This document shows, piece by piece, positions 1-45,829 of a DNA stretch of 45,829 nucleotides. Position numbers and translations under genes: made by a program. Position 1 is the stretch's first letter, and each line of letters begins with the position of its first letter. This DNA comes from Thermoproteota archaeon (lineage in GTDB: Archaea; Thermoproteota; Thermoprotei; Thermoproteales; Thermocladiaceae), in NCBI GenBank assembly GCA_013154355.1, contig JAADCU010000015.1, forward strand, positions 1 to 45,829. The letters are read 5' to 3'. The notes under the pieces were generated by a model. The model was not told the origin of the DNA, did no database searches, and worked only from the letters and a program-made list of their open reading frames with translations.

Positions 1-9
1 AATACTAAG

Positions 10-1926
10 CTAATAATTATTTAAACATCCTTCTTTTGAGGTATATCCAGTTAGTAAATTCAATATTTCTCTCACAGGTTTCTTGTTTACGGATTCTTTG
101 TTTATTATTATGTCGTATTCTTCATAGGTTAGTGGTATGAAGTCTAGGTTGTATAGTTCTGCTGCTTGTTTTATGCCTATTCCTGCGTCTGCTTTTCCTT
201 GTGCTATTGCTGCTGCTACTGCTGTATGTGTCTTCACCTCATACGTATATCCTCTTATTTTTCTGACTAGTTCTTGGAATGGTATTCCTTTTTCTTGTGC
301 TATCTTCTTTAGGTAGAGGTCTAGTAGGTGCCTGGTTCCTGATCCTTTGTTCCTATTTACTATTCTAATATCAGGTCTCAGAAAGTCTTCTATTGATTTA
401 ATATTTTTGGGGTTTCCTTTTTGTACTATTATTCCTTGTAGTCTTTTCCATCCTTTTACCAGTATTACCTTATCTTCTATTCCTAGCTTCTTTATTATTG
501 GTTCATTATATTTTCCTGTCTCTTCATCTATTATATGTATTCCTCCTAGGTCTGCTATTCCTCTTGATACTGCTATTATTGCTCCCATTGATCCTGTTAC
601 TACTTGCTTAATCTTGTATCCTTTCTCAGCTAGCTCTGTAAGGATCTTATCTAGAGTATAGTCGTGACTTCCTATAACCACTAGGTCAGGCCTCTCCTTC
701 TGTTCAATTACTACTTTAACTTTCTCTCCTTCGTCTATGAACTCTCTATCCTCTGGCACTATTATGTATCCATCAGCATTTACTACTGGACTTATGCTTC
801 CCTGTGGTGCTTCTAGAGGATATGCTAATAACTTTCCATTTCTCTCAACTATTATCGCTGGTACATATGCTCTACGTCCTTGAGCACCAAGAATCCTCTT
901 CACAAGAATAGCTTCAGCTTCTTCACACTTCTCTTCACTACAGAGCATTCTTCCTATTAATGGTCTAACTATGAGATCAAAGACGAGTAATGCACTGTTA
1001 GGATACCCAGGTAAGCCTATCACAGGTCTACCATCTATGTCAGCTATTACTGTTGGTTTTCCAGGTTTTATAAGTAGTCCATGTATGAGAACATTACCAA
1101 GCTTTCCAAGTACTCTATAAGTTATATCCGATGTTCCAGCTGATGTTCCACCAGTTATCAACACTATATCGTTCTCTCTTACAGCATTCTCGATAGTCTT
1201 CTTAAGAACGTTCTCGTCGTCTGGAACTATGCCGTAGATTCTTGTCGTACATCCCATCTCTATACATGCTGCATTAAGCATGTACGTGTTAGAATTATAT
1301 ATCTTACCTATATCTAGAACAGATCCTGGTTCTACAAGCTCGTTTCCTGTAGCTATTATGCCTATCCTAGGTCTAACATATACTGGTACTCTATCTACTC
1401 CAACTGCTGCTAGAAGAGCTATCTCTCTGTAGCTTAACCTCGTACATTTTCTAAGTATTATCTCACCTTTAACAACGTCAGTACCTGTAAATGCTATATT
1501 TTCTCCAGGATAAGTTGATCTATATATGAGGACTCTACCATCTCTTAGAGAAGTGTACTCTACCATAACTACAGAGTCTGCTCCAGCTGGCACAGGTGCT
1601 CCTGTAGCAATCTCAACACATGTTCCCTCGTCTACCTCTATGTCAGGTCTCTGACCAGCCTCTACTCTTCCTATAAGTCTAAGCTCTACTGGAGATATCT
1701 CTGAAGCATTCTCCACATCTATACTACGTACAGCATACCCATCCATTGTCGCTCTATCAAATGGTGGAACATCTATTGGACTAGCTACATGTTCTGCAAG
1801 TACTCTACCGTGAGCCTCAGATACGTGTACATACTCTACTCCTAGAGGCCTAGGATCGAAATGTTCTACGATGAGGCTTAAAGCTTCTTCAGGTTTTAGT
1901 AGTCTATGAAACAGTTGTCTCTCCAC
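10..1926 (-). CDS. moeA: Molybdopterin biosynthesis MoeA fused to C-terminal PBP/LysR-substrate-like domain
   Basis: MoeA motifs (DRATMDGYAVR, ATGAPVPAGADSVVMVEYT, TGGTSAGTSD, GLPGYPNSALLVFD) followed by a periplasmic-binding-like domain (NRNKGSGTRHLLDLYL, AVAAAIAQGKADAGIG). Confidence 0.93.
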   Translation of the reverse strand: MERQLFHRLLKPEEALSLIVEHFDPRPLGVEYVHVSEAHGRVLAEHVASPIDVPPFDRATMDGYAVRSIDVENASEISPVELRLIGRVEAGQRPDIEVDEGTCVEIATGAPVPAGADSVVMVEYTSLRDGRVLIYRSTYPGENIAFTGTDVVKGEIILRKCTRLSYREIALLAAVGVDRVPVYVRPRIGIIATGNELVEPGSVLDIGKIYNSNTYMLNAACIEMGCTTRIYGIVPDDENVLKKTIENAVRENDIVLITGGTSAGTSDITYRVLGKLGNVLIHGLLIKPGKPTVIADIDGRPVIGLPGYPNSALLVFDLIVRPLIGRMLCSEEKCEEAEAILVKRILGAQGRRAYVPAIIVERNGKLLAYPLEAPQGSISPVVNADGYIIVPEDREFIDEGEKVKVVIEQKERPDLVVIGSHDYTLDKILTELAEKGYKIKQVVTGSMGAIIAVSRGIADLGGIHIIDEETGKYNEPIIKKLGIEDKVILVKGWKRLQGIIVQKGNPKNIKSIEDFLRPDIRIVNRNKGSGTRHLLDLYLKKIAQEKGIPFQELVRKIRGYTYEVKTHTAVAAAIAQGKADAGIGIKQAAELYNLDFIPLTYEEYDIIINKESVNKKPVREILNLLTGYTSKEGCLNNY

Positions 1927-1978
1927 TGTTCAAGAGTAAACATTTAACTACTATTTATATATTCTCTATTATCATGAT

Positions 1979-2374
1979 ATGCTGATGATACCGGTAAGAG
2001 GAGACGATACAGTAGTCAAAAAGATGGCTCAACTAATGAGAGCAGGAGCAAGATTAACAAGCTACAGCTGTCCAGCATGTGGAACACCTCTACTGCAGCT
2101 CAAATCTGGAGAGTACTACTGTGCTAGATGTGATAGACAGGTAGTCATAGTACGTAGTGAGGAAGAGGAAGCACAGGTAACAATGAAGTTCGGTCTAGCA
2201 GAGGTCAGAGAGATAGTATTTCAGAAAATACTCATGCTAGGTAGAACACTAGAGAAGATTCCTCCAAGCGAGCTTGAGTCTATGCAGGAAGTAACTAGAA
2301 ATCTCCTACTTCTACTTGAGGCCTTTGACAAGCTTAACAAGATAATAAGAGAGTCTGAAAGAGAGCGAAGATGA
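1979..2374 (+). CDS. Sjogren's/scleroderma autoantigen 1 (p27)-type zinc-finger protein
   Basis: CPACGTPLLQLKSGEYYCARCDR zinc ribbon near the N-terminus; stop overlaps the start of the next gene. Confidence 0.75.
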   Translation: MLMIPVRGDDTVVKKMAQLMRAGARLTSYSCPACGTPLLQLKSGEYYCARCDRQVVIVRSEEEEAQVTMKFGLAEVREIVFQKILMLGRTLEKIPPSELESMQEVTRNLLLLLEAFDKLNKIIRESERERR

Positions 2375-3165
2375 GAATAATAACGTTACTCACAGACTTT
2401 GGAACAAGAGATTACTTTGTACCTTCAATGAAAGGAGTTATCTTATCTATATGTGATAATGTTCATATAGTAGATATAACTCATGAAGTTCCTCCACAAA
2501 ATGTTAAGAGAGGAGCAGTACTTTTATGGGCATGTTATAAGTACTTTCCTAGAGATACTATACATGTAGTAGTTGTCGATCCTGGAGTAGGAACAGAGAG
2601 AAAACCTATAATAGTTAGATCAAGAAACTACTACTTCATAGGTCCTGATAATGGTGTCCTGATACCAGCAGCAGAGGATGATGGAATAGTTAAGGTATAT
2701 GAGATAATTGTGGAAAAGGTTTCTAGAGGAAAGATATCGAGGACGTTTCATGGTAGAGACATTTTTGCACCTGCAGCAGCATTATTAGCCTCTGGTATCG
2801 ACGTTGAGGAGATAGGTAGACCATTAGATAGTTATGATAGAAGTATAATTATTGAGAAAGCTAGAAAGATATCTGAGAATGCTTTTGAGGCTCAGGTAGT
2901 CTATATCGATAGATTTGGAAATGTCTATACTAGTGTGAGAGAAGAAGATCTTAAAGAACAACCAAGATACATAATAGTTAGACTAGGATCAGAAAGAGAG
3001 ATCAAGCTACCTTTTGTTGATGCTTATGGTAGAGTTCCAGTAGGTAGTGATCTAGCCTTGATAAATAGTGAAGGTTTTCTAGAGTTAGCTACGAATCATG
3101 GAGACTTCTCTAACAAGTATGGTATTAAGGAGCTTGATAAACTTATGATTATGGTAGAGTACTGA
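2371..3165 (+). CDS. SAM hydroxide adenosyltransferase / DUF62 family
   Basis: ITLLTDFGTRDYFVPSMKGVI, VVDPGVGTERKPI, GPDNGVL, FHGRDIFAPAAA, IDRFGNVYTS. Confidence 0.92.
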   Translation: MRIITLLTDFGTRDYFVPSMKGVILSICDNVHIVDITHEVPPQNVKRGAVLLWACYKYFPRDTIHVVVVDPGVGTERKPIIVRSRNYYFIGPDNGVLIPAAEDDGIVKVYEIIVEKVSRGKISRTFHGRDIFAPAAALLASGIDVEEIGRPLDSYDRSIIIEKARKISENAFEAQVVYIDRFGNVYTSVREEDLKEQPRYIIVRLGSEREIKLPFVDAYGRVPVGSDLALINSEGFLELATNHGDFSNKYGIKELDKLMIMVEY

Positions 3166-3216
3166 TATTGCTCATAAAGGTATTGCTTAAATAGGAGAAC
3201 AGGGACTAGTTTAACC

Positions 3217-3594
3217 ATGTCTAAACCAGACGTAGTGAAAGTAGTCATAATAGCTTGCAAGAAGATAAGAGAACAAGGACTATGTCCAGGAGATGCAAAA
3301 TGCCTCATCGCATCAATGAGAAAAGAAGGAAAGTTTGCACAGTTTGGAGATAAGGAAGTAAGAGTCATAGCTATAGTAGACTGTGGAGAATGTCCAGGAA
3401 CAAGAGTAGGAGCAGTACTAACATGGCTTAAGCCAGTACTAGACAAGCTAGGAGAGAAGCCCGACGCAGTCATGGTAGGAACATGCATCATGAGAATGTG
3501 CAAGTACAAGGACGAGATCTTAGAGAGACTGAAAAAGATCTGTCAAGTACCAGTAATAGAAGGAACACACGAGTACGCAGCACCATTCCCGTAA
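3217..3594 (+). CDS. CGGC-domain protein (putative metal-binding)
   Basis: Conserved Cys pattern CPGDAKC, DCGECPG, GTCIMRMC, typical of CGGC-domain proteins. Confidence 0.75.
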   Translation: MSKPDVVKVVIIACKKIREQGLCPGDAKCLIASMRKEGKFAQFGDKEVRVIAIVDCGECPGTRVGAVLTWLKPVLDKLGEKPDAVMVGTCIMRMCKYKDEILERLKKICQVPVIEGTHEYAAPFP

Positions 3595-3652
3595 AGGACC
3601 TAAAAGACACTACTGACCTAACTTTCCTCATAATATTTTTATGATAATCTAT

Positions 3653-3729
3653 TGGTAGCGGGGGGTGGATTTGAACCACCGACCTCGGGGTTATGAGCCC
3701 CGCAGGATACCTGGCTTCCCCACCCCGCT
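3653..3729 (-). tRNA. Initiator tRNA-Met(CAT), copy 1, encoded CCA
   Basis: Reverse complement AGCGGGGTGGGGAAGCCAGGTATCCTGCGGGGCTCATAACCCCGAGGTCGGTGGTTCAAATCCACCCCCCGCTACCA: full cloverleaf, A1:U72 pair and GGG/CCC anticodon stem characteristic of archaeal initiator tRNA. Confidence 0.96.
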
Positions 3730-3764
3730 TGCTTTGCAAGCTTCACCTATAGTGACTGTCCTAT

Positions 3765-3786
3765 CTTTAAAAACCATTCTCCGTGA
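3765..3786 (-). promoter_or_regulatory. tRNA-iMet copy 1 promoter (BRE/TATA-like)
   Basis: Minus strand TCACGGAGAATGGTTTTTAAAG about 36-57 nt upstream of the mature 5' end; shares TCACGGAGAA with copy 2 at the same offset. Confidence 0.6.
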
Positions 3787-3859
3787 TTATGCATGTGATA
3801 TTTTATCAATTTCTAATTAGAGATTGCTTATTAAGTTGAAACGAGGTTCCTAGCTTAAC

Positions 3860-4099
3860 ATGTCGTTAGAGTCTTCAGAATACGTCACTATTCAGGTGCG
3901 AGTTCCTAGATGGATTAAAGAAATTCTTGATAAGTATAGTATAGATATTGAGCTTATCGTTCAGAAGATTCTTGAGCATGAGATGAAGACAATAATGTTA
4001 AGAGAAATTGAGAAAGAGCTCGATAAGATACGTAACAAGCTTAACATGACTGATGAAGAGATCGTGAGACTCATACGTGAAGATAGGGATAGAATGTGA
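3860..4099 (+). CDS. vapB: VapB-type antitoxin
   Basis: Small protein YVTIQVRVPRWIKEILDKYSIDIELIVQKILEHEMK overlapping a PIN-domain ORF by 4 nt. Confidence 0.8.
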   Translation: MSLESSEYVTIQVRVPRWIKEILDKYSIDIELIVQKILEHEMKTIMLREIEKELDKIRNKLNMTDEEIVRLIREDRDRM

Positions 4100-4527
4100 C
4101 TGTGAGATACGTGTTCGATGCTTCTGCAATAATAAACTTATTGAGAAAGAACGTGCTAAGTCCATTCCTACATGGTGCAACACTTGACCTAGCACTATAC
4201 GAGACTCTTAATGCATTATGGAAGGAGTATAAGCTCTTAAAGAAAATAGATGAAGAAACTTTAAACGATTTCGTAAATATTTTATGTAAGATATTTAAAA
4301 TTCTTGAACTATATTCAATAAGAGGATTCGAGAGACAAATTCTTGATATAGCATGTAAGGAAAAGATAACGATATATGATGCAGCATATCTTGTGTTGGC
4401 GATATCTAAGAATGCTATACTTATCACAGATGATGGAGAACTCGCTAGAGTAGCTGAGAGGTATGTTAGGGTGCTCTCAAGTGAAGATTTAAGGAGGATT
4501 GTAAGTGGTAGCGGGGGGTGGATTTGA
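4096..4527 (+). CDS. vapC: VapC-type PIN-domain ribonuclease toxin
   Basis: PIN motifs intact: YVFDASAI, YETLNALW, YDAAYLVLA, ITDDGELA. The C-terminal SGSGGWI* is read from the antisense of tRNA copy 2. Confidence 0.9.
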   Translation: MTVRYVFDASAIINLLRKNVLSPFLHGATLDLALYETLNALWKEYKLLKKIDEETLNDFVNILCKIFKILELYSIRGFERQILDIACKEKITIYDAAYLVLAISKNAILITDDGELARVAERYVRVLSSEDLRRIVSGSGGWI

Positions 4528-4582
4528 ACCACCGACCTCGGGGTTATGAGCCCCGCAGGATACCTGGCTTCCCCACCCCGCT
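4506..4582 (-). tRNA. Initiator tRNA-Met(CAT), copy 2, encoded CCA
   Basis: Identical in sequence to copy 1 (78-bp perfect repeat 3653-3730 = 4506-4583). Confidence 0.96.
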
Positions 4583-4615
4583 TCTCTTACTGTTCGAGAT
4601 GTAGTTTCTGCATAG

Positions 4616-4638
4616 GTTTTATAACACTTTCTCCGTGA
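4616..4638 (-). promoter_or_regulatory. tRNA-iMet copy 2 promoter (TATA-like plus conserved upstream decamer)
   Basis: Minus strand TCACGGAGAAAGTGTTATAAAAC at an offset matching copy 1. Confidence 0.6.
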
Positions 4639-4741
4639 GCTATCTTGCTTGTTCTGTCCCTTATGGTAGCATTTTTATGCTTGTACATCAATGTTGTCTA
4701 GGAACTTTTAAATACTTCTAACAGGTAAATTATGACCGTAC

Positions 4742-5244
4742 ATGATAGATGTTTACGAGATTGTTAAGAGTTGTCTCACAAGCTCTTTTCTAAGAATGTT
4801 TAGAAACGATATAGTATCTCTAGTACTTTACGGATCGTATGCTAGACGTGAAGCAAGGCCAGACAGCGATGTTAATGTTATAGTTGTTCTAGAGAGAGTT
4901 TCTGAAGATAGATTCGAACTTCATAAGTTACTTGATAATGTTGAGAATAACTTCTGGAACTGTCTGGCTGAGTTCGGAATATATAGAAGACCTGTAATTT
5001 CTCCAGTAGTGTTAGATAGAGAAAGTGCAAGAGTCTTTCAACCATTATAGTTGATGCTATATTTGATGCAGAGATACTCTATTATAAAGATGGATTTATG
5101 AGAAACGTGTTGGAGAAGGTGCGTAAGAAGCTTGCTAAGCTTGGTGCAAGAAGAGAAAGGATAGGGAAGATATGGTATGTTAATTTAAAACCTGATTACA
5201 GATTTAGAGAAATAATCGATCTTTCTTTAGAAGATGACGAATAA
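4742..5244 (+). pseudogene. Minimal nucleotidyltransferase (MNT) antitoxin, frameshifted near 5041-5050
   Basis: ORF 4742-5050 has GSYARREARPDSDVNVIVV; the continuation IIVDAIFDAEILYYKDGFMRNVLEKVRKKLAKLGARRERIGKIWYVNLKPDYRFREIIDLSLEDDE* is in the -1 frame to 5244, overlapping the HEPN start. Confidence 0.75.
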
Positions 5245-5596
5245 TATAGAGCTAGCTTTAGCATATGTAGAGGAAACTAAGAGAAGATTAAGGACTGCGT
5301 TAAGATTGATAGGTATTGAGCCTCCTAAAGTATATGATGTAGGACCTGTACTTATGCAGAATAGAGGAAAAATTCTAAATTTCTTTAGAGAAAAGATTCC
5401 AGAACTAGTAGCAATATCAAGATGGCTTAGAAGAGAAAGAGAACCATCAATGTACGGTGATGAAGAACTTGGGATACCTCCTACGAAACTATATACTGAA
5501 CCCTATGCTAGGAAAGCTTGTGAGAGTGCTATAATGGTTTTAACAGAAGTTGATAAGTTATTTAATCACGTGTTAAGAGGCGAGGACAGGATGTAA
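5234..5596 (+). CDS. HEPN-domain protein (partner of MNT)
   Basis: RWLRREREPSMYGDEELGIPPTKLYT...AIMVLTEVDKL pattern of archaeal HEPN proteins; overlaps the MNT tail. Confidence 0.75.
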   Translation: MTNNIELALAYVEETKRRLRTALRLIGIEPPKVYDVGPVLMQNRGKILNFFREKIPELVAISRWLRREREPSMYGDEELGIPPTKLYTEPYARKACESAIMVLTEVDKLFNHVLRGEDRM

Positions 5597-5689
5597 GCGA
5601 GCTTTTTATTATCTCAATGTCTCGATGGTATGCTAGGGGTAATGCTGAAGTTGCAGCCTTACCGAACGAATGAGGAAGGGACGTATTGC

Positions 5690-6271
5690 TTAGCTCTGGG
5701 TTGATGTTTTCTGTGTCGCTTGTTGTTCTAGTTTGGGTAGTAGTGTCTTTCTTAGTCTCTCTATTGTTGCTTTCTGCTTCTGTCTTAATCTTCTTCTCCT
5801 GTCTATGTATCTTCCTACTAGCCATGCGAAGTCTGGATCGTTCTTTATTGCTGGGTGATGTGGGTCTACTAGTATGACTTCGAAGTATTTGTAGAGTCCG
5901 TCTTCTCCTACCCAGTATGATCCTAGTACCTCCATGTTAGGGTACTTTCTTGCTGCTCTTTCCTCAGCTATTAGTTGTAGACTCTTCTTCGTTGTGTGAC
6001 CATATACTCCCATTCTCTTAGGTCTTCTACCACACTTAGGTCTAGGCTTGTTCATTGGTCCCTTCCTCACACGTACTCTCACCACTATTATTCCCTGCTT
6101 AGCCTTGTAACCATACTTTCTAGCCTTATCTACCCTAGTAGGCTTCTCTAACCTGACAATTGCTGGATCTCTCCTCCATTTGATTAGTCTCTGCCTAAGT
6201 ATTAGACTTATCAGTCCCTTGCTAGGTCTCTTCCATATCTGCCCTAGGTAATAGTAGAACGACTTCGCCAT
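5690..6271 (-). CDS. rpl15e: 50S ribosomal protein L15e
   Basis: [16 protein letters not shown]...[52 protein letters not shown]. Confidence 0.97.
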
Positions 6272-6297
6272 GCTCAGCCACGTACACCTAGGCTAGC

Positions 6298-7383
6298 CTA
6301 TTTAAATTCTTTCTCAAGCCTTAAAAATGCTCTAGATAAAGCATATGAGTATGCTGAAGTATATATTGGAAGACCACTATACATCGAGTAAATGGAGAAC
6401 ACACACGGAACATATATCCCATATACATCATTTAGGAAGGAGTAAAATACCTCCTCTGCAAAAGGTAGACAAGAAAAAGATGAGCAATATACATCAGAAC
6501 ATAGAGAAAAACCATTAAAACAAGCAACACGAGAGCAGACTCTACAAGAATCATAATCAACACAGGACCTGAAAAACGATATATCACGATACTTGTACCT
6601 TAAACTACTTAGTAGATCACCAATATGAAGAATACAGAACCTATCTGAGACCAACATATCTATCTTCAACTCCCTCGAAAATCCTGAATAAAGAAATAGA
6701 AATGATCTAAGAAGAAGTTCAAAATCTCTCACAACTCTATCATATTCAACCTTGAATAACCTACAAGAACATGATCTGACACGAGGCTTATCAGAGAATA
6801 TATCGAACCTGATAACGTTTTTGTCAGAACAATATTCAGAGAAATCAATACTCTCAATATAGGGAATCTCAGAAACTATCTCACGAACTTTCTTACTAAT
6901 TTTAATATCTACAACATCTCTAAACAATATATAGAATTCTAACATCTTGAAGATATCAGATCCATCTAACATATACGATCTAGATCTACCTGAACATACA
7001 TCTTTTAAGAACTCAAAATCAGCATAAGATGGTACGATAGTAACTTCATCACCACATATTATTAAACCTCTTCTGACAAGAATCTCACGACCATTAACAT
7101 ATACTCTATCACGATCTATAACAACATTATCAAGGTCATCGACCTCTATAGTATCAAAACTTGTTAGAATATTATAATATCTATCTGTCACAAGGTAAGC
7201 ACATTCAGGTTCTCTATTCTTTATAAACATGTGAGGTACAACATCTATCAATGTTATCTTGTTCCTTATATCGATCTTAGATGATGTAATAATCAATATG
7301 TCATTCATGATCTTACTAAGGTTCTTAAGAATCATTAATGTTCCTACATTTATTCCAACTATGCATGCAGAGTATCTTCCCAC
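6298..7383 (-). CDS. Hypothetical Cys-rich protein, weak Rossmann-like N-terminus
   Basis: 361-aa ORF; N-terminal CIVGINVGTLMILKNL resembles a degenerate dinucleotide-binding fold; C-terminal half has many Cys. Confidence 0.6.
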   Translation of the reverse strand: MGRYSACIVGINVGTLMILKNLSKIMNDILIITSSKIDIRNKITLIDVVPHMFIKNREPECAYLVTDRYYNILTSFDTIEVDDLDNVVIDRDRVYVNGREILVRRGLIICGDEVTIVPSYADFEFLKDVCSGRSRSYMLDGSDIFKMLEFYILFRDVVDIKISKKVREIVSEIPYIESIDFSEYCSDKNVIRFDIFSDKPRVRSCSCRLFKVEYDRVVRDFELLLRSFLFLYSGFSRELKIDMLVSDRFCILHIGDLLSSLRYKYRDISFFRSCVDYDSCRVCSRVACFNGFSLCSDVYCSSFSCLPFAEEVFYSFLNDVYGIYVPCVFSIYSMYSGLPIYTSAYSYALSRAFLRLEKEFK

Positions 7384-7444
7384 TCTACTCAGGATATGTA
7401 GAGGTTACTCCTTATTAATCTAACGTCTCTACTAATTTTTAACT

Positions 7445-7960
7445 ATGGAGAAGAGAGATATTGTGAATATTTTTACAAGATTCTTCAATTGTGTTGTATT
7501 AAGTATTGAAGATCTTATAATGATATTTCTATACTATGCTAGGGAAAGGAAAATGAGTTTACTTAAGATTATGCTTCTAATGTTCAGATATAGAGATCTC
7601 TATGGTATAGTTTTTGAGGTTCCTCCTATCATATCTATTAACGTTTTTAGATGTTTAAAGAAGCTCATAAATAGTGGATTATTATCTATCTTGGATGGTT
7701 ACGTGATGCTTACTGACAGTGGTTACAGGTATGTGTCTAGTCTGGTTAATAAGTTAAGATCTTGTAAATATGTTGTTGCTGGTTCTCTTGTTAAGCCTCA
7801 GATAGACTTTATTAGAGATTTATCTTTTAATGTGTCTAGTATAGAGAATTCTGATGTAGAATCTGTTTATAAGAGTTCTATATTGAACTATGTTGTTGAT
7901 GATTTATCTTGTTATGATGTTCTTCATCTTGTTAGACTTGTTCTTGATCAAGTGTGTTAG
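7445..7960 (+). CDS. Hypothetical winged-helix-like protein
   Basis: 171-aa ORF; CLKKLINSGLLSILDGYVMLTDSGYRYVSSL resembles a wHTH recognition helix plus wing. Confidence 0.5.
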   Translation: MEKRDIVNIFTRFFNCVVLSIEDLIMIFLYYARERKMSLLKIMLLMFRYRDLYGIVFEVPPIISINVFRCLKKLINSGLLSILDGYVMLTDSGYRYVSSLVNKLRSCKYVVAGSLVKPQIDFIRDLSFNVSSIENSDVESVYKSSILNYVVDDLSCYDVLHLVRLVLDQVC

Positions 7961-8007
7961 AGTTGTGTGTTTATAAGTCTCATAAGATAATATAGTGTGA
8001 GGGTCTC

Positions 8008-9603
8008 ATGAAGAGTAGTAAGAGTATTGAGATCAGGTATGAGGAGCTCTCACCAGCAGAGTGGTTTAGACGTAATAAGGAGCTTGCAGGTCTAACTAAT
8101 CCAACTAGAGCAATGTATCAGACTATTAGAGAGTTTGTTGAAAACAGTCTTGACGCCACCGAGAGCTATGGTATTCTACCAAGTATAAAGATAAAGATCG
8201 ACTACTATGATAAGTCTCGAGGATGGGTCTCAGTATACGTTGAGGATAATGGTATAGGCATACCTGACAGCGAGATACCTAACGTTTTTGGTAGAGTATT
8301 CTACAGTAGCAAGTATAGGATAAGACAGCACAGAGGAGTGTTTGGTCTTGGAGCTAAGATGATAATACTCTACGCACAGTCGACGACCAACAAGCCAATA
8401 TATGTGAGAAGTGCTCCACTTGGAAGCGATAAGATATATGAGTATGTTCTCATGATAAACACGTTGAAGAATGAACCCATAATCCTCGAGAGGAGAGAGT
8501 ACGAGAACAAGTATAAGTGGCATGGAACTGCTGTGAAGGTCATAATTGAGGGAGACTGGTCAAGAGCTAAGAAGAGAGTCGAGGAGTATCTCAAGAGGAC
8601 GTACATGATTGCTCCATATGCTGAGATAGTGCTGAAGGCTCCTGACCTATTCCTATGTTTTCCACGTGTGACAACCAAGCTTCCTCCACCACCTAAGGAG
8701 GGTCTACCACATCCAAAGAGCGTCGACGTTGAGCTCATAAAGCATCTCATAGCTAGGAATCCTAACCTTACGCTTAAAGAATTCTTAACAGAGTATTTCG
8801 ACGGTGTTGGAAAGCAGACAGCTGAAGCATTTCTAAAATGGGCTAAGCTTGATCCTAATAAGAAGGTTGGTGATCTCACGGAGGACGAGATCACTGAGCT
8901 AACTACGAAGATGAGAGAGTTTAATGGCTGGAGAAGACCTAAGGCTGACTGGCTATCTCCTGTAGGTGAGGAGCTTCTAGTAGAAGGTATAAGAAAGGTA
9001 CTAGAGCCAGAGTTCGTAGCTGCAGTAACTAGAAAACCGAGCTCCTACATGGGTCACCCATTCATCGTAGAGGCAGCAATAGCATGGGGTGGAAAGATTC
9101 CTCCAAGCGAGAGACCAATAGTCTACAGATTTGCTAACAAGGTACCACTACTATATGATGAGGGAAGTGACGTTATTAGAAAGGTCGTGGAAGAGATAGA
9201 CTGGAGCGTTTACAAGGTCAAGTTTCCTGCTCCACTAGCAGTTATAGTTCACGTATGTTCAACAAAGATACCATACGTGAGCGCTGGCAAGGAAGCTATC
9301 GCTGACGTTGTAGAGATAGAGGAGGAGATAATGCTAGCTATAAGAGAAGTTGCAAGAAAACTTAGACAGTACATAACGAAGAAGGAGAAGGAAGAGGAGA
9401 TATATATAAAGTATGCAACGTTCAGCATGTATGCTGGAGAGGTAGCTAGCGCATTATCATATGTTACAGGAAAACCTGCAGAAGAGATAAAGCGTAAGCT
9501 TCAGGAGCTGATAATTAAGAAGGTCGGTATTCCTCCTGTGCCTGAGAAGACTACTGAAGTAAAGGAGACTTCTCGAGAGATCACTGTAGAGGCAAGAAAG
9601 TAG
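8008..9603 (+). CDS. top6B: DNA topoisomerase VI subunit B
   Basis: GHKL motifs REFVENSLDATE, VEDNGIGIP, GVFGLGAKM plus the Topo VI-B H2TH/transducer region. Confidence 0.97.
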   Translation: MKSSKSIEIRYEELSPAEWFRRNKELAGLTNPTRAMYQTIREFVENSLDATESYGILPSIKIKIDYYDKSRGWVSVYVEDNGIGIPDSEIPNVFGRVFYSSKYRIRQHRGVFGLGAKMIILYAQSTTNKPIYVRSAPLGSDKIYEYVLMINTLKNEPIILERREYENKYKWHGTAVKVIIEGDWSRAKKRVEEYLKRTYMIAPYAEIVLKAPDLFLCFPRVTTKLPPPPKEGLPHPKSVDVELIKHLIARNPNLTLKEFLTEYFDGVGKQTAEAFLKWAKLDPNKKVGDLTEDEITELTTKMREFNGWRRPKADWLSPVGEELLVEGIRKVLEPEFVAAVTRKPSSYMGHPFIVEAAIAWGGKIPPSERPIVYRFANKVPLLYDEGSDVIRKVVEEIDWSVYKVKFPAPLAVIVHVCSTKIPYVSAGKEAIADVVEIEEEIMLAIREVARKLRQYITKKEKEEEIYIKYATFSMYAGEVASALSYVTGKPAEEIKRKLQELIIKKVGIPPVPEKTTEVKETSREITVEARK

Positions 9604-9630
9604 GTGGGGTCATGCTTTAATACTATTCGA

Positions 9631-9646
9631 TATCCGATAACGGATA
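9631..9646. promoter_or_regulatory. Candidate operator palindrome TATCCG-ATAA-CGGATA upstream of wtpA
   Basis: Perfect 6-bp inverted arms ending at the base before ATG 9647; TATA-like ctttaata near 9615. Confidence 0.45.
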
Positions 9647-10759
9647 ATGAGGAGATACATCATAATAGCGATAGTGATAGGCATAGTCATAGCAATAATA
9701 GCAGGAATAGCATACTACTATTCAACCCATAAACATAGAGAACAGACACTCAAGAAGACACAGATAAGCACGGGAACCTACCTAAGAATATTCTGCGCAG
9801 GTTCACTCACAATACCATTCCAAGATATAGCACAAGTATTTGAGAAGAAGTATGGAGTAACAGTACATATCGAGCCTAGTGGAAGCGTAATGGCTGTAAG
9901 AAAGATCACAGATCTACACGAGTGGTGTGACGTACTCGGAGTATCAGACTACAGGCTAATACCTAAGTTCATGATACCTAGATACGCAAAGTGGTGCATA
10001 GGTTTTGCAACTAATCAGATAGTTCTAGCATTTACAAATCATTCAAGGTATGCTACATACTTGATAAAGCATCCACAAGATTGGTATAAGATACTCATGA
10101 TGAAGAACGTAAGATACGGATTCTCAAATCCAAACATGGATCCATGCGGTTATAGAGCCGTAGGTGTGATAGCACTAGCAGCACTATATTACCATAACAT
10201 CACTATACTCAAAGATCTCGTGATCTCTAAGATAAGTGGAGCAAAGTACAGGCTACTTAAGAATGGTACCCTCATAGTGTACATACCTGCAACATTTACG
10301 ATAGAGGGAAGACGACTAGTTATAAGACCTAAAGAAGTTGACCTAGTATCATTATTAGAGAGTGGAGACATAGATTACGCGTTCGAGTATAAGAGTGTTG
10401 CAATTCAACACCACCTGCTTTACATAACGTTGCCTCCACAGCTCAATCTCGGTAATCCTGACTATGCTAAGTACTACTCTAGGGTTATAGTTAAGATACT
10501 TGTAGGAACTCCTGAAGAGAAGAGTATCAAGATGGCACCAATAATATATGGAATAACTATTCCAACAGTTACTAAACATGAGGATCTAGCTATCAAATTT
10601 GTAGAGCTCATTCTGAGCGAGACTGGTAGAAGAATATTTGCAGAGAATGGTCAAAATATTTTAAAGAAGCTCATAATAGTTGGAACTCCGCCTGATTGGC
10701 TTATGAGATTTCTAAGAGAGACTGGTTATAGCTATGTCGTCCAGAAAACTTCAAGTTGA
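9647..10759 (+). CDS. wtpA: Tungstate/molybdate ABC transporter substrate-binding protein
   Basis: Signal/TM N-terminus, FCAGSLTIPFQDIAQVFEKKYGVTVHIEPSGSVMAVRKI, CDVLGVSDYRLIP. Confidence 0.9.
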   Translation: MRRYIIIAIVIGIVIAIIAGIAYYYSTHKHREQTLKKTQISTGTYLRIFCAGSLTIPFQDIAQVFEKKYGVTVHIEPSGSVMAVRKITDLHEWCDVLGVSDYRLIPKFMIPRYAKWCIGFATNQIVLAFTNHSRYATYLIKHPQDWYKILMMKNVRYGFSNPNMDPCGYRAVGVIALAALYYHNITILKDLVISKISGAKYRLLKNGTLIVYIPATFTIEGRRLVIRPKEVDLVSLLESGDIDYAFEYKSVAIQHHLLYITLPPQLNLGNPDYAKYYSRVIVKILVGTPEEKSIKMAPIIYGITIPTVTKHEDLAIKFVELILSETGRRIFAENGQNILKKLIIVGTPPDWLMRFLRETGYSYVVQKTSS

Positions 10760-11519
10760 GAGAAGTCTAGTACTCTTCTATGGAGCTTTTTCTTTTGCTA
10801 TAATGTTCATACTTATACCTATAGTCTCTCTCTTCCTATTTTTCAACTATCATGTTCTTCTCAAAATATTTAACACACCGATACTTATCTCAGAGCTAAG
10901 ATCTGCGTTTGTGACAACATTTGAAGCTGCATCATTGAGCACAAGTATACTACTCATTATTGGTGTTCCTGTAGCATATGTTCTAGCTAGAAGAGAGTTT
11001 AAGGCTAAACCTATTGTTGAAGCTATAATAGATATGCCTTTTGTTGTTCCTCATCCTGTGGTAGGTATAATGTTGTTGACAGCGTTTGGAAGTAGAGGAC
11101 TTATTCCTCTAAATGTTGAAGACACTTTTTGGGGAGTGGTACTAGTCATGTTGTTTGTATCGGCCCCACTTCTGATAGATACTGTTAAGCTTGGTTTTGC
11201 ATCTATAGATGTATCGATAGAACATGTTGCTAGAAGTCTTGGAGCATCATTTTATAGAACATTTTTCAGTATTCTCTTACCATTATGTAGTAGAAGCATC
11301 ATAGCTGGCATAATACTGGCCTTGGCTAGGTCTCTAAGTGAGGTAGGTGCTCTCCTTGTGCTCGCATATTTTCCAAAGACTGTCAACATTCTCATACTTG
11401 AGTGGTTAGATACTCTAGGACTACCATATGCTATTGCTGTATCCTGTCTATACCTTATCGTGATATTTGCAATGTTTATAGCTCTGAGAGTAGTAACGAG
11501 AAGCTATGTTGTATATTGA
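10734..11519 (+). CDS. wtpB: Tungstate/molybdate ABC transporter permease
   Basis: Multi-TM; LGASFYRTFFSILLPLCSRSIIAGIILALARSLSEVGA EAA-type loop. Confidence 0.9.
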   Translation: MSSRKLQVERSLVLFYGAFSFAIMFILIPIVSLFLFFNYHVLLKIFNTPILISELRSAFVTTFEAASLSTSILLIIGVPVAYVLARREFKAKPIVEAIIDMPFVVPHPVVGIMLLTAFGSRGLIPLNVEDTFWGVVLVMLFVSAPLLIDTVKLGFASIDVSIEHVARSLGASFYRTFFSILLPLCSRSIIAGIILALARSLSEVGALLVLAYFPKTVNILILEWLDTLGLPYAIAVSCLYLIVIFAMFIALRVVTRSYVVY

Positions 11520-12264
11520 GGACCTGTATATAAAGGTTAAGGATCTTGAGATAAAGATAGATAATCTATCTATTAGTAAAGGCACATATGCTATACTGCT
11601 CGGACCTAGTGGTGTAGGTAAGACTATGCTACTTAACGCCATAGCTGGATTCATTAGACCTTTAAGAGGTCGTATAGTGATTGAAGGTGAAGATGTTACT
11701 AATCTACCTCCGGAGAAGAGAGGTGTAAGTATTGTTCCTCAGAATTTTGCTCTATTTCCTCATATGACAGTGTTTGATAATATAGCCTTCTGTCTAAAGC
11801 TGAGAAGACTCTCAAGAAAAGAGATAGAGAGAAGAGTTATGGAGATTGCTAGACTTCTAGAGATTGAGCATCTTCTTCATAGGCGTCCAGGTACGTTAAG
11901 TGGGGGAGAAGCTCAGAGAGTTGCTCTTGCTCGTGCAATAGTGGCTGAGCCTAGACTACTTCTTCTCGATGAGCCTCTTTCGAACATAGATCCTGAGAGA
12001 AGATTGAAGGCTATCGAGCTTCTGAGAAGAGTTACTAGGGGTAGAAGGCTTACGGTTCTTCACGTAACTCATGACATATCTGAGGCTCTTGCTCTGGGAG
12101 ACTACGTTATATATATGAGGGATGGAAAGATTCTCTTCCAAGGTACTCTACGAGAGTTTGCTACGAGTAGGTTTGCTCTACCATATATCAGCTTGATAGA
12201 GAGAGCTCTATCATGGTTAAGCTCTATCAGAGACGTCTACTCTATGCGAGACTCTCCCTTATAA
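11506..12264 (+). CDS. wtpC: Tungstate/molybdate ABC transporter ATPase
   Basis: Walker A GPSGVGKTM, signature LSGGEAQRVALARA, Walker B LLLLDEP. Confidence 0.9.
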   Translation: MLYIEDLYIKVKDLEIKIDNLSISKGTYAILLGPSGVGKTMLLNAIAGFIRPLRGRIVIEGEDVTNLPPEKRGVSIVPQNFALFPHMTVFDNIAFCLKLRRLSRKEIERRVMEIARLLEIEHLLHRRPGTLSGGEAQRVALARAIVAEPRLLLLDEPLSNIDPERRLKAIELLRRVTRGRRLTVLHVTHDISEALALGDYVIYMRDGKILFQGTLREFATSRFALPYISLIERALSWLSSIRDVYSMRDSPL

Positions 12265-12296
12265 ATCCCCTGTGACTACTCTATAACGAGTACCCT

Positions 12297-13406
12297 ATGG
12301 TGGCTAGGTCGAGGCAGGAAGTGCTTAAGATACTTGAGGAGTGGGGAAAGAAGATAGTTGAGCAGATAGAGAGAGGTCAGGAACCTGTCATAGAGATACC
12401 AGCACGTACGCTATCGAACACGGTGTGGGATCCTGTTAGAAAGATACTCGTGCTAGGTCCAGAGAAGATGCGTAGAAGATTCCTCGATCTCAAGGAGTCT
12501 AGAAAGTTCATGCAGACCATGCTCATGCTCAAGCTTATTGTCGAGGCTATTAGAGAGAACGTTTATCCAACGATAAGAGACCTATACTACAATGGTAAGC
12601 ACACGATAGTCTATGTTGACCCTAGGAAGAGAGTATTCAAGGAGAACACGTGGGATGATCAGCAGGAATCTAACGCTGTCATAGAGGACATAGAGGTAGC
12701 TACTAGCTTACTGAGAGAGGAGATGGGTATATCAGCAGACGTTAAAGGAAAGGTTGTAGGCCCAATAATAGTGAGGTCCAAGGGCTTCGAGATAGATGCT
12801 ACAAAGCTTGGAGATGCTGCTCTAAGCTTACCACCAAACCCCGATGAGCTAGAGATAGTTAAGGTAGAGGCAAACTATGTACTAGTGATAGAGAAGGATG
12901 CTATATTCCAGAGACTTAACAGAGAAGGATTCTGGAAAGATGAGAACTGTCTACTCGTCACTGCCAAGGGCATGCCAGACAGAGCTACAAGGAGATTCAT
13001 AAGGAGACTAAGCGAGGAGTTTAAACTACCTGTATTTGTACTGACAGACGCAGACCCATATGGATGGTACATATATAGCGTCTACAGAAGCGGTTCAATA
13101 AAGCTCAGCTATGAGAGTGAGAGACTAGCAACACCAGACGCAAAGTTTGTAGGAGTAACAGCATCAGACATAATTAACTACAAGATAACGGACGAGTACG
13201 TTATAGCAGCAACAGATAGAGACATAAAGAGAGCACATGAGCTACTTAGATACCCATGGTTCCAGAGCGATGCCTGGAAGAAGGAGATACAGCTATTCCT
13301 AAAGATGAAGAAGAAGGTAGAGATAGAGGCATTATCGACACATGGTCTAAAGTTCCTACATGACTATCTGAAAGATAAGATACACAACAAGAAATGGATA
13401 GAGTGA
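12297..13406 (+). CDS. top6A: DNA topoisomerase VI subunit A
   Basis: TIRDLYYN catalytic Tyr region; VLTDADPYGWYIYSVYRSGS Toprim. Confidence 0.97.
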   Translation: MVARSRQEVLKILEEWGKKIVEQIERGQEPVIEIPARTLSNTVWDPVRKILVLGPEKMRRRFLDLKESRKFMQTMLMLKLIVEAIRENVYPTIRDLYYNGKHTIVYVDPRKRVFKENTWDDQQESNAVIEDIEVATSLLREEMGISADVKGKVVGPIIVRSKGFEIDATKLGDAALSLPPNPDELEIVKVEANYVLVIEKDAIFQRLNREGFWKDENCLLVTAKGMPDRATRRFIRRLSEEFKLPVFVLTDADPYGWYIYSVYRSGSIKLSYESERLATPDAKFVGVTASDIINYKITDEYVIAATDRDIKRAHELLRYPWFQSDAWKKEIQLFLKMKKKVEIEALSTHGLKFLHDYLKDKIHNKKWIE

Positions 13407-14053
13407 AGAGAGTACTCATAGGTAGAGGAGCAGAAGCAGAAATATACCTAGAAGAATGGATGGGATTACTGACCGTTCTTAAACGTAGAATAGCTAAGAG
13501 ATATAGACGCCCTGAACTAGATAAGAAGATTAGAAAACAGAGAACAGTAACAGAAGCTAGAATAATGATAAAAGCTAGAAAAATAGGCGTAAATGTTCCA
13601 AGAGTACTAGACATAGACTTAGGAGAGTATTCTCTACGTATGGAATATATTGAGGGAACTAATCTGAGAGATATTACTCGAAAAATATCAGACTACGAGA
13701 AGTATTATGAGGAGGCTGGCATCATGGTTGGAAAGTTACACATGTCTGGAATAGTTCACGGTGATCTAGCATTAACAAATTTCATAGTTAGTAGTAGAGG
13801 ACTCTTTCTCATAGATTTTGGGCTAAGTCATGAGATAGGTAGGATAGGTGATAAGAGAAGTATTAACATTCTTGCACGTGATGTAAATGTGCTGCTGAGA
13901 AATCTTGAAGCAAACTTTGGAGATAAATCATCAATAATGTTCGAGGCCTTCCTCAGAGGATATAGAGCCGTTATTGGAAGAGAGCTTGAGCATGCTATTC
14001 TACGAGAGATAAGAAGAATACGTAGCATGGCTAGGTATGCTCCACGTGTCTGA
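13394..14053 (+). CDS. bud32: KEOPS kinase Bud32
   Basis: LIGRGAEAEIY, KRYRRPELDKKIRKQRTVTEAR, IVHGDLALTNFI, LIDFGLS. Confidence 0.95.
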   Translation: MDRVKRVLIGRGAEAEIYLEEWMGLLTVLKRRIAKRYRRPELDKKIRKQRTVTEARIMIKARKIGVNVPRVLDIDLGEYSLRMEYIEGTNLRDITRKISDYEKYYEEAGIMVGKLHMSGIVHGDLALTNFIVSSRGLFLIDFGLSHEIGRIGDKRSINILARDVNVLLRNLEANFGDKSSIMFEAFLRGYRAVIGRELEHAILREIRRIRSMARYAPRV

Positions 14054-14106
14054 CAATGTTCTACGAGCGAGAAGATTTATAAGAAGATTAGAAATCATGG
14101 TCTAAC

Positions 14107-14565
14107 GTGCCTCATAGATCAAGACATAAGAAGGGCAGGAGCAGCTCTACGAGACCTGTAACTAAGACTCCTCCAACATGGGTTAAGTATACTCCAGAGC
14201 AGATAGAGCAGCTCATTGTTGAGCTTGCTAGAAGAGGATTCACACCTTCTATGATAGGTATAATACTGAGAGATCAGTATGGTATTCCACTAGTAAAGCC
14301 CATACTTGGAAAATCCATAACAGACGTGCTTGAGGAACATGGTCTTGCACCACAGATTCCTGAGGATCTGATGTTCCTGATAAGGAAGGCTATAAAGATA
14401 AGAAAGCATCTCGAGGAGCATCCTAAGGACATGTCTGCTAAGAGAGGTCTAATATTAACGGAGTCCAAGATAAGGAGACTAGTGAAGTACTATAAGAGAG
14501 AAGGTAGACTACCTGAAGACTTCGAGTACAGGCCAGAGCAGTTCATGCACATGATGGCAATGTAG
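14107..14565 (+). CDS. rps15: 30S ribosomal protein S15
   Basis: [17 protein letters not shown]...[40 protein letters not shown]. Confidence 0.97.
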
Positions 14566-14572
14566 TGACCTA

Positions 14573-15604
14573 ATGAGCATTGAAAACATAGATGTAGCAT
14601 CTCCACGACTACTAGTACTTACTCGAAGAGACCCAATCTGCATATTCTTCTCATTATTCATAACAGTTCTCAGACAACTACGTGGAAAAGTTACTCATGT
14701 ATCGTTTGTAGATTATCTTTTTGAACCTATTGTCGAGGATCTTCTTCAACATTATGATAATGTTCTACTTCTCGACATAGCTGATGAGTTCAATCTAAGT
14801 ACAATGTTGAGAAAAAACATATCATCTATTAATATAGATCTCAAGAACTTGACAGATTCTAAAGACTTGATTAGTGAGAGAGAGCTTGAGTCTAGGCTAC
14901 TGTTAGAGATAGCTACAGTAATATATCTTATGGAACATCCTGAACATGTTCTTGATGTTAGTAATCTTGAGATCGATGTTTTAGAGAAGTTAGAGAAGCC
15001 TCCTCTGCCTGGATCAACATATCTAGAAATTTCTAGAAGTCTGATACTATCTATAACACCATACATACCTGAGATAACTGGATCAGATAACGTGAGTATA
15101 GATTCTAATGATTTTGAAAATATTTTAAGAATAATTAGTGAGAAGGTTCTAAAAACTAGATTTCATGGTATAATGATTGATACTCTACTATATCCCTCAT
15201 ATAGAGTACGAGATGGTGCGCTAGTACAGGACATAGCTCTAGTTGTTGAGTCTCATTTTTGGAAAGATGAGTATATTAACATTATAGATGTAGTAAAAAA
15301 TAGTAATGTTTTATCAGATAAAAGCATGTTCTATACATGTTTAAGCTATGTTAAAGATCTAAATAACAACATTCAGAAGATATTGAGAAGTAGAGATTAT
15401 GCAATAGATGTTGAGAATATGGTAATGTTCTACAGACTATGTAAGATACTGAGATTTCATAGAAAATGGAAAGAAATGAAGATAGTATGTAGACCTCGTA
15501 GAGGAGTCATATGTTCTGCATCAGGTACTAGACCAGAGATCAATGCTAAAGAGTACTCTCTATATAGTAGAGATGGTATATACGTGATATGTTATGAGGA
15601 GTAG
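14573..15604 (+). CDS. Divergent DHH-like protein, possible archaeal Cdc45/RecJ homolog
   Basis: N-terminal layout LVLTRRDPICIFFSLFITVLRQ...YDNVLLLDIADEFN resembles a degenerate DHH phosphoesterase; sits between rps15 and pcc1. Confidence 0.45.
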   Translation: MSIENIDVASPRLLVLTRRDPICIFFSLFITVLRQLRGKVTHVSFVDYLFEPIVEDLLQHYDNVLLLDIADEFNLSTMLRKNISSINIDLKNLTDSKDLISERELESRLLLEIATVIYLMEHPEHVLDVSNLEIDVLEKLEKPPLPGSTYLEISRSLILSITPYIPEITGSDNVSIDSNDFENILRIISEKVLKTRFHGIMIDTLLYPSYRVRDGALVQDIALVVESHFWKDEYINIIDVVKNSNVLSDKSMFYTCLSYVKDLNNNIQKILRSRDYAIDVENMVMFYRLCKILRFHRKWKEMKIVCRPRRGVICSASGTRPEINAKEYSLYSRDGIYVICYEE

Positions 15605-15872
15605 AGTAATAGTTAAGGTATCGATAAAATTAGACAGAGTTGACGAATGTGAAGCTGTGAGAAAAGCTATTCAAGTAGATAATGTTGATCTTCCTAACTG
15701 TATTAGAGATATAGTAGTCAAATGTGAGGAATCTATTCTAAAAATTGACATAATCTGTAGAATAGATGAGAGCTTGAACATACTTACGGCATGGTCAACT
15801 ATTGATGACATTATTAGATGTGTTAGAGCTGCTATAGAAGCTCTAAGAGAAGCAGAAAAGAAAAGAATTTAA
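15594..15872 (+). CDS. pcc1: KEOPS subunit Pcc1
   Basis: Small CTAG/Pcc1-like fold: Ile/Val strand pattern ending NILTAWSTIDDIIRCVRAAIEAL. Confidence 0.75.
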   Translation: MRSRVIVKVSIKLDRVDECEAVRKAIQVDNVDLPNCIRDIVVKCEESILKIDIICRIDESLNILTAWSTIDDIIRCVRAAIEALREAEKKRI

Positions 15873-15897
15873 TATACCCCTCTCACATAGTCGTTGA

Positions 15898-16536
15898 ATG
15901 TCATCAGCACATAAGTCACTTATAGGAAAATGGGCGCTTAAGAGATGGTTCACTGTACATGCTCCACCAGTCTTTAAATGTGTTGAGATAGGTGAGGTCC
16001 CTGCTGATAGTCCAGAGAAGCTTCTCAATAGAACCATAGAGGTGAGCTTGTTCGAGCTTACTAGAGATCTATCACATATACCTATCAAGCTCAGATTTCA
16101 GATATATAGAGTAGAAGGTGAACATGCATATACACGCTTCAAGCTTCAGGAGCTAACCAGAGACTATGTCAAGTCTCTGGTTAGGAGAGGATCATCAAAA
16201 ATAGTTACTATACATGACGTGCTAACTCCTGATGGAGCTAAGATGAGAATACAGGTTCTCGCAATAACTGCCTACAGGTGTAATACTAGTCATAAGAGAG
16301 CTATAAGAGCAATAACAAGAGATAGACTAGACTACTATTCCAAGTATCTGAACTTTGATAACTATGTCCTAGCACTAGTATTTGGAGCAATAGCTCAGGA
16401 TGTTCTCATACATGCTAAGAAGATATATCCTCTAAGGAAGGTAGAGATACTTAAAGTAAAGGTACTTGACTATCCAGAGCACTTGAAGAAGACTGAGGTA
16501 ATAGAGAAACCTATCGTAGAGACACTTCAGCAGTAG
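15898..16536 (+). CDS. rps3ae: 30S ribosomal protein S3Ae
   Basis: KWFTVHAPPVFKCVEIGEVPA-like start, FKLQELTRDYVKSLVRRGSSKI, HKRAIRA. Confidence 0.95.
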   Translation: MSSAHKSLIGKWALKRWFTVHAPPVFKCVEIGEVPADSPEKLLNRTIEVSLFELTRDLSHIPIKLRFQIYRVEGEHAYTRFKLQELTRDYVKSLVRRGSSKIVTIHDVLTPDGAKMRIQVLAITAYRCNTSHKRAIRAITRDRLDYYSKYLNFDNYVLALVFGAIAQDVLIHAKKIYPLRKVEILKVKVLDYPEHLKKTEVIEKPIVETLQQ

Positions 16537-16553
16537 AGATCATAATCGTTGAA

Positions 16554-17204
16554 CTAGTATTCTTCCTCTCCTCCTATCACATCTCTCCAATCGATCCCAA
16601 CATCTTCTCTAAACATGGATCCAGCACCTGACACAAGCTCTTCAAGTTTTCTTCGTCTCATCTCTCTTCTCCATGATTGTAGTCTCCTATATACTGTAGC
16701 ATGTTGTCTACCCTGTATTAACATCTCTATTGCTTCTCTAGCAGCTTTAGCATTCTCATACTCTCCTATAATTGCTACAGACTTATCTGATATGACTATC
16801 TTCGCTCCTGATAATTCTTCTATCGTCTTTCTAGCTCTACCTTCCTCACCTATGAGTCTACCTTTTATTCTTATGAGATGGTTTATCTTTGATTTGTCTA
16901 TTATGTAGTCTCTTAAGTTAACTATCATGAGCACGTAGTTCGGTTTTTTCAATTCTAGCGCTGTGTTAACGTCGAATCCGTAGTTTATTGCTTCTATGAC
17001 TTCCTTGGCCTTCATTATCTGGTTAAGTGTTGTGTTCTCTCTAGGCTCTATTACTACCTGTCCTGTATCGTCAACTGTTATCTTTACATTTAGCTCTCTC
17101 TCTAGTAGATCTTTAAATTTCTCTACATACTTAATCTTGTTCTTATCCATTGCTACAACTATTCTACCTCTGACACCATCTACGGACCAGGTATTAACTG
17201 ACAT
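16554..17204 (-). CDS. KH-domain RNA-processing protein (Pno1/Dim2-like)
   Basis: Two KH domains; RIKGRLIGEEGRARKTIEELSGAKIVISDKSVAIIGEYENAKAAREAIEMLIQGRQHATVYRRL. Confidence 0.9.
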   Translation of the reverse strand: MSVNTWSVDGVRGRIVVAMDKNKIKYVEKFKDLLERELNVKITVDDTGQVVIEPRENTTLNQIMKAKEVIEAINYGFDVNTALELKKPNYVLMIVNLRDYIIDKSKINHLIRIKGRLIGEEGRARKTIEELSGAKIVISDKSVAIIGEYENAKAAREAIEMLIQGRQHATVYRRLQSWRREMRRRKLEELVSGAGSMFREDVGIDWRDVIGGEEEY

Positions 17205-17250
17205 ACATGTCTATACTAGGTACATAATTTATTAAGCTGACTCGAGGACT

Positions 17251-18102
17251 ATGATAGTCATGAGAGCGTACATTTCAGTAGATTTTGAAGGTCTTCCACA
17301 TATTGTGTCCTATAGTCAACTTCTTCCAAAAGGAAAACTGTTTAATGAGGCTAGGTCAATAGTTACGAAGATTATTAAACATGTATGCGAGGTACTACAT
17401 AGGGAGGGAGTAAAAGAAATCATGGTAGCTGATAGTCATGGCTGCATGATTAACATAGATCCAGAACAACTTCCTGAATATGTCCAGCTCATACGTGGAA
17501 TACCTAGGCCACTAAGCATGATAGTAGGAGTAGATAACTGTGACTTCACAATGTTCATAGGATATCATGCAGGTGCTGGAACAGTTAGAGGAGTACTAGA
17601 TCACACATACTCATCCACTAGTATATATATGTTAAAGATTAATAACATCATCGCAAGCGAGTATCTCATAAATGCCCTAGTAGCTGGATATTATGATGTT
17701 CCTCTCATACTTGTAGCTGGAGACAAAGCGCTAGAAGAAGAAGTACGTAAATACACTCCATGGGCAGAGTTTGTACCTATGAAGAGAGGTCTCTCAAGAT
17801 TCTCAGCAATATCATACTCGACTAATAGGATCCTAAAAGATCTTGAATGTAGCATACTTAGAGCATTAGACAGATATAGACGTGGAGAAACAAGACCATT
17901 AAAGATAGATGAGAAGATAGTAATGGAGATTGTCTTCAGGAGTACAGAGTTTGCTGATGTTGCTGAGATGATACCAGGAGCAGAGAGAATTGATGGATAT
18001 ACTGTAAGATATAGTTGCGATAACATTATCACAGCATACAGGATACTTGAGGTAGTGACATTGGCGTGTCTAGGAGCTAGATATCTAGTAACAGAATGCT
18101 AG
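17251..18102 (+). CDS. M55 family D-aminopeptidase (DppA-like)
   Basis: YISVDFEGLPHIVS, ADSHGCMINI, FIGYHAGAGT, LNNIIASE-like motif. Confidence 0.88.
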   Translation: MIVMRAYISVDFEGLPHIVSYSQLLPKGKLFNEARSIVTKIIKHVCEVLHREGVKEIMVADSHGCMINIDPEQLPEYVQLIRGIPRPLSMIVGVDNCDFTMFIGYHAGAGTVRGVLDHTYSSTSIYMLKINNIIASEYLINALVAGYYDVPLILVAGDKALEEEVRKYTPWAEFVPMKRGLSRFSAISYSTNRILKDLECSILRALDRYRRGETRPLKIDEKIVMEIVFRSTEFADVAEMIPGAERIDGYTVRYSCDNIITAYRILEVVTLACLGARYLVTEC

Positions 18103-19010
18103 AGTACTGACATTATGGAATCAAATATCATGTAGAACATTATTGTGATAAAAGGAGAATATATCATAGCCAGCATTACAGCTATTCCCCAGACATTGAA
18201 GAAGGGTGGAACTATCATTGATAAGTACGTTGATATGAATGGTGCTCCTGCTCCAATTCTTGCACCAGATAGAAGCTGAGGAAGACCGAAGGCTGCGTAA
18301 AGTATTAGAAGTAGAGACGGTGCAAGAAAAGCCATTATCGAATACGTCTGAAATAGAAGCGTCAAATTCGTTAATACCTGCCTAAGTCTAAGGAACTTAT
18401 CTCTAACTAGGACGTTAAGCTTCTGAAGTATTATTCTCTCAGGTTCTGTTGTAAGCTGAACACTCTGCACTAGCGCCGTCATCACGTCTTTATACACTAT
18501 TGACCTAGTTCTCTCTATACTTCTCTTAATTGCTGTAATTATGTCTGTTCCCAAGATATAGTCCTTCAATATGAGACCAAGCTCATGTTTTATCTCAGGA
18601 TCCTTCTCTACCTGGTAAAGCTTAGCTATGACCTCAGCTAGAGGAGCAGATGTTGCTAATAGTGGAACCATGTACGATACAGTGTATAGAAATTTCTCAT
18701 TAAACCTTGTATCTCTTCTATATATTATCATTAACGCGTTACTTATTAGAGCTATCATTCCCATGAACATTCCCATTAACGTGAAAGATAATGAGATTGA
18801 TAAGTATCTGAAAAAGGCGTTTCGAGTAAGCTCATAAAGTATCGATACAGTAAAAAGAACGGGAATCATCATCATTATAGAGTACATGAGTACTAGTAGC
18901 GTAGTCTTGAAAGATCTCTTATCAATACGATAGCCAGTGTACTCGTAGAATCTTGACGCAAGATCTTCACAGAACTTCTCTAATGGTAGCTTGATCTTTA
19001 TTTTCCTCAT
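18099..19010 (-). CDS. Type II/IV secretion system integral membrane protein (GspF/TadC-like)
   Basis: Multi-TM with GspF-type motifs; adjacent to a secretion ATPase. Confidence 0.8.
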   Translation of the reverse strand: MRKIKIKLPLEKFCEDLASRFYEYTGYRIDKRSFKTTLLVLMYSIMMMIPVLFTVSILYELTRNAFFRYLSISLSFTLMGMFMGMIALISNALMIIYRRDTRFNEKFLYTVSYMVPLLATSAPLAEVIAKLYQVEKDPEIKHELGLILKDYILGTDIITAIKRSIERTRSIVYKDVMTALVQSVQLTTEPERIILQKLNVLVRDKFLRLRQVLTNLTLLFQTYSIMAFLAPSLLLILYAAFGLPQLLSGARIGAGAPFISTYLSMIVPPFFNVWGIAVMLAMIYSPFITIMFYMIFDSIMSVL

Positions 19011-19043
19011 TAATTTACTAAGTGTATATCCTGTACTCTCTTT

Positions 19044-20567
19044 TTAAGGTATAACTCCTGATATTACCTTCAGGTACGTGTCTTCTGGATTTATATGATA
19101 GCTTCTAAATATTCTAAATACTGTTGGTGGATCTCTGAAATTATATTTCACCATTGCTTCAAGAACTTCTCTACGTCTTCTTAACTCGGTTAGAAGACTC
19201 TCATAGGGGACTAGTCTAACATCTGCAATCTCTTTAAGTAGTTCGCTTTCTTCAGCTTTCTCTACCTTATCTATGAGTGGGTTATATTTGAATGCTGTGA
19301 CGAACCTAGGTTTTCCGTTCTCGAATCCTCTGAACTCCTTTATCTCTATAACTCTTCTTACAATCTTGTCGAATATTCTAACTCTCTGTATATTACAGAA
19401 CACGTGAGCCATTTTTAATAATCTTCTTGGAACACTCATAGGCTTCGTAGTTAATCTCATTATTGCTGCCTCTACAGTATCTGCATGTAGCGTAGTTAGT
19501 CCAGAGTGCCCGCTTGCGAATGCTTGAAATAGTGCATATGCTTCTTCTCCTCTGATCTCTCCTATCACTAGATAGTCAGGTCTTATTCTCATAGAGACCT
19601 TTATGAGATCGAACTGAGTGATCTCTCTTACCTGTGGATTAAATGAGGGTCTTGTTAGTAGTGGTACCCACTGTTCATGAGGTATATTTATCTCTCTAGT
19701 ATCCTCTATAGTTACTATTCTAGCCTCCGGACGTATCAGGTAGAGTAGTGCATTGAGAAGTGTTGTCTTTCCACTTCCTGTTGGTCCGATTATGACTATG
19801 TTAAACTTGTAGTCAACGACTAGCCATAGGTAAGCTGCTGCTTCTGCACTTATGGTTCCCGTCTTTATGAGATCGATTATTGTGAATGGCTCAGCTCTGA
19901 ACTTCCTGATGTTAATGCAGTGTCCAAGTGGTGCAACATCGCTTAACGTTGCTTCAACTCTTGCAAAGTTTCCTATAAGTCCCTCAAGTATTGGGTTTGC
20001 AGAGCTCACGTTTCTTTTAACTATCTGAGATATCTTCACAATATAGTTATATATCTCGTCTGCTGTCTCAAATATTATATTAGTACGTAAATGCTCATAA
20101 AAGCTATGCCACACATATACATATCTTCCAGGACCATTAACGTTTATATCCTCTATATATGGATCACGTAGAAGAGGATCAAGCTTTCCGAAACCTAAGA
20201 CATCTCTAGCTATGTAATACATGTACTTCTTAAGTACAGGATCCTCAATCTTTAGTTTAAGCTTCTTAACAGCATTTCTTACATAGGATTCAAGTCTTTC
20301 ATGAGGTAGTGTGAGCTTTCCAGCTAGTACTTCTCCTAGAATCTTCTTATCTTTCATTATTATGTCACGCACAGTCTCGATTATTAATTCTAGATTCTTA
20401 ACATCCTCGTCTGTTAATGGAGGCTCGATAACATTATATACTAGCGAGCCCTCTTTCTCATCTCTATATATTATCACGTATACGTATCCAGGTACTATAT
20501 TATACACGTCTCTAAGAATTATGCTGCTCCTTGCCTCCTGTCTCTGAACTGCCTCTTGAACTGTCAC
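19044..20567 (-). CDS. Type II/IV secretion/pilus ATPase (GspE/TadA/VirB11-like)
   Basis: IIGPTGSGKTTLLNALL, IVTIEDTREINIPHEQWVPLLTR, RPDYLVIGEIRGEEAYALFQAFASGHSGLTTLHAD. Confidence 0.96.
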   Translation of the reverse strand: MTVQEAVQRQEARSSIILRDVYNIVPGYVYVIIYRDEKEGSLVYNVIEPPLTDEDVKNLELIIETVRDIIMKDKKILGEVLAGKLTLPHERLESYVRNAVKKLKLKIEDPVLKKYMYYIARDVLGFGKLDPLLRDPYIEDINVNGPGRYVYVWHSFYEHLRTNIIFETADEIYNYIVKISQIVKRNVSSANPILEGLIGNFARVEATLSDVAPLGHCINIRKFRAEPFTIIDLIKTGTISAEAAAYLWLVVDYKFNIVIIGPTGSGKTTLLNALLYLIRPEARIVTIEDTREINIPHEQWVPLLTRPSFNPQVREITQFDLIKVSMRIRPDYLVIGEIRGEEAYALFQAFASGHSGLTTLHADTVEAAIMRLTTKPMSVPRRLLKMAHVFCNIQRVRIFDKIVRRVIEIKEFRGFENGKPRFVTAFKYNPLIDKVEKAEESELLKEIADVRLVPYESLLTELRRRREVLEAMVKYNFRDPPTVFRIFRSYHINPEDTYLKVISGVIP

Positions 20568-20646
20568 GTCTTCCTTACAGTACTATCAGCTGTAGAGTTT
20601 ATTTTTCTTAATCTCTTTAAGAGACATAACGGGGTCTAGAATACCG

Positions 20647-21651
20647 TTGAGAATTAGAAGAAAAGGGAAGAAGGAGAAAAAGAGGAAGGAGAAGCATGCT
20701 CGTAAGGTAGCTAGGCTAGATGTTAGACTTCTAGTAAGAATTCCAGCATACATAATTCTTCTACTATGCATGTTCATGGTTATTACACAGTGCATGCATT
20801 CTAGATCATTTATAGAAGGAGAGATTCTAAATGTTAAGATAAAGATACCATATGCACCTCTCAGACCTAAGTTTCTTATAGAACTCATAATGCTATCTGT
20901 AGTTTTTGTAGCTCCCTCAGCAATATATGAGTACAATAGGTTCAAGCTTCTATACAGAATAGAGGATCAGCTACCTATAGTAACAAGAATAGTAGCAGAC
21001 GCATTAAGAACAGGTACCGTAATCGAAGATGCACTCAACCTGATAGCTAGAAGCGGCATGTATCCAATAAATACGATAATTGGAAGAGCACTTCTACTCA
21101 GTAAATACAAGTCTATACCAGTACCCGAAGCTTTACGAATACTAGGATCTGAGATCGGGGCTGAAGGTATAATAAGGTTTGCCGATCTACTAGACCTAGC
21201 ATATAGATATGGAGCTCGTGCAGAAGATATTCTAGATGTTGCTGCGTATACGATGGAGTCTATTCAATCATATAGGAGAGAGAGAATGGTTAACTTAAGA
21301 CCATATGTAGCACTGATATACATGATGGTGTTCGTGTACCTCTTCATATGTGGTATAATAGCAATATTATCATCATTTCAGATACCTCAGACCTTCACTA
21401 CAGCTCCTGGTTCTATAAGACTTGAAATAAATACAGAATATCTAGACGCTATGATATCAATAGTAGAGTACATAACTTTAATTAACTGTGCAGGTGCATC
21501 ATTAATAATTGGTAGGATAGTATATGAGAGACCTCTAGCTGGACTGATACATTACATGGTTCTGGCACCAACAACATACATGTTCCTCCTAGTACTAAAG
21601 TTGGTTCTAGCAAAGATGTTTGTACCAAGTATTCACTTGACTATAATTTAA
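20647..21651 (+). CDS. Second GspF/TadC-like membrane protein
   Basis: DQLPIVTRIVADALRTGTVIEDALNLIARSGMYPINTIIGRAL...; several TM segments. Confidence 0.75.
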   Translation: MRIRRKGKKEKKRKEKHARKVARLDVRLLVRIPAYIILLLCMFMVITQCMHSRSFIEGEILNVKIKIPYAPLRPKFLIELIMLSVVFVAPSAIYEYNRFKLLYRIEDQLPIVTRIVADALRTGTVIEDALNLIARSGMYPINTIIGRALLLSKYKSIPVPEALRILGSEIGAEGIIRFADLLDLAYRYGARAEDILDVAAYTMESIQSYRRERMVNLRPYVALIYMMVFVYLFICGIIAILSSFQIPQTFTTAPGSIRLEINTEYLDAMISIVEYITLINCAGASLIIGRIVYERPLAGLIHYMVLAPTTYMFLLVLKLVLAKMFVPSIHLTII

Positions 21652-22606
21652 AGACTCTCCTTATAGCATCTTCAAGATTAGCCTCTAGATTAGATAGGTC
21701 AGCTGGTACCACAGTAATAGTGGACTTACCAGCTGCAAGCGTTGAACAAGACATGCCAAGCTCCTTCACAGCATTATCATCACATATCACTATCATCTCA
21801 CGTGGCTCAGGAAGATCAAGTAGTAAGCTTGTGAACAATGTTGCATCTCTCTCGTTAAGTATGTAATATACTATGACCTCCTTAGAGCCTCTCTTGAGTA
21901 GTACAGGTATCTTATGGACTACTCCAGACATTCCTTTCAGATCTACGTCAAACTCGACGTCTATACCGTACTTGTCAGCTATGTTGACAATCATGTTTTT
22001 AACATAGTCTCTCACAAATATTAACTTGGCTTTCTCTAGAGCTGATGTCTCGATGGCGTACTGAGGTACTCTCTTTATCTTAGCCTCCTTAAGAGTGAAC
22101 ACTAGTCCACAGTTTAGACATCTAAGCTTTAACGAGGGAGTCTCAAACTTTGCTCCACAGTTCTGGCACATGAACACTCTACCATAAACCTTCAATTCGG
22201 TGTCACTATTCTCTATCTTCTTTCCACATCCAGGGCATACTAGTTCGCCATTACGCGTGAACTCTCTAAGAAACCCAATATATCCACACTTGATATGTGC
22301 TACAAGCTCTGCAATATCTACATCATTAGAGTTACATCGAGGACAGACAGGTAGTACTGCTAGAACATGGTCTCCACAGGATGGACATGACAATATACCT
22401 ATGAACCCTATCTGTACTAGTAGGCCAAGCTCCTTCATCTTCTGTATACTCTCTTCCGTAAGTACGCTATCTCCAACATAGTATCTTATTCCCGTCTTAT
22501 CTATGGCTGTTATGACCGTCTGCGTAGCACCCTTACCTACCTTGTCTAATATTGCCGATGTTGCTGATAAGGGTAGATTATATTCAGAGTTTCTTTTATT
22601 AGACAT
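21641..22606 (-). CDS. Multi-zinc-ribbon protein, TackOD1-like output domain
   Basis: Four CxxC knuckle pairs: CPSCGDHVLAVLPVCPRCNS, IKCGYIGFLREFTRNGELVCPGCGK, FMCQNCGAKFETPSLKLRCLNCG. Confidence 0.6.
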   Translation of the reverse strand: MSNKRNSEYNLPLSATSAILDKVGKGATQTVITAIDKTGIRYYVGDSVLTEESIQKMKELGLLVQIGFIGILSCPSCGDHVLAVLPVCPRCNSNDVDIAELVAHIKCGYIGFLREFTRNGELVCPGCGKKIENSDTELKVYGRVFMCQNCGAKFETPSLKLRCLNCGLVFTLKEAKIKRVPQYAIETSALEKAKLIFVRDYVKNMIVNIADKYGIDVEFDVDLKGMSGVVHKIPVLLKRGSKEVIVYYILNERDATLFTSLLLDLPEPREMIVICDDNAVKELGMSCSTLAAGKSTITVVPADLSNLEANLEDAIRRVFKL

Positions 22607-23783
22607 CTACGAGTAGAGAACTTCCTGATACATTATTTAACATTTCCTCAATCTCTTTATCTACTAAGATAAGAACTTCTAAATCTCTAACTCTCTTGGT
22701 AAGATAATAATACTGTTTCAAGGAAATTGTATATATTCTATCAAACTTATCCTTAATATCTTCTATGTAAGATGAGACAAATAGACAAGTATCATATATC
22801 ACTTTAATGTTTCTCCTCTCGCTAGAGGTTACCTTATTAAATCTACAGGTGAATACCCATATATGTGATCTAAGCATTATAGAGCTCGCAACATCGATCA
22901 ATCTTGTGACACCATTTTTAGAGAGGTGAGGACATCCAATGACTACGAGACTTCTATCATCTAGATCTTTCAACGATGATCTAACTGATAAATCTTTTAA
23001 ATTACTTAGTATGTCTCTCATATCTATTTTTAATTTACATTCTATACACATTTTTTCTCTATATTTTCTATAATTTACCGATAAGCCTTCCATGATTACT
23101 AGTGGACAATTACTAAATGTTGAGAATGCTGCTAAGAAACTTTTTATAGCCTCAATACTCGTGAATGGTGTTTTACGAAACTTAACATATGGTATCTCAA
23201 GTTTTCCTCTATATTGTGAACCTATCATCATACCAAGTATACCAGCCTCAACTATGCCTAGTCTTCTATCATTATCAACTTCTACGATTATTCTAGGATA
23301 TCTTTCTTCCTCTCTAAGTATCTCTGTCTTAGGTGCTTCTCCTGTCAGTGCAGAGATGAGTGTTAGAGGTCCAGGAAACTTGTCTGTATATGCGTCAAAT
23401 ATTGAGTTTATGAATGCTACTGCGCTGGACTCTGACCATGCGTAGTATCTTTCTTTTCTTATTCTCATGTACTCGTATGGTGTACATGTTAACCATGTTG
23501 ATACTCCGATACTCTTGAGTATGTCTATTATTTCTCTCTGTTTTTCTGCTTCTTCTGTACCAGTTCTGAGGTCTTCTACACACATGCATGATGGATTGCA
23601 GGTTGTGAATGTTCTTGTTCTTAGTTCTTCTCTAGCTATATCTTCTAGAAACTCTAGTCCTGGTTCTCCTATGTTTATGTACGATATTCCTGATATATGT
23701 GCTGTCTCTATCTTTACGAACTCTTCGTATCCTGCTCTCCTGAGAGAATCCTTCAATTTTTCTATTCTCTCTCTCAGATTCAT
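22599..23783 (-). CDS. Aconitase X catalytic (large) subunit / archaeal phosphomevalonate dehydratase large subunit
   Basis: HISGISYINIGEPGLEFLEDIA, TTCNPSCM, TCTPYEY, YYAWSESSAVAFINSI, CPHLS, YDTCLFVS follow the DUF521/AcnX motif order. Confidence 0.82.
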   Translation of the reverse strand: MNLRERIEKLKDSLRRAGYEEFVKIETAHISGISYINIGEPGLEFLEDIAREELRTRTFTTCNPSCMCVEDLRTGTEEAEKQREIIDILKSIGVSTWLTCTPYEYMRIRKERYYAWSESSAVAFINSIFDAYTDKFPGPLTLISALTGEAPKTEILREEERYPRIIVEVDNDRRLGIVEAGILGMMIGSQYRGKLEIPYVKFRKTPFTSIEAIKSFLAAFSTFSNCPLVIMEGLSVNYRKYREKMCIECKLKIDMRDILSNLKDLSVRSSLKDLDDRSLVVIGCPHLSKNGVTRLIDVASSIMLRSHIWVFTCRFNKVTSSERRNIKVIYDTCLFVSSYIEDIKDKFDRIYTISLKQYYYLTKRVRDLEVLILVDKEIEEMLNNVSGSSLLVDV

Positions 23784-23852
23784 TATCCTATGTGAAACCT
23801 ACATTCTTATAAGACGGATACGGAGTATTTTCTAGTCGGTGAAGTAGGAGAG

Positions 23853-24143
23853 ATGACGAGAATAAGAAGACTAGTGCTTGATGTAGATATTCCATCTAGG
23901 GTAAGCATAGTAGACCTAGCTAAAAACATTACCAAGGTTCCAGGTGTGAGAGCAGTGAATATAACAGTGGAGGAGACCGATGTAGATGTTTTAGGCCTAG
24001 TCATCATAGTTGAGGGGGATGACATAAACTTTGAAGAGCTCAGAAAGGTCATAGAGTATCATGGAGCTGCTATTCACGGCGTGGATCAGGTGGTTGCTGG
24101 TGATAGAATAATAGAGTATCCTGTGAGGATAGTACGACGATGA
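23853..24143 (+). CDS. DUF211 family protein
   Basis: IRRLVLDVDIP...VPGVRAVNITVEETDVDVLGLVIIVEGDDINFEELRKVIEYHGAAIHGVDQVVAG. Confidence 0.9.
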   Translation: MTRIRRLVLDVDIPSRVSIVDLAKNITKVPGVRAVNITVEETDVDVLGLVIIVEGDDINFEELRKVIEYHGAAIHGVDQVVAGDRIIEYPVRIVRR

Positions 24144-24180
24144 TGTAACTGTTAAATATGTCTTGACTACATATATGTGA

Positions 24181-25533
24181 GTGACCAAGTTCGACGTCAT
24201 CATAGTAGGTGCTGGAACAGCAGGACTCTACTCTGCTTACCTATTATCAAGCCTCGGCTTCTCTACCTGTGTAATAGAGCAGAAACCTATAGAGAAGCTA
24301 TACAAGGTCACAGGAGATGCAATAGGTAAACATCATGTTGAGCAACATAATATAGACGTGAGCGACATAGTAGAGAACTACTATAGAGGTGCGCTGGTCT
24401 ACAGTCCTAGAGAGGACATAAGTCTAAGAGTTCCTGGAGAAGGATATGCTCTAGACATATCTGGATGGAGTAGAAAACTTCTGAAGATGGCTACATCTAA
24501 AGGTGCTGAGATCCTTGATGCAACAACCTTCATAAAGCCCATAGTTGAGGGTGAGACTATACGCGGAGTAGTGGTCAAGAGGAGAGATGGCACTATCAGT
24601 GAGCTTAGATCAAGCATAGTCGTAGATGCTTCTGGAGCTACTGGAGTAGTAAGAACTAGACTACCATGGACGAACATTCCAATAACGGAGCCTCTCAGAC
24701 CTGAAGATGCATCGTACGCGTACAGGGAGGTCGTCGAGGTGAGAGATGTTCCAGAGAATCCTGACCATATACGGATCTATCTTAATCAGGAGGTTGCTCC
24801 AGGAGGCTACTGGTGGTACTTTCCTAAGAGGGGCAACGTGGTGAACGTAGGTCTCGGAATATGGGGTAGACATGTAAAGGAGAGGGGTCTAAATCCTGCA
24901 GATCACTATCGTAGGTATATTCTAAAGAGGAGAGAGCTAGAGGGTAGAAGAGTAATCAATTCTGGTGGAGGAATAGTACCTACGAGAAGACCTCTAGACA
25001 CGTTAGTATGGAATAACATAGTTGCTGTAGGAGATGCAGCACTTACAGTAAATCCAATACATGGTGGAGGTCTAGGTCCAGCACTGCTCTCAGCTAAGCT
25101 TGCTGTAGAAGCAGTAGCTGATGCTTGGGAGAGGGGTGACCTATCTGCACGTGGATTATGGAGCTATAATCTAAAGTACATAGAGGCCTATGGTAAGAAG
25201 CAGGCTAAGCTAGACATCTTCAGACTTGCTCTACAGCACATGAGTAATGATGAGATCCAGAAAGGACTTGAGGCAGGGATAGTTACAGAGAACGAGGTTC
25301 TAATACTATCATCTGAGGGTAGAGAGCTCTCAGTGTTTGATAAAGTTAAGAAGCTTCTAAGGCTAAGAAAGGTCCCGTTATCTCTAGCTAGAAAGCTCAT
25401 ACTTGCTTTCACCTACATGAGAAGGATCGAGAAACTGTACGAGGAGTATCCTGAGAATCCTGAAGGTCTTGAGAACTGGTCTAGACGTGTAAGAAAGCTC
25501 TACTCAGACTATTTAAGAGCTCTAGCAAGATAA
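24181..25533 (+). CDS. Geranylgeranyl reductase family FAD-dependent enzyme
   Basis: DVIIVGAGTAGLYSAYLLSSLGFSTCVIEQ, VAPGGYWWYFPKRGNVVNVGLG, AVGDAALTVNPIHGGGLGPAL; GTG start. Confidence 0.92.
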   Translation: MTKFDVIIVGAGTAGLYSAYLLSSLGFSTCVIEQKPIEKLYKVTGDAIGKHHVEQHNIDVSDIVENYYRGALVYSPREDISLRVPGEGYALDISGWSRKLLKMATSKGAEILDATTFIKPIVEGETIRGVVVKRRDGTISELRSSIVVDASGATGVVRTRLPWTNIPITEPLRPEDASYAYREVVEVRDVPENPDHIRIYLNQEVAPGGYWWYFPKRGNVVNVGLGIWGRHVKERGLNPADHYRRYILKRRELEGRRVINSGGGIVPTRRPLDTLVWNNIVAVGDAALTVNPIHGGGLGPALLSAKLAVEAVADAWERGDLSARGLWSYNLKYIEAYGKKQAKLDIFRLALQHMSNDEIQKGLEAGIVTENEVLILSSEGRELSVFDKVKKLLRLRKVPLSLARKLILAFTYMRRIEKLYEEYPENPEGLENWSRRVRKLYSDYLRALAR

Positions 25534-25540
25534 GCATGCT

Positions 25541-26128
25541 ATGACTCGAGAAGCAGAGCTACGTAGACTACTTGCAGAGGTCTTCCGGTGGACCTATCTT
25601 AAGAATCTGACAACGACCATGGGAGGCAACGCGTCTGCTAGACTAGACGAGGAGACCATCCTAATAACACCGTCAGGAATGCCTAAGCACATGATAAGGC
25701 CAGCAAACATAGTTAAGATGAAGCTAGATGGAACAGTGCAGGGACCTGGAAGACCTTCATCAGAGTGGAGAATGCATGTTGAGATATATAAGACTAGGGA
25801 TGATGTTAAGGCAGTACTTCACGTACATTCACCACATGTGTTAGCTCTCTATGAGGCAGGTTACAAGCTCGACATAGATATAGTAGAATTGAAAGCATAC
25901 GTGGGACCTACAATACCAGAAGTAGGATACCTAGCTCCTGGCAGTCAAGAGCTTGCAGAAGCAGTAGCAAGAGCATTAAGACCAAGAAACGTGAATGCAG
26001 TAATATTGAGAGGTCATGGAATAGTCACGGTAGGATCTAACATATTTGAAGCACTGAACAGGGCAGAAGTGATAGATCAAGCAGCATACATAACGATACT
26101 TAGAAACTTGTTAACAGGAGAAAGATGA
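25541..26128 (+). CDS. Class II aldolase/adducin family (L-fuculose-phosphate aldolase-like)
   Basis: TTMGGNASARLDEETILITPSGMPK, SSEWRMHVEIYKTRDDVKAVLHVHSPH, LRGHGIVTVGSN. Confidence 0.93.
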   Translation: MTREAELRRLLAEVFRWTYLKNLTTTMGGNASARLDEETILITPSGMPKHMIRPANIVKMKLDGTVQGPGRPSSEWRMHVEIYKTRDDVKAVLHVHSPHVLALYEAGYKLDIDIVELKAYVGPTIPEVGYLAPGSQELAEAVARALRPRNVNAVILRGHGIVTVGSNIFEALNRAEVIDQAAYITILRNLLTGER

Positions 26129-26174
26129 TGACGTCCTAGTTTACTGACTACTGATGATAGGGTAGGTTGCTGAT
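26124..26174 (+). ncRNA. C/D-box sRNA (1)
   Basis: C box ATGATGA 26125-26131; 12-nt guide CGTCCTAGTTTA; D' CTGA 26144-26147; C' CTGATGA 26151-26157; 12-nt guide TAGGGTAGGTTG; D CTGA 26170-26173. Confidence 0.9.
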
Positions 26175-26195
26175 GAACAACGTGATAACTTACTG

Positions 26196-26272
26196 TGGCG
26201 GGCCCGCCGGGATTTGAACCCGGGACCTACGGCTCCGAAGGCCGCCGCTCTTCCTGGCTGAGCTACGGGCCC
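26196..26272 (-). tRNA. tRNA-Arg(TCG), encoded CCA
   Basis: Reverse complement CGGGCCCGTAGCTCAGCCAGGAAGAGCGGCGGCCTTCGGAGCCGTAGGTCCCGGGTTCAAATCCCGGCGGGCCCGCCA region; anticodon loop CTTCGGA. Confidence 0.93.
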
Positions 26273-26395
26273 TCAGCTTTGTAAATTGTTCTTGATTAAG
26301 GTTTATGAACCTTATCTACTTCTCTACATGTTTCTTTAGTGTATCTATGTCAAGTTTTATTAGGTCTTCTAACGCTCTTATTAGCATAGTCGGCA

Positions 26396-27007
26396 ATGAT
26401 GGATAGCTGCTTAAAAAGCATTATTGAGGAGATATGTACGAAATGTACTATAAAGAACATTGTTGAGACAGTTGTTCCTGTTATTGAGGACGTAGTATTT
26501 AAGACATATGTCTGGTACCTATCATCTACACATGATGGATATGTAGCGTCAGTATATACCATATATCTAATATTTACTGAGAACATCATATTTGATGCAG
26601 CATCACTAATACTATGCATATCCTCGAGAGAGCCTAGGTGGTTTGAATCTTTTACAATACTCTCATCAGCATTCATGATGCATATGATAGTCAAGAGATG
26701 CTTCACAGAGACTTCTAGGCCAGTTAGAGATAGGTTTGAAGTTAAGTTCTCAATATATGAGAAGGTTAGACAGAATGTTCAAAGCAAGCTATCAAAGCTC
26801 ATGGCAGGTCTTGGCGATGCATCTTCATCTGACGTGTTTATTGTGCCTATATCAGCCATATTTCTAATAATGCTCTTCTACCTATGCTCGAGTGATCATG
26901 AAGATCCGTTTCAGCATGTTATAGATGTCTTGAAGTACGTCTTAAATGAGGATACTTTTAAGATAGTCTCAGAGTATGGTAATACTACTCCAGAGTTGAC
27001 CATGTGA
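26396..27007 (+). CDS. Hypothetical protein
   Basis: 203-aa ORF, no family recognised; stop codon lies in the C box of sRNA 2. Confidence 0.5.
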   Translation: MMDSCLKSIIEEICTKCTIKNIVETVVPVIEDVVFKTYVWYLSSTHDGYVASVYTIYLIFTENIIFDAASLILCISSREPRWFESFTILSSAFMMHMIVKRCFTETSRPVRDRFEVKFSIYEKVRQNVQSKLSKLMAGLGDASSSDVFIVPISAIFLIMLFYLCSSDHEDPFQHVIDVLKYVLNEDTFKIVSEYGNTTPELTM

Positions 27008-27054
27008 TGAGGATGGACCGCCCCTGAAGGATGAAGATGCCTCGCAATTCTGAT
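27003..27054 (+). ncRNA. C/D-box sRNA (2)
   Basis: C box GTGATGA 27004-27010; guide GGATGGACCGCCC; D' CTGA 27024-27027; C' ATGAAGA 27031-27037; 12-nt guide TGCCTCGCAATT; D CTGA 27050-27053. Confidence 0.85.
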
Positions 27055-27146
27055 CCGTTATCTAGTTTCTGATAAGGATTTGATATAGGAGATCATAGAT
27101 TTAATATAGAGAATGTTTAAATGTTTCCTAATCGTAGTATACTCAG

Positions 27147-29039
27147 ATGTGTCCTGGAGGATACGTTGGAAAGATAGCTAGAGTAAACCTCTGGAAAGGC
27201 AAGGTCTACTACGAGACTCTTCCTGATAATGTTCTACGAATGTGGATTGGTGGTAGAGGTCTCGGAGTCTATCTCATGCTTAAGGAGGTTGATCCTAAGG
27301 TTGACCCATTCAGCCCCTCTAACAAGGTGATCATAGCTACAGGACCTCTCACAGGTCTTACAGGTGCTCCATCTAGTGGAAGATGGACTTCCATAACTAA
27401 GTCTCCTCTAACAGGAACAGTCCACGATAGTCACAGTGGAGGAAAATTTGGACCAGTTCTCAAGTTTGCTGGATTTGACGTGATAATAATAGAGGATGTC
27501 TCTGAGAGACCAGTATGGTTATGGGTCCATGATGGTAAGGTGGAGATCAGAGACGCATCAAGACTGTGGGGTCTAGACGTGCACTCCACGACTAATCTTC
27601 TAAAGGAGGAGATCGCGTCAGAGATAGGTAAGGACGAGGCTGAGAAGGCGTCAGTTGCATGTATTGGCCCTGCAGGTGAGAGACTTGTAAAGTTTGCCTC
27701 AATAATGAACGACTATAATAGAGCTGCTGGAAGAGGCGGTCATGGAGCAGTATGGGGAAGCAAGAAGCTTAAAGCAGTCGTAGTATATGGAAAGGAGAGA
27801 CCTAAGATAGCTAACGAGGAGAAGTTTAGAGAGGCCTCAAGAAGAGCAATGGAGAAGCTTAGAACAAACTCCGTAACTGGACAAGCCTTACCTAAGCTTG
27901 GCACAGCTGTCCTAGTTAAGATAATTAATGAGGCTGGAATATTACCAACAAGAAACTTCAAGACCGGAGTCTTTCCAGAAGCTGATAAGATCAGTGGAGA
28001 AGTTCTTGCAGAGAAGTACCTAGTACCTGAGAAGCAGAGAAAGGAGATATGTTGGGGATGTCCAATAGGATGTGCAAGATATACAGAAGTACGTGAGGGC
28101 AGGTTCACAGGAGAGGGAGGAGGACCAGAGTACGAGACCATATGGGCATTTGGACCACAGTGTGGTGTTAGTGATTTCTCAGCAATAATGAAGGCTAACT
28201 ACCTCTGTAACGAGCTTGGCCTAGACACGATATCTATGGGACATGTCATAGGAACGTTCATGGAGCTTGTAGAGAGAGGAAAGGTGCCTAAGGATCTTCT
28301 TAGAGGACTCAAAGTTGAGTGGGGTAATCCAGAAGTCATAGTTGAGCTAGTCTGGAGAACAGCATATAGGTCAGGAGTAGGTGACTACCTTGCTGAAGGT
28401 GCTAAGAAGCTTGCGGAGACCTTCAACGATCCTGACGTAGCAATGGTAGTGAGAGGACAGGAGCTTCCCGCATATGATCCACGTGGAGTACAGGGACATG
28501 GACTAGGATATGCTACAAGTAACAGAGGAGGCTGCCACTTACGTGCATACATGATATCTCCAGAGGTGCTAGGAGTACCAAGACCTGTAGATAGATTTGA
28601 TACTAGAGGAAAACCTGAGATGGTGAAGCACTTCCAGGACGTGTTCGCAGTAGTTGATAGCCTAGTACTATGTAAGTTCACCACGTTTGCACTATGGGTA
28701 GAGGACTATGTTCCACTGTTAGCTGGAGCAACAGGATGGGATATTACTGAGGAAGAGTTCTGTAAGATAGGTGAGAGAATATATAATGCTGAGAGAGTGT
28801 TCAACATATTATCATTCGGCGACGGAAGACAATATGATACATTACCGAGAAGATTACTTGAGGAACCAATGCCTGAAGGACCATCTAAGGGACATGTTGT
28901 GAGACTTGGAGAGATGCTTGACGAGTACTACAGGCTGAGAGGATGGAAGGATGGTAGGCCAACAAGAGCAAAACTAGAGGAACTAGGATTGAAATGGCTA
29001 GCAGATAGGTTAGAAGAGGAAGGACTTTTACCAGAGTAG
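27147..29039 (+). CDS. Tungsten-containing aldehyde:ferredoxin oxidoreductase family
   Basis: GGYVGKIARVNLWKGKVYYETLPD, GGRGLGVYLM, CWGCPIGCARYTEV, DPRGVQGHGLGYATSNRGGCHLRAYM. Confidence 0.96.
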   Translation: MCPGGYVGKIARVNLWKGKVYYETLPDNVLRMWIGGRGLGVYLMLKEVDPKVDPFSPSNKVIIATGPLTGLTGAPSSGRWTSITKSPLTGTVHDSHSGGKFGPVLKFAGFDVIIIEDVSERPVWLWVHDGKVEIRDASRLWGLDVHSTTNLLKEEIASEIGKDEAEKASVACIGPAGERLVKFASIMNDYNRAAGRGGHGAVWGSKKLKAVVVYGKERPKIANEEKFREASRRAMEKLRTNSVTGQALPKLGTAVLVKIINEAGILPTRNFKTGVFPEADKISGEVLAEKYLVPEKQRKEICWGCPIGCARYTEVREGRFTGEGGGPEYETIWAFGPQCGVSDFSAIMKANYLCNELGLDTISMGHVIGTFMELVERGKVPKDLLRGLKVEWGNPEVIVELVWRTAYRSGVGDYLAEGAKKLAETFNDPDVAMVVRGQELPAYDPRGVQGHGLGYATSNRGGCHLRAYMISPEVLGVPRPVDRFDTRGKPEMVKHFQDVFAVVDSLVLCKFTTFALWVEDYVPLLAGATGWDITEEEFCKIGERIYNAERVFNILSFGDGRQYDTLPRRLLEEPMPEGPSKGHVVRLGEMLDEYYRLRGWKDGRPTRAKLEELGLKWLADRLEEEGLLPE

Positions 29040-29057
29040 AAGAAGTAGAGTATCTTC

Positions 29058-30119
29058 ATGTCATTTAAAATAGATGAATGGATAGTAAGACTAGACGAGA
29101 ATAGCAGACCTGAAACGATAATAGTAGAATCCTCTACAGAATGTAACTTCTCTTGTCCTTACTGTTTTCGAAAAACATTTTATGAAAATATTCAAAAAAG
29201 ATTTCTAGATATTGAACTATTTAAGAAGATTGTAGAAGAATGTGATAGAGGTAATATAAGAAGAATAGTATTTACAGGATTTGGTGAACCAACATTGAAC
29301 CCATATTTCCACGATATGCTAGGTCTAGCATCCAGCAGGTTCAGTAGAGTGGTATTGAACACTAATGGAAGCAGGATTCAGGAGTTTGAGAAAGAGATAT
29401 TGAATAATCTAGATAAGCTTGAGCTAGTAATAAGTATACATGGTGAAGATACTTTTAACATTATTGAAGATCTAATGAAGAAAGTTGAGGAAAAGAGAGG
29501 TAAGATACATACTAGAGCCATCATAGTAATCTCACGACATAATTATGAATATCTTATCAATATTTTAGAGAAATGCTTGAAATATTTTTCTATAATAATT
29601 ATGACAAATATCATACCTATAGATGATAGATCACTAGAAGATACATGTATCGATGATCAGTTATGTGAGAACTATGTTAGAAACATGTTAGCAAGATATG
29701 GATTTAAATTCATGTTTTCAGGTTCATGTGTGAAATCTGTCGACTTTAAACTGAGAACTAGCGTGTTTGAGTGTCCATTTGTAGATTCTAAAGCTATGTT
29801 CGTACGTAGTGACGGTCTTGTATCACCATGCATGTTTATGAGTCATGGATGGAGATGTTATCTCCAGGGAATAGAGCGGACCATAAGTCCTGTAACTTAT
29901 GGAGATCTCTCTGAAGATAGTATTATTAGTGTTTGGAGAAGACCTACATATGCTAAGTTTAGGTTCCTAGTAAAGATGAGACAGTTTCCATGTTGTCTTG
30001 ACTGTGACTTAGTTCAGTATTGTACATTTACTCTATCTAACGAACATGATTGTTGGGGAAATAGTCCATCATGTGCATTCTGTCCTTTTGCTAGAAAGCT
30101 TGCTTACTGTCCTGTCTAG
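29058..30119 (+). CDS. Radical SAM/SPASM protein, tungsten-cofactor oxidoreductase maturase type
   Basis: CNFSCPYCFRKTF radical SAM motif; C-terminal Cys-rich SPASM; immediately downstream of AOR. Confidence 0.82.
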   Translation: MSFKIDEWIVRLDENSRPETIIVESSTECNFSCPYCFRKTFYENIQKRFLDIELFKKIVEECDRGNIRRIVFTGFGEPTLNPYFHDMLGLASSRFSRVVLNTNGSRIQEFEKEILNNLDKLELVISIHGEDTFNIIEDLMKKVEEKRGKIHTRAIIVISRHNYEYLINILEKCLKYFSIIIMTNIIPIDDRSLEDTCIDDQLCENYVRNMLARYGFKFMFSGSCVKSVDFKLRTSVFECPFVDSKAMFVRSDGLVSPCMFMSHGWRCYLQGIERTISPVTYGDLSEDSIISVWRRPTYAKFRFLVKMRQFPCCLDCDLVQYCTFTLSNEHDCWGNSPSCAFCPFARKLAYCPV

Positions 30120-31411
30120 ATTATCCACATAGGTATCTCAAGATCTTCAAACATGTTAGCCATTCTCTCAATTCCGACTCTATCGGTAGGCTTCATGAGA
30201 TGCCTGAACTCTGATAAATAAGGTAAGGAGAATAGAATGTTAGAGGAGTCTACTTCACTTATGATCTTGTGTAATGTAGGTATCTTGATGTTACATTTTT
30301 TGCAGAAGAATCCTCTACCTTTACCTAGGGATTTCAATGCTGAACCACATCTAGGACATCTTGGATTGTTCAACTGTACAAGTCTTCTGCTTAGTTTTCT
30401 GCATCCTTCCACATATATGAAGTATCTACCATCCTTTATACGTAATCCTCCCCATACTTCAACTATGTCACCTAGACTTCTCTCAAGGAATGAACAAGGA
30501 GAGCCTATATGTCTGTAGGAGAACACGCTAGGTCCGTTCTCTGTAAAACATAGTAAATGTCTATCCTCTGTTCTAGATATCTTACTTACTCTAATCATAG
30601 TTCTGTACGGGTTGAACGTTCTAATCTTGTTCTCAGAGTATTCTACATGTATACCTGTTGCCTGATTTGTACGAAATAGAAGCCAGCCTTCTATCTCTAT
30701 TTTGGCAACATGTTGAACTAGAGATGATAGAAAGATCACGTGAAGTGGTGAATCACCTCTCACACCGTATATGACTGGATCAGGACCACTAGGAAATATT
30801 AGAATTTTCTCATTCTCTACATCAACATTAGCAAAAGTGTATAGCTTGAAAAGTTGATCTAGGACCGAGAATGATAATACATCTATATTGATTCTTTTCT
30901 TAGTTGAGGGATCTCCGTATGCAAGAAGCTCAAAAGTTGAGTCGATGTCAGGTAGAAATCCTAGACATGATACAGCTCCTACTCTTCCTTTACCACCTCT
31001 AACATATATGTTAAATTTCTCGCATAGTTTATCTACCTGATCTATAGTTATGATGTCAGTTACGGCTTTTCTATATATCTTGTATAGGATCTTCAACTTA
31101 CCTATGTTGTCTACGCGTGTTACTGCTATTCCAGGATCAGCCTTACCTCTCTTTTCTCTATACTTATCTACTATTTCTCGAATATGTTCGATAATGTCCT
31201 TTTCTGTAGTGTTTTCGGATTCTATTACTAGTCTTACTGCAGCGTTTCCACGAGTCTTAAATGGTATGTAAGGATTAAGTCTGACAAGTGCTGGTAGAGG
31301 AATTACTCTTAGTCTAGTGTTAGCTAGCTCACGTATTAGTCTATATGCTACATATGTTGTACATCCTCCAAAGTGGCTATCATGGTCATCTAGGCCTACA
31401 AGAAAGAGCAC
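30116..31411 (-). CDS. tiaS: tRNA(Ile2) 2-agmatinylcytidine synthetase TiaS
   Basis: LVGLDDHDSHFGGCTTYVAYRLI, RLNPYIPFKTRGNAAVRL, C-terminal zinc ribbon CPRCGSALKSLGKGRGFFCKKC. Confidence 0.93.
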   Translation of the reverse strand: MLFLVGLDDHDSHFGGCTTYVAYRLIRELANTRLRVIPLPALVRLNPYIPFKTRGNAAVRLVIESENTTEKDIIEHIREIVDKYREKRGKADPGIAVTRVDNIGKLKILYKIYRKAVTDIITIDQVDKLCEKFNIYVRGGKGRVGAVSCLGFLPDIDSTFELLAYGDPSTKKRINIDVLSFSVLDQLFKLYTFANVDVENEKILIFPSGPDPVIYGVRGDSPLHVIFLSSLVQHVAKIEIEGWLLFRTNQATGIHVEYSENKIRTFNPYRTMIRVSKISRTEDRHLLCFTENGPSVFSYRHIGSPCSFLERSLGDIVEVWGGLRIKDGRYFIYVEGCRKLSRRLVQLNNPRCPRCGSALKSLGKGRGFFCKKCNIKIPTLHKIISEVDSSNILFSLPYLSEFRHLMKPTDRVGIERMANMFEDLEIPMWII

Positions 31412-31989
31412 TATCTCATCATGTTGCTAAGTTTTCTAACTATCTCTTCAGCCTTCTGACACTCATCTTTCAATCCTTTCGGCGGTCTGACGCCTCTCTG
31501 GCCAAGGTACTTTCCAAGATATCTTGCACTGCCTTCACATCTTAGGAGAACTAGGTGAAGGAACCTCATTCCTGTTCTCAGCACTATGGGATTAGGACTG
31601 TTGTTTACGACCTCTATAGTTAACGTTCCTTCAAAACCTGCGTCGACTACTGTTGGTGGTATTGAGAGACCGTACCTCGCTAGTGTGCTTCTTAAGTTAC
31701 ATAGTCCTATTATGTTGTCTGGAAGCTTCACGTACTCGATGGTTGTTAGAAGTACGAAGTTTCTTGGTGGAATAACTATCTTTCCATCGCATCTAACGAT
31801 CCTGAAGTACTCTGCTGCATCATCTATGCTACAGGGATCCACTGGAGTGTTCTCGTAGGCATATATTGCATACTCGTTACCTATTCTTAGGTCTATGCCG
31901 TTCTCTCTTATAGAGTCGTCGAATATGGGATCTATCTTGAGTCTACCCTCCTCAATCAATTTCTCTATCTCTGATCTTGCAAGTATCAT
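31411..31989 (-). CDS. dcd: dCTP deaminase
   Basis: IRENGIDLRIGNEYAIY, LCNLRSTLARYGLSIPPTVVDAGFEGTLTIEVVN. Confidence 0.95.
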   Translation of the reverse strand: MILARSEIEKLIEEGRLKIDPIFDDSIRENGIDLRIGNEYAIYAYENTPVDPCSIDDAAEYFRIVRCDGKIVIPPRNFVLLTTIEYVKLPDNIIGLCNLRSTLARYGLSIPPTVVDAGFEGTLTIEVVNNSPNPIVLRTGMRFLHLVLLRCEGSARYLGKYLGQRGVRPPKGLKDECQKAEEIVRKLSNMMR

Positions 31990-32172
31990 CTATACTATAC
32001 CACTGGCATATTTATAGAGGAGAAACACTTAATATGTCTTATGCTACTCTCCTACATATGGCAAATTGACAAGATCTTACTTAGATCTTCGGCACTTCGC
32101 CTAGTCGGATCGTCACTTTACAGAATCTCCTTGATGTAATACCTTTATACTCCGAAGAAACTTGAACTTCTC

Positions 32173-33522
32173 GTGCTCAGCAAGGAGATCCTTGAACAGA
32201 TAACGAAGGTAGATCCACTAGATGTGTGGAGAGTGCTCAAAGGTGCAGGAGTGAAATATGTGAAGTTCGTGCTCTCAGACATATATGGAAGACCTAAATG
32301 TGAGATAGTTCAGATAGATGCTGCAAAAGACATATTCACGGGAGGAATGCCATTTGATGGCTCGTCAATACCTGCCTATGCTACAGTAAACAAGAGCGAC
32401 TTTGTTGCACTACCTGACTGCAGAAGCGTGTTCATAGAGACGTGGAATGGTGGAAAGCTTGCATCAGTGTTTCTATCAGTCGTAGATGACTCAGGATATC
32501 CACATCCACTAGATCCAAGAAACGTGCTGATGGCAGTACTTGATGAGATAAGGAAGAAGGGTTACGATGTCAAGGCAGGAGTAGAGATGGAGTTCTTCAT
32601 AGTGAAGGTGGTCGATGGTAAGCCTCAGCTCGTAGATCCAGGACTCTACTTCGAGGGTTACAACGTGCACATGCTCATGAAGCCGATCCTCGAGATACAG
32701 ACTCACTTCGAGCTAGCTGGCTTTGGAAGCTCTAAGGTTCATCATGAGGTAGCTCCAAGCCAGTACGAGATTAACATACCTGCAGATGATCCTGTGAAGA
32801 CTGGTGACAAGGTTCTGATGTTCAAGATAATGACTAAGGACATAGCTAAGCAGCATGGTCTAGAGACGACATTCATGCCAAAACCATTCTGGGGACTAAA
32901 CGGAAGTGGAGCACATACTCACCTCAGTGTACATGATGCTAAGACTGGTGAGAACCTCTTCAAGTCTACGGAGAAGATTACAGAGATATGTGCCTATGCT
33001 ATAGGTGGAATACTGAAGTATGCACGTGAGATAAGTGCTGTTGTTGCACCAACAGTAAACTCGTACAAGAGACTAGTACCTGGACATGAGGCACCAACAA
33101 GAATAGTCTGGGGTTACGCTAACAGGAGCGCTCTCGTGAGAGTACCATTCTACAAGAGGAAGATCAACAGAATAGAGTACAGAGAGCCAGATCCATCATT
33201 CAACCCGTATCTAGCACTTGCAGTGATGGCTCTAGCCATGATAAGAGGAATAGAAAATAAGGTAGATCCAGGAGCACCAACAGAAGAGATAGCATATGAG
33301 CTACCTAACGTACCTGAGACACCGAAACATCTAGGAGAAGCAATAGAACTATTCGAGAAGAGTGAGATAGCTCAGATGCTTCCACAGGAACTTGTCAAGA
33401 AGTATGTTGAGCTTAAGAAGAAGGAGTGGGAGAGCTACTGTGCAGCGATAGGAAAACCATGGGAGGAGACTGTGACAAAGATAACTGACTGGGAGTACGA
33501 GCAGTACCTACTCTTCGCCTAA
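32173..33522 (+). CDS. glnA: Glutamine synthetase type I
   Basis: MPFDGSSIPAY, GVEMEFFIV, MPKPFWGLNGSGAHTHLSV, NSYKRLVPGHEAP; GTG start. Confidence 0.98.
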   Translation: MLSKEILEQITKVDPLDVWRVLKGAGVKYVKFVLSDIYGRPKCEIVQIDAAKDIFTGGMPFDGSSIPAYATVNKSDFVALPDCRSVFIETWNGGKLASVFLSVVDDSGYPHPLDPRNVLMAVLDEIRKKGYDVKAGVEMEFFIVKVVDGKPQLVDPGLYFEGYNVHMLMKPILEIQTHFELAGFGSSKVHHEVAPSQYEINIPADDPVKTGDKVLMFKIMTKDIAKQHGLETTFMPKPFWGLNGSGAHTHLSVHDAKTGENLFKSTEKITEICAYAIGGILKYAREISAVVAPTVNSYKRLVPGHEAPTRIVWGYANRSALVRVPFYKRKINRIEYREPDPSFNPYLALAVMALAMIRGIENKVDPGAPTEEIAYELPNVPETPKHLGEAIELFEKSEIAQMLPQELVKKYVELKKKEWESYCAAIGKPWEETVTKITDWEYEQYLLFA

Positions 33523-34577
33523 GGAATAATCTCTGTACTATCTTCAACACCATCCTGAAAAATATCCTCTCTCCTAATGATACCATCTCTCACTAGCTCT
33601 CTAACTCTATCACTTATCTTCAAAATATATGACAAGTACTCACAAGTGACCTCACATACAGCTTCAAAACCTTCCTCACCCCAGGAACGTTCATAATATG
33701 CGTATAGGCATCTACCACCACATAGCTTGAACATGCTGCAGCTAGTACATGGTTCACCAATGGTCACAATCTTCTGAACACCAGTCAACACATTACCGAC
33801 CTCAGCCCACCTCTCTCTGACAGCTATTGGACAAGCAAGTATCCTACCATCACTATTAATTGCGAATGCTCTATACCCAGCTCCACATGGTACTGATATG
33901 ATATCCTTGAATAAGATCTCTGTAAGAACTCCCGTTATAGGAACAATCTTCAAAACAATACCTCTCTCAGCAAAGTCTAGGAAGAGCTTAACGAGCCTTC
34001 TCATACCTGGAAGATACTTCTCTCGAGCCCACTTCTCAAACTCCCACCTCTCATACCATATCACGTTAAGCTGCCAATGAATTTTATCGAACAATCCTAA
34101 CTTAAGTAAATGAGTAACGTCTCTATATATATCTGAGTCCTCTGTTACAGTCATTCTAGCAATTATCTCGCCTCTGTAACCTATCTTACGTAGATATTTC
34201 GCAGCTTCAATAACCCTCCTATATACTCCTTTACCTCTGTATTTATCTGTTACCTCTTCTACACCATCTATCGATAGTAGAACGCAGTCTATTAGACTCC
34301 AGACCCATCTAGGAACCTCATGTATGAGAGTACCATTTGTCTGTACTATGAACTTTCTCGCATTGACTGTCAGTAATATTCTTATAAGATCTTCAATATT
34401 TAGAAGAGGTTCACCACCGTAGAAGCATACGTTATCTCTCCTACTTATGATGTTTCTAAGAGTTTTTGGATCATACTTCAACCTGTATGGTACCAGGTTC
34501 TCTGGAAATGAACCTCCACAGTACCTACATCTGAGATTGCACTTTCCTGTCAGTATTATGAACCAGAGCTTTCTCAC
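33519..34577 (-). CDS. Radical SAM/SPASM putative peptide-modifying enzyme (AF_0577-like)
   Basis: CNLRCRYCGG, FYGGEPLL, C-terminal CTSCSMFKLCGGRCLYAYYER. Confidence 0.8.
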   Translation of the reverse strand: MRKLWFIILTGKCNLRCRYCGGSFPENLVPYRLKYDPKTLRNIISRRDNVCFYGGEPLLNIEDLIRILLTVNARKFIVQTNGTLIHEVPRWVWSLIDCVLLSIDGVEEVTDKYRGKGVYRRVIEAAKYLRKIGYRGEIIARMTVTEDSDIYRDVTHLLKLGLFDKIHWQLNVIWYERWEFEKWAREKYLPGMRRLVKLFLDFAERGIVLKIVPITGVLTEILFKDIISVPCGAGYRAFAINSDGRILACPIAVRERWAEVGNVLTGVQKIVTIGEPCTSCSMFKLCGGRCLYAYYERSWGEEGFEAVCEVTCEYLSYILKISDRVRELVRDGIIRREDIFQDGVEDSTEIIP

Positions 34578-35202
34578 CTATCTCAGACGTCTTGTTACTG
34601 AGGCTAGGATTAGATAGTTTACTTGTCTGAGCTTGAAGTTCCTGTAAAAGCTTCAGAGCTTTTCTAACAATCTTCCTAATAATCCATCTCTTCTCTATTG
34701 TTCCATAGAGCTTGATAGCAAGTTTTCGTAGACTTCCAACCTCAGTAAGCTGCTTCAATATTTTTCTCTCTTCCTCGCTTAATGGAACGTTGTAGTAGAG
34801 TGCTAGTCTAGCTATCTCTACTGGACTAAGTTTTGCATTAACATCCTCGTCAGAGAGATCAAGGTACTCGACTATTCTTAGTTCTAGTATTGTTACTGGT
34901 GTGCTAGGTCTGAGTTTTCCATAGATCTTCTCTAGCTCTCTTATGAGCTCTCTCTTGTTTGCGAATCCGTCAAGTCTCGCGTCCTCGTCCGTGAGCTCGC
35001 TGACCTTCTTATATATTGTCCTCACTATCTCTGCTTTAGCGACAACTTTTCCTCCACTATGTATGAAGATCTCTCGAAACTTTGGCTTAACTATTCCTAA
35101 CCTTATTGTTCTAGTTGTCCCTCCAACTCCACACTCCATTATCTTCTTAACATAGCTAGATCTGAGCATTAGATGTCTTCCAAGATAGATTATCTTCGTC
35201 AT
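34525..35202 (-). CDS. ASCH/PUA-like domain protein
   Basis: LGRHLMLRSSYVKKIMECGVGGTTRTIRLGIVKPKFREIFIHSGGKVVAKAEI. Confidence 0.7.
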   Translation of the reverse strand: MTKIIYLGRHLMLRSSYVKKIMECGVGGTTRTIRLGIVKPKFREIFIHSGGKVVAKAEIVRTIYKKVSELTDEDARLDGFANKRELIRELEKIYGKLRPSTPVTILELRIVEYLDLSDEDVNAKLSPVEIARLALYYNVPLSEEERKILKQLTEVGSLRKLAIKLYGTIEKRWIIRKIVRKALKLLQELQAQTSKLSNPSLSNKTSEIGEKALVHNTDRKVQSQM

Positions 35203-35292
35203 CTCTTCTCTTTATCATGCTATACGTAGCTTGTTCTTATAAACGTTTGTACGAGGAATAACATATTAATAATCTCTCTCAAGAACTGACAC

Positions 35293-35544
35293 ATGGATAG
35301 GAGACTTATAACCATTCTGAAGTATGTAGCATTTGCAAGCTGCGTGATGTGTATAGTATACATGTTAAGTGTTGGTGGAGTTGTTACGTACCTTCTCATA
35401 AATGGTGTTAGGTTTTCATCTTTATCAGGATTGAAGACGATGTTCTACGTTACGATAGGCGTCATAGTGTTCACGTCGATCGTCAACATAATGTATATCA
35501 TAGCTAAGAGAGAAGCTGAAATGTACACTTCTAAACGAAGATGA
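35293..35544 (+). CDS. Small membrane protein, unknown function
   Basis: 83 aa with two hydrophobic helices. Confidence 0.5.
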   Translation: MDRRLITILKYVAFASCVMCIVYMLSVGGVVTYLLINGVRFSSLSGLKTMFYVTIGVIVFTSIVNIMYIIAKREAEMYTSKRR

Positions 35545-35600
35545 GTAGAAGGATCATACTTATAAACTAGAGACAGTCAACCTCAGCTGGTGGCTCATCT

Positions 35601-36833
35601 GGAAACAGAATAAACATATTCTCAGACTACGTACTGAGATGTCCAAGATGTGGGAGAGAGTATGAGCCAGATCCATACAGGTTCACATGTGAAAGCTGTG
35701 GAGAGCTACTTGATGCTGTGCTGAATGTTCATGAGAGAAACTTCAACATCAGAGAGGCTGCTGAGAGGAGATGGATAGGAGTATGGGCGTTCAGAGAGCT
35801 TCTTCCTAGAGTCACTGATATAGTGACGCTGAGAGAAGGAAATACGCCACTTCTACCACTCACCAGAATCAGGGGTAGAGCATATGTGAAGTTTGAGGGA
35901 GCTAACCCAACAGGATCGTTCAAGGATCGTGGAATGACTATAGGAGTATCGATAGCTAAGTCAATAGGTTCAAGATATGTCATAGTAGCATCAACTGGAA
36001 ATACTGCTGCAAGCGTTGCTGCATATGCTGCAAGAGGAGGATTAACATGTCTAGTAGTTGTTCCTAGAGGAGGTATAGCACGTGGAAAGCTTGCTCAAGC
36101 TATACTCCATGGAGCAACTGTGATAGAGGTTGAGGGAAACTTTGATAAGGCTCTCTCACTAGTGTTAGAGACCTTGAACAGGATTGGGAAGAAGGGACTA
36201 ATATATCCTCTGAACTCTATAAATGTGTGGAGACTTGAAGGACAGAAGACTACTGCATTCGAGATATTTCTAGACGTTGGTGTTCCTGACTATGTGATAG
36301 TTCCTGTAGGTAATGCAGGTAACATATATGCTATATGGAAGGGCTTCAAGGAGCTTCATGAGCTTGGCATAGTGGATAGGTTACCCGTGATGATAGGTGT
36401 TCAAGCTGAGGGGGCCTCACCTATAGCTCGAGCATGGTCTCTAGGTCTCGATAAGCCACTATTCATGGATAATCCTAGCACTGTAGCATCAGCTATAAGG
36501 ATAGGCAGACCAGTAAACTGGTATAGAGCATGGAGAGCAGTAAAAGAGAGCAATGGTACATTTATTACTGTAAGTGATGAAGAGATCCTTCAAGCACAGA
36601 AGATGCTTGGAAGAGAAGGTATTGGTGTAGAGCCAGCAAGTGCAGCTAGTCTAGCAGGTTATCTAAAGCTTCTAGAGGAGAAATACATAGGAAGAGATGA
36701 TACATGTGTTCTAATAGCTACAGGACATGGTTTAAAGGATCCTGACACCATACTTAAGCTATCGTATAGATCTATCATAGTTAGAGATGCCATAGAGATA
36801 GTAGATTTAGTTATGTCTGGTCGATTAGAGTAG
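35601..36833 (+). CDS. thrC: Threonine synthase; conserved N-terminal zinc ribbon lies upstream of the first canonical start (GTG 35718)
   Basis: GNTPLLPL, KFEGANPTGSFKDRGM, ASTGNTAASVAAYAARGG; in-frame upstream YVLRCPRCGREYEPDPYRFTCESCGELLDA. Confidence 0.9.
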   Translation, partial: GNRINIFSDYVLRCPRCGREYEPDPYRFTCESCGELLDAVLNVHERNFNIREAAERRWIGVWAFRELLPRVTDIVTLREGNTPLLPLTRIRGRAYVKFEGANPTGSFKDRGMTIGVSIAKSIGSRYVIVASTGNTAASVAAYAARGGLTCLVVVPRGGIARGKLAQAILHGATVIEVEGNFDKALSLVLETLNRIGKKGLIYPLNSINVWRLEGQKTTAFEIFLDVGVPDYVIVPVGNAGNIYAIWKGFKELHELGIVDRLPVMIGVQAEGASPIARAWSLGLDKPLFMDNPSTVASAIRIGRPVNWYRAWRAVKESNGTFITVSDEEILQAQKMLGREGIGVEPASAASLAGYLKLLEEKYIGRDDTCVLIATGHGLKDPDTILKLSYRSIIVRDAIEIVDLVMSGRLE

Positions 36834-36834
36834 T

Positions 36835-37779
36835 ATGAGAAGTAGACCTTTAGTAACCATAGTTGGATCAGGTAGAGTAGGTACAGCATGTGCACTCTTC
36901 TTAATGATGAGAGGTATATGTGATATAAGGTTGATAGATGTTGTACAAGGTCTTCCTCAAGGAGAAGCACTAGATATATCTCATGCAGCATCAATACTAG
37001 GAATAGATGTTAACGTAGAGGGATCAAACGATCTTAAGGATGTGGAGGGATCAGATGTTGTAGTAATAACTGCAGGATTTGCTCGTAAACCTGGCATGAC
37101 TAGAGAAGAGCTAGCTATCGAGAATGGAAAGATAGTGAGAGACATATGTGAGAAGGTTAGAGAACATGCTAGAGATTGCATAGTCATAGTTGTTACTAAT
37201 CCAGTAGACATAATGACAAGCGTAGCTATAAGAACATTAGGATTTCCTAGAGAGAAAGTAATAGGTTTCAGCGGAATATTAGACTCTGGAAGATATAGGT
37301 ATCTTATAGCAAAGAAGTTGAACATATCTTTCAGATCTGTCGAAGCATACGTTATTGGTCAACATGGCGAGAAGATGATACCTCTCATATCTAACTGTAG
37401 AGTCTGCGGACTACCTGTGACTAAGGTACTATCACGTGAGGAGCTCGATGAGATAAGAACGAGAGTTATCAAGGCTGGAGAAGAGATAATAAAATTGAAG
37501 GGTTGGAGCGCATCTCATGCAGTTGGTGCTGGAGTATCTGAGCTTGTTGAAGATATTTTAAAAGATCGTAGAAAGCTTGAAAACGTCTCAGTAATGCTTA
37601 GAGGAGAGTATGGGGTAGATAATGTTGTTGCAGAGGTTCTAGCAGTAGTAGGAGGAGAAGGTGTAATCAAGGTGGTGGAGCTGGAGATGAGTGATGAAGA
37701 GAGAAAGGCTTTCCAGGAAGCTGTCGAGTGGATTCGCGAGCTCACGAAGAAGGTACTGTCAAGTCTCGGTATAGCATAG
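36835..37779 (+). CDS. mdh: Malate/lactate dehydrogenase family
   Basis: IVGSGRVGTACALFLM, GLPQGEALDISHA, VVTNPVDIMT, IGQHGEKMIPL. Confidence 0.93.
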   Translation: MRSRPLVTIVGSGRVGTACALFLMMRGICDIRLIDVVQGLPQGEALDISHAASILGIDVNVEGSNDLKDVEGSDVVVITAGFARKPGMTREELAIENGKIVRDICEKVREHARDCIVIVVTNPVDIMTSVAIRTLGFPREKVIGFSGILDSGRYRYLIAKKLNISFRSVEAYVIGQHGEKMIPLISNCRVCGLPVTKVLSREELDEIRTRVIKAGEEIIKLKGWSASHAVGAGVSELVEDILKDRRKLENVSVMLRGEYGVDNVVAEVLAVVGGEGVIKVVELEMSDEERKAFQEAVEWIRELTKKVLSSLGIA

Positions 37780-37780
37780 G

Positions 37781-38209
37781 TCAGCTTTTTCCATTTCCCT
37801 TATCATCCTTATCAGTCTCTGCTATAACATTTTCAAGATTCATAATCATCTCTTTAGCATTCTTATAGAACTCGTCTAGACGTTCTTGAAGCATCTTCTT
37901 TATCTCTTCTAGAGGTCTAGGATAGTAAACATATGTGTATCCTCCTGAGCGTGATAATGTCTGTCTTCTCTCTATGAAATTTGATTTATGAAGTTTAAGT
38001 ATGGTTCTCTCTATCGCGCTCCGTGATTTTCCTAGAAGTTGTGTTAGCTCACTAACTGTGAGAGGTTCTCTACTTCTCTCATAAATTCTAAGCATGATTA
38101 TGTAGATATCGAAATCGCACTGAGATAGTCCTGTTAATGTACGTAAGATCTCGTAGAACTTTAGCATATCCTCTCTATTCTCTGTAGCGGACTTTATAAT
38201 ACTACTCAT
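37781..38209 (-). CDS. TrmB/MarR-like winged-helix transcriptional regulator
   Basis: PLTVSELTQLLGKSRSAIERTILKLHKSNFIERRQTLSRSGGYTYVYYPRP plus coiled-coil C-terminus. Confidence 0.8.
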   Translation of the reverse strand: MSSIIKSATENREDMLKFYEILRTLTGLSQCDFDIYIIMLRIYERSREPLTVSELTQLLGKSRSAIERTILKLHKSNFIERRQTLSRSGGYTYVYYPRPLEEIKKMLQERLDEFYKNAKEMIMNLENVIAETDKDDKGNGKS

Positions 38210-38294
38210 AGACGCTACCCGAGGAATCTATATGGGTAGGAGATTAAAGCGTCGAGAGTGTTCGAAGGTTCGAATATGTGTAACACATGCTGTA

Positions 38295-38335
38295 TTCGTT
38301 TATTGCAGTGTATATTTTTCGTTTATTGTAGTATG
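38295..38335. promoter_or_regulatory. Two direct repeats TTCGTTTATTG(C/T)AGT(G/A)T, 23-bp period
   Basis: 38295-38312 TTCGTTTATTGCAGTGTA and 38318-38335 TTCGTTTATTGTAGTATG between the divergent regulator and TIP49 genes. Confidence 0.55.
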
Positions 38336-38397
38336 GTAACTTATAAGTCGATTATTACCAAATCTTTTTAAGCGAGAGTATTTAAGTATTAAATGTC

Positions 38398-39762
38398 ATG
38401 CCAGAGATACGTATCGAAGAGGTTCCACAGAGAAGATTCGAGAGAGTAGGTCTTCATAGTCACATACGAGGACTAGGTGTCAGAGATGGGAAAGTAGAGT
38501 TCATGGCTGATGGATTCGTAGGTCAAGTAGAGGCTCGAGAGGCAGCATACTACGTTGTCAAGCTCATAAGAGAAGGAAAGTTCGGAGGTAAGGCAGTTCT
38601 CATAGTTGGACCACCAGGAACAGGTAAGACAGCTATAGCCATAGGAATAGCTAGAGAACTTGGACCTGACACACCCTTCGTACAGATATCAGGTGCAGAG
38701 ATATATAGCATGGAGATAAAGAAGACAGAGTTCCTCATGAGAGCTCTCAGAAGAGCAATAGGTATAAGGATAAGAGAGTGGAGAAAAGTGTATGAAGGCG
38801 TTGTTAAGAGCATAGAGATAAAATATGGTAGACACCCATACAATCCATATCTACAGATCCCTGTAGGAGCAACCATAAGACTGAAGACGAAGGACGATGA
38901 GAAGACGCTGAAGGTCCCTGAGGAAGTTGCAATCCAGCTCATAGAGCTTGGAGTTGAGGAAGGAGATATAATAATGATAGATGCTGAGACAGGAAGAGTC
39001 ATAGTTGAGGGTAGAGTTGAGGAGGAGGCTTCAGAGAAGTATGACATATCTGTGAAGAGAAGAGCAGAGATACCTAAGGGTCCAGTGTTCAAGGAGAAGG
39101 AGATCGTGAGGTTCTTCACTCTACATGACTTAGACATGTACTTTGCTAGACAGCAGGGACTCGTATCAGCAATGTTGTTTGGTTTTGCTATTGAGGAGAG
39201 GGAGATACCTGCAGATGTTAGAAAGATGACTGACGAGAACGTGAGAAAGCTCATAGAGGAGGGAAAGGCTGAGCTTGTTCCTGGAGTTCTCTTCATAGAT
39301 GACGCACACATGCTGGACATAGAGGCTTGGGCATTTCTCTCAAGAGCTATGGAGAGCGAGCTGTCACCAATAATAATCTTAGCTACTAACAGAGGTCTTG
39401 CAAAGGTGAGAGGAACAGATGAGATTTCTCCACATGGAGTACCTCTAGACATGCTTGATAGACTGATAATCATAAGAACGAGACCATACACAGAGCAGGA
39501 AGCTAAGGAGATAATAAAGATCAGAGCAAGAGAGGAGAAGATCGATCTAACAGACGCTGCTCTAGATGCCTTAACTAAGATAGCGATGGAGCATAGTCTG
39601 AGATATGCTATTCAGCTTCTAGCACCAGCACAGGTTAGAGCTAAAGAGCTTGGTAGAGATAAGGTCGATAGAGAAGATGTGGAGTACGTGAAGAAGCTGT
39701 TCATGAGCGTGAAAGAGAGCGTGGAGTACTGTAAACAGTATGAGCAACTACTCTTAAAGTAG
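38398..39762 (+). CDS. TIP49/RuvB-like AAA+ ATPase
   Basis: HSHIRGLGV, GPPGTGKTAIAIGIARELG, VPGVLFIDDAHMLDIEAWAFLSRAMES, DMLDRLIIIRT. Confidence 0.96.
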   Translation: MPEIRIEEVPQRRFERVGLHSHIRGLGVRDGKVEFMADGFVGQVEAREAAYYVVKLIREGKFGGKAVLIVGPPGTGKTAIAIGIARELGPDTPFVQISGAEIYSMEIKKTEFLMRALRRAIGIRIREWRKVYEGVVKSIEIKYGRHPYNPYLQIPVGATIRLKTKDDEKTLKVPEEVAIQLIELGVEEGDIIMIDAETGRVIVEGRVEEEASEKYDISVKRRAEIPKGPVFKEKEIVRFFTLHDLDMYFARQQGLVSAMLFGFAIEEREIPADVRKMTDENVRKLIEEGKAELVPGVLFIDDAHMLDIEAWAFLSRAMESELSPIIILATNRGLAKVRGTDEISPHGVPLDMLDRLIIIRTRPYTEQEAKEIIKIRAREEKIDLTDAALDALTKIAMEHSLRYAIQLLAPAQVRAKELGRDKVDREDVEYVKKLFMSVKESVEYCKQYEQLLLK

Positions 39763-40218
39763 TTAACCACCATAGTAGAAGGTGTAGCTTGCCTCAAATC
39801 CTGACCAGGAGTATACTATGACCTGGTAAGAGTTCTCTTTTATTAGAACACACTTGAGGTCTATTCTCACACTATGTTCGGGAGCTACTGTGACTGGGAG
39901 CTGTGTTATAGGAGTACATGAGACTACTTCTGTGATAGATGGTGCAGGTATTCTGAGAACTTTCACTTCTGTTATATTGACAGGAACATCGCCAGTATTT
40001 AATACATATACCGATAACGTGTCAGTAGTTGAGGAGTAGTTCACTGCTGTAATTATGAAGGATCTTATTGCTGTGTACTTTGATGCTGAGGACACCGATC
40101 CTGAGACTACTGATGAGAGATACATGTAGACTATCGGTATCAGTGCTCCAACAAGAGCTAATAGGAGGACAGCACCAACAACGTTTTCTAAGCCGCTATG
40201 CTTTTTAGATACTCTCAT
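39763..40218 (-). CDS. Archaeal type IV pilin / flagellin-like protein
   Basis: Short basic leader then GLENVVGAVLLLALVGALIPIVYMYLS hydrophobic H-domain. Confidence 0.75.
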   Translation of the reverse strand: MRVSKKHSGLENVVGAVLLLALVGALIPIVYMYLSSVVSGSVSSASKYTAIRSFIITAVNYSSTTDTLSVYVLNTGDVPVNITEVKVLRIPAPSITEVVSCTPITQLPVTVAPEHSVRIDLKCVLIKENSYQVIVYSWSGFEASYTFYYGG

Positions 40219-40330
40219 GCCTAATTACTAGTGATCTCACGTAGTATTAAACATTTGGCCTCTGCCAATCCCTCACATTGTTCTAGGAACGGAATCTTTT
40301 TATATCTAGTACAGAGTAAAACCATGCTAT

Positions 40331-40975
40331 ATGTCTCGTGAAGGAGTAGCACCAGTACCTGAAGGAGAGTTTCTAGTACCTATTGAGAAGTACATGTTTG
40401 CTGGTGTCAGATTGGGAACACGTGTCTCAAATGCCTACCTCGAGAAGAGAGGCTTCATCTTCGCTGTAAGACATGACGGTCTGAGAATATTTGACCTCAG
40501 AAAGATAGATGAGAGAATAAGGATTGCTGCAAAGATGATAGCAAGATATGATCCTTCTAAGGTGGTAGTGGTCTCAGCTAAGCCATATGGCTGGCGTCCT
40601 GTAGAGATGTTCTGCAAGTTCACGGGATGTAGACCCATAACGGGAAGATTCATACCTGGAACCTTCACCAACCCAAGAGCATCATACTACATAGAGGCTG
40701 ATCTTCTCGTAGCAACAGACCCAAAAGTTGATACACAGGCAATAACAGAGGCTGCACAGCTCGGCATCCCCGTCATAGCTCTAGTAGATACTGACACACC
40801 ATTTCACTTCATAGATCTAATGATACCCTGCAACAACAAGGGTAGGAGAAGTCTCGCTCTCATATACTGGCTTCTTGCAAAGCTCGTGCTAATTGAGAGA
40901 GGACTACTCAAGCCTGGCGAGGATCTACCCGTACCTCCTGAGGAGTTTGAGACAAGGTTAAGGGAGATCGAGTGA
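40331..40975 (+). CDS. rps2: 30S ribosomal protein S2
   Basis: RKIDERIRIAAKMIARYDPSKVVVVSAKPYGWRPVEMFCKFTGCRPITGRFIPGTFTNP. Confidence 0.97.
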   Translation: MSREGVAPVPEGEFLVPIEKYMFAGVRLGTRVSNAYLEKRGFIFAVRHDGLRIFDLRKIDERIRIAAKMIARYDPSKVVVVSAKPYGWRPVEMFCKFTGCRPITGRFIPGTFTNPRASYYIEADLLVATDPKVDTQAITEAAQLGIPVIALVDTDTPFHFIDLMIPCNNKGRRSLALIYWLLAKLVLIERGLLKPGEDLPVPPEEFETRLREIE

Positions 40976-41382
40976 CAGTAGAAGATCTCTACGAGACCGA
41001 TAAGTATACCATACATACGGTACCAGTAAACAATGGCGAGCTCGTAGTTCTCTTACCAAGATGTACACCATCAGGAAGAGCTAAGACTGTTATAATACTA
41101 CCAGAGCTTGACTGTAGAAATTTCATACTTCTAGCAGTACTTCTCGTAAAGAACTTGTTTAAAGTAATCTTAGCATGTCCACGTGTCATTGTAGATCCAT
41201 GCTCTATTAAGACGAGTAGACAGATAATAATATCTGAACATGATGGAAAGATCCATGTCATATGTGGAGAAGAAAACTCTGTGATCGAGTGGAATATGTC
41301 GCTAGATAATATACTTAAGATCTTGAATAAAGTTGTGGAGTGTAGAGAACGTGAGGATACCTCTATTCATAGAGCTAAATAA
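40972..41382 (+). CDS. Hypothetical protein downstream of rps2
   Basis: 136-aa ORF, GTG start overlapping the rps2 stop. Confidence 0.55.
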   Translation: MTVEDLYETDKYTIHTVPVNNGELVVLLPRCTPSGRAKTVIILPELDCRNFILLAVLLVKNLFKVILACPRVIVDPCSIKTSRQIIISEHDGKIHVICGEENSVIEWNMSLDNILKILNKVVECREREDTSIHRAK

Positions 41383-42022
41383 CAGGAAGATACTCGTTCT
41401 AGGAGGAGGACAAGTAGGTACCCATAGGGCTAGAAAATTTGCTGAAGCAGGCGCACGTGTAGTAGTCCTATCAAGAGAGTTCACGGAAGAATTAAAGAAG
41501 CTCAGTAGAGAAGGAAAGGTAACACTTTACCAGGTATCTCTCGATAGTGAAGCAGCATTATCATTTGTTGAAGCATGGATAGCATGGGCTGATATTGTAG
41601 TGTACACTATCCCCGATATTGAGCTTGCAAGAACTGTTAGAGAGCTCTGTAAAAGATATTCAAAACTTCTAAACGATGCTACAGATGCCGAACATACTGA
41701 TGTAGTAGTACCTTTTGAAGGTTCGGTAAATGGTATAAGAATAGCTGTAACAACTGAAGGAAAAAGTAGTACTTTCGCGAGAATACTTAGAGACTGGATA
41801 GTAGACCAGATAAGACATAACGAGAAATTGAAAAATCTTGCAAGATCCTGGTTCAAGGCTAAGAGCATAATAAAGAGAGAAGTCAAAGATCCTAAGAAGA
41901 GAATGAACATCTATAGAGAACTCATGAATAATGAAGAGTTCTTAAAGATAGCTCAGACAGGAGATTTAGACAAAGTTGAACAATTTGTGAAGAAGATTAT
42001 AGAAAACTTATCAAGAAGATAA
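41333..42022 (+). CDS. Precorrin-2 dehydrogenase / siroheme synthase N-terminal type
   Basis: IPLFIELNNRKILVLGGGQVGTHRARKFAEAGARVVVLSREF; likely GTG start at 41351. Confidence 0.9.
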   Translation: MWSVENVRIPLFIELNNRKILVLGGGQVGTHRARKFAEAGARVVVLSREFTEELKKLSREGKVTLYQVSLDSEAALSFVEAWIAWADIVVYTIPDIELARTVRELCKRYSKLLNDATDAEHTDVVVPFEGSVNGIRIAVTTEGKSSTFARILRDWIVDQIRHNEKLKNLARSWFKAKSIIKREVKDPKKRMNIYRELMNNEEFLKIAQTGDLDKVEQFVKKIIENLSRR

Positions 42023-42062
42023 AGATATTAGACCTATCGAAGAATATTATAACGATCTAGAT

Positions 42063-42308
42063 ATGACTGACATAGTCGAAGAAATAAGGAAAAGATGGAA
42101 ATGTCCAAAATGTGGAACAGGAGATCCATACATAAACGAGCACTCTTTTACAGGTAGTGGACTCTCAAGACTACTGAACTGGCAAGCCTATACTTACGTA
42201 GCAATAACCTGTAGACACTGTGGATATACTGAGTTCTATAATAAGGAGATATTGACAGGTAGGAAAGATACTTTAATGCAGATCCTAGACCTACTCTTCG
42301 GACGTTAG
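42063..42308 (+). CDS. Zn-ribbon nucleic-acid-binding-like protein
   Basis: WKCPKCGTGDPYINEHSFTGSGLSRLLNWQAYTYVAITCRHCGYTEFYNKEI. Confidence 0.75.
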   Translation: MTDIVEEIRKRWKCPKCGTGDPYINEHSFTGSGLSRLLNWQAYTYVAITCRHCGYTEFYNKEILTGRKDTLMQILDLLFGR

Positions 42309-42863
42309 TAGATAGTTTCCTGGACCAATTCTGAAGAATCCACCTGAAATAACAATGTTATTCCCACTTTCTGAGACTACTCTCATGTATATAGGTACGC
42401 TCTCCCTCAATAAACGACACTTCATGTCATATATGATTATCCTAAACGTGTATAGCACACCGTTCAGAGGATTTCTTATCCTTAATATTATGGTTTTCTG
42501 ATCTACCTGAGAGACTTCAAATAGATTTCTATATGAGTCAGAGTACACGAATACTAGATGGTAAAATGGGGAGTTTGTTAGAAGCTTAATTTCGAACTCT
42601 TTAACAGCATAATCATCATTGTTAGGTCCTACTGAGACTTTCAGCACATATACACAGTTGCTCCTGTAGTACGCCCAGATACCAACTACCGCGTGAGGTG
42701 ATGCTGCAAATCCATAGAATTTACCAACATCACCTAGCTCAAGTTCTTCATAGCTCTTTCTTACTATACTTATCATGTTGAGCTGAGGGAGAACTAGTAC
42801 AAGGGTGAGTGCTGTAAATATGAGAATTATTATTATGCAGGTTCTCAGATGTTTAGTGGTCAT
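42291..42863 (-). CDS. Hypothetical membrane-anchored/secreted protein
   Basis: N-terminal TM IIIILIFTALTLVLVLP then a beta-rich extracytoplasmic region. Confidence 0.55.
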   Translation of the reverse strand: MTTKHLRTCIIIILIFTALTLVLVLPQLNMISIVRKSYEELELGDVGKFYGFAASPHAVVGIWAYYRSNCVYVLKVSVGPNNDDYAVKEFEIKLLTNSPFYHLVFVYSDSYRNLFEVSQVDQKTIILRIRNPLNGVLYTFRIIIYDMKCRLLRESVPIYMRVVSESGNNIVISGGFFRIGPGNYLLTSEE

Positions 42864-42912
42864 GTTTGTAAGGTGATAAAGTTATTTAAATCTTTTTCGT
42901 AGAGTATGTAAC

Positions 42913-42964
42913 TGTGATGAGAACTCCCCAGTATGAGAGGTGATTAGAATTCCTTTAGCTGATC
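42913..42964 (+). ncRNA. C/D-box sRNA (3), D guide matches conserved 16S rRNA
   Basis: C box GTGATGA 42914-42920; 12-nt guide GAACTCCCCAGT; degenerate D' ATGA 42933-42936; C' GTGATTA 42940-42946; 12-nt guide GAATTCCTTTAG; D CTGA 42959-42962. Confidence 0.8.
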
Positions 42965-42992
42965 AGCAACTTATATAAGTGCTCTCTACGTA

Positions 42993-43071
42993 ATATCTCT
43001 TAGCCCCACCTCCTCGAGGGGTCGGTGGGGCCGACCTCAGTGAGAGGGGGTTCCGTCGGGCCGAGAGATAT
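42993..43071 (+). ncRNA. GC-rich structured ncRNA candidate
   Basis: GC-rich island; closing stem ATATCTCT(42993-43000)/AGAGATAT(43064-43071), inner hairpin GCCCCACC/GGTGGGGC and CGAC/GTCG; TATA-like CTTATATAAG at about 42970-42979. Strand inferred from the TATA. Confidence 0.5.
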
Positions 43072-43072
43072 C

Positions 43073-44170
43073 TTAGCTAATTATCATTATCTCAACATCC
43101 TGTTTTGTAGATTTCTCTATAAGTATCTTGTAGTGTGATCTTATCTTCTTTCTATGCTCTTTAGGTATTTTTGATATGTACGTTCTTCCGATAAATTGTT
43201 GAGATATTTCTTCTATCTTTTCTAGGAATGTATCAACGTTAGTTGTTTTTATATTAAATTTCTTCATCTCGTATATTGTTGCCTTCTTGAGACTTCTTTC
43301 CTTGTTTATCATGTATATTCCGCAGCAGTCTTCTGCTCTACATAGTATATTTATTTTAGGATCTTTACAGGTTGCTAGACTAATGTTATGAGTCTCTGCT
43401 TCTTTTCTAAACTTCTCTATTATTGTTCTTGTCCAGGAGTCACATGGTTTTACTAGTCCTCCTATCTCTGTATATGGTTCCCATTCTACGATTGATATCT
43501 CTGGTATCTGTTCTCTAAGCTTTAAGAGTAGATTTCTTTCTATTCTAATCGGCTCTATTATTATCTGACCTATCGATAGTTCTCTACATAGTTTAACTAT
43601 TTGAGGATACTCTACGTCTGCAATTCCTGGTATTGTTGGCTGATATCTGAGCACTGTCTTTACACCATGTTGTTTAAGTATGTCCATCATCTCCATTCTC
43701 TCTGATGGTGTTGGAGCTCTTGGTTCAAGTAGTCGTGCCTTAGCTTCATCTAGCGTACATAACGATACTTGGACTAGGATTAGATTCTTATCTGCTAGCT
43801 TTAGTACTTGTTCAAGTATCTCATCTCTTCTCACTAGGTTTAGACTCTTAGTATTCACTATGAGTGGTATGTTATGAACGTTACAGAGCTTTAATACGTG
43901 TTCTGCTCTGACTAGTGATCTGTCCTGTAATGGTTCTACTAGTGTGGACATTCTGAATACTGGTGCTCTAGGTAGGTTCTCTGATACGTAGCTTATGAAT
44001 CTTCTAAACTCTTCTAGATGTCTGAGAGTCAGTTTTCTATCGTTTATCCTGTACCATCTGGCGTAGCAGTATCTACATGCTAGCTCGCATGTTGAGTCTG
44101 TCTCTACTCGATATATGGAGTAGCAGTACGTGCTTATTATTGATGATGGATTTATTATGAGTGTTGTCAC
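43073..44170 (-). CDS. Radical SAM protein (SPL-like)
   Basis: CELACRYCYARWY; RMSTLVEPLQ; LRYQPTIPGIADV. Confidence 0.85.
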   Translation of the reverse strand: MTTLIINPSSIISTYCYSIYRVETDSTCELACRYCYARWYRINDRKLTLRHLEEFRRFISYVSENLPRAPVFRMSTLVEPLQDRSLVRAEHVLKLCNVHNIPLIVNTKSLNLVRRDEILEQVLKLADKNLILVQVSLCTLDEAKARLLEPRAPTPSERMEMMDILKQHGVKTVLRYQPTIPGIADVEYPQIVKLCRELSIGQIIIEPIRIERNLLLKLREQIPEISIVEWEPYTEIGGLVKPCDSWTRTIIEKFRKEAETHNISLATCKDPKINILCRAEDCCGIYMINKERSLKKATIYEMKKFNIKTTNVDTFLEKIEEISQQFIGRTYISKIPKEHRKKIRSHYKILIEKSTKQDVEIMIIS

Positions 44171-44589
44171 ATGTGTTCTTCTTCTGATACTGGGTATATG
44201 CAGTACTTGAGCGATAGGACTCCTTTCAGTCCTTCTAGCTGGTTTGCGAGCTCCTTGACCTCTTTCAATTTCCCTTTAACGGCTATTATCTCCATGCACA
44301 TGGTCTTGCTAACATGTATATGCATTGATGCTCTAATTATCTCATCATGCTGATGCTGAAGTATTGTAAGCTTAGTATCAGCCTCGTAGTGACCTGTCTC
44401 GTACAGAACTATGAGGACTCCACAGACAACGTCCTCATCTTTTCCAAGGACCCAGGACTTGTCCATTATGTATGACTCTATTGCTGATGTTATGACGTGA
44501 CTACGCGTCGTGTTGAGCTCTTTAGCTAGCTTATCTACTAGGTCAAGTATCTCCTTCTTTATTGATATGCTTGTGCGGACAGTCGACAT
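44167..44589 (-). CDS. nikR: NikR-type nickel-responsive regulator
   Basis: Ribbon-helix-helix N-terminus RTSISIKKEILDLVDKLAKELNTTRSHVITSAIES; C-terminal LQHQHDEIIRASMHIHVSKTMCMEIIAVKG. Confidence 0.92.
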   Translation of the reverse strand: MSTVRTSISIKKEILDLVDKLAKELNTTRSHVITSAIESYIMDKSWVLGKDEDVVCGVLIVLYETGHYEADTKLTILQHQHDEIIRASMHIHVSKTMCMEIIAVKGKLKEVKELANQLEGLKGVLSLKYCIYPVSEEEHM

Positions 44590-44659
44590 CTCTCTCGTAA
44601 AATATCTCTGTCTTAGTTAAAACAGTATCGACTAGTTCAACCTAGGTTTGCAAGAGATA

Positions 44660-45688
44660 TCAACATATTCTAGGGACAAGACTTCCTCTCAGTGGTTCTA
44701 CTATTCTTAGGCCTCCTGAGACTGTTCTACATACTACTGTTCCTCTAAACTTCTCGCTTTCTCTGACTTCTCCTATTATGGTAGCATTCTCCATTCCTGC
44801 TGACTGAAGCTCCTCTACTAGTACTGGAGCTGTCTCTGAATCTACTGCTATAGTCATTACACCTTCACAGGCAAGATATAGTGGGTCTACGCCAACCATC
44901 TCACAGAACTTTCTTACCTCAAACCTTATTGGTATCCTGTCCTCATATATGAGGATGAGAGTACCTGTGTCTCTAGCCCACTCGTTAAGCGTCTGAGCAA
45001 GTCCTCCACGTGTAGGGTCTCTCATTGCATGTATATGGTTAACATACTTTTCTACTATATCTAGTAGTGGCCTCAGTAGTGGTCTACAGTCACTATGTAG
45101 ACCATATCTCTCAGCATCTAGTCCCTGCTGAAGCGCCATTATTGTAGCACCATGCTCAGCAATATTACCTGTAATAACAATCTTATCTCCTGGTCTCAGA
45201 TCTCTATCTATGATAGGTCTCTTTGCAATGCCTAGCCCAGTAACAGTTATCACTATCTTGTCAAGCTGTCCTCTCGGCATGACCTTGAGGTCTCCTCCTA
45301 TTAGAGGTATGTTCTCTCTGACAACGATATCTATGAACGATGATGTTATCTTATCGATAATCTCGATTTCTGTACCTTCCTCAACGATAAGTGAGTCAAG
45401 CATCGCTATAGGTCTAGCACCCATGGCTACTAGATCGTTTATCGTTCCTGAAGCTGCAAGTTTTCCTAGATCACCACCAGGGAAGAATATTGGATTGACA
45501 GTGTACGAGTCCATTGTCACTATCAGGTACTTGTCGCCGATCTTCACACATGCGCCATCATCTAGTACATCTATTCCTGAGCCTTCTGGGGTCCTCTTCA
45601 GTGTTTCTGGAACTTTTGATAGTATTAACTTAGTGAGGAGTTCAAGTGTCTTTTCTCCGCCTGCCCCGTGTGCAAGTGTTACACTCAC
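44660..45688 (-). CDS. hypE: Hydrogenase maturation factor HypE
   Basis: LAHGAGGEKTLELL, DDGACVKIGDKYLIVTMDSYTVNPIFFPGGDLGKLAASGTINDLVAMGARP, MRDPTRGGLAQTLNEWA, C-terminal PRIC. Confidence 0.95.
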   Translation of the reverse strand: MSVTLAHGAGGEKTLELLTKLILSKVPETLKRTPEGSGIDVLDDGACVKIGDKYLIVTMDSYTVNPIFFPGGDLGKLAASGTINDLVAMGARPIAMLDSLIVEEGTEIEIIDKITSSFIDIVVRENIPLIGGDLKVMPRGQLDKIVITVTGLGIAKRPIIDRDLRPGDKIVITGNIAEHGATIMALQQGLDAERYGLHSDCRPLLRPLLDIVEKYVNHIHAMRDPTRGGLAQTLNEWARDTGTLILIYEDRIPIRFEVRKFCEMVGVDPLYLACEGVMTIAVDSETAPVLVEELQSAGMENATIIGEVRESEKFRGTVVCRTVSGGLRIVEPLRGSLVPRIC

Positions 45689-45829
45689 GCTATGTTTATA
45701 AGTATCTTGTCTATCTATTAAGCAGAACTTTTATGATGGATCTATGAGGTAATTAGTAAATCCTTAATTAACGATATAACGCATCTGAAGTCAGCTAGGT
45801 AAGACTTAATTTATATGTAGTCCGCATTA

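Follow-up and report, generated by a model that had tools for sequence, protein, structure and literature searches.

The locus analysed here raises the question of why a toxin-antitoxin gene pair is enclosed by two identical initiator tRNA genes, and whether the toxin and the tRNA have anything to do with each other. The window (the whole 45,829-nt stretch of DNA that was analysed) belongs to G000, one of five incomplete MAGs (G000 to G004) from a genus of little-known hot-spring archaea. Repeat comparison within the window reveals an exact 78-bp direct repeat (3653-3730 and 4506-4583; spacing 853), which, given its length and exactness, is not due to chance. ARAGORN calls a tRNA-Met(CAU) in each copy, in agreement with the original prediction that both repeats are complete initiator tRNA-Met genes with encoded CCA. 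The tRNA sequence (AGCGGGGTGGGG...GCGGGGCTCATAACCCCGAG...CCCCGCTACCA; 77 nt including the CCA) has the CAU anticodon, and the A1-U72 pair, the GGGG:CCCC anticodon stem and the encoded CCA identify it as an archaeal initiator.

The two tRNA genes (Table 1) are preceded by different sequences. A TATA-like element, CACGGAGAATGGTTTTTAAA, is located ~56 to 37 nt upstream of copy a, and the 60 nt upstream of the two copies are unrelated (16/60 matching positions, not above shuffled sequences), so that a common origin of the two promoters was rejected. Each of these regions is nevertheless kept between G000 and its closest congener, G001, with 50/60 identical positions for copy a and 57/60 for copy b. 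The intergenic region between copy b and the gene for the MNT-type nucleotidyltransferase is more similar to its G001 counterpart than the neighbouring vapC and MNT coding sequences (88-90%).

The segment between the repeats consists of vapB and vapC only, and no integrase was found among its open reading frames. The product of vapB matches the NCBIfam model VapB_Sulfo (a Sulfolobales model) below the cut-off (E=5e-7, 30 bits against a cut-off of 60), and that of vapC matches the Pfam PIN family above the cut-off (E=1.3e-7). The vapB gene is directly upstream of vapC, with a 4-nt overlap. The catalytic residues of VapC (D8, E36, D95 and D112/D113) are present, as had been proposed from the window, and are invariant among the orthologues in the genus; the dN/dS values of both genes between G000 and G001 indicate purifying selection. 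Judging from its sequence, the pair is an ordinary type II VapBC toxin-antitoxin operon, with a predicted PIN toxin and a small antitoxin encoded upstream. Because each tRNA gene keeps its own upstream region and vapBC is under purifying selection, all these components look functional and maintained.

Table 1. Features of the tRNA-vapBC-tRNA locus and its neighbours (positions in the window).
Feature	Position	Strand	Evidence and comparison
CGGC-domain protein gene, left neighbour	3217..3594	+	Pfam PF08821, E=2e-21; in G002 other genes are next to it, without tRNA or vapBC
Initiator tRNA-Met gene copy a, 77 nt including CCA	3653..3729	-	ARAGORN; same 77 nt in 5/5 genus genomes
Divergent intergenic region: TATA-like element upstream of tRNA copy a (-), vapBC start (+)	3730..3859	.	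88.5% identity to G001
vapB-like antitoxin gene, 79 aa	3860..4099	+	NCBIfam NF050799; dN/dS 0.06 vs G001
vapC-like PIN ribonuclease toxin gene, 143 aa	4096..4527	+	Pfam PIN PF01850; dN/dS 0.09
Initiator tRNA-Met gene copy b, 77 nt including CCA	4506..4582	-	ARAGORN and repeat; 22-nt overlap with vapC 3' end
Upstream region of tRNA copy b (-; TATA-like TTATAAAA) and of MNT gene (+)	4583..4741	.	92% identity to G001
MNT-type nucleotidyltransferase gene, frameshift-truncated	4742..5050	+	Pfam PF01909, E=7e-7; 102 aa here vs 166-167 aa in G003/G001
HEPN-domain gene, internal deletion	5234..5596	+	Pfam HEPN at cut-off; intact 145 aa in G003

The search of related genomes for vapBC flanked by initiator tRNA genes, which the original prediction had recommended, yielded the same layout in one congener and part of it in another. 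In G001 (~88% nucleotide identity), both tRNA genes and vapBC are found at the same place with the identical 853-bp spacing. In G003 (~78% nucleotide identity), copy a and vapBC are present, and the contig ends with TGG, 3 bases into the expected copy b and in the frame that yields the same VapC tail; a second G003 contig, on which the MNT/HEPN pair and L15e are encoded, approaches the copy b site from the opposite side and stops ~80 bp short of it. Given the same layout and spacing in G001 and the tRNA-vapBC block in G003, misassembly and a recent mobile cassette can both be ruled out; the arrangement is real and inherited. In none of the genus genomes does this vapBC occur together with an initiator tRNA gene that is clearly single, the G003 assembly being broken at the copy b site. 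The toxin-antitoxin-like MNT/HEPN pair adjacent to copy b is intact in G003 but broken in the window, through the MNT frameshift and the HEPN deletion, and in G001, where HEPN is short.

The remaining two genomes of the genus lack the block. The left flank of the window (SAM hydrolase and CGGC genes) continues in G002 into genes for a GHMP-type kinase and a PEP carboxylase-like protein, as does the SAM hydrolase gene in G004, whereas the right flank (L15e) continues in both genomes into MetAP, dnaG-like and DNA polymerase genes (the last of these flank names were read from translations). With its two flanks apart in G002 and G004, the block coincides with a break in synteny; the simple, empty single-copy site that was sought in relatives was not found, and what these two genomes provide instead are the separated flanks without the block.

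The locus has a further feature, absent from the original prediction: vapC runs into tRNA copy b. The stop codon of vapC (TGA, 4525-4527) is inside the tRNA gene, and the last seven residues of VapC (SGSGGWI) and the stop are encoded by the antisense strand of copy b. In an alignment restricted to rows with the PIN motif, homologous VapCs stop at or near window residue 136 and lack the SGSGGWI tail; for instance, the Geothermarchaeum VapC end, ...TTEDLIKIG-stop, aligns with ...SSEDLRRIV of the window protein, just before the tRNA-encoded tail. The natural end of VapC thus seems to have been overwritten by copy b, and the simplest history would be that the tRNA landed on a pre-existing vapC end. 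With its end specified by a tRNA gene on the opposite strand, this vapC is a neat example of overlapping genes.

Multiple initiator tRNA genes also occur in the genus at loci unrelated to the window. G002 possesses three, perhaps four, identical initiator genes in differing upstream settings (the fourth copy is partial, at a contig end), and G004 possesses two identical genes on separate contigs; the initiator tRNA is 100% identical across all copies in the genus. No match to the window VapC was found in G002 or G004. Among the 81 genomes of the class that were compared, more than one full initiator match was detected only in this genus, in line with the expectation that multiple copies are unusual for archaea; G039 was rejected as a second multi-copy genome, its one copy being present at two overlapping contig ends. 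Outside the genus, a single initiator gene at most was detected in each of the ten genomes of the class with the best VapC homologues. Most archaeal tRNA genes are single copy, and initiator copy number was normal in 167 genomes (PMC6000648), which makes the genus-wide multiplication the unusual part of the picture and the genus a natural setting in which to ask why the dosage of the initiator would be increased and by what route short tRNA units move. The original prediction had held that both tRNA copies in relatives without vapBC would speak against it; G002 and G004 largely conform to this description, but at other loci. Taken together, the comparisons suggest that the doubling of the initiator tRNA is not tied to vapBC.

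The two G004 copies (L037 3956-4032 and L038 3590-3666) share 55 nt upstream and nothing downstream and appear to represent a recent copying of a ~130-bp promoter-plus-tRNA unit. The G002 copies (L005, L034, L035 and L103) have ~20 nt of downstream sequence, AAAACAACAAGCCTTGGACC, in common, and two of them share 13 nt upstream. In G026, a member of the same order, the initiator tRNA is split (L138 1370-1408 and 3200-3238), with the halves 1.8 kb apart; the 5' and 3' halves each have their own TATA-like box and are joined through complementary leaders (GGCGGTCGCGGCGGC and GCCGCCGCGACCGCC). This split tRNA is of an already known kind.

The explanation that best fits these observations, with a probability that we put at about three in four, is that the window contains two working, separately transcribed initiator tRNA genes and that an ordinary VapBC operon happens to sit between them. 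We infer the following order of events. In this Thermocladiaceae-like genus, the initiator tRNA gene would have multiplied to at least two identical copies, at loci that differ between species, through the copying of tRNA units of ~80-130 bp. In an ancestor shared by G000, G001 and probably G003, copy b would have arrived precisely at the 3' end of vapC. There it would have replaced the original stop, so that its antisense strand now provides the seven terminal codons together with a stop. The most likely effect of the extra tRNA copies is simply a higher initiator dosage, a possible benefit that the original prediction was right to list. VapB most likely restrains VapC, and freed VapC would be expected to cut RNA and slow translation.

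The original prediction went further, proposing that VapC cleaves the initiator tRNA and that the flanking extra gene is kept to supply or protect this target. We consider this improbable, although a link between toxin and tRNA would be important if true. Several observations are consistent with it: initiator tRNA is cleaved by VapCs of enteric, leptospiral and Haemophilus origin (PMC4105405; cited in PMC11633383); the tRNA-vapBC block has been kept over ~22% nucleotide divergence; and PIN genes are scarce in the genus, with one or two PF01850 matches per incomplete genome, the window-type VapC being the sole match in G000 and in G003 and one of the two in G001. Furthermore, the sole PF01850 match in G002, a different, solitary PIN protein (L035 2719-3276), is encoded ~0.8 kb downstream of an initiator copy. 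This proximity may be coincidental; the chance for that one gene is ~0.4% by our own estimate, for a gene chosen post hoc. It is because of the small number of PIN genes and this G002 neighbour that the link stays alive at low probability. However, G002 and G004 have multiple initiator copies without the window-type VapC. Conversely, genomes that encode VapC homologues elsewhere yielded no more than a single initiator gene each, with no tRNA close to these homologues. Both findings also speak against the idea of a mini-element having duplicated its own target. At 27 homologous loci outside the three congeners that share the block, no tRNA gene was found within flanks of up to 1.5 kb, and a VapC family that habitually adjoins tRNA genes was accordingly rejected. 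The biochemical precedents in archaea point elsewhere as well: VapC4 of S. acidocaldarius cleaved mRNA and rRNA, not tRNA-Met, and other archaeal VapCs that have been assayed cut mRNA or rRNA (PMC11633383). The nearest solved VapCs are PAE0151 and PAE2754, and the enteric VapC is absent from those matches. Cleavage of the initiator tRNA by the window VapC would be an extrapolation from bacterial enzymes only, and the comparative data do not favour a toxin-tRNA link.

A more specific variant attributes a regulatory role to the overlap. The vapBC mRNA, being antisense to the 3' end of copy b over at least 22 nt, might couple initiator tRNA transcription or abundance with toxin expression, and VapC might act on the initiator tRNA, for which the genus maintains spare genes. 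This is a long shot.

Direct repeats that flank vapBC also call to mind a mini mobile element, in which vapBC would have moved as a cassette between att-like tRNA repeats. tRNA genes commonly serve as att sites, and synteny with G002 and G004 is broken at the block. Against this, there is no integrase or transposase in the segment, which holds vapBC only; the repeat is a whole tRNA, not a 3' fragment; and the position is the same in species that are ~12-22% diverged, with no excised form seen. Two genes, each with an upstream region unrelated to the other but individually conserved, fit whole-tRNA repeats better than attL and attR do. Neither the window VapC nor the exact initiator tRNA was found in viral contigs, and viral carriage was rejected. 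Considering also that the relatives have no simple empty site, we regard the att-site interpretation as quite unlikely, and this part of the original prediction was abandoned. Duplication of one tRNA copy by the assembler, conceivable for short-read MAG assemblies, is hardly credible, given the identical layout and spacing in two independent contigs that differ at ~12% of sites and the distinct, conserved flanks of each copy.

As in archaeal type II pairs of VapB_Sulfo and PIN VapC, the window has overlapping genes for a small antitoxin and a PIN toxin with intact catalytic acids, and the nearest solved structures to its VapC are those of Pyrobaculum aerophilum PAE0151 and PAE2754 (E about 3e-11). 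The difference from typical type II VapBC is that the C-terminus and stop of the window VapC come from an overlapping antisense tRNA gene. With the enteric VapC, which reportedly cleaves initiator tRNA-fMet (a result attributed to Winther and Gerdes, 2011), it has the PIN-domain toxin in common but no close sequence relation was seen between the two, and its neighbourhood alone would suggest an initiator target. Integrative elements bounded by attL and attR likewise have direct tRNA repeats that enclose a gene cassette; the window differs from them in having no integrase and no excised site, and in that its repeats are whole tRNA genes whose two upstream regions are independent and conserved.
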